Shown here in pieces: positions 1 through 64,000 of a stretch of 64,000 nt of DNA; position 1 is the stretch's first letter; each line of letters starts with the position of its first letter. This DNA comes from Kofleriaceae bacterium (GTDB taxonomy: Bacteria; Myxococcota_A; Polyangia; Haliangiales; Haliangiaceae), in contig JAGPCY010000022.1 of assembly GCA_018057825.1 (NCBI GenBank), positions 62,001 to 126,000 on the forward strand, written 5' to 3'. Below the pieces are notes generated by a model. That model saw nothing but the letters and a program-made list of their open reading frames with translations, was not told the DNA's origin and did not search any database. The position numbers and the translations under genes are program-made.

Positions 1-2
1 TG

Positions 3-557
3 ACGCCGGAGCACCTGTGCAACCTCGGCCACGGGACGCTGGTGCAGCTCACCGCGGGCGCCGACCCGACGTGGGACGCGATCGCGGGGAAGTACACGAC
101 CCACGGCGCGTTGCGCACGCTCCTGGGCGCGCCCGCCGGCACCAAGTTCGCTTGCTTTCACGACTACCAGAACCCCGAGCGCGCGCTGCTTCGCCACCTG
201 CCCGCCGGCGCGACCTCGATCCGCGACGAGGTCAACTTCCCCGAGGGGCCGCTGGCCGCGGGCAGCCCGCGCCCGGACTCGAGCACCAACGCCTTCTGCC
301 TGAGCTGCCACGTCGACGATGGGCTCGCGCCGCCGTCGCTCAGCCCCGCGGCCCTCGCCCTCGACACCGGTGGCGTCGGTGGGGTCGCGCGCCCGGCGGT
401 CGACGATCCGCGGCGGCAGCCGATGCAGCCGCCGCCGCTCATCCGCGGCAACGTGCCGGCCGACTTCTTCGTGACCGCCGACCCCGACTCGCTCGGCAAC
501 GCCGCGTTCACCGCGCCGGCCGCGGGCACGCCGGTCGATCCCTACGTCATCCCCTGA
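3..557 (+). CDS. C-terminal part of a protein with one heme c motif
   Basis: The reading frame is open at the left edge, so the N-terminus is missing and about 184 residues remain. They include one CXXCH motif (CLSCH, near position 300), which is the usual covalent heme c site, and several other cysteines (LCNLGH near the edge, FACFHDY). That suggests a secreted or periplasmic protein. The C-terminus is rich in Pro, Ala and Asp and has no membrane helix. I do not recognise the family. It is transcribed in the same direction as the next gene, 104 bases on; that spacer holds no other gene. The heme assignment rests on the single motif only. Confidence 0.6.
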   Translation, partial: TPEHLCNLGHGTLVQLTAGADPTWDAIAGKYTTHGALRTLLGAPAGTKFACFHDYQNPERALLRHLPAGATSIRDEVNFPEGPLAAGSPRPDSSTNAFCLSCHVDDGLAPPSLSPAALALDTGGVGGVARPAVDDPRRQPMQPPPLIRGNVPADFFVTADPDSLGNAAFTAPAAGTPVDPYVIP

Positions 558-649
558 GGGAGCTGCGCGCGCTGGTGCGCGATCGGTCGGGCCAGGTGCG
601 GGGGCAGACGAAGTCACGGCGACCGGGGCGATCGGCGGGGGCGGCTCGC

Positions 650-655
650 TAGCAT
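650..655 (+). promoter_or_regulatory. TAGCAT -10-like element, leaderless start
   Basis: TAGCAT fits the TANNNT core and ends 6 nt before the ATG at 662. No Shine-Dalgarno sequence lies between, so the transcript probably begins at or next to the start codon. No convincing -35 element is visible. Confidence 0.45.
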
Positions 656-661
656 CGTCGG

Positions 662-3541
662 ATGTCGCGCCGTCGCTGGATCGCACCGCTCCTGGTCCTG
701 GCCCTGGTGATCGCCGCGCTGGCGTGGTGGCGGGGGGAACGGTCAGGGCCGCGCCGTGCGGGCGCGCCGGTCGATGCGGTCGACGAGCGACTGCCGCCCG
801 GAGGCGATCCGCGCGCGGCGCCGACCGCGGGCCTGGCGGGACAGGTGCGGGATCGCGCGGGCGCTCCGGTGGTCGGCGCGACCGTGTGCGTGACCGCCGA
901 CGGGCCGGGCCTCGACGAGGTGACGCGGCGGGCCGTGCGGTGCGTGGACACGGCGACCGGCGGTCGGTACCAGCTCGATGCGCTGGTGCCGGGGACGTAT
1001 GCCGTGCACGCGTCGGCGCCCGGCCTGGCTCCGGTGCGGTGGCGCGGGCCCGACGGTGAGGTCGCCCTGGCGCTGGCATCGGGCGCGCGGCGCGACGGCG
1101 TCGATCTGATCCTGGCGCGACCGGCGGCGCTGATCTCGGGCCGGGTGCTCGACGTCGGCGGTGGGCCGGTGGTCGGCGCGGCGGTCGCCGCGACCCGCCG
1201 CGACCGCGGGCGGGGCGGCCGCTTCCACCTGCGCACCACCGGTGGGTTCGCGGTCACCGATGGCGATGGGCGCTTCACCCTGGCGGCGGCGCCTGGCGAG
1301 GTCGTGGTCCGGGCCCGCGCCGACGGCTACGCCGACGGCAGCCTCGACACGGTGGCGCCGACGAGCGAGCTGGTGGTGACCTTGACGCCGGCGTCGGCGA
1401 TCGAGGGCCTGGTGGTCGACCGCGAGCAGCGGCCGGTGGTGGGCGCGCTGGTCGACCTGAGCGAGCTCGGCGGCGATGGTCCGCAGGCGCACAGCGACGG
1501 CGCGGGCCGGTTTCGATTGGCGCCGGTCGCGCCCGGGCGCTACCGCCCGCGTGCGGTGAGCGCCGACGGCCTCGGGCTCGCCAGCCACGACGTGGTCCTC
1601 GCCTTCGGTCACACGGTCGACGACGTCCACATCACGCTCGTGCCGACCGGCGCGGTGGTCGGCCAGGTGATGATCGAGGGGGCGACGCCGACGCCATGCC
1701 CGGCGGCCGAGGTCTCGCTCACCGGTCCCCTCGACGCGATCGTCCGCAACGCAGTGGCCGATGGCGAAGGCCGGGTCGAGCTGTTCGGCGTGCCGGCGGG
1801 GGCGTACACGGTCGGCGTCGCTTGCCGCACCGGGCGAGCGATCGAGCAGCCGATCGTGGTGGTGGTCGGTCGCGAGACCGTGACGGCGCGCTGGACGGTC
1901 GCGCCGGGCGCCACGATCCGCGGGCGCGTGACGGCCAGCGATGGCAGCGCGGTGTCCGACGCGACGGTCTCGGTCGAGCCCGGGATGCGGCCGCCGCGCG
2001 TCGTGAACGTCGATCGCGATGGCCGCTACGTCGTGATCGGCCTCGAGCCGGGGTCGATCCAGGTCACCGCGTCCGCGCCCGGGTTCGCCGGCGCGACGCC
2101 GATCGAGGTCGAGCTATCTGAGACCGAGGAGCGCGTCGTCGATCTGACGCTCACCGCCGGTGGCGAGATCCGCGGCACCGTGGTCGACGCCGACGGTCGG
2201 CCGCGCGCCAATCACGTCGTGTACGCCCATCACGACAGCGGCGCGCGCGTCGAGACGCACACCACCCACGATGGCGCGTTCCGCCTGGTCGACGTGGCGG
2301 TGGGGGCGTGGAGCGTGGTCGCCGAGGATGGGATCGACGAGATGTTTGGTGGCACCGGTCCCGGGCCACGGGCCCAGGCGCGCGCGACGGTGGCGGTCGG
2401 CGCGGTCGCGACCGTCGCGCTGGTCGTGGCGGTCGGGAGCGGCCAGATCACGGGGCGGGTGGTCGATGACCAAGGCGCCCCGGTCGGTGACGCCTGGGTC
2501 GCGGCGGCCCCGGGGTCGGGCCTCGACGGTGGGCTCTTCGGGACCGCCGGCAACCGCGCCAAGGCCGGCCTCGGCGGCCGCCCGGTGTTGACCTCGGTCG
2601 ACGGCCGGTTCTCGATCGGCGGCCTGGCGCCCGGGCGCTACGACCTGTTCGTCCAGCGTCCCGGCGGCGGCGCGGCCGAGCTGTCGGGCGTCGAGGTCGG
2701 CGCCGAGCTGGCGATCGTCCTCGAGCTGTCGGGCGCGATCGTCGGCACGGTGACCACCGAGCCGGCCGGGCCGCCGCCGGCCTGGTTCACCGTGACCTAC
2801 GCCGTGGTCGGTGAGGACAGCTGGGACACCGAGACCTTCCTCGCCACCGATGCCTTCCGACTGCCCGATCTGCCGGCGGGTCGGTACCGCCTGAGCGTCG
2901 ACACTCCGTCCCAGGTCGGCACGGCGACCGTCGAGGTCGTCCCCGGCGCGACCGCCACCGTGGCGATCGCCCTGGTGTCGACGCCCGGCGCCAGCGGGCG
3001 CGTGATCGAGCTCGGCACGGGCGCGCCGATCGCTGGCCTGATCGTGATGGCCAGCGCGATCGAGGGGCTGCCCGGCGCCACGGTGTCGAGTGAACCCAGC
3101 GGCGCCGATGGTCGCTTCTTCGTCCCGCGCGTGCCTCGCGGCGTGGTCGAGCTGTTCGTCTACGGCACGGCCGGCGGCCCCTATCGCAACGCCAGCGCGT
3201 TCGTCGACGTGACCGGCGCGGGGGACGTCGCGGTCGGCGACATCGAGGTGCCGCGATCGCGGGTGCCGCGCGGACAGCGCGCCGGTACGGTCGGCGTGAC
3301 CTGGCGGCCGTCCGAGGTCGACGATCCGCGGCAGGCCCGCCTCGAGGCGATCGCGGTCGAGCCCGACTCGCCAGCGGCCGCGGCCGGGCTGCGGGTCGGC
3401 GATCGGCTCGTGGTCATCGACGGTGTCCCGGTCACCGGCCGGATCGCGGTGGCCTGGTCGCTGGTCTTGGTGCCGCCCGGCACGACCGTGCGCGTGACCC
3501 TCGAGCGTGGCGTCGACCTCGCGTTGACCGCGGTCCCGTGA
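662..3541 (+). CDS. Membrane-anchored CarboxypepD_reg-repeat protein with C-terminal PDZ domain
   Basis: A 959-residue protein with a basic N-terminus and one hydrophobic helix (about residues 7-22) that anchors it to the inner membrane. The rest is a string of about eight to nine beta-sandwich units of the carboxypeptidase-regulatory-like type. Each has a G-x-V-x-D-x-x-G-x-P-V-x-G-A-x-V opening, a DGRF or GRY strand and a PG-x-Y closing. The last ~90 residues form a PDZ-like domain (IAVEPDSPAAAAGLRVGDRL). Such proteins are common in myxobacteria and are thought to be structural or to bind peptides at the cell surface; no enzyme site is visible. It overlaps the GTG preceding the next lipoprotein gene, so the two are probably co-transcribed. 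Confidence 0.75.
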   Translation: MSRRRWIAPLLVLALVIAALAWWRGERSGPRRAGAPVDAVDERLPPGGDPRAAPTAGLAGQVRDRAGAPVVGATVCVTADGPGLDEVTRRAVRCVDTATGGRYQLDALVPGTYAVHASAPGLAPVRWRGPDGEVALALASGARRDGVDLILARPAALISGRVLDVGGGPVVGAAVAATRRDRGRGGRFHLRTTGGFAVTDGDGRFTLAAAPGEVVVRARADGYADGSLDTVAPTSELVVTLTPASAIEGLVVDREQRPVVGALVDLSELGGDGPQAHSDGAGRFRLAPVAPGRYRPRAVSADGLGLASHDVVLAFGHTVDDVHITLVPTGAVVGQVMIEGATPTPCPAAEVSLTGPLDAIVRNAVADGEGRVELFGVPAGAYTVGVACRTGRAIEQPIVVVVGRETVTARWTVAPGATIRGRVTASDGSAVSDATVSVEPGMRPPRVVNVDRDGRYVVIGLEPGSIQVTASAPGFAGATPIEVELSETEERVVDLTLTAGGEIRGTVVDADGRPRANHVVYAHHDSGARVETHTTHDGAFRLVDVAVGAWSVVAEDGIDEMFGGTGPGPRAQARATVAVGAVATVALVVAVGSGQITGRVVDDQGAPVGDAWVAAAPGSGLDGGLFGTAGNRAKAGLGGRPVLTSVDGRFSIGGLAPGRYDLFVQRPGGGAAELSGVEVGAELAIVLELSGAIVGTVTTEPAGPPPAWFTVTYAVVGEDSWDTETFLATDAFRLPDLPAGRYRLSVDTPSQVGTATVEVVPGATATVAIALVSTPGASGRVIELGTGAPIAGLIVMASAIEGLPGATVSSEPSGADGRFFVPRVPRGVVELFVYGTAGGPYRNASAFVDVTGAGDVAVGDIEVPRSRVPRGQRAGTVGVTWRPSEVDDPRQARLEAIAVEPDSPAAAAGLRVGDRLVVIDGVPVTGRIAVAWSLVLVPPGTTVRVTLERGVDLALTAVP

Positions 3542-3552
3542 GGACTGCTACG

Positions 3553-4584
3553 ATGACGTTCATGCGGCCGAGCCCGATCGCGATCGTGTTGCTGGCCGCG
3601 ATCGGCTGTGGCCCCGCGGCGAGCGGCGATGACGACGACGGCGGTGACGCCAGCGTCGGGGACGCGCGGCCCGACAGCCCTGGCTCGGGCGGCGACGCCG
3701 ACGTCGAGTGTCCACCGCCACCGGTGGCGGCCGGCCCGGAGGTCGAGCTCGCGCCGCCCTTCGACACGCTGTACACGGTCTACGATCTCGGCCCGGTGCC
3801 GGGGGTGCCGAACCCGCTCGGCGGCGCGGTGGTGAAGGCCGGCGATCCGTCGCGGTTGTGGATCGCCGGCGCCTCCGAGCGTCCCGAGGGCGCGATCTAC
3901 GAGATCGAGGTCGAGCGCGACGCGTGTGGGCACATCATCGGCTGGCGCGGCACCGCGACCCAGGTCGCGGCCACGCCCTACGTCGACGCCAACCTGGTCT
4001 ACCTGCGCAGCGATCTGCTGATCTACACCGAGTGGCCGCGGTTCAACGTGTCGCAGCTCCCGGCCGGGGCCAGCGCGCCGGCCGCGACCACCGACCTGCG
4101 CACGATCGGCTTGCCCGCCACCGGCGATCAGGGGCCCGGTGGGATCGGGTTGGTCCCGCCCGGCCTGGCCGCCGCCGGGCAGCTCCGCCTGGTGACCTGG
4201 CCGGTCGGCGCCTGGGTCCACGCCGCGGCGACGCCGGGGCCGCTGTGGACGTTGACCAGCGTCACCCAGACCCAGACCTTGCCCAACAACCCGGGCGGCT
4301 TCGCCTACGTGCCGGCCGGCTCGCCGGGCTTCGCCACCCAGGCGATCATCGTCGCCGAGTGGCGGCAGTCGGGGACGGCCGACGATCGGGTCGCGGTCTA
4401 CGACGCCGACGCCCAGGGCGATCCGATCGTGTCGACCCGGCGCGAGTTCATGCGCGCGTTCCCGCGGCCGTGGGGCGCGTACTTCGAGCCGGTGACCGGC
4501 GACTACCTGTTCTTGTCGTGGGGCCTCGGCACCGATCGCGTCTACGTCGTCCAGGGCTTCGTGCCGCCGCCGCCGATCCTGTGA
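3553..4584 (+). CDS. Lipoprotein of unknown function
   Basis: A 343-residue exported protein. The N-terminus is a lipoprotein-type signal (hydrophobic stretch ending LLAAIGC), followed by an acidic Asp/Gly-rich linker that often separates a lipid anchor from a folded domain. The body has repeated Trp/Tyr-rich beta-strand segments (SRLWIAGASE, YLFLSWGLG) that suggest a beta-propeller-like fold, but no named domain is recognised. I chose ATG 3553 because GAGG at 3540-3543 sits the right distance upstream; this Shine-Dalgarno overlaps the stop of the previous gene. ATG 3562 is an alternative. The neighbour upstream is a membrane-anchored surface-type protein, so both may act in the envelope. Confidence 0.6.
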   Translation: MTFMRPSPIAIVLLAAIGCGPAASGDDDDGGDASVGDARPDSPGSGGDADVECPPPPVAAGPEVELAPPFDTLYTVYDLGPVPGVPNPLGGAVVKAGDPSRLWIAGASERPEGAIYEIEVERDACGHIIGWRGTATQVAATPYVDANLVYLRSDLLIYTEWPRFNVSQLPAGASAPAATTDLRTIGLPATGDQGPGGIGLVPPGLAAAGQLRLVTWPVGAWVHAAATPGPLWTLTSVTQTQTLPNNPGGFAYVPAGSPGFATQAIIVAEWRQSGTADDRVAVYDADAQGDPIVSTRREFMRAFPRPWGAYFEPVTGDYLFLSWGLGTDRVYVVQGFVPPPPIL

Positions 4585-4613
4585 CCGCGGCGGTGTGGTA
4601 GGCGAGCGTCGCG

Positions 4614-5747
4614 ATGGCCGAGCCGCTCAAGGACTTCTTCTCGCCGGCGCTGGCCGAGCGCCTGGCGCGCTCGCTGCGCCCGCACCACGGTCGCCTGTCG
4701 GTGGCCGCCTTCGTCCAGGACGCCACCGCCGACCTCGACGAGCTGGAGCTGCTCGATCGCGCGCGGCAGTTCGCGCGGGCGATGGCGGCGCACCTGCCGG
4801 CGGCGTATCCCGACGCCCTCGCGGTGATCCTGCGGTCCCTCGGTCCGCCCCACGCCAGCGACGAGCTCGAGGGCGCCGGTATGGCGCCGTTCTTCTACCT
4901 GCCGCACACCCTGTTCGTCGCCGAGCGCGGCCTCGACCACGTCGCGCTGTCGCTCGACGCCCAGCGCGAGTTGACCCGGCGCTTCACCGCCGAGTTCAGC
5001 ATCCGCGCGTTCCTGGTGGCGGCGCCGGCCGAGACCCTGGCGGCGATGCGGCGGTGGGCGACCGATCCCGATCCTCACGTCCGTCGTCTGGTGTCGGAGG
5101 GGACGCGGCTGCGCTTGCCGTGGGGCACGCGGGTGCCGTGGCTCGATCGCGATCCCGGGCCGGCCCTCGAGCTCGTCGAGCTACTGAAGGACGACCCGGC
5201 GCCGGTGGTCCGGCGCAGCGTGGCCAACCACCTGAACGACCTCGGCCGCCTGCACCCGGCGCGGCTGATCGCGATCGCGGGCGCCTGGCTCGACGGCGCC
5301 TCCGACGAGCGGCGGGCCTTGATCGAGCACGCGCTGCGCGGGGCGGTCAAGCGCGGCGAGCCGGCGGCGCTGGCCTTGCTCGGCTACGGTCGCGCGCCGG
5401 CGGTCGAGGTGAGCGCGGCGCGCTGCGAGCCGGCGCGGGTCGCGATCGGCGAGACGGTCGCGATCAGCTTCACGCTGCGCAGCACGGCGCGGCGGGCCCA
5501 GGACCTCCTGGTCGATCTGCGGGTCCACTTCGTCAAGGCCCGCGGCGCGACCTCGCCCAAGGTCTTCAAGCTGACGCGGCTGTCCTTGCCGCCCGGCGGC
5601 GAGGCCGAGCTGAGCAAGCGCGTGTCGCTCGCGGTCCATACCACCCGCACGCCGCAGCCCGGGACGCATCGCGTCGAGCTCTTGATCAACGGCGCGCCGC
5701 GGCCGCTCGCGACCTTCGAGGTGGTCGCGGCCCGATCGCGACGCTGA
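4614..5747 (+). CDS. alkC: AlkC-type DNA alkylation repair glycosylase
   Basis: A 377-residue protein of the HEAT-repeat DNA alkylation repair family (AlkC/AlkD; COG4335 type). Residues about 1-260 are helical HEAT-like repeats, with the signature segment LVSEGTRLRLPWG near residue 160 and VRRSVANHLNDLG near 200. These match the DNA-binding repeats of the family. Residues about 265-377 form an Ig-like beta domain, the arrangement described for AlkC rather than AlkD. Members excise bulky cationic bases such as 3-methyladenine and 3-methylcytosine without flipping the base. It stands alone between a lipoprotein and a lipid-kinase-like gene and has no visible ada/alkA partner. The family call is strong; AlkC over a general AlkD-like label is inferred from the Ig-like tail. 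Confidence 0.8.
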   Translation: MAEPLKDFFSPALAERLARSLRPHHGRLSVAAFVQDATADLDELELLDRARQFARAMAAHLPAAYPDALAVILRSLGPPHASDELEGAGMAPFFYLPHTLFVAERGLDHVALSLDAQRELTRRFTAEFSIRAFLVAAPAETLAAMRRWATDPDPHVRRLVSEGTRLRLPWGTRVPWLDRDPGPALELVELLKDDPAPVVRRSVANHLNDLGRLHPARLIAIAGAWLDGASDERRALIEHALRGAVKRGEPAALALLGYGRAPAVEVSAARCEPARVAIGETVAISFTLRSTARRAQDLLVDLRVHFVKARGATSPKVFKLTRLSLPPGGEAELSKRVSLAVHTTRTPQPGTHRVELLINGAPRPLATFEVVAARSRR

Positions 5748-5792
5748 CCGCGCGGCCTGGCGGCGCCCCCGCCGGCCGGGCATGCTGACGGC

Positions 5793-6767
5793 GTGACGCC
5801 CCGGATCGCTGCGATCGTCAATCGTCGAGCCGGTCGGGTCGGCGCCGCGACCCTCGACGCGCTGGCGCGGGCGGTGCCGACCGGTCCGCTGGTCGCGACG
5901 GCGTCCTTGGCCGAGCTCGAGGTCGCGGCCGGCGCGGTGATCTCGACCGCGCCGACCCTGGTCGTGCTGGTCGGCGGCGACGGTAGCTTCGTGCGCGGCC
6001 TGGCGGCGGTGACCGCGGCGTGCGCGGCGGCCGGGGTCGCGGTGCCGACGATCGGCGTCCTGGCCGCCGGCTCGGGCAACGCCGTGGCGCGAGCCCTGGG
6101 CGGGCGCCCCGGCCTCGAGGCGCTGCCGGCCCGACTCGCGGCGGCGGCGGTGGCGCGGCCGCGGCGACTGCCGCTCCTGGCGGTCGAGGGCGTGCGCGCG
6201 CCGTTCTGCGGCTTCGGCGTCGACGCGACCCTGGTGGCCGACGCCGAGCGGGTCGGGCGCTGGCTGGCGGCGCGCGGCGCTGGCGGGCTGCCGCCGTGGG
6301 CGCGCTACGCCGCGTCGGTGCCGCTGCGATCGCTGCCGGCGGTGCTCGGCGGACGCCGGGCCGAGGTCGCGATCACCAACCTGGGCGCGCCGGCCGAGCG
6401 CTGGGCCGCCGACGGCACGGCTACGCCGGTGATCGGCCCGACCTTGTGGCGCGGCGCCTGCACGCTGGCGGCGTGCGCGACGATCCCGTACTTCGGCTTT
6501 GGCCTGCGCATGTTCGTCCACGCCGAGCGACGCGCGGATCGCTTTCACCTCCGCGCCGGTGACCCGGGGCTGGCCGAGATGATCACCTCCGCGCCGGCGG
6601 CCTTCGCCGGCCGCTACACCAGCCCGCGGGTCCACGACTTCGCGTGCGACGCGGTCCGGCTCGCGGTCGACGAGCCCGCGCCGTTCGAGATCGCCGGCGA
6701 CGTGGTTGGCGTCCGCGCCGCCGTCGAGGTCCACCTCGGCGCGCCGATCGACGCGATCGCGATCTGA
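5793..6767 (+). CDS. Diacylglycerol kinase-like (YegS/DgkB-type) lipid kinase
   Basis: A 324-residue cytosolic protein with the diacylglycerol/sphingosine kinase catalytic fold. The nucleotide-binding glycine motif is seen as VVLVGGDGSF (about residues 53-62), and the second conserved loop as GVLAAGSGNAVARALG (about 86-101). GGDGS replaces the more usual GGDGT, a conservative change. The C-terminal half is beta-rich (FRLRAGD, VEVHLGAP), as in YegS. The family phosphorylates diacylglycerol, ceramide or related lipids; the substrate here cannot be told. The start is GTG 5793, 45 nt after the alkC stop. It converges with ffh across a 22-nt spacer. Confidence 0.75.
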   Translation: MTPRIAAIVNRRAGRVGAATLDALARAVPTGPLVATASLAELEVAAGAVISTAPTLVVLVGGDGSFVRGLAAVTAACAAAGVAVPTIGVLAAGSGNAVARALGGRPGLEALPARLAAAAVARPRRLPLLAVEGVRAPFCGFGVDATLVADAERVGRWLAARGAGGLPPWARYAASVPLRSLPAVLGGRRAEVAITNLGAPAERWAADGTATPVIGPTLWRGACTLAACATIPYFGFGLRMFVHAERRADRFHLRAGDPGLAEMITSAPAAFAGRYTSPRVHDFACDAVRLAVDEPAPFEIAGDVVGVRAAVEVHLGAPIDAIAI

Positions 6768-6789
6768 CGGCGCTCGGGCGCGCGCGCCG

Positions 6790-8475
<1,686 letters not shown>

Positions 8476-8541
8476 GGCCGACGGTCTATACCACGGGTGA
8501 ATGGAACCGCGGCTCGCGCGTCTTGTCGTAAGGTCATGGCG

Positions 8542-9726
8542 ATGCGCTCGGTCTCGGCCCTGGTGACCCTGGCCCTGGTAGTCCTCCTGGCCGCCCCGGG
8601 GGCCGCCGCCGCCGGACCGTCGGTCCGGTGTGAGCCGGCCGAGGACGACGTGATCGACGTCGACGGCCTGGTCGACGACTGGCGCGGCGTGACGCCGGCG
8701 CGGACCGGCACCGAGGCCGAGGCCAGCTTCGACGTGCGCTGCCTGGTCACCGGCGCGGTGGTCTGGTTGGCGGTCGAGGTTCGCGACGACCGGGTCACCC
8801 GGGGCAGCGCCGCCGACGATCGCCTGGACCTGACGGTGGGCGTCGGCAAGCCGCTGCGGCTGGCGCTCTGGCCCGGGGTCGACAAGCACGCGCCGCGCCG
8901 GACCCTGGCCGGCAAGGCGGCGCCGCGCTGGTTGGCCATCGAGGATTCGCTGACCGAGCGCGGCTGGGCGGTCGAGCTGGCGATCCCCCTGGCCAAGCTG
9001 CCCGGCCACGGCTCGGGGATCGCGGCCCTGCCGCTCGCGGTCACGCTCGCCGACGGCGATATCCCGAAGGGCAAGGTCCACGAGCGGACCGTGGCCTGGA
9101 CCGGCGAGCTCGGGTTCGCCGGCAAGGCCGACGCCCTGGCCAGCTTCCTGGCCGCCGCCGGGGTCGGCGCGGGCGACGTCACCCTCGATCAGCAGGCCGA
9201 CGTCGACCCGACCCGGCCCGGGCGCGAGCGGGTGGTGGCGGCCGGCGATCGGCTCGCGCTCTTGACCGATCAGTTCGCGTTCGTCGCGCTGCCGGTCCGC
9301 CGGCCGACCGACGTGATCAAGGTCGAGCTCGTCGACCTGCGCGGCGACGGCTCGCAGGTGATCGCGGCGCGCCTGCGTCAGCGCAGCGGCGATGGCGTCC
9401 GCGATCTGGTCACGCTGTGGACGGCGCAGGGCGGCCAGCTCGCGCCGATCGGCAACTTCGAGATCGGCCGCGAGCGCGATGGCCGGCGCCTGGTCAGCAC
9501 CTGGAAGGTCGTGGCCGGCAAGCCGTGGAGCAAGCGCACCGGCGGCGCCAAGCGGGTGATCGAGATCCGCGCCCAGGCCGCGGTCGGCTGGGACGAGGAC
9601 AGCTACCGCGAGGCCACGGCCTCCGACGCCGAGCCGATCCACGTCCCGTGGGACGACGACCGGGTCGGTGGCCTGCTGTGGCTCAAGCCCGACGGCAACC
9701 TGGACGCCCTGCCGCTCGCGCGCTGA
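8542..9726 (+). CDS. Secreted protein with CBM9/DOMON-like N-terminal domain
   Basis: A 394-residue exported protein with a clear Sec signal peptide (hydrophobic core LVTLALVVLLAAPGAAAA). Residues about 27-185 look like a CBM9-like beta-sandwich: it opens with VDGLVDDW and continues with VVWLAVEVRDDRV and WAVELAIPLAKL, the usual strand pattern. The C-terminal ~200 residues are beta-rich and unrecognised. ATG 8542 is preferred because AAGG (8530-8533) lies 8 nt upstream; ATG 8536 is also in frame. The same bases read TAAGGT, a possible -10. It diverges from ffh and converges with hflX across a strong hairpin. A role in binding sugar or heme is possible but not shown. Confidence 0.65.
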   Translation: MRSVSALVTLALVVLLAAPGAAAAGPSVRCEPAEDDVIDVDGLVDDWRGVTPARTGTEAEASFDVRCLVTGAVVWLAVEVRDDRVTRGSAADDRLDLTVGVGKPLRLALWPGVDKHAPRRTLAGKAAPRWLAIEDSLTERGWAVELAIPLAKLPGHGSGIAALPLAVTLADGDIPKGKVHERTVAWTGELGFAGKADALASFLAAAGVGAGDVTLDQQADVDPTRPGRERVVAAGDRLALLTDQFAFVALPVRRPTDVIKVELVDLRGDGSQVIAARLRQRSGDGVRDLVTLWTAQGGQLAPIGNFEIGRERDGRRLVSTWKVVAGKPWSKRTGGAKRVIEIRAQAAVGWDEDSYREATASDAEPIHVPWDDDRVGGLLWLKPDGNLDALPLAR

Positions 9727-9731
9727 CCCGA

Positions 9732-9757
9732 GGCCCGCGGACGCCGGACCGCGGGCC
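9732..9757. terminator. Bidirectional hairpin between convergent genes
   Basis: Perfect 9-bp stem GGCCCGCGG (9732-9740) with CCGCGGGCC (9749-9757) around an 8-nt loop. It lies between the stop of the CBM9-like gene and the stop of hflX. There is no T tract, so it may act with Rho or simply stabilise 3' ends. Confidence 0.5.
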
Positions 9758-9774
9758 GCCGCGTCGCCGGGGGC

Positions 9775-11433
<1,659 letters not shown>

Positions 11434-11441
11434 GCCGGCCG

Positions 11442-11447
11442 ACTATA
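11442..11447 (-). promoter_or_regulatory. TATAGT -10-like element of hflX
   Basis: On the minus strand TATAGT (5 of 6 to TATAAT) ends 8 nt before the hflX ATG at 11433. That spacing puts transcription initiation at the start codon. It stands out in a region that is otherwise almost all G and C. Confidence 0.5.
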
Positions 11448-11525
11448 CGGCAGGCCTGGGGATTGTCGCGGCGCGTACCGTCGAGGTCGATGGCGTCGAA
11501 CGGGGCGGCGTTCGGCGGCGCGGCG

Positions 11526-11531
11526 TATACT
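11526..11531 (+). promoter_or_regulatory. TATACT -10-like element of the HD-GYP gene
   Basis: TATACT ends 6 nt before GTG 11538, the start that best fits the receiver domain. The predicted first transcribed base is the start codon itself. This is part of why 11538 was chosen over upstream in-frame starts at 11463 and 11490. Confidence 0.5.
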
Positions 11532-11537
11532 CGAGGG

Positions 11538-12626
11538 GTGCCGAGGTTCCGCGCGCTCGTCGTGCATGCCGATCGCGCCGCCGCGGCGGAGCTGACCGAG
11601 CTGCTCGGGCACCTCGACCTCGCGGTCGACACCACCGCGTCGGCCACCGAGGCCACCCGGCGGCTGCGCGCGGCGCCGCCTCACGTCGTGGTCGCCGGCC
11701 ACAACCCGCCCGACCTCGATGGCATCGCCTTCCTCGACGCCACGGTCGCGGTCGCGCCCGACGCCCTGCGGGTGCTCCTGGCCGACGCGCCATCGGTCGG
11801 GCTCGAGCTCGAGCAACGCCCGGCCCACGCGCCGGCGATCGTGCGGTTCGTGGCCCGGGCCGGTCAGCGCACCCATCTGACCGCGCTGATCGGCGAGGCG
11901 GTCAAGCTCCTGGCCCTGGTCGAGGAGCAGCGGGCCCTGGTCCGGCGGCTGGGCGCCGAGCACGAGCGCCTCAAGCGCCGCGGCACGCTCCTCGACGTGG
12001 TGGTCAAGGAGCGGACCAAGGAGCTCGAGGACAGCTACGCCAAGTTGAAGCAGGCCCACCGCCAGGCGCTGTTCGGCCTCGCCGAGGCGATCGAGGCCAA
12101 GGATCCCTACACCAAGGGGCACTGCGGTCGGGTCGCGGCCTACGCCCTCATCCTGGCCAAGGAGGCTGGCTATCCGGCCGATGGCCTCGAGACCCTCGAG
12201 TTCGGGGCGTTCCTGCACGACATCGGCAAGATCGGCATCCGCGACGCGGTCCTGCTCAAGCCCGGGCCCCTCGACGAGGCCGAATGGGCCCACATGCGCG
12301 AGCACCCGGTGAAGGGCTACGAGATCGCGCGGCGGATCGAGATGCTGCATCCGATCATGGCGGCGGTGCGCAACCACCACGAGCGCTGGGACGGCACCGG
12401 CTATCCCGATCGCATGCGCGGCGAGGAGATCCCGCTGGCGGCGCGGCTGGTCGCGATCGCCGACGCCTACGACGCGATGGCGACCGATCGCCCCTACAAG
12501 GCCGGCCTACCGCTGCCCGAGTGCGAGCGCCTGCTGCGCAAGAACGCCGGCACGATGTTCGATCCGGCGCTGATCGAGCTGTTCATCGCGCGCAAGGTCG
12601 GCGCGATCTACGACGACGTCGGCTGA
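11538..12626 (+). CDS. Degenerate receiver plus HD-GYP phosphodiesterase-type protein
   Basis: A 362-residue cytosolic protein. The N-terminal ~115 residues have the receiver fold ([10 protein letters not shown] at beta-1, [15 protein letters not shown] at beta-3). The phosphoacceptor aspartate and one acidic-pocket residue are replaced, so the domain cannot be phosphorylated normally. A coiled linker ([20 protein letters not shown]) leads to an HD-GYP domain with the complete signature: [10 protein letters not shown], the HPVKGYEIA segment and [27 protein letters not shown] proteins with these residues hydrolyse cyclic di-GMP, and some act on cGAMP. Output regulation must come from protein contact rather than phosphorylation. 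It converges with the FrzS/AglZ-like gene. Confidence 0.85.
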
Positions 12627-12654
12627 GGCGGCGCGGGGCGCGCGCCGCGCCGCC
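12627..12654. terminator. GC hairpin between convergent genes
   Basis: GGCGGCGCGG (12627-12636) pairs perfectly with CCGCGCCGCC (12645-12654) around an 8-nt GC loop. It begins at the base after the HD-GYP stop and ends just before the stop of the opposite gene, so it would serve both. No T tract. Confidence 0.5.
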
Positions 12655-12655
12655 G

Positions 12656-15600
12656 TCACGCCGGCTTGGGCTCGTCGAGCGCGGTCAGGGCGATCGCCAG
12701 CGCCTTCTTGGCGCGCAAGACGGTCGCCTCGTCGGTCTTGATCCGCTGGTAGGCCTTCAGCACCTGCTCCTGGTAGGCGGCGTTCTCGCGCTCGAGCTCG
12801 TCCTGCTGGCCGGTCAGCGCGGCGATGCGCTCGTCGCGCGCCGCGACCGCCGCCTGGTGCTCGATCAGGGCCCGATCGCGCTCGGCGATCGCGCCCCGCG
12901 CCACCGCCAGCTCGTCCTCGGTGCGCTTGAGCTGCGAGCGGGCCGAGACCAGCCCGCGCTCGAGCTCGCCGCGCTCGCGGTCGAGGTCGTCGCGGGCCAT
13001 CGTCACGGCGGCGAGCTGACCGCGGACCGCATCGAGCTCGCCGGCGAGCTGATCGCGGGCGGCTGCGGCGGTGGCCAGCTCGGAGGCGACCGCGTCGCGG
13101 CCAGCGGTCAGCTCGCTGACCGCGCGGGCGTGGGCCGCGGCCGCGGCGTCGCGCTCGCCGACCAGGCGGACCTCGAGGGCGTGCTGCTCGGCGATCAGGC
13201 GATCCTCGAGGGTGCGCAGGGCCGCGGCCAGGGCCGCGGCGTGCTCGGCGCGGACCGCGGCCAGGGACTCCTCGTGGTGATCGCGCGCCGCGGCCAGGGC
13301 GCCGGCGTGCTCGGCGCCGAGCGCGGCCAGCGCCGCCTCGTGCTCGCCGCGCAGGCGGGCCACGTGATCGCCGCGCACCGACTCGGCCTCGGCCTTGACC
13401 TCCTCGAGCGCGGCCTGGTGTTCGGCGGCCAGCCGGGCCACCGCGCGCTCGTGGAGCCCGCGCAGCTCGTCGAGCTCGCGGCGAGCCTCGTCGGCGCGGG
13501 CCGCGACCTGGCGACGGGCCTCGGCCTCGGCGGCGGCGACCGCCTCGGCGCGCTCGCGGGCGACCTGATCGAGGGCCGCCAGGTGGCGGGCCTCGGCCTC
13601 GCGCAGCGCCTCTTCGCGCTGGGCCAGCGCCGCCGACAGCTCCTCGGCGCGCTCGGCGGCCGACCGGGCCAGGGCCGCGTCATGGTCGCGGCGGACCTCG
13701 GCCAGGACCTCGGCGCCGCGCTGGCGCTCGGCGGTGACCGCGGCGTCGAGGGCGGCGGCGTGGTCGTGGGCCAGCGCGGCGACGCGGGCCTCGTGCTCGG
13801 CGGTCGCGGACGCCAGGGCCCCGCCGTGGCGGCTGACCAGCTCGGCCTCGAGCTCAGCGGTCGCGCGCGCGGTCGCGGCCTCGGCCTCGGCGCGGGTGGC
13901 GGCGAGGGTGGCCTCGGCCTCGGCGCGGGTGGCGGCGAGGGCGGCCTCGGTCTCAGCGCGGGTGGCGGCGAGGGCGGCCTCAGCCTCGGCGCGGGTGGCG
14001 GCGAGGGTGGCCTCGGCCTCGGCGCGGGCCCGCTCGCGGGCCGCGGCGTGGTCGCGCTCGAGCTTGGTCAGCGTCGCCTGATGGCTCGACGTGAGCTGGG
14101 CGAGCTGGGCCTCGGTCTCGCGGCGCGCCGCGGTGGCCTCGCCGTGCTGGGCGCGCAGCGCCTCGTGGTCGTGCCCGAGCTTGGTCAGGCGCGCCTCGAG
14201 GGCGGCGATCCGGCTGCGCGCCTCGGCCGTGCTCTGCTCGGCGGCCTCGACCCGCTCGTGATCGCCGAGCAGGCGCGACTCGAGCTCGAGGTTCTTGTTG
14301 TCGACGGCGGCCTTGGCGTGCTGGAGCTGCCGGGTCTTCTCGCGGGCGTCGAGCAGCTCGCGCTCCTTGTGCGACAGCTCGTCGCGCAGGGCCAGGAGCT
14401 CCTTGTCCTTGCCCGACAGCATCTCGCGCAGGTTCAGGAACTCGCGCTCGCGGCTGACCGGCTTGGCCGGCTCCGCGCTCCCGGCCCGCGCCTTGTCGAG
14501 CTCGGCCCGCAGCCGCTGGTTGTCGCGCTCGAGCTCGTGGAGCTTTTGCAGGCTTCGGCGATCGTGGAGGCCCGACTGCTCGGCGTCGGCTCGGGCCGCC
14601 AGCTCGTCGAGGCCGAGATCGACGGTGGCGTCGGCGGCGGGCGGTGGGGTCGCGGTCGCGCTACCGCGCCGGCGCGGCTCGCCGACCAGGGGCCGCGGCG
14701 GCGTCGGCTCGGCCGCGGCCACGGGCTCGCTCGCCGGCGGGATCAGCGCCGCCGGCGGGGGCGGCGCCGTCGGTGCGACCGGCGCGATCGGCGCAGACGA
14801 CGCCGCGGGCTCCGGCGGCGAGGCCAGCGCCTCGAGCGGCGCCGGGGCCTCGAGCGGGGCCAGGTCGACGGTGGACGGCGCGAACTCGACCGGCGCTGGC
14901 GGCGCGAACTCGACCGGCGCGGGTGGCGCGACCTCGACCGGCGCTGGCGGTGGCGGGACCGCCAGGAACTCGGGCTCGGGCAGGGGCCGTGGCTCCGGCG
15001 GCGGCTCGACGGGGCGCAGAGCCGGCGGCGGAGGAGGCGGCGGCGCGCCGGTCAGGCCCCGTCGACGGGGCGCGGGCGGCGGCGCGGCGGCGGTCGGAGC
15101 CGCCGGGGGTGGGGCCGCCGGGGGTGGGGCCGCGATCGGCGGAAGCTCTGCGGGCGCGGGCGGCGCGTCGGGCAGGGCGATCGCCGCGTCGGAGAGGACC
15201 AGAGGCTCGAGCTCGACGAAGGCGTCGTCGGCGCCGAACGGGGGCGGCTCGGTCGTCAGGTCGTCTCGGGCTGCGGCCCGCGGCGCGGCCGCGGCCAGGG
15301 CGGCCTGGGCGTCCTCGAGGGGCATCGAGTCGGTGAGCATCGCGAACGCGGCGTCGGTCTCGGCGTCGATCGAGTCGTCGAAGGTGGCCGCGGCGTGCTG
15401 GGTGTGCTGGCCCTCGTTGAACTCCTCGCTGTCGCTCAGGTCCAGGGATCCCGACTCCAGCTCGTCGACCAGGACCTCGTCATCGATCGCGACCTCGTCG
15501 ACCTCGACCGGGATCGCCAGCTCGCCATCACTCGAGAGATCGCCGAGGCCGATCAGGTTGTCGAACTTGCCCAGCAGCTCGGCGGTCGACAGGTCGCGCT

Positions 15601-15916
15601 TGTCTAGGTACTCGTCGGCGCGGACCTTGAGCTTGCGGTGGGCGGCGAAGGCGTCGGCTGGCACGGTGCTGGTGACCAGCACCACGGGGAGCTGGGCCGC
15701 CACACCCTTCTTGGCCTTGTTGAACGTCGCGTAGCCGCGCTTGTCGGGTTCGTCGACCGCGATCACCAGCGCGGTCGCGGCCAGCTTGCCGACCTGCGCT
15801 AGCGGATCAGCCGAGGTGTCGACCACGATCGCGAACCCGTACGGCCCCAGCTCGCGCACCAGCAGGTTGTGGAAGTCGCGATCGGGGTCGATCAGGAGGA
15901 TCGTGCGCTGGCTCAT
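12656..15916 (-). CDS. FrzS/AglZ-family pseudo-receiver, proline-rich, coiled-coil protein
   Basis: A 1086-residue cytosolic protein. Residues 1-125 are an atypical receiver carrying [19 protein letters not shown] (88-106), close to the AHRKLK-ADEY motif of Myxococcus FrzS and AglZ, which position polar motility machines. The normal D-x-x-M-P phosphorylation loop is not conserved (VDEPDKRGY). Residues ~140-220 are acidic; ~230-440 are Pro/Ala-rich and disordered; ~450-1085 form a long coiled coil. Within it an 11-residue unit of the type [11 protein letters not shown] is repeated about five times (13880-14030), nearly identical in DNA. By family it should mark a pole and scaffold motility or polarity partners; assignment to FrzS or AglZ specifically is open. 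A TACAAT box lies 10 nt before the ATG. Confidence 0.8.
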
Positions 15917-15926
15917 CGGCGAAAAA

Positions 15927-15932
15927 ATTGTA
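15927..15932 (-). promoter_or_regulatory. TACAAT -10-like element of the FrzS/AglZ-like gene
   Basis: Minus-strand TACAAT ends 10 nt before ATG 15916, within a short AT-rich patch (GATACAATTTTTT). A very short or absent 5' leader is implied. No clear -35. Confidence 0.45.
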
Positions 15933-16018
15933 TCCGCTCGCGCTTCGCCGCGCGCGGTCGGCTCGCCGAAACCCGTGGCGCCGCTGGGCCTACATCGCGC
16001 CGGCGCGCCGCCACCGCG

Positions 16019-16789
16019 TCAGCGTCGCGGGTCCTCGGCGCCGATGCGCGCGACGATCGGCGTGCCGCCGATCAGGAGCTTCAGATCGGCCACGGTCATG
16101 GTCGTCGACGACATCCGCACCGCGCGGGCGCCGTCGCGGACCACCAGGCCGGCCTCGGCCACCGCGCCATCCCAGACCTCGTAGCCGCCGACGATCCGGC
16201 GCGCGCTGGGATCGACCTCGAGGGCGTCGGCGCCGTGGAGCACGACCCGCAGGTCGAAGCGGCGGCCGTCGGGCGCGTAGACGTCGTAGTGGAGCGCGGC
16301 GGCGTCGGGCCCGTAGGACTCGCTGCCGGCCAGGCGGAACACCACGTCGCTCATCGAGCCGCCATCGCCGAACCCGCGGCCCGACGAGACCGGAGCGGTC
16401 CGCGGGTCGTCGGTCGCCGCCACCTTCCGCGGCCGGTCGGTCGCCGTGGCCGGTCGGTCGCCGTCGCCGCCGAGGACGAACACCGCCAGGGCCGCGGCCG
16501 CGGCCGTCGCGGCGGCCGCCGGCAGCGCCCAGCTCCGCCAGGTCGGCCGCCGCGCCCGATCGACCTCGTCGAGCGCCCGGCCGATCCGGGCGCGCAAGAG
16601 CGCCGGCGCCGGCGGCGGGGCCAGGCGCTGGCGCAGCTCGCCCAGCACTACCCGCTCGCGGTCGACGTGCGCGCGGCAGGCCGAGCACTCGAGCAGGTGC
16701 AGCTCGACGTCACGCTGCTCCTGGGCGGCCAGCTCGCCGTCGCACAGCATCATCGCCAGCGTGTCGATGTCGTCGCACAGCTTGAGCAT
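16019..16789 (-). CDS. Zinc-finger anti-sigma factor
   Basis: A 256-residue single-pass membrane protein. The N-terminal cytosolic part has the anti-sigma zinc-binding HxxxCxxC pattern (HLLECSACRAH, residues ~30-40). It is followed by a helical segment and one membrane helix (ALPAAAATAAAAALAVFVL, ~90-108). The periplasmic C-terminal ~140 residues are beta-rich and probably sense a signal. It starts 2 nt after the stop of the ECF sigma gene, so the pair forms an operon in the usual order. By family the protein holds the sigma factor at the membrane until released; the signal is unknown. Confidence 0.85.
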   Translation of the reverse strand: MLKLCDDIDTLAMMLCDGELAAQEQRDVELHLLECSACRAHVDRERVVLGELRQRLAPPPAPALLRARIGRALDEVDRARRPTWRSWALPAAAATAAAAALAVFVLGGDGDRPATATDRPRKVAATDDPRTAPVSSGRGFGDGGSMSDVVFRLAGSESYGPDAAALHYDVYAPDGRRFDLRVVLHGADALEVDPSARRIVGGYEVWDGAVAEAGLVVRDGARAVRMSSTTMTVADLKLLIGGTPIVARIGAEDPRR

Positions 16790-16791
16790 GG

Positions 16792-17451
16792 TCAGGTTTT
16801 CTTGCGTCGGTAGGCGGCGAGGTCGATCGGCGCAGGGGCCGGCGATCCTGCCGCGGGTGGAGCGGCCTGGGGGGCGACGTCCTTGACGTAGCCCTCGGAG
16901 ACCGCGAAGGGACGGAGGCGGGCCTCGAGGAGGCGGCGGCCCCGGTACAGCCGGCTCATCACCGTACCGACCGGGCAGTCCATGGCCTCGGCGACCTCCT
17001 TGTAGGACAGCCCCTCGACGTCGCACAGCACGACCGCGGTGCGGAAGTCGGCGGGCAGATCCTCGAGCGCGCGCTGGACGTCGTCGGACACCGAGCGCTC
17101 GATCAGCACTCGTTCGGGGCTCTGCTGGCGGTGGGCCGCCTCGTGGTGGAGGACGCCGTCGACCGTGGTCTGCTCCGCGGTCGCGGCGTCGAGGACCTCG
17201 CGCTGCCGGCGCTTGCGCTGGTACTCGTTGATGAACGTGTTGGTCAGGATCTTGAGGAGCCAGGCCTTACAGTTGGAGTTGCGCTCGAACGACGCCCAGA
17301 ACCGGTAGGCGCGCAACAGCACGTCCTGGACCAGATCCTCGGCGTCGCGCTGGTTGCGGGTCAGGCGGAAGGCCGCCCCGTAGAGGGCGTCGAGGTGCGG
17401 CAGGGCGTTCGCCTCGAACTCGGTGCGCGCGGTGGACTTCTTGGCCAACAT
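16792..17451 (-). CDS. ECF-type RNA polymerase sigma factor
   Basis: A 219-residue sigma-70 family factor with region 2 ([31 protein letters not shown] is the -10 recognition helix region, residues ~20-50) and region 4 ([29 protein letters not shown]..., ~140-175). A C-terminal Pro/Ala tail of ~40 residues follows. Start ATG 17451 gives [10 protein letters not shown]; longer in-frame starts exist but add unsupported sequence. Upstream on the minus strand, GGGAAT (around 17510) and TACAGT (17467-17472) may be promoter parts, and autoregulation is common for this type. Its anti-sigma factor follows directly. Confidence 0.93.
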
Positions 17452-17554
17452 CGAGAGCGCTCGCCTACTGTACCCGACCCGCCCGGGGGGACATTCCCGG
17501 TGCGTGCGGATCGCGAGCACTTCAGATCGCCCTGGCGCCTCGCGGTGGCCGCGC

Positions 17555-17560
17555 TAAACT
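17555..17560 (+). promoter_or_regulatory. TAAACT -10-like element
   Basis: TAAACT (4 of 6 to TATAAT) ends 6 nt before ATG 17567 with no Shine-Dalgarno between; another leaderless-type start. Confidence 0.45.
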
Positions 17561-17566
17561 CACGCT

Positions 17567-17887
17567 ATGGCCGCCAACTTCGCCGTCGTCTCGCCGCGCC
17601 GGTTCGGGCGCCTCGGGTGGTTCGCCGCCCTGGCCCTGGCCGGGCTCGCCGCTGCCGTGATCGCGCGTCCGTGCCCGGAGGCTCGGCGCGCCCCGCCGTC
17701 TGCGGCGCCGGCCCCGGCGGTCGCCGCCACCGAGGATCGCTGCGCCGCCGAGCTGGCCGCCTACGCCAGCGCGCGCCAGGCCGCGCGCCTCGCCGCCGAC
17801 GAGGGCCACTGCCGCTCGCGCGGGCGTCACGGCGCGGCGGTGCGCCAGGCGGCTGCCGCGGTCGAGGCCTGCCTCGACCGTCGCTGA
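17567..17887 (+). CDS. Small single-pass membrane protein
   Basis: A 106-residue protein with a basic N-terminus, one hydrophobic helix (about residues 18-34, [15 protein letters not shown]) and a short Ala-rich helical exterior with four cysteines (CP, CAAEL, CRSR, CLDRR). It could be a signal-anchored periplasmic protein. No family is recognised. The TAAACT box at the right distance supports this start and strand over the overlapping minus-strand frame. It diverges from the sigma factor gene 116 bases away and converges with alanine dehydrogenase. Confidence 0.5.
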
Positions 17888-17918
17888 TCGCTCCGCGCCT
17901 CGGTTTCGCCCCCCGCCT

Positions 17919-17937
17919 CGCGCCCGCCCCGGGCGCG
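17919..17937. terminator. Short GC hairpin between convergent genes
   Basis: CGCGCCC (17919-17925) and GGGCGCG (17931-17937) pair perfectly with a 5-nt loop, in the 58-nt spacer before the ald stop. No T tract. Confidence 0.4.
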
Positions 17938-17945
17938 TCGCGTGA

Positions 17946-19052
<1,107 letters not shown>

Positions 19053-19151
19053 GTGCCGCGCACTATCCGGCCGCCGCGCGCCGCGAGTCAATGGCCGCGC
19101 CGTCGAGGATCGTCGCACCCGCCGCGCTGCGACGCGTCAAGCCTGCGAGGA

Positions 19152-19577
19152 TCACCACTCGCCGACGTTGGGCATCGACGTCCAGGGCTCGGCCGGGGCC
19201 AGGGCGGCCCCGCGCTGGAGGAGCTCCACCGAGATCAGATCGGGCGAGCGGACGAAGGCCATGCGGCCGTCGCGCGGCGGTCGGCTGATGGTGTAGCCGA
19301 GGTCGATCAGGCGCTGGCACGCCGCGTACACGTCGTCGACCTCGTAGGCGAGGTGGCCGAAGTTGCGCCCCACGGTGTAGGCGGTGTCGTGATCCCAGTT
19401 GTGGGTCAGCTCGACCTGAGGGCCGTCGTCGTCGGACCCGACGGTCAGAAACACCAGCGTGAACCGGCCGGCCTCGTGGTCGCGGCGGCGGACCTCGCGC
19501 AGGCCCAGACCGTCGCAGAAGAACCGGAGCGCGGCGGGCAGGTCGCGGACGCGGATCATCGTGTGCAGGTAACGCAT
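19152..19577 (-). CDS. gloA: Lactoylglutathione lyase (glyoxalase I)
   Basis: A 141-residue VOC-fold metalloenzyme that converts the methylglyoxal-glutathione hemithioacetal to S-lactoylglutathione. Two beta-alpha-beta-beta-beta modules are seen (1-65 and 72-125). The four metal ligands align with E. coli GloA: H5, E56, H75 and E118. The opening [13 protein letters not shown] and the ELTHNWD and [10 protein letters not shown] segments are characteristic. A short unconserved tail follows. TACACT lies 6 nt before ATG 19577. Longer upstream frames add only low-complexity sequence. Confidence 0.93.
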
Positions 19578-19583
19578 CGACGC

Positions 19584-19589
19584 AGTGTA
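19584..19589 (-). promoter_or_regulatory. TACACT -10-like element of gloA
   Basis: Minus-strand TACACT ends 6 nt before the gloA ATG at 19577; no Shine-Dalgarno fits in the gap. Confidence 0.45.
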
Positions 19590-19677
19590 GCGTCGCGCCG
19601 GGGTGACGCTCGCTCGGCGTCGCGCGGCGAAACCGATCGCGAGGGCCTGCGTCTCAGCGCGCGAAAGGACCCTAGCC

Positions 19678-20178
19678 ATGAATCGACTCCTCGCTGCGTT
19701 CCTCCTGTCCCTGGCCGCCTGCGGCGGCTCGTCCAAGCCGACCGAGACCCCGGCGTCCGCCACGCCGGCCGCCACCGCCGACATCGTCGACACCGCGGTC
19801 GCCGCGGGCTCGTTCACGACCCTGGTCGCCGCGGTCAAGGCCGCCGGCCTGGTCGAGACCCTGAAGGGCGAGGGGCCGTTCACGGTGTTCGCCCCGACCG
19901 ACGAGGCCTTCGCCAAGCTGCCCCCCGGCACCGTCGAGGCGCTCCTGGCCGACAAGGACAAGCTGACCCGCGTGCTGACCTACCACGTCGTCGCCGGCAA
20001 GGTGACCTCCGACGCGGTGGCCGGCCTGAAGGAGGCCACGACGGTGGCCGGCCCGACCCTGGCGATCGACACCACGAGCGGCGTCAAGATCAACAACGCC
20101 ACCGTGGTCACCGCCGACGTGATGGCGACCAACGGCGTCATCCACGTGATCGACACCGTGCTCCTGCCCCCCGAGTGA
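19678..20178 (+). CDS. Fasciclin-domain lipoprotein
   Basis: A 166-residue lipoprotein. The signal ends in LSLAACGG, a good lipobox, and is followed by a short Ser/Thr/Pro linker. Residues ~34-166 are one fasciclin (FAS1) domain. Its H1 and H2 motifs are seen as [17 protein letters not shown] and [14 protein letters not shown], with the YHVV core between. FAS1 domains mediate adhesion. ATG 19678 is set by AAGGA at 19665-19669, 8 nt upstream, one of the few clear Shine-Dalgarno starts here. It converges with the acylase gene over 33 nt. Confidence 0.93.
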
Positions 20179-20211
20179 TCGCGCCCCGCCGCCGCGCTCC
20201 GCGACGGTGCG

Positions 20212-22974
20212 CTACGGCTGCGCGACCCAGCGATCCTCGGCGTTGACGATGATGTCGGGGGTCGCGAAGGGCACCGCGACGTAGCGGTTCTTGGTCCAGT
20301 ACTCGTCCATCTGGTCGCGGAAGTGTGGGCTCCGCGTGTCGAAGATCTGGCCGCCCGGCAAGGCCCACTCTTGCTCGATCGGCTTGCCGGCCTCGACCTT
20401 CATCACGGTCCGCATCGCCGGGCCGTGCTGGTAGGCGAAGCTGTAGCTGCCGATCGCCGGGTTCGACGCGTCGACCGCGTGGCTGTCGCCCGGACGCGGA
20501 TAGGTGCGGCCGGTGCCGGGCAGATCGAGGGCGGCGGCGGGCACCAGCGCCGGCGCGCGGGCGACGTGGAGCCGGCCCCAGTCCCAGGTCGCGGGGTCGG
20601 CGCCCAGCCGGGTCACGCCCTGCTCGAGGGCGGCGTCGAGGGCGACCACGATCTGGTAGGTGCAGGTCTCGACCGCCGGGGTGGCGAAGCTGTCGCACAG
20701 CCGCGCGCTGGTCGGGAAGCCGGGCGCGGTGCCGGTGCGCAGGCGCTCGGGGTGCTCGAGGGCGTTGACCGCGGCGCTGATCGTGTACTGCCGGTTGGGC
20801 GCGGCGCCCAGGACCCCGAGCTCATCGCCGAAGGCGGCGCGGTAGAACTCGATCTGCCAGAAGTTGAAGATCGTCGTCGCCACCGCGTCGTCGCGCTCGG
20901 CGGCGGTCGCGCCGTCGCCGCCCGGGTGGGTGGCGAAGGTCCAGGCCCCGAGGCGATCGCGGGCCGCCACCAGGCGGGCGACCCGCGCGGCGTCGAGCGT
21001 GCCGGCCAGCGCGGTCAGGTCCGGATGGGTGCCCGGGGTGGTCCGCTCGGCGACCAGGCGATCGACCGCGGCGACGATGAACGGCCGCAGGCGATCGCCG
21101 GCGTTGGAGTACGTGTCGCCCTGGATCGACTGCATGTCGGCCACGGTCATGGCCCGGCCGCTGGCCTTCAGCGCCTCGAGGCGGCGGGTGATCCGACCCT
21201 GGCGGAAGCCGGGGCCGTAGTCGAAGCCGGCGTAGTGTGGGCCGTTGAGCGGATCGCCGTCGAAGGTCTCGCCGATCGGATCGGCGTTGGCGGTGGCCAG
21301 GTAGCCCGAGGCCGGATCGATCGCGTGGGGCACGAACCGCGGATCGACCTCGCCGGTCCAGGTGCAGCTCCCATCGCCGGGCAGGACGAAGAACGGCGCG
21401 GTCCCGGCGCCGGTGGTCGGCGTCCAGGTCCGGCACCCCGGCGAGCGGATCGGCATCCGCGCCGAGGTCGTCCAGCCGATCCGGCCAGCGGCGTCGGCCA
21501 TGACCCAGTTCTGCGAGCCGTGATCGAAGACGTCGAGCGCCGCGAAGCCGCTGGCGACGTCGGTGGCGCGGTTGAGCCGGGCCAGCGCCAGGGTCTCGCG
21601 GGTCGGCTGATGGCCGGTGTACTTGACCGAGATCGCCGGGCCGGGCGGCCGCGGCGTGACCCGATGGTCGACGATGTTGGGCAGGATCGGGCCGTGGTGC
21701 GGCACCACCTGATAGACCGCGGTGAAGGTCTCGGTGATCGTGCCCAGCGCGCCGACCTTGATCTCCTCGGTGAACGAGGTCAGCGGCACCTCGGCGCCCT
21801 GGTAGGTCACGCACTCGCCGCCGCCGCCGCCCGGGCACGGGTGGATGTCCTCGAGGAAGAAGTCGGTGACGTCGTGGTTCGAGGTGGTCGAGCCCCAGGC
21901 CAGGGTCTGGGTGTGGCCGAGCACGACGCCGGGCACCCCCGACAGCGAGATGCCGGCGACGTCGAGGGCGTCGGGCACGGTCAGGTGGACGTAGTGGAAG
22001 ACCGGCGGGTTCGAGAGCTGGAGGTGGGGATCGTTGGCGACCAGGGCGGCGCCGCCGGCCAGGCTTGGGCCGACCACCCAGTTGTTCGAGCCGTCCTCGG
22101 GCTGGCGGAACGACATGCCGAAGACGTCGATGGGCCGGGCCACCGCGCGAGCGCGGGCCAGGAGGTCGGGCGGCACCATCGGCGCGGCCGCCGTCCGCGG
22201 GGCGACCCGGGCCTGGGTGGAGCCGTCGGGCCAGCCCGCGATCGTCGAGGCGTGGTCGAGCTGCTCGAGCGGGAACAGATCGTCGAAGGCCCGGGCCAGG
22301 GCCTGGCGCGCCGGATCGGCCGACTGCGCGAAGCCGCGCTCGCCGGCTTGGCGATAGGCGGTGAGATCGAGCTCGAAGTCGTCGAAGGACAATGACCAGG
22401 CCTGGAGCAGGCCGATCACCACCGAGTCCTCGGCGCGCCACGGCGCGATCACCTCGGGCGCGATGAACGACGCCTGGACCGGATCGATCGAGATCTTGCC
22501 GGTGCGCAGGTCGTCGAGGTACGCGTTGACCCCGGCGGCGAAGCGATCGAGCGACACGACCGTGGCCACCGCCTCGGGCGATGGATCGGCGCGCAGCGCG
22601 GCGACCTGGGCCGCGGCCCGGGCCTCGAAGCGGTGCATGCGCATGATCAGATCGTTGTCGATCTGCGACGGGGCCAGCGCGCCGAACAGCTCGGCGACCC
22701 GGCCGTTGGCGACGTGGCGCAAGAGATCGAGCTGGAGCCAGCGATCCGAGGCGACGATGTAGCCGTTGGCGGCGTAGGCGTCGGCCTCGGTGACCGCGTA
22801 GATGTGCGGGATGCCGTGGCGATCGCGGACGATGTCGACCGGCGCGGTCAGGCCGGGGATCGACAGGGTCCGGGTGGCCGGGATGTCGTCGTAGGGGCGC
22901 GGGGTCCCGGGCGGCCCGTCGTCACCGCAGGCGACGAGCGCGAACAACGTGGCAGCGAGCAGGCGCGAGCGCAT
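20212..22974 (-). CDS. Penicillin acylase-family lipoprotein (Ntn hydrolase)
   Basis: A 920-residue precursor with a lipoprotein signal (LFALVACGDD). The family self-cleaves before a catalytic serine; here the site is DGSNNWVV with Ser296 as the new N-terminal nucleophile. Other conserved elements are the alpha-chain opening DIVRDRHGIPHIYA and YIVASDRWLQLD, and in the beta chain SNHDVTDFF. Members cut amide bonds in beta-lactams, N-acyl-homoserine lactones or acyl peptides; the substrate cannot be read from sequence. A lipid anchor is unusual compared with the classical soluble periplasmic enzyme. TACAAT sits 5 nt before ATG 22974. It stands alone and is followed upstream by the amylase operon on the same strand. 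Confidence 0.92.
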   Translation of the reverse strand: MRSRLLAATLFALVACGDDGPPGTPRPYDDIPATRTLSIPGLTAPVDIVRDRHGIPHIYAVTEADAYAANGYIVASDRWLQLDLLRHVANGRVAELFGALAPSQIDNDLIMRMHRFEARAAAQVAALRADPSPEAVATVVSLDRFAAGVNAYLDDLRTGKISIDPVQASFIAPEVIAPWRAEDSVVIGLLQAWSLSFDDFELDLTAYRQAGERGFAQSADPARQALARAFDDLFPLEQLDHASTIAGWPDGSTQARVAPRTAAAPMVPPDLLARARAVARPIDVFGMSFRQPEDGSNNWVVGPSLAGGAALVANDPHLQLSNPPVFHYVHLTVPDALDVAGISLSGVPGVVLGHTQTLAWGSTTSNHDVTDFFLEDIHPCPGGGGGECVTYQGAEVPLTSFTEEIKVGALGTITETFTAVYQVVPHHGPILPNIVDHRVTPRPPGPAISVKYTGHQPTRETLALARLNRATDVASGFAALDVFDHGSQNWVMADAAGRIGWTTSARMPIRSPGCRTWTPTTGAGTAPFFVLPGDGSCTWTGEVDPRFVPHAIDPASGYLATANADPIGETFDGDPLNGPHYAGFDYGPGFRQGRITRRLEALKASGRAMTVADMQSIQGDTYSNAGDRLRPFIVAAVDRLVAERTTPGTHPDLTALAGTLDAARVARLVAARDRLGAWTFATHPGGDGATAAERDDAVATTIFNFWQIEFYRAAFGDELGVLGAAPNRQYTISAAVNALEHPERLRTGTAPGFPTSARLCDSFATPAVETCTYQIVVALDAALEQGVTRLGADPATWDWGRLHVARAPALVPAAALDLPGTGRTYPRPGDSHAVDASNPAIGSYSFAYQHGPAMRTVMKVEAGKPIEQEWALPGGQIFDTRSPHFRDQMDEYWTKNRYVAVPFATPDIIVNAEDRWVAQP

Positions 22975-22979
22975 GCCGC

Positions 22980-22985
22980 ATTGTA
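22980..22985 (-). promoter_or_regulatory. TACAAT -10-like element of the acylase gene
   Basis: Minus-strand TACAAT (5 of 6) ends 5 nt before ATG 22974. A leaderless message is implied. Confidence 0.45.
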
Positions 22986-23045
22986 GCGGCGGTCGCCGCC
23001 GGCGCGGCGCTCACGATCGAGATAGCACCGGCCGTGGGGGCGAGA

Positions 23046-25073
23046 TCACGGGGCCAGGACCCGGGCCTGTTGCCCCGGGACCGTCACCGCCAGGCTGCCG
23101 CCAGCGCCGACCGTGAAGGTCGCGCCGTCGCTGCCGGGGGCCAGGTCGCGCAGGACCGTGCCCGGGGCGAAGCTCGTGACCATGCAGCTCCCGCCGTCGG
23201 CGGCCGGCGCGCAGCTCTCGCTGGTCTGGGTCGAGGCGTTCAGCACCACCACGACCTTGTCGTCGGCGGTGGCGCGCTCGAAGGCGAAGATGCCGGCGTC
23301 GCGCCGCGCCCCGGCGGCCCGCACGCTCCACTTGATCTGCACGTCGCCGCGGCGCAGCGCCGCCCGGGCCTTGCGCAGCGCGATCCAGTCGCGGACCTGG
23401 GCGAAGGCCGGGTTCTGCGTGTCGTAGGCCGGGTACCCGAGCGCCGGGTTGCCGCGCCACAGGTCCTCGCGGTTGGCCGGATCGACGCCGCCGGCGAAGG
23501 CCTGCTCGGTGCCGTAGTAGACGCACGGGATGCCGTCCCAGGTGAACAGGTAGGCCAAGGAGATGCGGAGCTGCTCGGCGGTGGCGTCGAACAGGAACCG
23601 CGGCAGGTCGTGGTTGTCGAGGAAGTTGACCGGCACCTGCTGGGGCGCCAGGCCGATGCCGCCGGCCGCCGACGGCGCGTGGGCCTCGGGGCCAAAGGTC
23701 GGCCCGGCCGGGTAGCCCTGGCCCTGGCACCAGCTATCGCCGGGGTTGCGGCCGATCCGGCTGTTGTACATGCACTCGATGTTGGCGGTCGGCTGGCCCT
23801 GCTTGAAGACCGCGTCGATGACCCGGTACTTCTGCGAGAAGTAGAACACCGAGTCGAAGCGCCCGAACCGGCCGTCGCCGTCGACGCCGCCGTGAGTGTA
23901 GGCGCCGATCAGCTCGTCGTTGCCGTCGAAGGCCTCGCCGAACAGGAAGAAGTTGGACTTGCCGAGCGACGCCGCCTTGGCCCGCATGCGATCGGCGAAC
24001 ACGCCCCAGAAGCCGCGGCGGTTGGGCGCGATCTCCGGACGATCGATGTGCTTGATCGTGTCGATGCGGAAGCCGTCGAAGTCGGCGGCCTCGATCCAGT
24101 ACTCGAAGACCCGGGCCAGGGCGTCGGCGACGTCGGGGTTGTCGGTGTCGAGGTCCTTCAGGCCGCCCGGGAAGTCGCCGGTGGTCTCCTGCTCGCGCAC
24201 GAAGTCGCGCGAGTAGTCGCGCTCGTGCCACCAGACGTAGACCCGGCCCTTGCGGTTGTACCAAGACGGGTCGTCGAACCACGGCTTGTCCGACGGCCAG
24301 CCGAACCAGCTCGGCGGCCGCGGCGGCGGCACGCGGTTCTGCTCGGGCCAGTCGGTGAAGCGCACGGTGGCCGGGCCCGAGAAGCCCAGCGAGGTCCAGC
24401 CCTGGACGCCGCGCGGATCGTACTCGGGGTCCCACTCGATGATGCGCTCAAGGTAGTCCTTGCCCTTGTCGCAGTAGACCAGCTCGTCGGGCGAGCACTG
24501 GCTGGCGGTCGACGGGTTGCTGCAGATCTGGACGCAGGTGTGGGACAGGCCGCCGCCGGAGATCCAGTCGTCGGGCTGGCCGTTGCCGTTGATGTCGTAG
24601 AAGAAGAGCTGGCCGACGTGGTTGGTGACGACGTCGAGGATGACCAGCATGCCGCGGGCGTGGGCGGCGTCGACCATCTCGCGCAGCTTGTACAGATCGC
24701 CGAAGTGCGGGTTGGGCCGCAGGAAGTCCTGGGTCCAGTAGCCGTGGTAGCTGGCGAACCCGGCGTCCTCCTCGGTGTTGCCGACCACCGGCGAGATCCA
24801 CAGCGCGGTCACGCCCAGCTCCTCGAGGTAGTCGAGCTGATCGATCACGCCCTGCCAGTCGCCGCCGTGGTAGCGGGCCGGCACGCTGGGCGCGACGTTG
24901 TGATCGTTGTTGGGGTCGCCGTTGGCGAAGCGGTCGACCATGATCTGGTAGATGACCTGATCGCGCCAGTCGACGTCGGTGTTGGGCCGGTGCGGCAGAT
25001 CGGTCGGGTGGGTGAGATCGCTGGCGCCACACGCGGCGAGGGCGGCCAGGCTGAGGAGGGCAGGGAGCTTCAT
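23046..25073 (-). CDS. GH13 alpha-amylase-family lipoprotein
   Basis: A 675-residue lipoprotein (signal LAALAACG) of glycoside hydrolase family 13. The (beta/alpha)8 barrel begins at IYQIMVDRFANGD. The four conserved regions are DVVTNHV (~147-153), GFRIDTIKH with nucleophile D338, FFLFGEAFDG with acid/base E380 and NFLDNHDLP with D489. A beta-rich C-terminal domain (~590-675) closes the protein. Six cysteines in an insert (180-201) may form disulfides. It hydrolyses alpha-1,4-glucan at the surface or in the periplasm. It is the second gene of an operon, 13 nt after the porin stop. Confidence 0.94.
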   Translation of the reverse strand: MKLPALLSLAALAACGASDLTHPTDLPHRPNTDVDWRDQVIYQIMVDRFANGDPNNDHNVAPSVPARYHGGDWQGVIDQLDYLEELGVTALWISPVVGNTEEDAGFASYHGYWTQDFLRPNPHFGDLYKLREMVDAAHARGMLVILDVVTNHVGQLFFYDINGNGQPDDWISGGGLSHTCVQICSNPSTASQCSPDELVYCDKGKDYLERIIEWDPEYDPRGVQGWTSLGFSGPATVRFTDWPEQNRVPPPRPPSWFGWPSDKPWFDDPSWYNRKGRVYVWWHERDYSRDFVREQETTGDFPGGLKDLDTDNPDVADALARVFEYWIEAADFDGFRIDTIKHIDRPEIAPNRRGFWGVFADRMRAKAASLGKSNFFLFGEAFDGNDELIGAYTHGGVDGDGRFGRFDSVFYFSQKYRVIDAVFKQGQPTANIECMYNSRIGRNPGDSWCQGQGYPAGPTFGPEAHAPSAAGGIGLAPQQVPVNFLDNHDLPRFLFDATAEQLRISLAYLFTWDGIPCVYYGTEQAFAGGVDPANREDLWRGNPALGYPAYDTQNPAFAQVRDWIALRKARAALRRGDVQIKWSVRAAGARRDAGIFAFERATADDKVVVVLNASTQTSESCAPAADGGSCMVTSFAPGTVLRDLAPGSDGATFTVGAGGSLAVTVPGQQARVLAP

Positions 25074-25086
25074 GGCGACCTCGCGG

Positions 25087-26664
<1,578 letters not shown>

Positions 26665-26755
26665 CGGGCCGGCGGGCAGCACGATCCGTGCCGCCCGAGG
26701 GGACCGTCGATCTAACGGGAAGCGCGGCACGACCGGGCCAGCCTGCCACGGCCCG

Positions 26756-26772
26756 CGTTGCGATTGGCAACG
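26756..26772. promoter_or_regulatory. Inverted repeat between divergent glucan genes
   Basis: CGTTGC (26756-26761) and GCAACG (26767-26772) are perfect inverted arms around GATTG. The site lies in the 209-bp spacer between the porin-amylase operon and the divergent GH13 gene, where a sugar-responsive repressor would be expected to bind. No regulator gene is nearby; the function is a guess from position and symmetry. Confidence 0.3.
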
Positions 26773-26873
26773 ATCGCGACCGCGGCGGTGCGTCGGCGCC
26801 GGCGTCCCCGGGGGCAAGGGCCCCAAACGTCGGTTCGCCGCGTCCTGGCATGGGCCTTGATGACCGCGGCTCC

Positions 26874-28823
26874 ATGCGCGCCCTCGCAATGCTCGCGGTG
26901 TCCGCCGCGATGGTCGGTTGTCCGGCGAGCCAGGCGCCCGGCGGCGAGGCCGGCGATGCCGGTGGCGACGCGCGGCTGACCGACGACGCCGCGCTCGACG
27001 CGTCGGGCCCGCCCGGCGACGCCGCGATCGACGGCCCGCCGCAGCCGGTGTGCAGCCAGCCGATCCCGACCTGCACGACGACGATCACGTTCCGCGGCGC
27101 GGCCACGTCGGTGGTCGTCCGCGGCGACTTCGCGCCGGACGGCTGGACCGTCGGCGTGCCCATGACCCAGGTCGGCGAGGTGTGGTCAGCGACCCTGCCG
27201 GTCCGCGACCAGCAGGTGGTGGTCTACAAGCTGGTCGTCGACGGCACCTGGCGCGCCGATCCGGCCAACCCGCGCACCACGCCCGATGGCTTCGGCGGCG
27301 TGAACTCGGTGGTCCGGGTCGACTGCGATCACTGCCCGGGCCGGCCGGTCCGCGACTGGCGCGACGCGATCCTCTACTTCGTGATGATCGATCGGTTCGC
27401 CAACGGCAGCCCGGCCAACGACGCGCCGATCGGCGTCGAGCCGGCCGCGGACTACCGCGGCGGCGATCTGATCGGCCTGCGCCAGAAGATCGAGGCGGGC
27501 TACTTCACCGCCCTCGGCGTGACCGCGCTGTGGCTGACCTCGCCGCTCGACAACGCCGACGGCCGTGGCCGCGGCAGCGACGGCCACGACTACTCCGGCT
27601 ACCACGGCTACTGGCCGCGGGACCTCGAGTCGATCGAGTCCCGGATCGGCACCGAGGCGGACCTGGCCGCGGTGATCGCCGCGGCCCACGCCCACGGCCT
27701 CGACGTGATCCTCGACTACGCGATGAACCACGTCCACGCCGAGAGCCCGCTCTACGCCGCGCACCGCGACTGGTTCTGGCCCAACGACAACGGCCGCGGC
27801 GGCGACTGCGTGTGCGGCGCTGGCTGTAGCTGGGACGAGCCCGCCGAGCGCAAGCGCTGCTGGTTCACGTCGTACCTCCCCGACTTCGATTTCCGCAACG
27901 CCGGCGCGCGCCGCTACTCGGTCGCCAACGCGATCGCCTGGGCCCAGCGCCTGGGCGCCGACGGCTATCGCCTCGACGCGGTCAAGCACATCGAGGACGC
28001 GTGGCTCACCGAGCTGCGGGCCCGCCTCGACGGCGAGGTCGAGTGGGACCAGCGCTTCTACCTGGTCGGCGAGACCTTCACCGGCGACCGCGGGTTGATC
28101 CGGGCCTACGTCGATCCGGCCACCAAGCTCGACGGGCAGTTCGACTTCCCGCTGCGCGCGCAGGTGCTGTCGACGGTGCTGCGCCGCCAGGGCTCGATGG
28201 CCGACCTCGGCGGCTGGCTGGTCGACAACGACCGCTTCTACGGGCCGGGCGCCGTGATGTCGACGTTCCTCGGCAACCACGACGTGCCGCGGGTGATCCA
28301 CCTGGCGGAGGACGTGCCCCGTTACGGCGACTGGGACGACGGCAAGGCCCAGGCGTGGGCCGGGCAGCCCGGTCTGCCGACCTCGCCGCGCCCGTTCGAG
28401 CGCCTGGCGGTGGCCTACGCGCTCCTGTTCACCTCGCCCGGGGTGCCGCTTCTCTATTACGGTGACGAGTTCGGGCTGCCAGGTGCGGGCGATCCCGACA
28501 ACCGCCGCATGATGCCGTGGACGGGCTACACCGCCGACCAGCAGGCCTTGCGCGACCGACTGGCTCGCCTGGCGCAGGTGAGGTCCACGCACCCAGCCCT
28601 ACGCCGGGGCACCCGCACCGTCCTCGGCGCGACCGGGGACGTCTTGACCTACGCGATGGAGACGGCCGGAAATCGGGTGATCGTCAGCCTGAACCGCGGG
28701 GATACGGCGGCCTCCCTGGTCGGCGTGCCCCCCGGCGACTACGACGAGCTCTTGTCCGGAACCCGCGTCACCGTCCCGTCGGGGCTGCCGCCGCGGACCG
28801 CGATGCTGCTGACCGCGCGGTGA
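26874..28823 (+). CDS. GH13 lipoprotein with N-terminal CBM48-like domain
   Basis: A 649-residue lipoprotein (signal ending SAAMVGC), followed by a disordered Asp/Ala/Gly linker. Residues ~65-150 form an early-set/CBM48-like domain (TITFRGAATSVVVRGDF, VVYKLVVDGTWRADP), typical of enzymes acting on glycogen or branched glucans. The GH13 barrel carries GYRLDAVKHI with nucleophile D368, FYLVGETFTGD with E400 and FLGNHDVPR with D470. A short C-terminal beta domain follows. ATG 26874 gives the signal peptide; ATG 26850 is an in-frame alternative. It diverges from the porin-amylase operon and precedes the cytochrome operon by 158 nt. The two GH13 enzymes differ strongly and probably cut different linkages. 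Confidence 0.92.
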   Translation: MRALAMLAVSAAMVGCPASQAPGGEAGDAGGDARLTDDAALDASGPPGDAAIDGPPQPVCSQPIPTCTTTITFRGAATSVVVRGDFAPDGWTVGVPMTQVGEVWSATLPVRDQQVVVYKLVVDGTWRADPANPRTTPDGFGGVNSVVRVDCDHCPGRPVRDWRDAILYFVMIDRFANGSPANDAPIGVEPAADYRGGDLIGLRQKIEAGYFTALGVTALWLTSPLDNADGRGRGSDGHDYSGYHGYWPRDLESIESRIGTEADLAAVIAAAHAHGLDVILDYAMNHVHAESPLYAAHRDWFWPNDNGRGGDCVCGAGCSWDEPAERKRCWFTSYLPDFDFRNAGARRYSVANAIAWAQRLGADGYRLDAVKHIEDAWLTELRARLDGEVEWDQRFYLVGETFTGDRGLIRAYVDPATKLDGQFDFPLRAQVLSTVLRRQGSMADLGGWLVDNDRFYGPGAVMSTFLGNHDVPRVIHLAEDVPRYGDWDDGKAQAWAGQPGLPTSPRPFERLAVAYALLFTSPGVPLLYYGDEFGLPGAGDPDNRRMMPWTGYTADQQALRDRLARLAQVRSTHPALRRGTRTVLGATGDVLTYAMETAGNRVIVSLNRGDTAASLVGVPPGDYDELLSGTRVTVPSGLPPRTAMLLTAR

Positions 28824-28981
28824 CCGCGGCCAGGCGGGCTGGAAACTGTGCGCGGGCGGACGCGCAAAACCCGCAGCGCTTGCCGTCGCTCGAAGAGCCC
28901 TCGCAGGAATTGCGTGTGCAACGGTTTTCAGGACACTGGAACGAAGTTGTTTCAGATGGTTGCGGCGGCACGGCGTTTGTA
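28824..28981 (+). promoter_or_regulatory. Lower-GC upstream region of the cytochrome operon
   Basis: This 158-nt spacer is visibly less GC-rich than its surroundings, especially 28905-28985. It contains the short inverted repeat TTGC-GTGT-GCAA (28910-28921) and TGTAAT (28978-28983). It is the only gap between the GH13 gene and seven overlapping genes, so the operon promoter should be here. No complete -35/-10 pair is convincing. Confidence 0.35.
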
Positions 28982-31195
28982 ATGGCGCGAGCTGCCATGC
29001 GAGCGCTCAAATTCCTGTCGGTGTTATTGGTGGTTGCGGCTTGTGAGGGACCCGCGGGGCCGCGGGGTGACACGGGTGACACGGGGCCAGCCGGTGATCC
29101 AGGTGACGACGGCGTCGCCGGAGACCCTGGCCCCGCTGGACCGCCGGGCGACGACGGTCAATCACCGTGGTTCGCCGGGCCAGGCGTCGACGTCGAGGTC
29201 ACCGGCCTCGAGGTCAGCGCCACGATGGCGCGGGTGTCCTTCCGGCTGCGCGACGGCGCCGGCGTACCCCTCGATCGCGCCGGTCGCTTGACCCCCGGCC
29301 CGGTCACGATGGCCTTCGTCCTCGGCCAGCTCGGCGTCGACGGCACCGGCGCGCCGACCCCGTACGTCTCGTACACGACGCGGACCGCGACCGGCCCCGG
29401 TGGGGTCACCGCGACTCAGGCGTGGACCGAGAACAACGGCACCTACGAGGTCGTCGACGTCACCGCCGGCACCTACCGCTACACCTTCGCGGCGCCGCTG
29501 ACCGGCTTCGACGCCGCGCGCACGCAGACGGTGATGGCGGTCGCGTCGCGGACCCAAGACGGCGCCGCCGCGTTCGACCGCGCGACCTTCTCGATCCGGC
29601 CCGACGGCGGCGCGATCGCCGAGCGCTCGGTCGTCACCCAGGCCAACTGCGCTTCGTGCCACGGCACCTTCTCCGCCCACGGCGGCCGCTACACCGCGGT
29701 CGATCAATGCGAGATGTGCCACACCTCGCAGACCACCGACGCCGACACCGGCAACACCGTCGACTTCGGCGTGATGCTGCACAAGATCCACGCCGGCAAG
29801 GACCTGCCGTCGGTGATCGCCGGGACGCCGTACCGGATCATCGGCTTCGGCGGCACGGTCCACGACTTCTCGACGGTCGCGTTCCCGCACTCGATCAAGC
29901 GCTGCGATAGCTGCCACGGCGGCGCGCCCCAGGGCGGCAACTGGCAGACCGCGCCGTCGGCCGAGACCTGCCGGTCGTGCCACGACAACATCTCTTTCGT
30001 CGACCCGCCGCCCGGCGGTCAGGTCCTGCACAGCGGCGGCGCCCAGCCCCCGGGCGCGCCGTGCAACGTCTGCCACCCGGCCAACGGCTCGATCGCCCCG
30101 ATCGTCCCGGCCCACGCCGACGTGTCCTTCGACCGTAGCCACGAGCTGGCGATCACGATCGAGTCGGTCGCCCCGGTGACCCCCGGCCAGCCGATCACGT
30201 TCACGTTCCAGGTCCGCTACGACGGCGTGGCCCGCAACATCCAGACCGCGCCGCTGGCCAGCCTGCGCGCGCTGATCGTCGGCCCCAACACCGACTACAC
30301 CCGGTACTGGACGGTCGGCACCTCGACCAACCCGTGGGCCCAGGTCACGGTCCAGGGCAGCGGCGCCACCGGCACGTTGACCGCGGTCGACGCCGCCGCC
30401 GGTCGGTTCAGCTATACGTTCCCCGCCACCGTCGTCATCCCGGCCGACGCCACCGGCAGCTTCACCGTCGCGATCGAGTCTGCGGTCAACGCCGCCGACC
30501 CGCGCTACCCGACGGTGTCGCCGAGCTTCGCGTTCTCGGTCGACGGCTCGCCGGTGGTCGCGCGCCGCCAGATCATCGACCCGGCCAAGTGCAACGCCTG
30601 CCACGACGACCTGCGCTTCCACGGCGGCAACCGTCGCGGCGCGGCCTACTGCGTGACCTGCCACAACCCGGAGAACGCCAACGCCGACCGCATCGCGCGC
30701 GCCGAGGGCAGCCAGGTCCTGGCCGAGAGCGTCGACTTCCGCGTGATGATCCACAAGATCCACATGGGCGAGGAGCTGAGCCAGCCGTACATCCTCGGCG
30801 CCAACCCGACGCCGACGGTGGCCAACCCGCAGGGCACCCAGGTCAACTTCGCCGAGGTCCGCTACCCGCGGTCGCGCGCCGAGTGTAGCGCCTGCCACCT
30901 GCCCGGGACCTGGACCTTGCCGGCGGCCGAGGGCCGCGCCCAGAGCATCCTCCAGGAGATCACCTGCACCGAGGATCCGGCGGCCGACGCCGACGGCTAC
31001 TGCACCTCGCCGTTCTGGAACGTCACCCAGACCTTCCGGCTGGCGCCTGAGACCTCGGTGTGCACGAGCTGCCACGACGCGCCGTACGTGACCGCCCACG
31101 CCCAGCTCAACACGACGATGTTCGGCGTCGAGGCGTGCACGACGTGCCACGGCGCGGGCAAGACCTACGACGTCGCGGTGGTGCACGCGCAGTGA
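28982..31195 (+). CDS. OmcA/MtrC-type decaheme cytochrome c lipoprotein
   Basis: A 737-residue outer-surface cytochrome of the OmcA/MtrC family that would pass electrons to extracellular acceptors. The signal ends LLVVAACEG (lipobox). Directly after it come about 13 collagen-like Gly-X-Y triplets (GPAGPRGDTGDTGPAG...), then a beta domain. Exactly ten CXXCH motifs lie in two groups of five (CASCH, CEMCH, CDSCH, CRSCH, CNVCH; then CNACH, CVTCH, CSACH, CTSCH, CTTCH) split by a second beta domain (~390-530). This is the expected I-II-III-IV plan. ATG 28997 is an alternative start that also gives a full signal. It is the first of seven overlapping genes; the next start (GTG 31192) overlaps its stop. 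Confidence 0.93.
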   Translation: MARAAMRALKFLSVLLVVAACEGPAGPRGDTGDTGPAGDPGDDGVAGDPGPAGPPGDDGQSPWFAGPGVDVEVTGLEVSATMARVSFRLRDGAGVPLDRAGRLTPGPVTMAFVLGQLGVDGTGAPTPYVSYTTRTATGPGGVTATQAWTENNGTYEVVDVTAGTYRYTFAAPLTGFDAARTQTVMAVASRTQDGAAAFDRATFSIRPDGGAIAERSVVTQANCASCHGTFSAHGGRYTAVDQCEMCHTSQTTDADTGNTVDFGVMLHKIHAGKDLPSVIAGTPYRIIGFGGTVHDFSTVAFPHSIKRCDSCHGGAPQGGNWQTAPSAETCRSCHDNISFVDPPPGGQVLHSGGAQPPGAPCNVCHPANGSIAPIVPAHADVSFDRSHELAITIESVAPVTPGQPITFTFQVRYDGVARNIQTAPLASLRALIVGPNTDYTRYWTVGTSTNPWAQVTVQGSGATGTLTAVDAAAGRFSYTFPATVVIPADATGSFTVAIESAVNAADPRYPTVSPSFAFSVDGSPVVARRQIIDPAKCNACHDDLRFHGGNRRGAAYCVTCHNPENANADRIARAEGSQVLAESVDFRVMIHKIHMGEELSQPYILGANPTPTVANPQGTQVNFAEVRYPRSRAECSACHLPGTWTLPAAEGRAQSILQEITCTEDPAADADGYCTSPFWNVTQTFRLAPETSVCTSCHDAPYVTAHAQLNTTMFGVEACTTCHGAGKTYDVAVVHAQ

Positions 31196-32385
31196 GGTGG
31201 GTGGTCGCCATGGTGGCGGGGCTCGCGCTCGGCGGTTGCGCCGACGAGCGGCCCCGTACCGTCGACGACTGCCTGGGCGTCCACGGCTGCGGGGTCCTCG
31301 ATCCCGCGGCCGAGGATTTTCACGGCCGCGAGCTGGCGGCGGCGGGCTGGGACCTCGGGTTGTGCGCGAGCTGCCACGGCGCCGACTTCGCCGGCACCAG
31401 CGCCGCGCCGACCTGCCGGACCTGCCATGAAGCCGGCCCCGATGACTGCGCCACGTGCCACGGCGCCGACGGGCCGAGCACCGGCGCCCACGCGCGCCAC
31501 GGCGTGGTCGGGCTCGGCTGCGCCGAGTGCCACGCGGTCCCGACCCGGTGGGACAGCGACGGCCACGTCCGCCGGGGCGGCGCCGCCGATCCCCCGCCGG
31601 CCGAGGTGGCGATGACCGCCCTGGCGGCGACCACGCCGCGGCCGGGCGAGCGCACCGGGCCGCCGAGCTTCGACGGCGCGACCGGGACCTGCGCGCAGGT
31701 CTACTGCCACGGCGATGTCCTCGGTGGCGGCGGGGCCAAGACCCGGCCGCGCTGGGTCGACCCCGGGCCGGGCTCGGCGACCTGCGGCGACTGCCACGGT
31801 GCGCCGCCGCCCGATCACGCCTGGTCGAGCTGCACGACCTGCCACGCCGAGGGCCGTCACCTCGACGGCACGATCGACGTCGGCGTGACCGACCCCGGCT
31901 GCACCGGCTGTCACGGCGGCGCCACGCCGGCGCCGCCTCGCGGCCTCGACGGCAGCACGTTCTCGACCGCGATCGGCGTCGGGGCGCACACCGCCCACGT
32001 CACCGCGCCGCGCCGGCTGAGCGCGCCGATCGCGTGCGCGACCTGCCACGCGGTGCCGGCCGAGACCACCTCGCCCGGCCACCTCGACACCGCCGCGCCC
32101 GCCGAGGTCGCGGCCGGGCTCGGCTGGGATCGGGCGACCGCGACCTGCGGCACCGCGTGGTGTCATGGCCCGGCGCGTCCGACCTGGACCCGCACCGGCG
32201 AGGTCGCGTGTGGCACCTGCCACGGCGTGCCGCCGGTCAGCCCGCCCCACCAGCCGACGATGGCGCTGACGGCGTGCGCCGGTTGCCATCCGTCGACGGT
32301 CGACGCCTTCGGCAACATCCTCGTGGTCGACGGGCCGACCGGCCCCACCAGCCACCACCTCGATGGAGAGGTCGATGCACCTTGA
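31192..32385 (+). CDS. CxxxxCH/CXXCH multiheme cytochrome lipoprotein
   Basis: A 397-residue lipoprotein (signal GLALGGC). It carries ten CXXCH motifs plus two CX4CH motifs (CAQVYCH and CGTAWCH). Each CX4CH is followed ~30-60 residues later by CXXCH (CGDCHGAPP, CGTCHGVPP). That is the recurrent CxxxxCH...CXXCH module known from Geobacter-type extracellular cytochromes. Up to 12 hemes could be bound. The GTG start overlaps the stop of the decaheme gene by four bases, and the 3' end overlaps the NapC-like gene by 11 bases. It probably acts with the decaheme protein on the outer surface or just below it. Confidence 0.85.
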   Translation: MRWVVAMVAGLALGGCADERPRTVDDCLGVHGCGVLDPAAEDFHGRELAAAGWDLGLCASCHGADFAGTSAAPTCRTCHEAGPDDCATCHGADGPSTGAHARHGVVGLGCAECHAVPTRWDSDGHVRRGGAADPPPAEVAMTALAATTPRPGERTGPPSFDGATGTCAQVYCHGDVLGGGGAKTRPRWVDPGPGSATCGDCHGAPPPDHAWSSCTTCHAEGRHLDGTIDVGVTDPGCTGCHGGATPAPPRGLDGSTFSTAIGVGAHTAHVTAPRRLSAPIACATCHAVPAETTSPGHLDTAAPAEVAAGLGWDRATATCGTAWCHGPARPTWTRTGEVACGTCHGVPPVSPPHQPTMALTACAGCHPSTVDAFGNILVVDGPTGPTSHHLDGEVDAP

Positions 32386-32992
32386 CGTGTTTGGATGGGT
32401 CGCGCTGGCCGGGGCGGCGATCGCCGCCGCGATCCTGGTCTGGTACCTGATCGCGCGGCCGCCGCTCAACCGGGCGACCAAGCTGGCGCTCTTGCTCGGC
32501 ATCGGCGCGTTCCCGCTGGCGACCGCCGGGTCGGGCAACTACGCCGGCTTCGAGGCGACCAAGCGGCGCGAGTTCTGCGGCTCGTGCCACGTCATGACGC
32601 CGTACCAGCGCGACGTCGAGGATCCGGCGTCGACGTCCTTGGCCGCGATCCACTCGCGCAACCAGACCTTCGGCCGCGAGAGCTGTTACACCTGCCACGC
32701 CGACTACGGCATGTTCGGCACGATCGTGACCAAGGGCTCCGGCCTGCGGCACGTCTATCACTACCTCTTGACCTACCGGTCGATGTCGCTGGCCGAGGCG
32801 CGCAAGAGCATCCGCCTGCGGGGCACCTTCCCGAGCTCGACCTGTCGCCGCTGCCACACCACGACCGCGCCGGGCTGGAAGGCGGTGCCCGATCACGCGG
32901 CGCTGGCCGACGACCTGGCCCAGGGCAAGGTCGGCTGCGTGGGCGAGGGCTGCCACGGGCCGGCGCACCCGTGGAGCAAGGATCCAAAATGA
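32375..32992 (+). CDS. NapC/NirT-family membrane cytochrome c (quinol dehydrogenase type)
   Basis: A 205-residue inner-membrane cytochrome of the NapC/NirT/NrfH/CymA group, which oxidises menaquinol or ubiquinol and feeds periplasmic cytochromes. Two hydrophobic segments (~5-27, ~36-55) precede the heme domain. Heme motifs are FCGSCHVM (the family's first site, with the usual M near it), CYTCH, CRRCH, and a fourth written CVGEGCH, a CX4CH instead of CXXCH. ATG 32375 is chosen because GGAG (32365-32368) is 6 nt upstream; ATG 32363 is in frame but lacks this. Its presence links the surface cytochromes in this operon to the quinone pool. Confidence 0.88.
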   Translation: MHLDVFGWVALAGAAIAAAILVWYLIARPPLNRATKLALLLGIGAFPLATAGSGNYAGFEATKRREFCGSCHVMTPYQRDVEDPASTSLAAIHSRNQTFGRESCYTCHADYGMFGTIVTKGSGLRHVYHYLLTYRSMSLAEARKSIRLRGTFPSSTCRRCHTTTAPGWKAVPDHAALADDLAQGKVGCVGEGCHGPAHPWSKDPK

Positions 32993-33249
32993 CCCGCTGG
33001 CTGCGCGTCTCGGCGCTCCTGACGCTCCTCGCGCTCGCGCTGATGGTGTGGTCGGTGCTGCAACCGACGCCGTTGCCGGTGATGCTGGCGATGTCGGTCG
33101 GGCAGGGCATCGGCACGCTGGCGTTCGGGCTGTACGGCTGGGTCGTGTTCGCCGACCTGCGGCGCATCCGCCGGTTGGCCCGCGAGGCCGAGGCGGCCAA
33201 GACCGCGGCGCCGCCCGCCGAGGCGTCACCGCCGTCGGAGTCGTCGTGA
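32989..33249 (+). CDS. Small two-helix membrane protein
   Basis: An 86-residue protein with two membrane helices (about 6-26, LRVSALLTLLALALMVWSVL, and 32-53, MLAMSVGQGIGTLAFGLYGW) and a charged Ala/Glu-rich cytosolic tail. The family is not recognised. ATG overlaps the stop of the NapC-like gene (ATGA), and its own stop overlaps the next start (GTGA). That strict coupling, and its place between the quinol oxidase-like cytochrome and the beta-barrel, suggest a subunit or assembly factor of the same complex. Confidence 0.7.
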   Translation: MTRWLRVSALLTLLALALMVWSVLQPTPLPVMLAMSVGQGIGTLAFGLYGWVVFADLRRIRRLAREAEAAKTAAPPAEASPPSESS

Positions 33250-34406
33250 CCCGGCGGTGGGCGACCGCGGTCGGCCTGGTCGCGTGCGCCGCGGCCGGCG
33301 CCCACGCCGATCCGCTGCGGCTGCGCGGCGACGCGCTCGCGACGACGCAGTCTCCGGTTGGCCTCCTGGTGCTCAGCGGCGACGGCGCGGTGTCGGGGCC
33401 GGTGACCGCCGAGGCCCTGGTGTGGATGGGCGCGACCCACGACGGCGCCACCGGCGATGCGCTGGTCATGGCGGTGGTGGCGCGGCGCGAGGATCGGCGC
33501 GCCGAGGCGCGCATCGGTCGCCTGGTCGCCACCGTCGGTGGCCTGCGGCCGGTCCACGTCGATGGCGTGGCTGGGCGGGTGCGGTTGCCGCGGCGCCTCG
33601 ACGTCGAGGTGGTCGGCGGCGTGCCGGTGGTGCCGCGGCTCGGGGCGCAGGCCTGGGACTGGCTGATCGGCGGGCGGGTAGCGCGGCGCCTGGGTGACGC
33701 GGGGGCCCTCGGGGTCGCCGCGCTCGAGCGCCGCGAGGCCGGCCGGCTGGCCACCCGCGAGCTCGGGCTCGACGCGGCGTGGAGTCGCGGCCGCTACGAC
33801 GCGGCGGCGCGAGCCGCGGTCGATCTGATCGATCCGGCGCTCGCCGATCTGCGGGTGGTGGCGCTGGCGCGATGGCGGGCGGTGCGCGGTGAGCTGTCCC
33901 TCGAGCATCGGTCGCCGACGCACCTGTTGCCGGCGACCAGCTTGTTCACGGTGCTCGGCGAGGTCGCCTCGGATCGCGCCGGCGCCGGGCTGCGCTGGCG
34001 GGCCGCGCCGCGCCTCGACGTCGTCGCCGATCTCGGCGTGCGCGCGGTGTCCGACGAGGTCGCCGCCGACGCCTTCGCCCGCGCGACGCTCCGGCTCGAT
34101 GACCGCGGCCGCGGCGCGATCGTGTTCGAGGCCCGGCGCGCCGGGGCGATCGACGGCGGCTGGACCGGGGCCCGGGTCGCCGGGCGCGTGCCGGTCGGGC
34201 GATGGTCGGCGGCCCTCGAGGCCGAGCTGGTGCGCCCCGACGTCGATCGCGGTCGCGGCACGCTGTGGCCGTGGGCGATGGCGGCGCTGGGCTGGACCGC
34301 CGATGGCTGGGACGCCGCGCTGGCGATCGAGGCGACCTCGTCGCCGACCGATCGCGCGCGGGTCGACGTGCTGGCCCAGCTCGGGCGGCGCTGGGAGCTC
34401 CGATGA
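33246..34406 (+). CDS. Predicted outer-membrane beta-barrel of the cytochrome conduit
   Basis: A 386-residue precursor with a Sec signal (VGLVACAAAGAHA). Long alternating amphipathic strands follow (RLVATVGGLRPVHVD, LGLDAAWSRGRYDAAARAAVDL, WSAALEAELVRPDV) separated by short turns, and it ends in LGRRWELR. This fits an outer-membrane barrel. In metal-reducing bacteria a porin sheathes the multiheme that crosses the outer membrane (MtrB-MtrA, or the Pcc porins). The operon position fits that role. It is shorter than MtrB and has no CXXC near its N-terminus. No sequence similarity is claimed. Confidence 0.65.
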   Translation: MTRRWATAVGLVACAAAGAHADPLRLRGDALATTQSPVGLLVLSGDGAVSGPVTAEALVWMGATHDGATGDALVMAVVARREDRRAEARIGRLVATVGGLRPVHVDGVAGRVRLPRRLDVEVVGGVPVVPRLGAQAWDWLIGGRVARRLGDAGALGVAALERREAGRLATRELGLDAAWSRGRYDAAARAAVDLIDPALADLRVVALARWRAVRGELSLEHRSPTHLLPATSLFTVLGEVASDRAGAGLRWRAAPRLDVVADLGVRAVSDEVAADAFARATLRLDDRGRGAIVFEARRAGAIDGGWTGARVAGRVPVGRWSAALEAELVRPDVDRGRGTLWPWAMAALGWTADGWDAALAIEATSSPTDRARVDVLAQLGRRWELR

Positions 34407-35446
34407 GGCGGCCGATCGTCATCGCCGTGGTCGCGGTCGCGATCGCCGCGTGCGCAGGCGTGCTCGGCCTGCGCCGCGAGCGCAGCCGGACCTTCCCGCA
34501 CCGCGCCCACGTCGTGAAGGGCGTGTCGTGCGTGCAGTGCCACCCCGGCATCACCGAGGCCGGCGACGTCGGACCGCTCCACCCGCCCGACGACGCCACC
34601 TGCACCACCGCCGGCTGTCACGCGCAGCCGCACGATCCGCGGCCGTGCGCCGGGTGCCACCGCGATCCGATGGTGCTGGCCGGCGCCGGCGAGGCGCGCG
34701 CTCACCTCAAGTTCTCCCACGCCAGCCATCTGGTGGCGGCGGTCGGCAACTGCGCGCGCTGCCACGTCGAGGTCGCGGCCAGCGATGGCCCGCTGCGCCC
34801 GGCGATGGCGGTGTGCTGGAGCTGCCACGCCCACGATCGCGCCCGCGAGGTCCGCGACTGCGCGGCCTGCCACGTCGATCTGGTCGAGGAGGGCGTCGCC
34901 CCGACCTCGCACCTGGTCCACGACGACGACTTCGCGACCCGCCACGGTCCGGCGGCCGCGGCCGCCGCCGATCTGTGCTCGAGCTGCCACCGCGAGCCAT
35001 TCTGCGCGTCGTGCCACGGCGTGACCGCGCCGACGATCGCCGCGCGCCTGCGCCCGTCCGATCCGATGTCGACCTCGGTCCACCGGCCGGGCTTCATCAA
35101 CCGCCACGGCGAGGACGCTCGGGTCGCCCCGTCGGCGTGCACCTCGTGCCACCAGCCCGATCGTTGCCTCGACTGTCACCAGGACCGCGGGGTCGCGTCG
35201 ACCGGCGCCAGCCCGCACCCGCCGGGGTGGGTCGGCCTCGGCCTGGCCGGCAATGAACACGGTCGCGCCGCGCGGCGTGACCCGGTGGCGTGCGCGAGCT
35301 GCCACGGCGGCGCCGGCGAAGCGCTGTGCGTGAGCTGCCACCGCGTCGGCGGTCCGGGCGGCGATCCCCATCCGCCCGGGTGGTCGAGCCCGCGGCCGCT
35401 GACCGATCTGCCGTGCCGGCTGTGCCACACCGGAGCCGCGCTGTGA
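34403..35446 (+). CDS. Periplasmic-type multiheme cytochrome c, 12-13 hemes
   Basis: A 347-residue exported protein whose N-terminal hydrophobic segment (IVIAVVAVAIAACAG) could be a signal anchor or a weak lipobox. It carries twelve CXXCH motifs and one CX4CH (CTTAGCH), with scattered extra histidines (FPHRAH, FSHASH, HPPGW) suited as distal axial ligands. Hemes are spaced about 20-30 residues apart, dense enough for a wire-like chain. ATG overlaps the stop of the barrel gene. In a porin-cytochrome conduit this would be the MtrA-like periplasmic or barrel-inserted partner. Confidence 0.85.
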   Translation: MRRPIVIAVVAVAIAACAGVLGLRRERSRTFPHRAHVVKGVSCVQCHPGITEAGDVGPLHPPDDATCTTAGCHAQPHDPRPCAGCHRDPMVLAGAGEARAHLKFSHASHLVAAVGNCARCHVEVAASDGPLRPAMAVCWSCHAHDRAREVRDCAACHVDLVEEGVAPTSHLVHDDDFATRHGPAAAAAADLCSSCHREPFCASCHGVTAPTIAARLRPSDPMSTSVHRPGFINRHGEDARVAPSACTSCHQPDRCLDCHQDRGVASTGASPHPPGWVGLGLAGNEHGRAARRDPVACASCHGGAGEALCVSCHRVGGPGGDPHPPGWSSPRPLTDLPCRLCHTGAAL

Positions 35447-37134
35447 GGTGGCTCGTCGCCCTCGCGATGCTCGCGCTCGCCGCGTGCGGCAGCTCGGCCG
35501 AGCCCGACGGCGTGCCCGACGCCTGGAAGTTCGTGAAGGATAGCTTCGGCCACCGGGTCCACGTCGAGCGGGCCAAGGTGCCGTGCCGTGACTGCCACGG
35601 CGACGCCAGCTTCGCCAAGCCAGAGGACCCGGCGCTGTGCAGCAAGTGCCACGCCGACAAGGTCGCGACGATCCACCCGGCGGCGACGGCGGCGACCCCG
35701 ACCGGCGCGACCCCGACCGGCGCGACCCCGACCGGCGCGACCCCGACCGGCGCGACCCCGACCGCGAAGGTCCCGGGGTGCCAGGACTGCCACGGCTTCG
35801 ATCGCGATCTGGCCGAGCGTCCCAACGCCTGCATCCGCTGCCACGGCGATGCCCAGGGCGATCACACCGGCGCGATCGGCGTCCACGCCGGCGCCCGGTG
35901 CAGCGACTGCCATCGACCCCACGAGACGCCGTCCTTGGTGGCGCGCACCTGTCGCGACTGTCACGCGTCGACGGCGATGAGCCACGGCGACCGCGCCGGA
36001 CCGACCGACTGCCTCGACTGTCACCGCACCCACGAGCGCGCCAAGGAGGCCGACGGCAAGTGCGCCTCCTGCCACGCCGAGAAAGAGCCGCGCATCCCGA
36101 CCACCGCGATCACCCGCGGCCACGAGCGCTGCACCGGCTGCCACGCGCCGCACCAGTTCACCGCCGCCGCGGTCAAGCCGTGCGCCGACTGTCACCAGGC
36201 CCAGCCGGTGCTCGCGGCCAAGGCCCACGGCGCGTGCGTGAGCTGCCACGTCCCCCACGAGGCCGCGCCGCGTCCGTGCGCGAGCTGCCACGGCGGCGAG
36301 GCCGCCAAGGTCGCGCACCCGGCGCCGGCCGACGGCGATCGCTGCGCCGGCTGCCACCCGCCGCACGCCGGCGGCGCTGCGCTCGCGGCGCCGTGCGAGC
36401 GCTGCCACGACGACGTCAACCGCCACGGCACCGCGGCCTGCCGCGACTGCCACACCCCCCACGGCGGCAAGCCCGTCCTCGACGCCCGGGCGTGCGCGAG
36501 CTGCCACGCCGGCCTGGTGGCGAGCGCCGCCGGCTCGGGCCACGCCGACTGCGTCGGGTGCCACACCCAGGCCGGCCACGCGCCGGCGGCGCCGGTGGCG
36601 GCATGCGGGAGCTGTCACCGCGCGATCGTCACCACCGTGACCGGCGGCCACGCCGCGTGCGCGAGCTGTCACCGCGAGCCGCGCCACGCCCCGGGCGCGC
36701 CGACGCCGACCTGCGCCGCCTGCCACGAGGCCGAGGCCGCGAGCGCGCCGCGCGGGCACACCGACTGCCAGCGCTGCCACGATCAGCACACCGGCGCGAT
36801 GCTGGCGCGCGCCGCGACCTGCGCGAGCTGCCACCCCAGCCCGGCCACCACCGGTCACGGGCCGAAGGTCGCGTGCGCGACCTGCCACCGGCCCCACGGT
36901 CCGGGCGGCGTGGCCACCCCGCCGCGCTGCGAGACCTGCCACGAGCGGCCGCTCTTGCCTGGGCTCCACGCCTCGACCGGCCACGATCGCTGCGATGGTT
37001 GTCACCGCGGCGGTCACGATCCGGCGCCGCACTCCGACCGCGCGACCTGCCTCACCTGCCACCAGGCCCAGCAGAACCACGAGCCGCGGGCCAAGACCTG
37101 CGCGACCTGTCACCCGTTCGGCGACGGTCGGTAG
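35443..37134 (+). CDS. 27-heme cytochrome c lipoprotein
   Basis: A 563-residue lipoprotein (signal LALAACGS) with 27 CXXCH motifs, one per ~21 residues, among the densest heme packing seen in cytochromes c. Heme-binding segments recur as CxxCHxPH or CASCH with a following histidine. Hemes 1-2 are separated from 3-27 by a proline/threonine linker, ATPTG repeated about five times and encoded by 15-bp tandem units. The GTG start overlaps the previous stop. A lipid-anchored chain of this kind could store electrons or bridge the periplasm. It ends the seven-gene operon. All counts are direct readings of the motif. Confidence 0.9.
   Translation: MRWLVALAMLALAACGSSAEPDGVPDAWKFVKDSFGHRVHVERAKVPCRDCHGDASFAKPEDPALCSKCHADKVATIHPAATAATPTGATPTGATPTGATPTGATPTAKVPGCQDCHGFDRDLAERPNACIRCHGDAQGDHTGAIGVHAGARCSDCHRPHETPSLVARTCRDCHASTAMSHGDRAGPTDCLDCHRTHERAKEADGKCASCHAEKEPRIPTTAITRGHERCTGCHAPHQFTAAAVKPCADCHQAQPVLAAKAHGACVSCHVPHEAAPRPCASCHGGEAAKVAHPAPADGDRCAGCHPPHAGGAALAAPCERCHDDVNRHGTAACRDCHTPHGGKPVLDARACASCHAGLVASAAGSGHADCVGCHTQAGHAPAAPVAACGSCHRAIVTTVTGGHAACASCHREPRHAPGAPTPTCAACHEAEAASAPRGHTDCQRCHDQHTGAMLARAATCASCHPSPATTGHGPKVACATCHRPHGPGGVATPPRCETCHERPLLPGLHASTGHDRCDGCHRGGHDPAPHSDRATCLTCHQAQQNHEPRAKTCATCHPFGDGR
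35692..35766 (+). repeat. 15-bp tandem repeat in the 27-heme gene
   Basis: Four perfect copies and a partial fifth of GCGACCCCGACCGGC encode (Ala-Thr-Pro-Thr-Gly)n. It is an in-frame minisatellite that could change linker length between strains. Confidence 0.9.
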
Positions 37135-37169
37135 CGGTCAGCCCCGGTCGCCGCCTCACCGAAGACGCG

Positions 37170-37187
37170 GCGCGCGACGTCGCGCGC
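37170..37187. terminator. 18-bp palindrome between convergent genes
   Basis: GCGCGCGACGTCGCGCGC is a perfect palindrome abutting the stop codon of the protease gene. It lies 36 nt after the 27-heme gene stop. As RNA it would form a tight hairpin on either strand. It could be a terminator for both operons or a dyad binding site. Confidence 0.4.
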
Positions 37188-38297
37188 TCAGGTCCGCGCT
37201 TGTTCTTTCCAGAACGTGAGCTGGGTGGCCGGCGCCGGCTCGCAGCCGAAGTCGGCGGCGAGCTGGTTGTCGAAGCGATCGGCGGCGGCCACGAAGTCGG
37301 CGATCCAGCCGGCCAGCTCGGCGCGATCGGCGCGCGCGAACACGTCGCTGGCGTGGAAGGTCAGGTGCAGGCGGATGATGTTGTCGTCGAGATCGAAGGC
37401 CAGCGGCGCGTGCTCGGCCGACAAGAGGTAGCGGAACAGCTCGCCCAAGCGCTGCTTGCCCGGCTTGGCCAGCGGCGAGGCGAAGCACAGGTGCTCGGAG
37501 CAGCAGCTCCAGATCTCGATCGGCGCCGAGCCGCTGTAGAACGACCAGTTGTGGGCGCCGTGGCGGGCCAGGATGGGATCGACCCCAGCCCGGGCCAGGG
37601 CGTCCTCGACGAACTCGACCATCGGGTGAGGCGCCGGCGGATCGAAGTAGGTCGTGAGATCGAGCTCCTCGAGGTCGGTGCCGCAGTGATCGCAGTAGCG
37701 GCGGGCCGACTCGAGGAGCGCGTCGCACGCCGGGCACAGCACGCCGAAGGGCGCGGCCTGGGCGTGGAAACCATCGATGAAGGCCTGGGCGTCAGCGCCG
37801 GGGATGCCGAAGCCGACGTTCTCGGCCGCGCGCAGCTTGCAGGTCGTGACCGCGACGATGTGGCGGGTGGCGTCGAGCATCGGCCCGCCGGAGTTGCCCG
37901 GGTTGATCGCGGCGTCGGTCTGGACGAAGTGCTGGCCGTCGAGGAGCTGGCGCGGGTTCGACACCACGCCGTCGGTGATCGACAGCGGCAGGCCGACCGG
38001 GAAGCCGACGATGCTGATCGGCTGGTTGGGCTTGAGCTCGCCGCTGCCGGCGATCGACAGGATCTGGCCGGCCACCGGCGCGGTCAGCTCGACGATCGCC
38101 AGGTCGCGCTCGGGCGCGATCCGGCGGACCTCGCCGAGCACCCGCCGCCGATCGCGCAGCTCGACCGCGACCTGACGGTAGGGCGCGACGACGTGGGCGT
38201 TGGTGACCAGGATCGTGGGCGCGATCAGGAAGCCGGTGCCGGTCCCACCGCCGGTGAAGACCTGATAGACGCCGAGCTCGGTGATGTCGAAGGTCAT
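37188..38297 (-). CDS. Cytosolic trypsin-like serine protease with zinc ribbon
   Basis: A 369-residue protein without signal peptide. Residues 1-180 are an S1-type (HtrA-like) protease with the triad H35 (TNAHVV), D65 (ERDLAIVEL) and S136 (GNSGGP). No PDZ domain follows; instead there is a zinc ribbon with C188/C191 and C202/C205. The ~150-residue C-terminal domain is unrecognised (IEIWSCCSEHLCF, LLSAEHAPLAFDLDDN) and vaguely like type III chaperone/YbjN folds. The start ATG overlaps the stop of the upstream gene (ATGA), so the two are translationally coupled. The cytosolic location and ribbon are unusual for HtrA relatives. Confidence 0.85.
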   Translation of the reverse strand: MTFDITELGVYQVFTGGGTGTGFLIAPTILVTNAHVVAPYRQVAVELRDRRRVLGEVRRIAPERDLAIVELTAPVAGQILSIAGSGELKPNQPISIVGFPVGLPLSITDGVVSNPRQLLDGQHFVQTDAAINPGNSGGPMLDATRHIVAVTTCKLRAAENVGFGIPGADAQAFIDGFHAQAAPFGVLCPACDALLESARRYCDHCGTDLEELDLTTYFDPPAPHPMVEFVEDALARAGVDPILARHGAHNWSFYSGSAPIEIWSCCSEHLCFASPLAKPGKQRLGELFRYLLSAEHAPLAFDLDDNIIRLHLTFHASDVFARADRAELAGWIADFVAAADRFDNQLAADFGCEPAPATQLTFWKEQART

Positions 38298-39535
38298 GGC
38301 GTGGGCTCCCGGTCGTCGTCGTCGTCGTCGGTCTCGTCGGTCGGGTCGCTGTCGTCGACGGTCTGATCGATCGCGCCGCCCTCGTCGGGGCCGGTCGAGT
38401 CACCGTCGTCCTCGGCGCCGAACTCCTCGGTCACCGCCTTCAGGCCCTCCCACAGGACGGTGGCCGCGTCGCGCCACGGCTTGCCGTCGGCCGCGGCCAA
38501 GACCGCCATCAGCGCCTGCGCGACCGCGGTCGGCCAGGCGTAGCGAGCCAGGAGGTAGGTCGTGCTGGCGGTCAGCGCCAGCGCCGCCTCGAAGGACTTG
38601 CCGGAGGTGCGGTACTTGTCGATCGCGTCGATGTAGTCGCCGCTGCCGAAGTAGCCGCGCAGGGTGGTCGGCTCGCCGGTCGACAGCGGTGACAGCGCGT
38701 AGCCGGCGTGGCCCAGGTTGGCGCGCAGCTCGGCCGCGGTCACCGCTCGCATCTCCTTGATCGTGCGGGTCAGCGCCGCCTCGCGCTTGCTCGGGTCCTG
38801 GTTGCCGTCGTTCCAGGTCGCGGCGCTCTCGGACAGGCGCGCGCCGAGGAACCCGCACAGCGGCAGGGCGAACTGCAAGCGGAACAGCGCCAGCGCGGTG
38901 ACCTCGTTCAGGAAGAACTTGGAGCGCTTGCGCTGCGACTCGCGGACCAGCTCGTCGATCTCGTCCCAGTGCCGGCGCCACAGCGCCTCGGCGCGGGCGG
39001 CTTCATCGTCGGTGATCGCCTCGATCTCGGCGCGACCCAGGGCCCGCGCGCCGAACTGACCGATCAACCAGTCGTCGCAGCGGTCGGCCTCGACTGGCAT
39101 CCGGCGCAGCACCTCGAGCACCTTGGCCGGGTGCATCCGCGACAGCTTGTCGCGGAACTCCAGGTGGACGTCGTCGCCGCGCAGGCGCGGCTGGTAGAGC
39201 TGCCCCGAGCCGCTGATCGCGGTCAGGAGGTAGCGCAGCGCGGCCACCGGGTTGCCTTCGGCGGTCAAGGTCACCAGCGGGACCGTGATCGTCAGATAGC
39301 CGTCGGCGAGCTGGGCGGTGACCCGCGACGAGCCCTGGACGAAGGTGAAGGGGGCCGAGGTGAGATCGCCGACCTCGGCGCCCGGGAACAGGTGCGCGAA
39401 GACCTGGCGCACCGCAGCCTCGGCCTGGCCGTCGTCGGCCAGCCCGGCGGCGGTCTCGAGCAGGTCGTAGTCGAGCTCGGTCGGCTCGGTCAGGCGCCGG
39501 ATCGGCGGCGCGAAGAACAGCGACGTGAGCGCCAT
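38294..39535 (-). CDS. Hypothetical protein coupled to the serine protease
   Basis: A 413-residue cytosolic protein of unknown family. The first ~130 residues alternate strands and helices, including YLTITVPLVTLTAEGNPVAALRYLL. That resembles the CesT/YbjN-like tail of the downstream protease, including the pattern of a short beta sheet flanked by helices. The middle is helical and charged, and the C-terminus is a highly acidic tail ending in a run of aspartates (GTC repeat in DNA near 38305-38325). Stop and next start overlap, implying a functional pair, for instance a protease and its substrate-presenting partner. This is inference from gene order only. Confidence 0.7.
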   Translation of the reverse strand: MALTSLFFAPPIRRLTEPTELDYDLLETAAGLADDGQAEAAVRQVFAHLFPGAEVGDLTSAPFTFVQGSSRVTAQLADGYLTITVPLVTLTAEGNPVAALRYLLTAISGSGQLYQPRLRGDDVHLEFRDKLSRMHPAKVLEVLRRMPVEADRCDDWLIGQFGARALGRAEIEAITDDEAARAEALWRRHWDEIDELVRESQRKRSKFFLNEVTALALFRLQFALPLCGFLGARLSESAATWNDGNQDPSKREAALTRTIKEMRAVTAAELRANLGHAGYALSPLSTGEPTTLRGYFGSGDYIDAIDKYRTSGKSFEAALALTASTTYLLARYAWPTAVAQALMAVLAAADGKPWRDAATVLWEGLKAVTEEFGAEDDGDSTGPDEGGAIDQTVDDSDPTDETDDDDDDREPTP

Positions 39536-39613
39536 GGGGGGCAAGTGTGGCGGACCCCCGGTGGCCGGCGCAACCCGACCGGCGGCAAACCGGCCCGCGG
39601 CTTGCTTCGGTCG

Positions 39614-40060
39614 ATGATCATGAGCGGCATGGACCCAAGCGTCGCCCGTCAGCGCTTGCTGCAGCAACACGACGCTTTGCGGCGTCAGCTCCGCGCCGCG
39701 TGTGAGGTCGCGGCCCGGGTGCGCGCTGGCACCGCAGGGGCCGCCGAGCTCACCGGCTTCGTGCGCGCGCTCAAGGCCGGCTTCGTCGAGCACAACCAGC
39801 TCGAGGAGACCTGGCTCGGACCGCTCCTGCGCGACACCGACAGCTACGGCGAGGTCCGGATCGCGCGGATGCTGGGCGAGCACGTCGAGGAGCACTTCGC
39901 CTTCGTCTCGTTCCTCGACCGGCCCGCGGACCAGGTCACGGCCGGCCTCGACGACTTCGCCGAGGAGATCGAGGCCCACATGGACGCCGAGGAGCGGACC
40001 TTCCTTCATCCCGCGGTGCTGCGCGACGATCTGGTGGTCGCCGATACCACCGGCGGCTGA
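39614..40060 (+). CDS. Hemerythrin-like (HHE) protein
   Basis: A 148-residue four-helix protein of the hemerythrin/HHE group, which binds a di-iron centre and can sense or carry O2 or NO. Candidate ligands are the histidine of QQHDALR, H and E in FVEHNQLEETWL, H in LGEHVEEHF and IEAHMDAEERTFLHP near the end. Three in-frame ATGs (39614, 39620, 39629) all give the same domain, and no Shine-Dalgarno decides between them. It diverges from the acidic-tail gene and is followed by a T-tract terminator. Confidence 0.75.
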   Translation: MIMSGMDPSVARQRLLQQHDALRRQLRAACEVAARVRAGTAGAAELTGFVRALKAGFVEHNQLEETWLGPLLRDTDSYGEVRIARMLGEHVEEHFAFVSFLDRPADQVTAGLDDFAEEIEAHMDAEERTFLHPAVLRDDLVVADTTGG

Positions 40061-40111
40061 GGCGATCCGGTCGCGGTCGTCGGGGGCGACGCGACGGCGA
40101 GCGCAACCGCT

Positions 40112-40143
40112 GCGCCGGCGGGGCCCGGCGCGCGCGCTTTTTT
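40112..40143 (+). terminator. Intrinsic terminator with T6 tract
   Basis: GCGCCGG (40112-40118) pairs with CCGGCGC (40125-40131) around a 6-nt loop, followed by GCGCGC and six Ts (40138-40143). It is 50 nt after the hemerythrin stop. A T6 run is rare in this window. The GC bases between stem and T tract make it imperfect. Confidence 0.5.
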
Positions 40144-40158
40144 CGCGATCGCCCACGT

Positions 40159-41007
40159 ATGATTGCCGTGGTGATCGACACCCACTGCCACCTCGACGTC
40201 GCCGCCTTCGCCGACGATCGCGCGGCGGTCCTGGCCCGGGCGGCGGCGGCTGGCGTGGTCGGGATGTTGATCCCGGCGATCCGCCCGGCGACGTGGGCGG
40301 CGCTGACCGCGCTGCCGGGGCAGCACCCCGACGCGCCGCTGGCGGTGGCCCTCGGCATCCATCCCCAGGTCGTGCCAGAGCTGACCGCCGACGAGGACGC
40401 GATCGCCGACGCGCTGACCGAGGCCATCGCCGCCGCGACCACGGCGCAGGTCGTGGCGATCGGCGAATGTGGCCTCGACCGCGGGACCGGCGCGCGCGAG
40501 CGTCAGGTCGCGATCTTGCGCGCCCACCTGCGCGCGGCGCGGGCCCTCGGGCTGCCGGTCATCCTCCACCTCGTCGGCGCCCACGACATCGCGCCAGCGA
40601 TCCTGCGGGCCGAGCGCGTCGATCAGGTCGGCGGCGTGGTCCACAGCTTCTCGGGCTCGCCGGAGCTGGTGCCGATCTACGCCGAGCTCAACCTGGCCCT
40701 GTCGTTCGCCGGACCGGTCGGATGGACGGGCGCGCGCAAGCCCAAGCGCGCGGCGGCGGTCGTGCCCGCGCTGCAGCTCCTGGCCGAGACCGACGCCCCG
40801 GATCAGACGCCCACGTCGCGCCGCGGCGGCCGCAACGAGCCGGCGTTTCTACCGGAGGTGATCGAGGGCCTGGCCGCCGCGCGCGGCGCGACCCCGGCCG
40901 CGATCGCAGCGCTGACCGCGGGCAACGCGCGGCGCTGGTTTCCTCGCGCTGCGGCGATCTGGCGCAGCCCGCCGCCCGCCGTGGCCCCGGACGGGCCCGC
41001 GGGGTAG
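40159..41007 (+). CDS. TatD-family metal-dependent hydrolase
   Basis: A 282-residue TIM-barrel hydrolase of the TatD DNase family. Metal ligands are seen in DTHCHLD near the N-terminus, GECGLD (~103-108), VILHLVGAHD, VVHSFSGS and the C-terminal LAETDAPDQTP. E. coli TatD is a 3'-5' exonuclease and others are D-aminoacyl-tRNA deacylases or uncharacterised. The ATG at 40159 begins 15 nt after the T tract of the upstream terminator. It is followed 8 nt later by a heme lipoprotein gene. Confidence 0.88.
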   Translation: MIAVVIDTHCHLDVAAFADDRAAVLARAAAAGVVGMLIPAIRPATWAALTALPGQHPDAPLAVALGIHPQVVPELTADEDAIADALTEAIAAATTAQVVAIGECGLDRGTGARERQVAILRAHLRAARALGLPVILHLVGAHDIAPAILRAERVDQVGGVVHSFSGSPELVPIYAELNLALSFAGPVGWTGARKPKRAAAVVPALQLLAETDAPDQTPTSRRGGRNEPAFLPEVIEGLAAARGATPAAIAALTAGNARRWFPRAAAIWRSPPPAVAPDGPAG

Positions 41008-41015
41008 ATCGATCC

Positions 41016-41615
41016 ATGCGCACGCTCTGGATCCTCGGCCTCGTCGCCGCCTGTTCCCGCGAACCGACGCGTGAGCCTCCTCCGCCGTCGTCGAGCCAGA
41101 CGGTCGCCGCGCCGGTGGCGCCGGTCGCCCCGGCGGCTCCGGTCGAGCGCGCGAAGGTCGCCGTGGCCGGCTACAAGCGAGAGCTTCTGGCCGCGTTGAC
41201 CGCCGCCAAGCGCGACGGCCTGCCGGCGGCGATCGAGGCCTGCGCGACCGCCGCGCCGTCCTTGGCCAAGGCGGCGTCGGTCGACGGCCTGACCGTCGGG
41301 CGCGCGACCGACAAGCCGCGCAATCCCGCCAACGCCGCGGTCGGCTGGCAGGCCGAGGCCCTGGCCAGCTTCGAGGCCAAGGTCGCGGCCGGCGCCGCCC
41401 TCGAGGGCGCGAGCTGGACCGCCACCGGCCCCGACGGCACGACCCGCTACGCCGAGCCGCTGGTGATCGGTCCGCCGTGCGTGACCTGCCACGGCGCCGA
41501 GCTGTCGCCCGAGGTCAAGGCTGCGCTGGCCGCGCGTTATCCCGACGACCGCGCGACCGGCTACGCCCAGGGCGACCTGCGCGGCGTGGCCTGGGCCGAG
41601 GTCGCGCCGCGGTGA
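41016..41615 (+). CDS. DUF3365/Tll0287-like single-heme lipoprotein
   Basis: A 199-residue lipoprotein (signal ILGLVAACS, then a Pro/Ser linker). The body (residues ~48-199) has the order seen in Tll0287-like heme sensors: a helix with AIEACATAAPSLA, the R-A-T-D-K-P-R-N-P-x-N segment, a beta-strand YAEPLVIGPPCVTCHG with one CXXCH, then ALAARYPDDRATGYAQGDLRGVAWAE. This domain is known as a PAS-like heme c domain and may sense redox or small ligands. It lies 8 nt after the TatD gene, and the next gene, an alarmone hydrolase, starts 26 nt on, so the three may form an operon. Confidence 0.85.
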   Translation: MRTLWILGLVAACSREPTREPPPPSSSQTVAAPVAPVAPAAPVERAKVAVAGYKRELLAALTAAKRDGLPAAIEACATAAPSLAKAASVDGLTVGRATDKPRNPANAAVGWQAEALASFEAKVAAGAALEGASWTATGPDGTTRYAEPLVIGPPCVTCHGAELSPEVKAALAARYPDDRATGYAQGDLRGVAWAEVAPR

Positions 41616-41641
41616 GCGCCGCGGCGTGGCACGCTCGGGTC

Positions 41642-42181
41642 ATGTGGTCGTCGGAGCGCTACGTTGCCGCCCTCACGTTCGCCGCCGACCGTCACGCCGG
41701 ACAGCGCGTGCCCGGCAGCGAGCGACCGTATCTCGTCCACGTGGTGTCGGTCGCCGCCGAGGTGCTGTGGGGCCACGGCGTCGCGCCGCTCGAGGATCCC
41801 GAGCTGGCGCTCACCTGCGCGCTCCTCCACGACGTCGTCGAGGATACGCCGACCACGGTGGCCGAGGTCGCGGCGCGCTTCGGCGCTGAGGTCGCCGCCG
41901 GGGTGGCGGCGCTGTCGAAGGATCCGGCGCTGCCCAAGGCCACGCAGCTCGACGACAGCCTGGCGAGGATCCGCGCGTGTCGGCGCGAGGTGTGGGCGGT
42001 CAAGCTGGCCGATCGCATCACCAACCTCGCCCCCGCGCCGCCGCACTGGACCGCGGCCAAGCGCGCGGGGTATCGCGCCGAGGCTGTGACGATCCATGCG
42101 GCGCTGGCGGCGGGCCACGGGCCGCTTGCGGATCGATTGGCGGAGAGGATCGGAGGGTATGCGGTGGAGGGACCGGGGTAG
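41642..42181 (+). CDS. Small alarmone hydrolase (MESH1/SpoT HD-type)
   Basis: A 179-residue HD-domain protein without synthetase, TGS or ACT parts. The metal and catalytic residues of the RelA/SpoT hydrolase are present: H in [12 protein letters not shown] followed by ED in [10 protein letters not shown], and D in [10 protein letters not shown]. Stand-alone versions (MESH1, small alarmone hydrolases) remove the 3'-pyrophosphate from (p)ppGpp and some act on NADPH. It ends at the edge of a hexanucleotide array and converges with argS. Confidence 0.85.
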
Positions 42182-42381
42182 GCGGGGAGCGGAGGCGGAG
42201 ACGGAGACCGAGGCGGAGGCCGAGGCGGAGACCGAGACCGAGGCGGAGACCGAGACCGAGGCCGAGACCGAGTCCGAGTCCGAGACCGAGTCCGAGACCG
42301 AGTCCGAGTCCGAGTCCGAGACCGAGTCCGAGTCCGAGGCCGAGACCGAACCCGAACCCGAACCCGAACCCGAACCCGCGA
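42182..42381. repeat. GAGNCC/GAACCC hexanucleotide array 1
   Basis: About 190 bp of imperfect hexamers (GAGACC, GAGGCC, GAGGCG, GAGTCC), ending in five GAACCC units. The plus strand is purine-rich. It fills the spacer from the alarmone hydrolase stop to the argS stop, both convergent. Short open frames inside encode Glu-Thr, Glu-Ser or Glu-Pro runs and are not genes. Confidence 0.95.
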
Positions 42382-44106
<1,725 letters not shown>

Positions 44107-44115
44107 GGCGGCGGG

Positions 44116-44121
44116 AATCTA
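44116..44121 (-). promoter_or_regulatory. TAGATT -10-like element of argS
   Basis: Minus-strand TAGATT (TANNNT) ends 9 nt before the argS ATG. Confidence 0.4.
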
Positions 44122-44267
44122 GCCCAGATGCCCCAAGCGTCGACGAAAAACCTAGCGGATTCGCGGTGCTCCGATTTGACCCCGGCGCGGGGAGTGTGTT
44201 ACCAACCGGATCACCCTGGGGCTGTCCGCGCGCGTTGCGCCCGCCCTGGCCTGGAGGAACGGCATCG

Positions 44268-45341
44268 ATGAGCAAGGTCATTCTCTGCGCCGATGACAGC
44301 GTCACCATGCAGACGGTGGCCGAGATCACCTTCCGCACGACCGAGTACGGCTACCTCGGGGCGCGCAGCGCCGACGAGGCGATCGAGAAGGTCAAGGCCC
44401 AGCGCCCGGTGCTGGTGCTCGCCGACGCCGTGATGCCGGGCAAGACCGGCTACGAGCTGTGCCAAGCCCTGAAGGCCGATCCGGCGACGGCTGACATCCC
44501 GGTCGTGATCCTGTGCGGCAACTCGGCGCCCTTCGACGGCGCCAAGGGGGCCCAGGTCGGCGCCGACGGCAGCCTGACGAAGCCCTGGGACACCCAGGTG
44601 ATGCTGGACAAGGTCACCGAGATCCTCGACAAGGTCGCCGCCACCGGCGTCGCCAAGATCGCGGGTGGTGCCAAGGCCGCCGCGCCGGCGATCGCCGCGC
44701 CGGCTCCGATGGCTGCGCCGGCGCCGGCCGCGCCTCCGGTCGCGCAGATCCCGCCGCCGGCTGCGGCGATGACTCCGCTGGCTGTCCCGCCGGTTGGGCC
44801 GGCTGTGAACCCCGCGGCTCAGATCGCGGCCGCAGCCGCGCAGCCCAAGGTCGCTCCGCCCCGGTCGGCGACGATCATGGGCATGCCGACGATCAAGATG
44901 CCCGGCCCGGGTGGCACCGGCCCGGTCGCGGTGGTGCCGCCGGTCGCTGCGCCGCCCGCCCCGGTCGCCCAGGCTCCGGTTGCCCAGGCGCCCGTCGCTC
45001 AGGCCCCGGTCGCCCAGGCTGTGGCTGCCCCAGCGCCGGTCGCCCAAGCTGCGCCGGCCGCCCAGGCCGCGCCGACCATGCGTGGCGTGGCGCCGGTCGC
45101 GCAGTTCTCGACCAGCCGCGCGCCGATGGTGAGCGGCATCCCGACCAAGCGCTCGGCGCTGGTCGATCGGACCCTCGCCAAGATGGGCGAGCGGCTCGCC
45201 GAGCTGTCGGGTCTGTCGCCGGGCTCGGCCGAGCTGACCGCGCTGGTCCGGCTGTCGGCCGAGGTCGTCGAGCGGGTGGTCTGGGAGGTCGTGCCGGAGC
45301 TCGCCGAGGCGATCATCCGCGAGCAGATGCAGAATCGATAA
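44268..45341 (+). CDS. Response regulator with long Pro/Ala linker and helical C-terminus
   Basis: A 357-residue regulator. Residues 1-122 are a full receiver domain with acidic pocket D9/D10, phosphoacceptor D53 (LVLADAVMPGKTG) and the conserved lysine in LTKPWD. A ~165-residue Pro/Ala-rich linker follows, including a near-perfect 15-bp repeat encoding PVAQA (44963-45030). The C-terminal ~65 residues are helical and end VERVVWEVVPELAEAIIREQM, a tail found on many deltaproteobacterial receiver proteins. No DNA-binding or enzyme domain exists, so output is through protein contact, perhaps in motility or polarity. GGAGG at 44253-44257 fixes ATG 44268. A weak TTGACC lies at 44176. Confidence 0.85.
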   Translation: MSKVILCADDSVTMQTVAEITFRTTEYGYLGARSADEAIEKVKAQRPVLVLADAVMPGKTGYELCQALKADPATADIPVVILCGNSAPFDGAKGAQVGADGSLTKPWDTQVMLDKVTEILDKVAATGVAKIAGGAKAAAPAIAAPAPMAAPAPAAPPVAQIPPPAAAMTPLAVPPVGPAVNPAAQIAAAAAQPKVAPPRSATIMGMPTIKMPGPGGTGPVAVVPPVAAPPAPVAQAPVAQAPVAQAPVAQAVAAPAPVAQAAPAAQAAPTMRGVAPVAQFSTSRAPMVSGIPTKRSALVDRTLAKMGERLAELSGLSPGSAELTALVRLSAEVVERVVWEVVPELAEAIIREQMQNR

Positions 45342-45722
45342 TTCTTGAGGGTCTTTCGAAAAGACCCTCCCCCAGCATTCGCTGGGGCCCCCACCCGAAA
45401 CGATCCGACCTGACCGCGAGCGCCCGCCATCTGCGCGGGCGCCGGTGTTTTCGGCGCAAGGTGATGCGGTTCAGCGAGGCGCGAGATCGTTCAGCGGGGC
45501 CGAGCGATGACCTTCGGGCCCCTCCCATAACGTCCGGATCGCGGGAGGCCAAACATGCGCGAGAGCAGAGAACGGTTTGAATGCCGGCGGTGCTGGCGGT
45601 CGGAGTGGCACGTACGGCCGGCTGAGGTTGCCAGGGTGGCGCGGAGGGGCTGGTAAGTCCGCGACGATGCGCGGGCGGAGTGCGAGCACGCGGTTGGCCC
45701 TCCGCTTGATGTGGAGAGGGGC
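45342..45722 (+). other. Hairpin-rich intergenic region, possible structured RNA
   Basis: A 381-nt gap with no supportable gene. It holds four inverted repeats in its first 120 nt. The first two (45347-45387) are described as a terminator pair. A third stem is GCGCCCGC (45420-45427) with GCGGGCGC (45435-45442). A fourth is GCGCCG (45439-45444) with CGGCGC (45452-45457) around a T-rich loop. Stems three and four share bases, so they exclude each other. The remaining ~260 nt show nothing clear. An attenuator or small RNA for the Sel1-like gene downstream is possible. Confidence 0.35.
45347..45387 (+). terminator. Tandem hairpins after the response regulator
   Basis: GAGGGTCTTT (45347-45356) pairs perfectly with AAAGACCCTC (45360-45369) around CGA. 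It is followed at once by CCCCAGC (45370-45376) with GCTGGGG (45381-45387) around ATTC. It begins 5 nt after the stop. No T tract follows, but two stacked stems are typical of strong 3' ends. Confidence 0.6.
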
Positions 45723-46487
45723 ATGCCCAACCAGCCCCTCTTGCCAGCTCGTTCGTATCGGATCCGTGGTCGAGTCCTCGCGGTCGCGCTTGCGGGCGCG
45801 ACCGTCGCGACGGTCGCGGCGACCGGGCGGCTCGTCGAGGAACCGCTGTGGCGCGCGCGGCCGCCGACGGCGGGTCGCTTCGTCGCGCCGCCGCGGCTGG
45901 AGTGGTCGCCGGGCGCGACGCCGGCGGCGATCTCGGCGGAAGCGCAGACTCTCCTGGCGCTCGTCGCCGGCCTGACCACGCCGACCTGCGCGCTCGGCCA
46001 CGCGGCGCTGTGCGACGCCCTGCAACCGCCGGTCGACGCGTGCGCCGCGGGCGACGGCGCCGCGTGCTTCGCCGTCGCCGAGCGACTCGATCGCCAGCCG
46101 CCCTACGCCGCCGGCGCGGTCTTCGTCTACGCCGCCGCGTGTCGGCTCGGGGTCGAGGCGGGGTGCGCGGCCAGCGCCGCCACCGCGCCCCTCGACTGCG
46201 CGGTCGACGTCGGCCGATGCGCCGCCGCGGCGCGGGGCGACCGCGAGCGCCTCGCCCCGCTGTGCGCCCGAGGCTCGGCCGACGCGTGCGCGATGATGGC
46301 GATCGACGCCGACGGCACGCCGATCGGCGACGCCTATCTCATCGCCGCGTGCCAGCGCGGCGGCGCCTTGGCGTGCGGTGAGGTCGCGCGGCGCTACGCC
46401 GGCCCGGATCCAGCTCTTGCGGCCGTGGCCGGTCAGCTCGCCTGCGAGGCCGGCGTGGCCGACGCCTGCGGTGGGCCCTCGAGCTAG
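45723..46487 (+). CDS. Cysteine-containing Sel1-like repeat protein
   Basis: A 254-residue protein with an N-terminal signal-anchor-like helix (LAVALAGATVATVAATG). After a Pro-rich stretch, about five helical repeats follow, each with a Cys pair about 7-9 residues apart (CAAGDGAACFAVAERL, CRLGVEAGCAAS, CARGSADACAMMA, CQRGGALACGEVARRYA, CEAGVADAC). The spacing resembles the disulfide-bridged Sel1/HcpA-type repeats of Helicobacter, so it is likely periplasmic and binds another protein. ATG 45723 follows a GGAG by 6 nt. It converges on a small minus-strand gene across array 2. Confidence 0.65.
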   Translation: MPNQPLLPARSYRIRGRVLAVALAGATVATVAATGRLVEEPLWRARPPTAGRFVAPPRLEWSPGATPAAISAEAQTLLALVAGLTTPTCALGHAALCDALQPPVDACAAGDGAACFAVAERLDRQPPYAAGAVFVYAAACRLGVEAGCAASAATAPLDCAVDVGRCAAAARGDRERLAPLCARGSADACAMMAIDADGTPIGDAYLIAACQRGGALACGEVARRYAGPDPALAAVAGQLACEAGVADACGGPSS

Positions 46488-46803
<316 letters not shown>

Positions 46804-46989
46804 TCAGGCCGCCAAGAGCTCGAAGCGGAACGCCCAGCGCTCGTACTCGGCCGCAAGCTCGCGGTCGCCGTGGGCGACCTCGAGGAGCCGCGACAGCGGC
46901 GCGGCCGCCGCCCGGGCATCCTGGGCGAGCAGATGTTCGCGCAGTTGATGGCGCAGGAGGGCGAGTTCGCGGGCTTCGCGTTGGCTCAT
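46804..46989 (-). CDS. Small helical protein of unknown function
   Basis: A 61-residue protein (MSQREARELALLRHQLREHL...) with two amphipathic helices rich in Leu, Ala, Arg and Glu, and no signal peptide. It is divergent from pilB, whose start is 132 nt away. The stop lies just at the end of array 2, the same arrangement as the other array-flanking genes, which supports it as real. No family is recognised. It could be a regulator or a partner of the pilus ATPase. Confidence 0.5.
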   Translation of the reverse strand: MSQREARELALLRHQLREHLLAQDARAAAAPLSRLLEVAHGDRELAAEYERWAFRFELLAA

Positions 46990-47121
46990 GGCGTTCCGAC
47001 GCGCGGCGGCTCGGATCCTCGCAGCCGATCGCTCGACGGCGTGCTTCGATCACGCCGGCCTACATCAGCCCACGCCGGGTTTGACGATCGAACGAGGGGC
47101 CGGCTACCCTCGGGGGGACCC

Positions 47122-48816
<1,695 letters not shown>

Positions 48817-48829
48817 CCGCGCCGCGCGG

Positions 48830-49063
<234 letters not shown>

Positions 49064-49177
49064 CCTGCCGTCCTACGCACGACGCGCCGAGCCGGTCCAT
49101 CGCGCGCCGCCCGCCGCGCCCGCGGGCGATCGTCGATCGCGGTGAGGCCTCCCAGGCCCTTACGCACCGCGTCGTGG

Positions 49178-49183
49178 TAGCGT
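49178..49183 (+). promoter_or_regulatory. TAGCGT -10-like element of valS
   Basis: TAGCGT (TANNNT) ends 9 nt before the valS ATG. No T-box or other leader structure fits in the gap. Confidence 0.35.
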
Positions 49184-49192
49184 GTCGGCGGC

Positions 49193-51991
49193 ATGACGAC
49201 CGCGGCCTTGTCGAAGCAGTACGACCCCTCTGATGTCGAGCCTCGCCACCTGCGGGCCTGGATCGACGCCGGCTACTACCACGCGGACGCCGCCAGCCCC
49301 AAGGTTCCGTACGCGATCACCCTGCCGCCGCCCAACGTGACGGGCTCGTTGCACATGGGCCACGCCTTGGGCTCGACGCTGCAAGACATCCTGATCCGCT
49401 GGCGGCGCATGGGGTCGTGGAACGCGATGTGGATGCCGGGCACCGATCACGCGTCGATCGCGGTCCACCACCTCCTCGAGAAGGAGCTGCAGCACCGCGA
49501 GGGCAAGACCCGGTTCGATCTCGGGCGCGACAAGTTCCTCGAGCGGGCCTGGGCCTGGCGCGAGCGCTCGGGCAATCGCATCGCCGAGCAAGAGAAGGTC
49601 ATGGGCTTCTCTCTCGACTGGGAGCGCGATCGCTTCACGATGGACGAGGTCTCGAACAAGGCGGTGCGCGAGACCTTCGTCCGCCTGTACGAGGAGGGCC
49701 TGATCTACCGGGCCAAGCGGATGATCAACTGGGACCCGGTCAGCGAGACCGTGGTCAGCGACCTCGAGGTCAACACCGTCGAGGAGGACGGCTCGCTGTG
49801 GGAGCTGCGCTACCCGGTGGTCGGCACCGATCAGCACATCGTGGTCGCCACCACCCGGCCCGAGACCATGCTCGGCGACACCGGCGTCGCGGTCCACCCC
49901 GACGACGAGCGCTACCGCGACCTGGTCGGCCGCGAGGTCGAGCTGCCCCTGACCGGGCGGCGCATCCCGATCGTCGCCGACACCTTCGTCGAGAAGGACT
50001 TCGGCTCGGGGGCGGTCAAGGTCACCCCGGCCCACGACATGAACGACTACGAGTGTAGCCGGCGCTGCAACCTGCCGGTGCTCCAGGTCATCGACCCGCA
50101 CGGCCGGATCTGCGCGCCGGCGCCGGCCGCCTACGTCGGGATGACCGTCGAAGAGGCCCGCACGCAGGTGATCGCCGACCTCGAGGCCGCCGGCCTCCTT
50201 GGCACGGTCAAGAAGCACAAGGTGCCGCGCGGCCGCTCGGAGCGCTCGGGCGCGGTGGTCGAGCCGATGTTGATGGAGCAGTGGTTCGTCAAGACCGAGC
50301 CCCTGGCCAAGCCGGCGATCGCCGCGGTCGAGAGCGGCAAGACCCGCTTCGTCCCCGAGCTGTGGACCAAGACCTATATGCACTGGATGACCAACATCAA
50401 GGACTGGTGCATCTCGCGCCAGCTGTGGTGGGGCCATCGCATCCCGGCCTGGTACTGCGGCGCGTGCGCCCACGTCACGGTCAGCCGGACCGACCCGACG
50501 GCCTGCGCGGGCTGTGGCGCCACCGCGCTGCGCCAGGACGACGACATCCTCGACACCTGGTTCTCGTCGGCGCTGTGGCCGTTCTCGACCCTGGGCTGGC
50601 CCGACAAGAGCCGCGACCTGACGAGCTTCTATCCGAACGCGGTCCTGGTCACCGGCCCCGACATCATCTTCTTCTGGGTCGCCCGGATGATGATGATGGG
50701 CCTGCACCTCATGGGCAAGGTGCCGTTCCGCACGGTCTACCTGACGTCGATCGTCACCGATGAGAACGGCGACAAGATGTCGAAGACCAAGGGCAACGTG
50801 ATCGACCCGCTCGACGTGGTCCACGGCGCCAGCCTCGAGCAGATCGTGGCCCGGACCGAGGCCGAGATCGCCGACCCCAAGAAGCGCGAGGCCGCGCTCA
50901 AGGAGGTCCGCAAGAACTTCGCCAAGGGCGTGCCGCCGATGGGCGCCGACGCCCTGCGGTTCGCGCTGGCCGCGCTCAACACCTCGGGTCGCTACATTCG
51001 GCTGTCGATCGATCGGGTCGAGGGCTACCGCCACTTCATCAACAAGCTGTGGAACGCGTCGCGGTTCGCGCTCATGAACCTCGACGGCCACGACGCCGAT
51101 GGCTTCGAGAGCCAGCTCGCTAACCGCCAGGTCCACCTGACCCTGGCCGATCGCTGGATCCTGTCGCGGCTGCAGCGGGTGGCCGGCGAGGTCGACGCCG
51201 CCCTCGAGGGCTTCCGCTTCAGCGACGCCGCCAACGCCCTGTACCAGTTCGTGTGGCACGAGCTGTGCGACTGGTACATCGAGCTGGCCAAGCCGCACCT
51301 GCACCTGCCGGCCGACGGCAGCCCGCCGTCGCCGCAGCGCAAGGTCGCCCAGGGGGTCCTGGCGCTGGTGCTCGAGCGGGTCTTGCGCCTGCTTCACCCG
51401 ATGGTGCCGTTCGTGACCGAGGAGATCTGGCAGAAGCTGCCCAAGCCCGGCCACCTGCCGGCCTCGCTCATGATCACGATCTACCCGCGGTCCGAGGACG
51501 CGCTGGTCGACGCCGAGGCCGAGGCCGAGATGGCCCTGGTCCAGGAGTTCGCGGTCGGCGTGCGCATGCTGCGCGCGACCTACAACGTGCCGCCGTCGTG
51601 GAGCGTGCCGGTCGAGGTCCGGATCCCGGACGAGGCGACCCGGGCGACGATCGATCGCCACCGCGCGCTGGTCGAGAACTCGGCCCGCGTGACGATGAAC
51701 CTGACCGCCGAGGGCGGCCCGATCCCGGGCAGCGCCAAGGAGGTGGTGCGCGGCGTGGCCGAGATCGTGATGCCGCTGGCCGGGCTGATCGACGTCGCGG
51801 CCGAGAAGGCCCGCATCGGAAAGGACATCGCCAAGGCGGCCAAGGAGATCGCCACGCTCGAGAAGAAGCTGGCCAACCCGCAGTTCCTCGAGCGCGCGCC
51901 CGAGGAGGTAGTCGCCGAGCAGCGGGCCCGGCTGGCCGACGAGATGGCCCGCAAGGCCCGGCTCGAGGACGCCCTGGCGCAGCTCGGGTGA
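49193..51991 (+). CDS. valS: Valyl-tRNA synthetase
   Basis: A 932-residue class I synthetase. HIGH is HMGH (54-57) and KMSKT is at 528-532. The editing domain (~150-350) contains TTRPETMLGDTGVAVHPDD. The WCISRQLWWGHRIPAWYC segment precedes a small CXXC...CXXC zinc knuckle (YCGACAH, CAGCG). The anticodon-binding domain and the C-terminal coiled coil that clamps the tRNA (EKARIGKDIAKAAKEIATLEKK, ~860-930) are intact. It has normal length and stands alone. The following hydrolase gene begins 78 nt later. Confidence 0.98.
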   Translation: MTTAALSKQYDPSDVEPRHLRAWIDAGYYHADAASPKVPYAITLPPPNVTGSLHMGHALGSTLQDILIRWRRMGSWNAMWMPGTDHASIAVHHLLEKELQHREGKTRFDLGRDKFLERAWAWRERSGNRIAEQEKVMGFSLDWERDRFTMDEVSNKAVRETFVRLYEEGLIYRAKRMINWDPVSETVVSDLEVNTVEEDGSLWELRYPVVGTDQHIVVATTRPETMLGDTGVAVHPDDERYRDLVGREVELPLTGRRIPIVADTFVEKDFGSGAVKVTPAHDMNDYECSRRCNLPVLQVIDPHGRICAPAPAAYVGMTVEEARTQVIADLEAAGLLGTVKKHKVPRGRSERSGAVVEPMLMEQWFVKTEPLAKPAIAAVESGKTRFVPELWTKTYMHWMTNIKDWCISRQLWWGHRIPAWYCGACAHVTVSRTDPTACAGCGATALRQDDDILDTWFSSALWPFSTLGWPDKSRDLTSFYPNAVLVTGPDIIFFWVARMMMMGLHLMGKVPFRTVYLTSIVTDENGDKMSKTKGNVIDPLDVVHGASLEQIVARTEAEIADPKKREAALKEVRKNFAKGVPPMGADALRFALAALNTSGRYIRLSIDRVEGYRHFINKLWNASRFALMNLDGHDADGFESQLANRQVHLTLADRWILSRLQRVAGEVDAALEGFRFSDAANALYQFVWHELCDWYIELAKPHLHLPADGSPPSPQRKVAQGVLALVLERVLRLLHPMVPFVTEEIWQKLPKPGHLPASLMITIYPRSEDALVDAEAEAEMALVQEFAVGVRMLRATYNVPPSWSVPVEVRIPDEATRATIDRHRALVENSARVTMNLTAEGGPIPGSAKEVVRGVAEIVMPLAGLIDVAAEKARIGKDIAKAAKEIATLEKKLANPQFLERAPEEVVAEQRARLADEMARKARLEDALAQLG

Positions 51992-52069
51992 CGGTCCCCG
52001 CGGGCGGCCGGCGGACGGTGGCTGCCGGTGGTGGCGTCGCCGCCGCCGCTGTGGTGCAGTAGCGCGCCG

Positions 52070-52636
52070 ATGCTGGTCGCCCCGCTCGATCCGTCCACGC
52101 TCGCGCTCCTCATCATCGACGTCCAGGAGCGGCTGGCCGCCACGATGCCGCCCGAGCAGCTCGCGACGGTCGAGCGCAACCTGATCTCCGTGGCCGCCGC
52201 CGCCGAGCGGTTCGCGCTGCCGGTGGTGGTGAGCGAGCAGTATCCCAAGGGGCTGGGCCGGACGACCGCGCCGGTGGCCGGGGCCCTCGAGGCGGTGCGC
52301 GGCGTCTGCTTCTTCGAGAAGGTCGAGTTCGCCGCGTGCGCGGCGCCGGCGTGGAGCGAGGCGGTCGGCCCGACGCCGCGCCCGACCTGGCTGGTGGCCG
52401 GCATGGAGGCCCACATCTGCGTGTTCCAGACCGTCCGCGCGCTGCGCGCCCGTGGCCATGAGGTGATCGTCCTGGCCGACGCGGTGGCCAGCCGTAGCCC
52501 GGACAACCGCACCGCCGGCCTGGCGCTGTGCGCCGCGACGGGCGCGACGATCGCGCCGACCGAGACCGTGATCTACGATCTGCTCGGGCGCGCGGGGACC
52601 GATGACTTCAAGGCGCTGTCGAAGCTGATGCGCTAG
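52070..52636 (+). CDS. Isochorismatase-family cysteine hydrolase
   Basis: A 188-residue hydrolase with the family triad D17 (ALLIIDVQERL), K84 (FFEKVEFAAC) and C117 (GMEAHICVFQT). The C-terminal helix segments and overall length fit YcaC-like or nicotinamidase-related members; the exact substrate is unknown. ATG 52070 opens the conserved first strand; a longer in-frame start (52028) adds unrelated residues. It is in line with valS and converges with a barrel gene across array 3. Confidence 0.85.
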   Translation: MLVAPLDPSTLALLIIDVQERLAATMPPEQLATVERNLISVAAAAERFALPVVVSEQYPKGLGRTTAPVAGALEAVRGVCFFEKVEFAACAAPAWSEAVGPTPRPTWLVAGMEAHICVFQTVRALRARGHEVIVLADAVASRSPDNRTAGLALCAATGATIAPTETVIYDLLGRAGTDDFKALSKLMR

Positions 52637-52839
52637 ACGGCCTCGGCCTCGGCCTCGGTCTCGGTCTCGGTCTCGGCCTCGGTCTCGGTCTCGGCCTCGG
52701 TCTCGGCCTCGGTCTCGGTCTCGGTCTCGGCCTCGGCCTCGGTCTCGGCCTCGGTCTCGGCCTCGGTCTCGGCCTCGGTCTCGGTCTCGGCCTCGGTCCC
52801 GGCCTCGGACTCGGCCTCGGCCTCCGTCTCGGCGTCGGC
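52637..52839. repeat. Hexanucleotide array 3
   Basis: About 200 bp of CTCGGC/CTCGGT hexamers, purine-rich on the minus strand, starting at the base after the hydrolase stop and ending at the stop codon of the convergent barrel gene. Confidence 0.95.
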
Positions 52840-53433
52840 CTACAGCGCGATCATGAAGCCAGCGCCGCCCGCCAGGCCCGCCGCGCCGAGGGACCAGGTG
52901 GTCTCGCCGGGCGCGCCCGGTCCCTCGACGCCGGCCTCGCCGTCGGGGGTGATCGCGATCGCCAGACCACCTTCGACGAACAGGGTGAGCCAGCGCGCGG
53001 CGGCGAGCTCGAGGCGGACCGGGGCCTCGAGGACCACGGTGGTGCGGTCGGCGCCCGCCGGGTGCGCCAGGCCGAGGCGGCCGCCGACCGACAGCGCGGT
53101 GCGCTCGCGCTCGACCATGGCCCGCCGCACGCCGACGGCGGCGCCCCAGGCGGTGCGATCGTCGGCGCCCATCGCGCCGCCGAGGCGGGCGATCCCGAGA
53201 GTCAGGTCGAGCGCGAGGGTGTCGGTCATGCGCATCGTCGCGGTCGGGCCGGCCAGACCGGCCAGGGTGCGGGTGGCACCGACCGCGAGCCGTGGGGACG
53301 GCGGCGCTGGCGCGACGGCGACCTCGGCCGTCGGCTCGACGGGCGGCGCGGCGGGTTGGGCGGTGGCCGACGCGGCGGCGGCGAGGACGAGCGCGACGCA
53401 CGCGCAGGGGAGGGGGCGCGAGACGATGGACAT
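52840..53433 (-). CDS. Small outer-membrane beta-barrel-like protein
   Basis: A 197-residue precursor with a Sec signal (VALVLAAAASATAQ), a Pro-rich spacer and alternating beta strands of outer-membrane type ending GGAGFMIAL. It follows a similar gene 9 nt upstream (53443-54048) with a related C-terminus (GGAGLTFWI). The two are probably paralogues from a tandem duplication. No function is known. Confidence 0.6.
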   Translation of the reverse strand: MSIVSRPLPCACVALVLAAAASATAQPAAPPVEPTAEVAVAPAPPSPRLAVGATRTLAGLAGPTATMRMTDTLALDLTLGIARLGGAMGADDRTAWGAAVGVRRAMVERERTALSVGGRLGLAHPAGADRTTVVLEAPVRLELAAARWLTLFVEGGLAIAITPDGEAGVEGPGAPGETTWSLGAAGLAGGAGFMIAL

Positions 53434-53442
53434 CGGAGGCTC

Positions 53443-54048
53443 CTACTTGATCCAGAAGGTCAGGCCAGCGCCGCCGGCCAGCGCGGTGTTGTCGAGCGAC
53501 AGCGAGGTGCCGGCGCCGTCGGGGCGGTCGGCGGCGCGCTCGGGCGTGAGCACGCGACCGCGCTCGGGGGGCAGATCGACGACGGCCCCGACCTCGAGGG
53601 ACGCCGAGAGCGCTGGAGTCAGGAACAGCTCGGCCCGCAGGCCGGCCTCGAGGGCGGGATGGATCAGGGCGTCGGTCATGTCCTGGGTGCGCACGCCGAG
53701 GTCGACGCCACCGACGACGCCGACCCAGCCGCGGTCGTGGCGTCGCAGCGGCGCCAGGAGCCGGACCGCGGCGGCGTAGGTGGTGGCCGGGCCGAAGCTG
53801 CCGCCGGGGATGTACTCGCCGGGACCGCGGCCGGCCGCGACCACCAGCTCGACGCCGGCGATCGGGCCCAGTCCGTGGCGGATCGACAGCCCGGCCACGC
53901 CGCCGAGCGTGGACTCGACGCCGAGGCCGAGGTGCAGGCCCTCGGCGCGCGCGATCGGGACGTCGTCGTTGGCGACGGCGGGCGCGGCGGAGGCGAGGAG
54001 GGTGACGGCCGCGAGCGCGGCGCGGCGACGGCGAGGGACGCGGAGCAT
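53443..54048 (-). CDS. Small outer-membrane beta-barrel-like protein, paralogue
   Basis: A 201-residue precursor with signal peptide (VTLLASAAPAVAN) and about eight predicted beta strands (LGLGVESTLGGVAGLSIRHG, GVELVVAAG, LRAELFLTPALSASLEVGAVV), ending LAGGAGLTFWIK. It forms a two-gene operon with the next gene and diverges from the metal efflux operon. The 164-bp divergent region contains several dyads, so its control may be linked to the efflux regulator. Confidence 0.6.
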   Translation of the reverse strand: MLRVPRRRRAALAAVTLLASAAPAVANDDVPIARAEGLHLGLGVESTLGGVAGLSIRHGLGPIAGVELVVAAGRGPGEYIPGGSFGPATTYAAAVRLLAPLRRHDRGWVGVVGGVDLGVRTQDMTDALIHPALEAGLRAELFLTPALSASLEVGAVVDLPPERGRVLTPERAADRPDGAGTSLSLDNTALAGGAGLTFWIK

Positions 54049-54123
54049 GCCGACTGCCTCAGCAACCGCGGGGCCAGCGCCGAGCCCGCGCCGCGGGCCG
54101 GGCGCAGGCCTCCCGTCGCAGCG

Positions 54124-54172
54124 GTCCCCGGGGACGTCCCCGGGGCGGTGTCTGAGGGTTCTCTCAGAGACC
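54124..54172. promoter_or_regulatory. Dyad cluster upstream of the metal efflux operon
   Basis: GTCCCCGGGGAC (54124-54135) is a perfect palindrome, followed directly by a second GTCCCCGGGG (54136-54145). Next GGTGTCTGAG (54147-54156) and CTCAGAGACC (54163-54172) form an inverted repeat with one mismatch and a 6-bp spacer. The start of the outer-membrane factor gene is 40 nt on. These are candidate sites for the operon's own OmpR-type regulator. Confidence 0.45.
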
Positions 54173-54212
54173 GCTCATGCGGTGCCACGGTCGGGCGGCG
54201 CACGGTGCGCGC

Positions 54213-55421
54213 ATGTCTCGACGTAGTGCGCTGTACGCCGTCGCCCTCCTTCTGGTTCACGCATGGGCCGTCGCGCCGGCCGATGCGCAAGCGCGCCATG
54301 AGTCCGCCAGCGCTCCGACCGCGATCGACTTTGCGGGCGCGCTTCGGCTGGCGGCGCAGGCCCCCGATCTGCGCGCCGCCGCCGCCGCCGAGCCCACCTG
54401 GCGGGCGCGGGTTGGCGCGCCCCACCGACCGACCCTGCGGGCGACCGCCGGGCCGGGGTGGGCCGACGCCCAGGCCGTCGTCGAGGTCGACGTCACCGCG
54501 TCCTGGACGCCGCGCCGGGCTGACGCCAGCCGGGCCGCGGCCCGCGCCGCCATCGCCGCGACCGCGGCCGCCACGAGCGTCGAGCGCCGCGAGCGTCGCG
54601 CGGTCGCCGCCGAGCGCTGGCTCGCGGTGTGGTCGGCGCAAGCGCGCCAGGCCCTCCACGGCGAGGAGCTGGCGCGGGCTCGCCGATTGGTCGAGCTGGC
54701 CGAGCGCGGTCGTGTCCAGGGCGTCGCGACCCGGGTCGACCAGGCGACGGCGGTGGCCTACCAGCTCGAGGTCGAGGCCGAGGCCCTGACGCTCGAGGGC
54801 GACGTGGTCGACGCCGGCTACGCGCTGGCCGCGGCGCTCGGCGACGCGCCGCCGCAACCGCGCGCCGCGCGCGGACCGCTGCCCCAGCTCGAGGTCGACG
54901 GCGCGCCGGTGTCGGCGCGCGCCGCGGCCGAACGCGCCGAGGCCGAGGCCGCCCACCTGGCCGCGACGGCCGCGCGCCGCGCCTCGGGGCGGCAGCTCGA
55001 GGTCGGCGCCCGGGTCGAGCTCGGCCCGGCGACCCGCGCGGGGCTGCTGGTCGTCGGGATCACTTGGCCGGGGGGCGATCGCGGCGCCGTCGACGCCGCC
55101 GCGGCCGAGGCGCGGGCCGCGCTGCTCGAACGCCGCGCCGAGGTCAGCGCTCGCGCCGAGGCGGTGGCCCAGGCGCGGCGCCAGCACGAGGTCGAGCACG
55201 CCCGGGCGGTGGTCGCGGTCGAGGACCGCCGGGTCGCGGCCCTGGCCGAGCAGGTCGCGGCGCTCGACGCGGCGCTCCTCGCCGGCGAGGTCGTGATGGC
55301 CGACGTGATCGTCGCCGAGCGGGGCCTGGCGCGCGCGCGCGCCGCGGCGATCGCGGCGCGGGTCGCCGCCGCCGCGGCCGAGATCGAGCGGGCGCTGGGC
55401 GCCGGTTGGGAGGGCCCGTGA
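54213..55421 (+). CDS. TolC/CusC-like outer membrane factor
   Basis: A 402-residue precursor with signal peptide (ALYAVALLLVHAWAVAPADA). It is dominated by long Ala/Glu/Arg-rich helices with the two-fold repeat of outer-membrane factors (SWTPRRADASRAAARAAIAATAAA and EALLERRAEVSARAEAVAQARRQ). Short strands lie between them (VTASWTPRR, LLVVGITWPGGDRG) that would form the barrel. The pattern VQGVATRVDQATAVAYQLEVE is family-like. It is shorter than TolC (~470). It is first in the efflux operon and overlaps the adaptor gene by four bases (GTGA). Confidence 0.75.
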   Translation: MSRRSALYAVALLLVHAWAVAPADAQARHESASAPTAIDFAGALRLAAQAPDLRAAAAAEPTWRARVGAPHRPTLRATAGPGWADAQAVVEVDVTASWTPRRADASRAAARAAIAATAAATSVERRERRAVAAERWLAVWSAQARQALHGEELARARRLVELAERGRVQGVATRVDQATAVAYQLEVEAEALTLEGDVVDAGYALAAALGDAPPQPRAARGPLPQLEVDGAPVSARAAAERAEAEAAHLAATAARRASGRQLEVGARVELGPATRAGLLVVGITWPGGDRGAVDAAAAEARAALLERRAEVSARAEAVAQARRQHEVEHARAVVAVEDRRVAALAEQVAALDAALLAGEVVMADVIVAERGLARARAAAIAARVAAAAAEIERALGAGWEGP

Positions 55422-56269
55422 GCTGGCCGGTCCGCGGGCTGGTGGCCGTCGCGCTGCTCGCCGGTTGCGGAGAGCGCGCGCCATCGCCGTCGCCGGCCGC
55501 GCCGGCCGCGACCCCGTCGAGCGCTGTCGTCGCCCCGGCCCGCGCGACCGAGGTCGCGCCGGGGGCGGTCGCGATCGGCCCGGCGGCCGAGGCTATCGCC
55601 GAGGTGGTGCGCGACGCCGACGGCGTGGCGGCGATCGCCGCGCCCGCCGACGCGCGGATCGAGCGCGTCCACGTCCGACCCGGCGATCGGGTCGCGGCCG
55701 GCGCCGCGGTCGCGACCGTGGTGCTGCCGACGATCGCGATCGAGGCCGCGAGGGTGGCTGGCGCCGACCTCCGCCTGGGGCCGCTGGTCGCGCGTCGCGA
55801 CGCGCTGGTTCGCTCGCTGGCGGACGGCCTGGCCCGCGCCGCCGACCTCGCCGAGGTCGAGGCGACCCTGGCCGAGGTCCGCGCCGAGCGCGCGGTCGCG
55901 CTGGCCGCCGTGCGGGCCGCCGGCCCCGGGGACCGCGTCGGCGGTGGCCGCGTCGTGTTGCGGGCGCCGATCGCCGGCGTGGTGGTCGAGGTCTCGGCCG
56001 CGATCGGTGAGCACCGCGGCCCGGCCGACGGCCCGCTCGCCCGCATCGCCGGCGGCGGTGCGACCCGGGTCGCGGCCCGCTGGGTCGGCGCTCCGCCCGC
56101 TGGACCGGCGCGCTTGCTCCTCGACGACGGCGGCGAGCGCGCGCTGACCGAGGTGGCGGTCGCGCCCAGCCTCGACCCCGACGGCGCGATCGCGGTCTGG
56201 TACGACGTCGTCGGCCCGCCGCTGACGGCGACCGCTCGTGGCCGGGTGGTCATCGGAGCGACGCCATGA
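55418..56269 (+). CDS. RND periplasmic adaptor lipoprotein
   Basis: A 283-residue membrane-fusion protein with a lipobox (VALLAGCG). A lipoyl-like half-motif (IERVHVRPGDRVAAGAAVATVVLP) and its partner (RVVLRAPIAGVVVEVSAAIGEHRGPADGPLARIA) flank a helical hairpin (ARVAGADLRLGPLVARRDALVR...). A short beta-barrel follows. It bridges the inner-membrane pump and outer-membrane factor. GTG overlaps the stop of the upstream gene and its own stop overlaps the pump start (ATGA). It is shorter than CusB (~400), lacking the N- and C-terminal extensions. Confidence 0.88.
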   Translation: MSWPVRGLVAVALLAGCGERAPSPSPAAPAATPSSAVVAPARATEVAPGAVAIGPAAEAIAEVVRDADGVAAIAAPADARIERVHVRPGDRVAAGAAVATVVLPTIAIEAARVAGADLRLGPLVARRDALVRSLADGLARAADLAEVEATLAEVRAERAVALAAVRAAGPGDRVGGGRVVLRAPIAGVVVEVSAAIGEHRGPADGPLARIAGGGATRVAARWVGAPPAGPARLLLDDGGERALTEVAVAPSLDPDGAIAVWYDVVGPPLTATARGRVVIGATP

Positions 56270-59200
56270 TCGCGGAGCTGGCCGCGGCCTCGGTGCGGCA
56301 CCGCAAGGTCGTGCTGGTGGTGTGGATCCTCGCCGCCGCGCTGGCCGCCGCCGCCGCCCTCGGCCTGCGGCTCGATGCGCTGCCCGACGTCACCGGCAAC
56401 CAGGTGCAGGTCCTGACCCGCGCTCCCGGGCTCACGCCCGAGGAGGTCGAGCGCCGCGTGACCCGGCCGATCGAGGCCGCGCTCGGCGGGATGCCGGGCC
56501 TGACCCTGCACCGCAGCACCTCGCGCTACGGCCTGTCGGCGGTGACCGCGGTGTTCGCCGACGACGTCGATCCGTTTCGCGCTCGACAGCTCGTGGCCGA
56601 GAAGCTGACCGCGGTCGCCGGCGCGTTGCCGGCCGGAGTCGATCCGCCGGAGCTCGGGCCGCTGACCGGCGGCCTGGGCGAGATCTACCACCTGATCTTG
56701 CGGTCGCCGTCGCGATCCCCGGCCGAGCTGCTCGACCTGGCGACCTACGAGGTCGCGCCCATCCTGCGCGCGGTGTCCGGCGTGGTCGAGGTCAACACCT
56801 GGGGCGGCGCGCGGCGCCGGTTCGAGGTTCGCGCCGATCCGGTGCGCATGGCGCGGGCCGGCGTCGTGCTGGCCGAGCTGCGCGACGCGGTCGAGCGCGC
56901 GATCGGCGTGGTGCCGGGGGACGCGGTGGCGGCCAACACCGGTCAGCGCCTGATCCGCGGCGACGCCGGGATCGCGCGCGCCGCCGATCTGCTCGACGTG
57001 GTGGTGGCGCGCCGCGGCGACGCCACCGTGCGGGTCCGCGACCTGGGCACGGTCGGTGATGGCGCGGTGCCGCGGATCGGCGCGGCCACCGCCGACGGCG
57101 GCGGCGAGGTCGTCTACCTGATGGCTCAGATGCTGCGCGGCGCGAACGCCCGCGACGTCACCCGAGCGCTGCGCGTGCGCATGCCCGACGTCGAGCGGGT
57201 CCTGCCCGACGATGTCGCCGTCGAGCTGGTCTACGACCGCGCCATCCTGGTCGACGCCACGCTCGGGACCTTGGCCAAGAACCTGATCGAGGGCGGCGCG
57301 CTGGTGATCGCGGTCTTGCTCCTGTCCCTCGGCAGCCTGCGCGCTGGCCTGGTGGTGGCGCTGGCGATCCCGGCGGCGATGCTGGGCGCGGCCGCGGTCA
57401 TGCGGGAGTTCGGCGTCGGCGGCAACCTGATGAGCCTGGGCGCGATCGACTTCGGGCTCTTGGTCGACGGTGCCGTGGTCATGGTCGAGCACACCTTCCA
57501 CGTCCGCGGTCGCGATCCCACGGCGCCCCTGGCCGAGCAGGTCGAGGGCGCGGTGCGCGAGGTCGCCCGTCCGGTGTTCGCTGCGGTGCTGGTGATCGTC
57601 TTGGTCTACGTCCCGGTGCTGGCCCTGACCGGCGTCGAGGGCAAGCTGTACCGACCGATGGCGATCACGGTGGTCTTGGCGCTGGTGGTCGCGCTGGTGT
57701 TCTCCTTGACCTTGGTGCCGGCGGCGTTGGCCAGCGGCGCCGCGCGCCGTCTGCCGGCCCGGGATCCCATCGTGATCCGCTTGCTCGATGCGGTCTACGG
57801 CTGGCTTCTGCCGCGCGTGACCGCCCGGCCGGTCGCGGTGGCCGCGGCGGCGATCGCGGCGCTGATCGCGGCCGGCGCGCTGTTCGCGCGGGCTGGCGTG
57901 GCCTTGACCCCCGAGCTCGACGAGGGCGACCTGGTGGTCCAGACCACCCGCGCCCCCGACCTGCGCGTCGACGAGGCGGTCGCCGCGGCCACGCGCATGG
58001 AGGCCGCGCTGCGCGCGCGGGTCCCCGAGATCCGTCAGATCGTGTCGCGCCTGGGCAGCCCGGCGATCGCGACCGACACCATGGGCCTCGATCAGGCCGA
58101 CGTATTCGTCGGACTGCACCCGCGCGCGCGGTGGCGCCCGGGCGTCGATCGCGCCGGCCTGATCGCCGAGATGCAGGCGGTGATCGACCTGGCCACGCCG
58201 GGCAGCGAGCCGGCCTTCACCCAGCCGATCCAGATGCGCTTCAACGAGCTGCTCGGCGGCTCGTCGACCGACGTCGCGCTGGCCGTGGTCGGCGACGATC
58301 TCGCCGCGCTGTGGCAGGTCGCGCGCGCGCTGACCGCCGCCCTGGCTGGCGTGCGCGGGGTGGTCGACGCCCGGATCTTGGCGCCACCCGAGGTCGGCGT
58401 GATCGACGTGCGCCCCTCGCCCTTGGCCGCGGCCCGAGTTGGGCTGTCGAGCGGCGACGTCCTCGACGCGGTGGCCGCGCTGCGGCTCGGGCTCCCGGCG
58501 GGGGTCGCCTACGTCGGCGCGCGCGCGGTGCCGGTGGTCGTGACGTTGGGGGCCGCCCCGCCGACCGCTGATGGTGTCGCCGCGGCGCGCCTGCCGGCGC
58601 CCGGTGGCCTGACGGTGGCGCTGCGCGACGTCGCCGCGGTCGAGGCCCGGACCGCCGCCGGCATGATCGCCCACGAAGAGGGCAAGCGCCGGCTGGTGAT
58701 CGGTTGGAACGTCCGCGGTCGCGACCTCGGCGGCGCGCTGGCCGACGCGCGGGCCCGGGTCGACGCGGTGGCGCTGCCGGCCGGGATCCGCCTGGCCTGG
58801 GGTGGTCAGTACCAGGCGCTCGAGGAGGCCAAGGCCCGGTTGGCCCTGGTCGTCCCGGCGGTCCTGGTCTTGATCCTGGTCGTCTTGGGCCTCACCTTCG
58901 GCCACGTGCGGCCTGCGTTGATCGTGTTCGGCCACGTCCCGTTCGCCGGGGTCGGCGGCATCGCGGCGTTGACCGCGCGGGGCCTGCCGCTCTCGGTGGC
59001 CGCCGCGGTCGGCTTCATCGCGCTGTCGGGCATCGCGGTCATGAACGGCGTCGTGCTCATGGCCGAGATCCGGCGACGCGAGGCGCTGGGCGAAGCGCCC
59101 GGGCCGGCCGCCCACGGCGCGGCCCTGGCGCGCTGTCGGCCGGTCAGCATGACCGCGATGGTGGCGGCGCTGGGCTTCGTGCCGATGGCGCTGGCGTCGG

Positions 59201-59334
59201 GCGTCGGCGCCGAGGTCCAGCGGCCGTTGGCGACGGTGGTGGTCGGCGGCCTGGTGTCGTCGACGACCCTGACCCTGCTGGTGCTGCCGACCTTGTACCC
59301 GCTGCTGGTCGGTCGCCGGGCGAGGGCGGCGTGA
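56266..59334 (+). CDS. Heavy-metal efflux RND pump (CzcA/CusA type)
   Basis: A 1022-residue HME-RND transporter, slightly shorter than CzcA/CusA. The N-terminus (DALPDVTGNQVQVLTRAPG, TPEEVERRVTRPIEAALGGMPG) is typical of metal pumps. In TM4 the proton-relay residues are D395, D401 and E408 in GAIDFGLLVDGAVVMVE, matching D402/D408/E415 of CzcA. Two periplasmic porter regions and twelve membrane helices are visible. It exports cations (Cu/Ag or Zn/Co/Cd class cannot be fixed by eye). Coupled on both sides by four-base overlaps. Confidence 0.93.
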   Translation: MIAELAAASVRHRKVVLVVWILAAALAAAAALGLRLDALPDVTGNQVQVLTRAPGLTPEEVERRVTRPIEAALGGMPGLTLHRSTSRYGLSAVTAVFADDVDPFRARQLVAEKLTAVAGALPAGVDPPELGPLTGGLGEIYHLILRSPSRSPAELLDLATYEVAPILRAVSGVVEVNTWGGARRRFEVRADPVRMARAGVVLAELRDAVERAIGVVPGDAVAANTGQRLIRGDAGIARAADLLDVVVARRGDATVRVRDLGTVGDGAVPRIGAATADGGGEVVYLMAQMLRGANARDVTRALRVRMPDVERVLPDDVAVELVYDRAILVDATLGTLAKNLIEGGALVIAVLLLSLGSLRAGLVVALAIPAAMLGAAAVMREFGVGGNLMSLGAIDFGLLVDGAVVMVEHTFHVRGRDPTAPLAEQVEGAVREVARPVFAAVLVIVLVYVPVLALTGVEGKLYRPMAITVVLALVVALVFSLTLVPAALASGAARRLPARDPIVIRLLDAVYGWLLPRVTARPVAVAAAAIAALIAAGALFARAGVALTPELDEGDLVVQTTRAPDLRVDEAVAAATRMEAALRARVPEIRQIVSRLGSPAIATDTMGLDQADVFVGLHPRARWRPGVDRAGLIAEMQAVIDLATPGSEPAFTQPIQMRFNELLGGSSTDVALAVVGDDLAALWQVARALTAALAGVRGVVDARILAPPEVGVIDVRPSPLAAARVGLSSGDVLDAVAALRLGLPAGVAYVGARAVPVVVTLGAAPPTADGVAAARLPAPGGLTVALRDVAAVEARTAAGMIAHEEGKRRLVIGWNVRGRDLGGALADARARVDAVALPAGIRLAWGGQYQALEEAKARLALVVPAVLVLILVVLGLTFGHVRPALIVFGHVPFAGVGGIAALTARGLPLSVAAAVGFIALSGIAVMNGVVLMAEIRRREALGEAPGPAAHGAALARCRPVSMTAMVAALGFVPMALASGVGAEVQRPLATVVVGGLVSSTTLTLLVLPTLYPLLVGRRARAA

Positions 59335-59993
59335 GGATCCTCGTGGTCGAGGACGAGGCTCGCCTGGCGGGCCTGATCGCTCGCGGCCTCGGCGAGGAGG
59401 GCCACCAGGTCACGATCGCGGTCACCGCGGCAGCCGCCACCGCGGCGATCGGGCTGGGCTGGGACGTCGTGATCCTCGACTGGGGACTGCCCGATCAGGA
59501 CGGGGTCACGCTCTTGGCGCGCTGGCGTCGTCGCGGCATCGACGTCCCGGTGCTGATGCTGACCGCCCGCGGGGCCACCGGCGAGCGGGTCACTGGGCTG
59601 CGCGCCGGCGCCGACGACTACCTGATCAAGCCGTTCGACTTCGAGGAGCTGCTCGCGCGCCTCGACGCCGTGACGCGCCGGACGCGGGCGACCGGTCCGG
59701 CTCGGGTCGGGCGCCTGATCCTCGACGAGCGCAGCCGGACCCTAGGCGCCGACGAGCGCGTGGTCGCGCTCAGCCCACGTGAGCTCGACGTGGCGCGGGT
59801 GCTGGTGACGCGGGCCGGCGACGTGATGACGCGCGCCGAGCTGCTGGCCGAGGTGTGGGGCCGCGACTTCGATGGGCCGCCCAACGTGGTCGATGTCTAC
59901 GTCGGCTACCTGCGCGCCAAGCTGCGCGAACTCGATGAGCCCGCTGTCATCGAGACGGTCCGCGGGCTCGGCTATCGCCTGGTGGCGCGGTGA
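59331..59993 (+). CDS. OmpR/PhoB-type response regulator of the efflux operon
   Basis: A 220-residue DNA-binding regulator. Receiver 1-118 has D50 (DVVILDWGLPDQDG), T79-region LMLTAR and K100 (YLIKPFD). A winged-helix domain (~125-220) has the recognition helix region PPNVVDVYVGYLRAKL and ends [16 protein letters not shown] overlaps the pump gene stop. It is expected to bind near the operon promoter; candidate dyads lie at 54124-54172. Confidence 0.93.
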   Translation: MRILVVEDEARLAGLIARGLGEEGHQVTIAVTAAAATAAIGLGWDVVILDWGLPDQDGVTLLARWRRRGIDVPVLMLTARGATGERVTGLRAGADDYLIKPFDFEELLARLDAVTRRTRATGPARVGRLILDERSRTLGADERVVALSPRELDVARVLVTRAGDVMTRAELLAEVWGRDFDGPPNVVDVYVGYLRAKLRELDEPAVIETVRGLGYRLVAR

Positions 59994-61339
59994 CGGTGCG
60001 GCGTCGCCTGGTGCTGTTCGGCGCAGTGCTGCCGGTCGCGGCCCTGCTGCTGGTCGCGACGATCGCCGGCCTGCTGCTGGCCGCGCGCCTGCGCCGCGAG
60101 ATCGATCAGCACCTCACCGCCCAGGCCGCGGTCGAGAGCGTCGGGCTGTTCGACGGGCCTGATGGTCGGCCGCACCTCCACGCCCACGCGTCGCCGCTGG
60201 CCGCGGATCTGCGCGACCTGATCCCTGATGGTGCCATCTACGACGACACCGGCGCGCTGGTGACCGTGACCCGGCCCGAGGCCCGGGTGCCGGCGCGCCT
60301 GCAGTCGACCACCGCGATCGGCGCGATGACGCTGGCCGACGCCGATCGCGGCGATGGACCCGTGCGAGAGCTGATCGCCGCGATCGCCAGTCCGAGCGGC
60401 GCGCGCTTCACCTTGTACCTGGCGGTCCCTCGATCCCGGGTGGGGCGGACCATGGCCGGGTACTGGACCGGGGCCGGGCTCGCCGTGGTCGGCGTCGGCG
60501 GGCTTCTGCTCGCGGTCCAGTTGCTCGCCGCTCGGCGCCTGAGCCGACGCATCGCCGGGCTGGCCGCCTACCTGCCGCGGCTGCGCGAGGGCCAGGCCGA
60601 GCCGCCGCCGCCGCCCGATCGCAGCGACGACGAGCTGGCGGCGCTGCGCGACGGCCTCTACGCCGCCGCCGTGGCCCTCGAGGCCCAGCGCGCCCACGAG
60701 CAGACCTGGCTGGCCACCGCCGCCCACGATCTGCGTACGCCGCTCGGGGTCATGCGCACCACGCTCGATCTGGCGCTGCGCCGCCCGCGCGACGCCGGGG
60801 AGCTGCGCGCGGCGCTGGTCGAGGTCGGAGCCGAGGTCGATCGCCTGCGCGCGCTGGCCGACAGCTTGCTCGCCGCCGGGCAGCGCGATCGCCGCCGGGC
60901 CCCGGTGGAGCTGGCAGCGGTCGCGCGCGCCGCCCTGGGCGCGGTGACCGCGGCGGCCGCGGCCCGGGGCGTGGCGCTCGACGCGTCGCTGGCGCCGGTG
61001 GTGGTCGAAGGCGACGCGATCGCGCTGCGCCGCGCGATCGACAACCTCCTGCACAACGCGCTCGGGCACGCACCCACCGGAACGGCGATCGCGATCGCGC
61101 TCACCGGCGATCACGGTCGGGCGCGGCTGGTGATCCGCGATCGCGGTCCGGGCATCCCGAGCGAACGGCGCGAGGAGGTGTTCCACCCCGGCGCGCGCGG
61201 CGCCGACAGCCGTGGCAGCGGCCTTGGGCTGGCGATCGTCCGTCAGATCGTGACGGATCACGGCGGCGAGGTCTGGGTCGGCGACGGCGGCCCGGGCGCT
61301 GAGTTGATCGTCGAGCTGCCGGCGGCCGACGAGGCGTAG
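59990..61339 (+). CDS. Sensor histidine kinase of the efflux operon
   Basis: A 449-residue membrane kinase. Two membrane helices (~8-33 and ~158-181) enclose a ~125-residue periplasmic sensor containing the His cluster PHLHAHASP, which could bind metal. A HAMP-like segment leads to the dimerisation helix with H246 (AAHDLRTPL). The ATP-binding domain shows [28 protein letters not shown] and [16 protein letters not shown] overlaps the response regulator stop. It completes a five-gene, fully overlapping operon and converges with prfC across array 4. Confidence 0.93.
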
Positions 61340-61596
61340 ATGGGGAAGCTCGGGCGGAGGCGGAGGCGGAGGCCGAGACGGAGACCGCGACCGAGGCGGA
61401 GGCCGAGGCCGAGGCCGAGACGGAGACCGAGGCCGAGACCGCGACCGAGACCGAGGCCGAGACCGAGGCGGAGACGGAGACCGAGACCGAGGCCGAGACC
61501 GAGACCGAGGCGGAGACCGAGACCGAGGCCGAGACGGAGACCGAGACCGAGACCGAACCCGAACCCGAACCCGAACCCGAACCCGAGACCGAGGCG
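61340..61596. repeat. Hexanucleotide array 4
   Basis: About 245 bp of GAGGCG, GAGGCC and GAGACC hexamers, ending in five GAACCC units near the prfC stop. The plus strand is purine-rich. It fills the convergent spacer between the kinase and prfC. Confidence 0.95.
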
Positions 61597-63186
61597 CTAG
61601 CGCTGCTGCTCGCGGGTGGCCAGGAGGCGGATGTCGGGCCAGTCGACCTTGACCCGGTTGAGCTGCCAGTCGTTGCGGGCCAGGAACACCGTCGCGCCGC
61701 TGTGATCCTCGGCGGTGTTGTCGCGGTTGCCGTCGGCGAACTTCTTGACCAGTTTGGGGTCGTCGGCCTCGACCCAGCGGGCCCGCTCGAACGACGTGCC
61801 CTCGAAGATCACCGGCAGGTCGTACTCGGTGCGGATGCGGTCGGCCAGGACGTCGAACTGCAGGCCGCCGACCACGCCGACGATCCAGTCCGAGCCGATC
61901 AGCATCTTGAAGGCCTGGGCGGCGCCCTCCTCGGCGAGCTGCTCGAGGGCGCGGCCGAGGTGCTTGGCCTTCATCGGATCGACCGGGCGGACCCGGCGCA
62001 AGAGCTCGGGCGCGAACGACGGGATGCCGGTGAAGCGCAGGACCTCGCCCTCGGTGAGCGCGTCGCCGATGCGCAGGCCGCCGTGGTTGGGCAGGCCGAT
62101 GATGTCTCCGGCCCAGGCCTCCTCCGCCAGCTCGCGGGCGTTGGCCTGGAACAGCATGGCGTTTCCGACCGAGAGGGTCTTCTCGGTGCGCGGGTTGACC
62201 AGCTTCATGCCGCGCGAGAAGTGGCCCGAGGCCAGGCGCACGAAGGCGATGCGGTCGCGGTGCTTGGGATCCATGTTCGCCTGGATCTTGAAGACGAAGC
62301 CCGACACCTTGGGCTCGCCGGGATCGACGGCGCGCTCGACCGCGGGCTGGGGCCGCGGCGGGGGCGCCAGCTCGGCGATGCCGGCCAAGAGCTCGCGGAC
62401 GCCGAAGTTGTTGACCGCCGAGCCGAAGAACACCGGCGTCATGTGGCCCTCGCGGTAGCTCTGCAGGTCGAGCGGCTTGCACAGCCCGCGCACCATCTCG
62501 ACGTCGCCGCGCAGCTTGCCGACCGCGTGCTCGGGCAGGAGCCGGTCGAGCTTGGGATCGCCCAGCCCCTCGCAGACGATCGCCTCCTGGATGTACTCGC
62601 CCTTGCTGCGCTCCATCAGGTGGAGCTGATCGCCGCGCAGGTCGTAGCAGCCCAGGAAGCCCTGGCCCATGCCGATCGGCCAGGTCGCCGGGGTCACGTC
62701 GAGGGCCAGGGTGTGCTCGATCTCGTCGAGGAGCTCGAAGGGATCGCGGCCCTCGCGGTCGAGCTTGTTGATGAACGTGACGATCGGCACGTCGCGCATG
62801 CGACAGACCTCGAACAGCTTCTTGGTCTGGGCCTCGATGCCCTTGGCGGCGTCGATCACCATGACCGCCGAGTCGACCGCGGTCAGGGTCCGGTAGGTGT
62901 CCTCGGAGAAGTCCTGGTGGCCGGGGGTGTCGAGCAGGTTGAAGGTGCGCTCGGCGTAGTCGAAGGTCATGACCGAGGTCGTCACCGAGATGCCGCGCTC
63001 GCGCTCGACCTTCATCCAGTCCGAGGTGGCGCGCCGGCGATCGCCGCGGGCCTTGACCGCGCCGGCGAGCTGGATCGCGCCGCCGAACAAGAGCAGCTTC
63101 TCGGTGAGCGTGGTCTTGCCGGCGTCGGGGTGGGCGATGATCGCGAAGGTTCGTCGGCGCGCGACCTCGGGCGGGAGCTCGGACAT
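61597..63186 (-). CDS. prfC: Peptide chain release factor 3
   Basis: A 529-residue translational GTPase that recycles RF1/RF2 after termination. G1 AHPDAGKTT (18-26), the switch region RRRATSDWMKVERERGISVTTS, G3 DTPGHQDFSEDTYR and G4 NKLDREGRDPFELLDEIE are canonical for RF3. Domains II and III (KIQANMDPKHRDRIAFVRLASG..., FDVLADRIRTEYDL) are complete. The length is the family norm. The start gives MSELPPEVARRRTF. It diverges from the TGA-containing gene across 77 nt. Confidence 0.98.
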   Translation of the reverse strand: MSELPPEVARRRTFAIIAHPDAGKTTLTEKLLLFGGAIQLAGAVKARGDRRRATSDWMKVERERGISVTTSVMTFDYAERTFNLLDTPGHQDFSEDTYRTLTAVDSAVMVIDAAKGIEAQTKKLFEVCRMRDVPIVTFINKLDREGRDPFELLDEIEHTLALDVTPATWPIGMGQGFLGCYDLRGDQLHLMERSKGEYIQEAIVCEGLGDPKLDRLLPEHAVGKLRGDVEMVRGLCKPLDLQSYREGHMTPVFFGSAVNNFGVRELLAGIAELAPPPRPQPAVERAVDPGEPKVSGFVFKIQANMDPKHRDRIAFVRLASGHFSRGMKLVNPRTEKTLSVGNAMLFQANARELAEEAWAGDIIGLPNHGGLRIGDALTEGEVLRFTGIPSFAPELLRRVRPVDPMKAKHLGRALEQLAEEGAAQAFKMLIGSDWIVGVVGGLQFDVLADRIRTEYDLPVIFEGTSFERARWVEADDPKLVKKFADGNRDNTAEDHSGATVFLARNDWQLNRVKVDWPDIRLLATREQQR

Positions 63187-63250
63187 GGCGGCGGACCTTC
63201 CCCGATCGCGGCGGGCGGCGCAAGCCTGTCGCGTCGGACGGCAGGTGCGC

Positions 63251-63256
63251 TAGGAT
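63251..63256 (+). promoter_or_regulatory. TAGGAT: -10-like element or Shine-Dalgarno of the TGA-containing gene
   Basis: TAGGAT ends 7 nt before ATG 63264. It fits TANNNT, and its AGGA core also has ideal Shine-Dalgarno spacing, so the two readings cannot be separated by eye. Confidence 0.4.
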
Positions 63257-63263
63257 GTCTCGC

Positions 63264-63635
63264 ATGGACGCGCGTGCGCCGCTCACGATCGAAGAGGCCG
63301 AGGCCGAGCTCGAGGGCCTGCCGCTGGTGGCGGCGATGGGCGGGTCGATGAACGACATCAAGGCGGTGCGCGCCAAGTGTCTGGCCGCCGGGATCCCGGT
63401 CCTCATGGGCTGCCCTGGCGGCAGTCGCGGTTGAGGGACCAAGACCCACCTCCTCGTCGAGGAGGATGATGTCCCGGCGGTGGCGGCGCTCCTGGCCGCC
63501 GACTGGCAGCACAGCCTAGCGCGCGAGGGCGTGGCCCCGGTCGCGACCGACGGCACCGCGTGCCCGGCGTGTGGATCGACCGGCGAGCTGACCGCCAGCG
63601 GCGAGTGCCCCGACTGCGGGCTGGTGCTGGGGTAG
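63264..63635 (+). CDS. Candidate selenoprotein with in-frame TGA and zinc ribbon
   Basis: Read as one gene of 123 residues with TGA at codon 57 (63432-63434). The part before it (MDARAPLTIEEAEAEL..., KAVRAKCLAAGIPVLMGC) and after it (GTKTHLLVEEDDVPAVAALLAADW) stay in the same frame and keep the strong GC third positions of real genes. The C-terminus is a zinc ribbon (CPACG ... CPDCG), after which TAG ends the gene. A hairpin with bacterial SECIS geometry follows the TGA. The Sec would lie in GGSRGUGTKTH. The first part resembles DUF2007-like putative signal-transducing folds, but this is weak. If selenocysteine is not inserted, it is a recent nonsense pseudogene. Function unknown. Confidence 0.6.
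63435..63475 (+). promoter_or_regulatory. Candidate bacterial SECIS element
   Basis: Directly after TGA, GGGAC (63435-63439) pairs with GTCCC (63471-63475). Inside, CCTCCTC (63449-63455) pairs with GAGGAGG (63459-63465) around the apical loop GTC. The loop begins with G, contains GU and is 21 nt after the TGA, matching known bacterial SECIS rules (G in the first two loop bases, loop 16-37 nt from the TGA). Confidence 0.45.
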
Positions 63636-63854
63636 GAGGCGGGGGGGGCGGAGGCGGAGGCCGAGACGAGACGAGGCGGAGACCGAGGAGACCGAGACCG
63701 AGGCGGAGGCCGAGACCGAGGCCGAGACCGGAACCAGAACCGGAACCGGACCCCGACCCCGATCCCGAACCGGACCCCGAACCCGAACCCGACCCCGAGA
63801 CCGAGGCCGAGTCCGAGTCCGAGTCCGAGGAGGAGACCGAGGAGGAGGAGGAAT
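63636..63854. repeat. Hexanucleotide array 5, degenerate
   Basis: About 215 bp of GAGGCG, GAGACC, GAACCC and GAGTCC units with insertions (GACCCC, GGAACC, GAGGAG), less regular than arrays 1-4. It lies between the TGA-containing gene and the convergent gene at the right edge. Confidence 0.9.
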
Positions 63855-63872
63855 GCGGGCCCGGGGGCCCGC
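63855..63872. terminator. GC hairpin at the end of array 5
   Basis: GCGGGCC (63855-63861) pairs with GGCCCGC (63866-63872) around CGGG, 8 nt before the stop of the right-edge gene. No T tract. Confidence 0.45.
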
Positions 63873-63880
63873 GGAGGTGG

Positions 63881-64000
63881 CTAGCGCGCGAGGGCGTAGG
63901 TCACGGCGCCGACACGGTCGGCGAGGACGCGGACGGCGGCGACGGCGGGCTCGTCGAGCCAGCGCCAGGCGAGGGCGACCTCGAGGGCGAACTTGGTCTC
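63881..64000 (-). CDS. C-terminal end of an unidentified gene
   Basis: The last 39 codons of a minus-strand gene, continuing past the right edge. Residues read ETKFALEVALAWRWLDEPA onward and end TYALAR. They are helical with no recognisable motif. Third positions are strongly GC, which supports coding. Nothing more can be said from this fragment. Confidence 0.5.
   Translation of the reverse strand, partial: ETKFALEVALAWRWLDEPAVAAVRVLADRVGAVTYALAR

Follow-up and report, generated by a model that had tools for sequence, protein, structure and literature searches.

Introduction

In extracellular respiration, it is not settled how electrons traverse the periplasm, and most models invoke small shuttling cytochromes. 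Among the porin-cytochrome conduits (Pcc) described to date, the porins are predicted to have 18-22 strands and the periplasmic cytochromes carry 5-14 haems (PMC4245776). The published Anaeromyxobacter Pcc consists of two genes only, which encode a porin and a 12- or 14-haem cytochrome of 338-344 aa, and some Geobacter-type outer-membrane partners have atypical haem motifs, as do proteins of the operon described here (PMC4245776). Quinol oxidation is carried out by ImcH or CbcL in Geobacter, and quinol dehydrogenases encoded within conduit clusters are known from Rhodoferax and Sideroxydans (PMC6295460). Shewanella relies on small periplasmic shuttles, and approximately 27 haems are estimated to be necessary to span a periplasm of ~200 Å (PMC7096707). 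Finally, the clusters called PCC3 combine a porin with periplasmic cytochromes of 21-27 haems (PMC5566968, PMC10734462).

Results

A seven-gene overlapping operon

The window analysed is a 64,000-nucleotide stretch from a Kofleriaceae genome assembly. Seven co-directional, overlapping genes (g1 to g7) occupy positions 28982-37134 of its + strand, and their coordinates, strands, and order were confirmed. A preliminary description of this DNA had reported that the genes overlap without gaps, with five 4-nt junctions and one overlap of 11 nt. The gapless arrangement and the 4-nt overlaps (GTGA or ATGA) at five of the six junctions hold, but the length of the g2/g3 overlap depends on the start of g3: 11 nt with a start at 32375 and 23 nt with one at 32363. 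The latter is favored, as 12 of 18 relatives have the 23-nt form. Our recount agrees with the earlier total of 62 CXXCH and 4 CX4CH motifs, which are distributed from g1 to g7 (CXXCH + CX4CH) as 10, 10 + 2, 3 + 1, 0, 0, 12 + 1, and 27.

GC3 is 0.92-0.97 across all seven reading frames. Every haem protein has an export or membrane signal, and the N termini of g1, g2, g6, and g7 are of the lipobox type. A scan for sigma-70 promoters found none and is uninformative at this G+C content. A single terminator-like site is located at 37182-37199, a result at chance level.

Conserved gene order and two modules

Identical sets of seven genes, in identical order, are present in many relatives, and the order is conserved family-wide, mostly in metagenome-assembled genomes of uncultured Myxococcota. 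The overlaps are likewise retained in relatives (g2/g3 in 17 of 18, g3/g4 in 14 of 18, g4/g5 in 14 of 15, and g5/g6 in 16 of 19). The two-gene locus of Anaeromyxobacter terrae encodes homologues of g5 and g6. Among the 23 loci that hold g3, g7 is encoded at the same locus in 21, and at most loci in the family and the order, g6 is immediately followed by g7.

Within this conserved arrangement, the genes travel as two modules. In Myxococcaceae-type loci, g1-g3-g4-g7 and g5-g6-g2 are transcribed divergently, and L113, L115, L117, and L119 have them as divergent units, with the two modules remaining adjacent. In some relatives, g3 and g4 are missing from the locus. Therefore, the seven-gene unit is not indivisible. 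The Pcc core is also found alone in many genomes.

Surface-side lipoproteins

The preliminary description had identified a decaheme surface lipoprotein, a lipoprotein with CX4CH motifs, and a NapC-type protein, and each of these identities is upheld by a family match above its cut-off. The first, g1 (28982..31195, with 28997 as an alternative start), scores 399 bits against TIGR03507 (OmcA/MtrC decaheme), whose curated cut-off is 209. This match, together with 10 CXXCH motifs and the lipobox VAAC, places g1 in the OmcA/MtrC decaheme family. Its Pfam matches are PF22113 and Collagen, and its relatives among solved structures are MtrF and OmcA. The lipobox is followed by a collagen-like Gly-X-Y stalk of ~13 triplets, which is kept in most relatives.

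The second lipoprotein, g2 (31192..32385; 10 CXXCH and 2 CX4CH), scores 68 bits against TIGR01904 (CX4CH protein; cut-off 27). The gene adjoins g5-g6 in distant Myxococcota as well, and g2 is likely to be the outer-membrane partner of the porin g5.

A predicted barrel and its candidate plug

The AF2 model of g5 (33246..34406) is a closed 22-strand barrel without a plug domain (mean pLDDT 81, pTM 0.71), in agreement with the earlier proposal that this gene encodes a barrel, and the N terminus resembles a signal peptide. Foldseek lists ushers and porins that superpose poorly; VIA-align, applied to these hits, superposes residues 24-383 of the model on 22-strand receptor barrels (Z 20). We found no Pfam family for g5 at E ≤ 1, and its profile has no relative among the sequences of solved structures. 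MtrB is absent among the structure matches listed, in which other barrels come first, and this absence does not in itself exclude the MtrB/PioB family. An alignment by hhalign does relate g5 to the A. terrae porin (97.3%, E 2e-11).

The same method relates g6 (34403..35446), a 13-haem lipoprotein, to the A. terrae cytochrome (100%, E 2e-68). The gene is immediately 3′ of g5 in every locus with both on the contig, and the lipobox Cys17 is invariant (26 of 26). No TIGR03508 (MtrA/DmsE) match was found for g6 at E ≤ 1. Its predicted structure is poor (mean pLDDT 60), and a search with this structure gave no match. We presume that g6 is the plug cytochrome and may reside inside the barrel. Profile matches of g6 and g7 to the c7, Hmc, and MtrA structures were not accepted as family assignments because they are driven largely by CXXCH spacing.

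A NapC-type protein and its small neighbor

The quinol side of the operon is represented by g3 (32363..32992), which scores 47 bits against PF03264 (NapC; cut-off 24) and has an N-terminal transmembrane helix and four haem motifs (3 CXXCH and 1 CX4CH, the latter being the fourth). Its sole relative in the PDB is NrfH (2j7a_C). NrfH Met49, of haem 1, corresponds to g3 Met78, and the quinol-site residue Lys82 corresponds to g3 Lys124; both are invariant in 20 of 20 homologues. The position of NrfH Asp89 is occupied in g3 by an invariant His130. The PF03264 match, the helix, the four motifs, and the shared Met and Lys residues together assign g3 to the NapC/NirT quinol dehydrogenases. A role as a nitrite reductase partner was considered and rejected because the same genome encodes its own NrfHA elsewhere, on contig C18.

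The adjacent g4 (32989..33249) encodes a protein of 86 aa with two hydrophobic stretches. No Pfam or TIGRFAM-type family scores above its cut-off, and the g4 family has no curated name. Of the 23 loci with g3, 22 have g4 next to it, and g4 is the only non-haem inner-membrane candidate in the cluster. HX13H motifs are absent from g4 (alignment A5).

The 27-haem cytochrome and its anchor

The final gene, g7 (35443..37134), encodes 27 CXXCH motifs and 29 further His residues, with 20.9 residues per motif. When its sequence was shuffled in 2000 trials, the mean number of CXXCH motifs was 0.5 and the maximum was 5. PF14522/PF14537 repeats are present, and the match to TIGR03508 (17.8 bits) is far below the cut-off of 192.

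A lipobox is present in g7 itself and in roughly half of the homologues; most of the remainder have a transmembrane anchor. These classes were assigned automatically and then corrected by eye: L056, classified automatically as a lipoprotein, probably has a transmembrane anchor, while L051 and L113, classified as non-lipoproteins, look lipoprotein-like. Two members of the set, L090 and L130, are not clear homologues. An apparent transmembrane anchor without a lipobox occurs in ~17 of 40 distinct homologues, which would place g7 in the inner membrane. This pattern suggests that g7 is a periplasmic wire tethered to the inner membrane. The lipobox in this species means that g7 could instead sit in the outer membrane or outside the cell. 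Whether the anchor is a lipid or a transmembrane helix provides a clear, testable prediction on the location of g7.

Discussion

Proposed electron path and its alternatives

The preliminary description had interpreted the locus as a trans-envelope conduit, a reading that is now well supported by computed family homologies, the predicted barrel, lipoprotein signals, and conserved gene order. In our judgment, the operon quite probably encodes all the parts of an electron route through the Gram-negative envelope, from quinol to an outside acceptor. Quinol would be oxidized in the inner membrane by g3 with the help of g4, and electrons would cross the periplasm through g7, tethered by its N terminus to a membrane, most plausibly the inner one. 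The lipid-anchored g6, in or under the 22-strand barrel g5, would carry them through the outer membrane, from which g2 and the stalked decaheme g1 would pass them to the outside acceptor. Candidate acceptors are Fe(III) or Mn(IV) minerals, humics, an electrode, or another cell. More tentatively, and at somewhat less than even chances, these proteins may form a hard-wired complex in which the tethered g7 touches both g3-g4 and the barrel-bound g6. Haems would then form an unbroken chain from the quinone pool to the surface cytochrome, which has a collagen-like stalk and may be trimeric, and no carrier would need to diffuse.

If g7 were an outer-membrane or extracellular protein, serving as a charge store or surface wire, small soluble cytochromes would cross the periplasm and the conduit would not be hard-wired. 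We regard this as rather unlikely, even though g7 shares its lipobox with the surface proteins g1 and g2 and charge storage has been suggested for very large cytochromes (PMC11495043, PMC10734462). The apparent transmembrane anchors of its homologues, if uncleaved, could not reach the outer membrane, and g7 is linked to the inner-membrane pair g3-g4 even where g5-g6-g2 is a separate unit. That separation, and the occurrence of the core alone, would also fit two independent systems, a Pcc conduit (g5-g6-g2) and a quinol-linked module (g1-g3-g4-g7), that were fused into one operon in this family. Such an origin seems unlikely given that the modules are neighbors even when divergent and that g7 so commonly follows g6.

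The direction of flow must also be considered, since NapC-type proteins and porin conduits can in principle work either way. Run inward, the same parts would supply the quinone pool and oxidases with electrons taken from Fe(II), a mineral, or a partner cell. In Sideroxydans, CymA has been proposed to act as a quinone reductase (PMC6295460), periplasmic cytochromes of 21-27 haems are best known from iron oxidisers (PMC5566968, PMC10734462), and the genome has three COX1 genes. Nevertheless, electron uptake appears unlikely. RuBisCO was not found in the genome, and CO2-fixing lithotrophy by this enzyme was rejected on that basis. Furthermore, g1 belongs to the MtrC family, best known from reducers, and the iron reducer Anaeromyxobacter has homologous Pcc cores (PMC4245776). 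Export of electrons derived from quinol is likely and would be the main direction.

Myxobacteria are usually seen as aerobic predators. The operon suggests that respiration with outside acceptors may be open to many uncultured members. As a compact set of genes encoded together, it is also a candidate for a fixed periplasmic bridge with the number of haems estimated to be necessary.

Comparison with known conduits

The Anaeromyxobacter-type Pcc shares homologous proteins with the operon: g5 and g6 correspond to the porin and 12-haem cytochrome of the two-gene A. terrae locus, which we equated with the published Pcc by matching gene content. The two genes are adjacent, and the 22 predicted strands and 13 motifs both fall within the Pcc range. 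Therefore, the operon is not a new category. Beyond this pair, it adds g2, g1, g3, g4, and g7, and the lipobox of g6 contrasts with the periplasmic location described for Pcc partners. The likeness to the Geobacter OmbB-OmaB-OmcB Pcc is one of description, namely, a triad of porin, periplasmic-side cytochrome, and outer-membrane cytochrome.

With Shewanella MtrCAB and CymA, the operon shares g1 of the OmcA/MtrC family and g3 of CymA's NapC/NirT family. Unlike the Mtr system, g5 has no Pfam match, its predicted barrel has 22 strands, and the cluster lacks an MtrA/DmsE-family decaheme, with g6 unmatched and g7 below the cut-off.

For the 27-haem part, PCC3 is the nearest precedent, in a comparison by gene content that takes g7 as presumably periplasmic. 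On this basis, both have a porin, a surface multihaem cytochrome, a 21-, 24-, or 27-haem cytochrome, and an inner-membrane component in one cluster. PCC3 includes a ~300-aa, five-helix membrane protein with two HX13H motifs, which was not found in our cluster, and has no separate 13-haem plug. In contrast, the membrane part of the operon is the NapC-type g3 with g4.

The composition had initially been considered undescribed. This holds for the particular assembly, but the Pcc core, quinol dehydrogenases in conduit clusters, and the 21-27-haem cytochromes of PCC3 were already known. In the literature found, the full assembly, the anchoring of g7, the g3-g4 pair, and the collagen-like stalk of g1 are undescribed, and the travel of the genes as two modules is a further new point. 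The operon is a new and unusually complete combination, in which a Pcc core is joined by a stalked MtrC-family cytochrome, a NapC-type dehydrogenase with the conserved g4, and a 27-haem cytochrome.

Gene organization and conservation

The seven plus-strand genes g1 to g7 (positions 28982-37134 of the window, which spans bases 62001-126000 of contig C7 in an 8.9-Mb genome of 84 contigs) are arranged such that the end of each gene overlaps the start of the next. Our recount and family searches reproduced all motif counts, overlaps, and family matches of the preliminary description, apart from the start of g3. The overlap between g2 and g3 stands, but 32363 is a likelier start for g3 than the 32375 originally chosen because 12 of 18 relatives share the resulting 23-nt overlap. 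The number of CXXCH motifs in g7 is far above chance (27 observed versus a mean of 0.5 in shuffles). The neighbouring genes appear unrelated, with two of the alpha-amylase family upstream and genes for a trypsin-like protease, a protein without a Pfam match, and a TatD nuclease downstream.

Gene order, which the preliminary description had singled out for comparison, proved to be conserved. Among retrieved loci, all seven genes retain their order and strand in every same-genus locus on a sufficiently long contig and in the majority of loci of the family, and the overlaps are preserved at most junctions in relatives. Of 56 related genomes searched, 22 have a g3 match and 28 a g5 match. When g6 was searched against species genomes, at least 60 loci were returned, nearly all from Myxococcota MAGs. 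Among the matches listed, the closest named relatives are MAGs labelled Myxococcales or Kofleriaceae, and we therefore take the host to be an uncultured member of the Myxococcota, probably of Kofleriaceae type. Anaeromyxobacter terrae SG22 is the one isolate with a name among these matches; of the seven genes, it yielded g5 and g6 alone.

Two modules joined in one operon

Among the matches listed, g5 was found in 51 and g2 in 38 of 58 loci with g6, and the 23 loci holding g3 mostly also carry g4 (22) and g7 (21). Outside the family, g3-g4 is on the strand opposite g5-g6-g7 in many loci (for example L084-L086, L088, L089, L093, L095, and L096, labelled Myxococcales or Labilithrix). In Myxococcaceae/Archangiaceae-type loci, g1-g3-g4-g7 is one unit divergent from g5-g6-g2, and in one genome g3-g4 is placed on a different contig (L058 versus L059). 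Many more distant genomes carry g2-g5-g6 or g5-g6 alone. From this distribution, we therefore recognize two modules: an outer-membrane conduit (g5, g6, and g2) and a quinol-to-periplasm module (g3, g4, g7, and often g1), which are fused into a single operon in the family of the window species.

Several other loci also stood out. One distant genome carries the g5-g6-g2 core twice in tandem (L064:4145-15898). Enlarged g2-like ORFs with 25-35 haem motifs adjoin g5-g6 in distant Myxococcota and one Oligoflexales MAG (L100:144-4061, L103:5653-8544, L106:4837-8163, and L122:5767-8391), perhaps having arisen by duplication of a CX4CH unit. A Saprospiraceae MAG encodes a 2080-aa ORF with 82 CXXCH motifs (L130:9371-15610). 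Some relatives, but not the window species, have a small 5-haem gene after g7 (L059:13096-13593, L061:345-1148, and L062:8907-9452) whose product resembles the first half of g6.

The probable outer-membrane conduit

The protein g5 matched no Pfam family. As the preliminary description had anticipated, it is predicted to fold as a barrel: an AlphaFold2 model (20 homologues) has 22 strands, with a mean pLDDT of 81 and a pTM of 0.71. Model residues 24-383 align to 22-strand TonB-dependent receptor barrels such as Fiu (6bpn; Z 20.0, rmsd 4.0 A over 325 residues). Whereas those receptors contain a plug domain, g5 (386 residues) has none. By analogy with like barrels that hold a folded plug, g5 could hold part of a cytochrome.

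Profile comparisons with A. terrae matched g5 to its porin (97.3% probability, E 2e-11, 310 columns) and g6, a 13-haem lipoprotein, to its cytochrome (100% probability, E 2e-68, 330 columns). Published Anaeromyxobacter porin-cytochrome complex (Pcc) clusters comprise two genes only, a porin and a cytochrome of 338-344 residues with 12 or 14 motifs, and Pcc in general have porins of 18-22 strands and cytochromes of 5-14 haems (Shi et al. 2014, PMC4245776). Because of these matches and that description, we assign g5 and g6 to the Anaeromyxobacter-type Pcc.

Family models identify g1 as a full OmcA/MtrC family member, and the operon therefore joins an MtrC-family surface protein to a Pcc core. 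Directly after its lipidated Cys, g1 carries about 13 collagen-like Gly-X-Y triplets (residues about 21-60; 29045-29160). Similar runs are present in most g1 homologues and could form a trimeric stalk that raises the cytochrome above the surface; no report of such a stalk on such a cytochrome was found in the open-access literature searched.

The quinol side

The g3 protein matches NapC/NirT (Pfam), and its only relative among PDB structures is NrfH, in which Met49 is the haem-1 ligand and Lys82 a quinol-site residue. With NrfH numbering taken from the g3-NrfH alignment, these correspond to g3 Met78 and Lys124, both invariant in 20 homologues. NrfH Asp89 is instead replaced by His130, which is likewise invariant in these 20. 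The fourth haem motif is CX4CH in all homologues aligned. The next gene, g4, encodes 86 residues with two hydrophobic stretches, scored above the cut-off for no curated family, and comes after g3 in almost all loci with g3. The best interpretation of g4 is a small protein that partners g3.

The 27-haem cytochrome

At 20.9 residues per motif, g7 is denser than the cytochromes of PCC3, porin clusters with 21-27-haem periplasmic cytochromes (22-39 residues per motif; PMC5566968). Its 29 histidines beyond the haem motifs, together with the motif histidines, make two His ligands per haem possible. Spanning a periplasm about 200 A wide has been estimated to take about 27 haems (Edwards et al., PMC7096707). 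The window g7 also carries five ATPTG repeats in 15-bp tandem units between haems 2 and 3 (35680-35765), absent from all aligned relatives.

N termini were classified by script, with three reclassified by eye, and about 17 of 40 g7 homologues have a basic N terminus followed by about 20 hydrophobic residues without a lipobox; if uncleaved, this anchor would hold the protein in the inner membrane. A lipobox-like N terminus occurs in about 21 of the 40. On the simplest reading, g7 would be an inner-membrane-tethered wire whose haem rod extends towards the outer membrane. In species with a lipobox, including the window species, g7 may instead sit at the outer membrane.

Direction of electron flow

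The window genome has three COX1-family genes and NrfA-NrfH nitrite reductase genes separate from g3 (contig C18, 21113-23066), and no RuBisCO was found in it. This content fits a heterotroph able to respire oxygen, probably also to reduce nitrite, and perhaps to send electrons outside, but it does not amount to proof of export.

Comparison with known conduits

The preliminary description considered the composition apparently undescribed. This holds for the arrangement in these myxobacteria, of which we found no description in the open-access literature (subscription journals were largely outside the scope), but not for the individual ideas. A sludge MAG survey mentions multihaem proteins in Myxococcota, in passages that describe no such cluster (PMC11495043). 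Already described are cymA genes within conduit clusters (PMC6295460), periplasmic cytochromes of 21-27 haems in PCC3 (PMC5566968, PMC10734462), and Pcc cores in Anaeromyxobacter (PMC4245776). The periplasmic bridging design is possibly new. Given a precedent for each idea and no account of the arrangement, we regard g1-g7 as a known kind of conduit, newly arranged.
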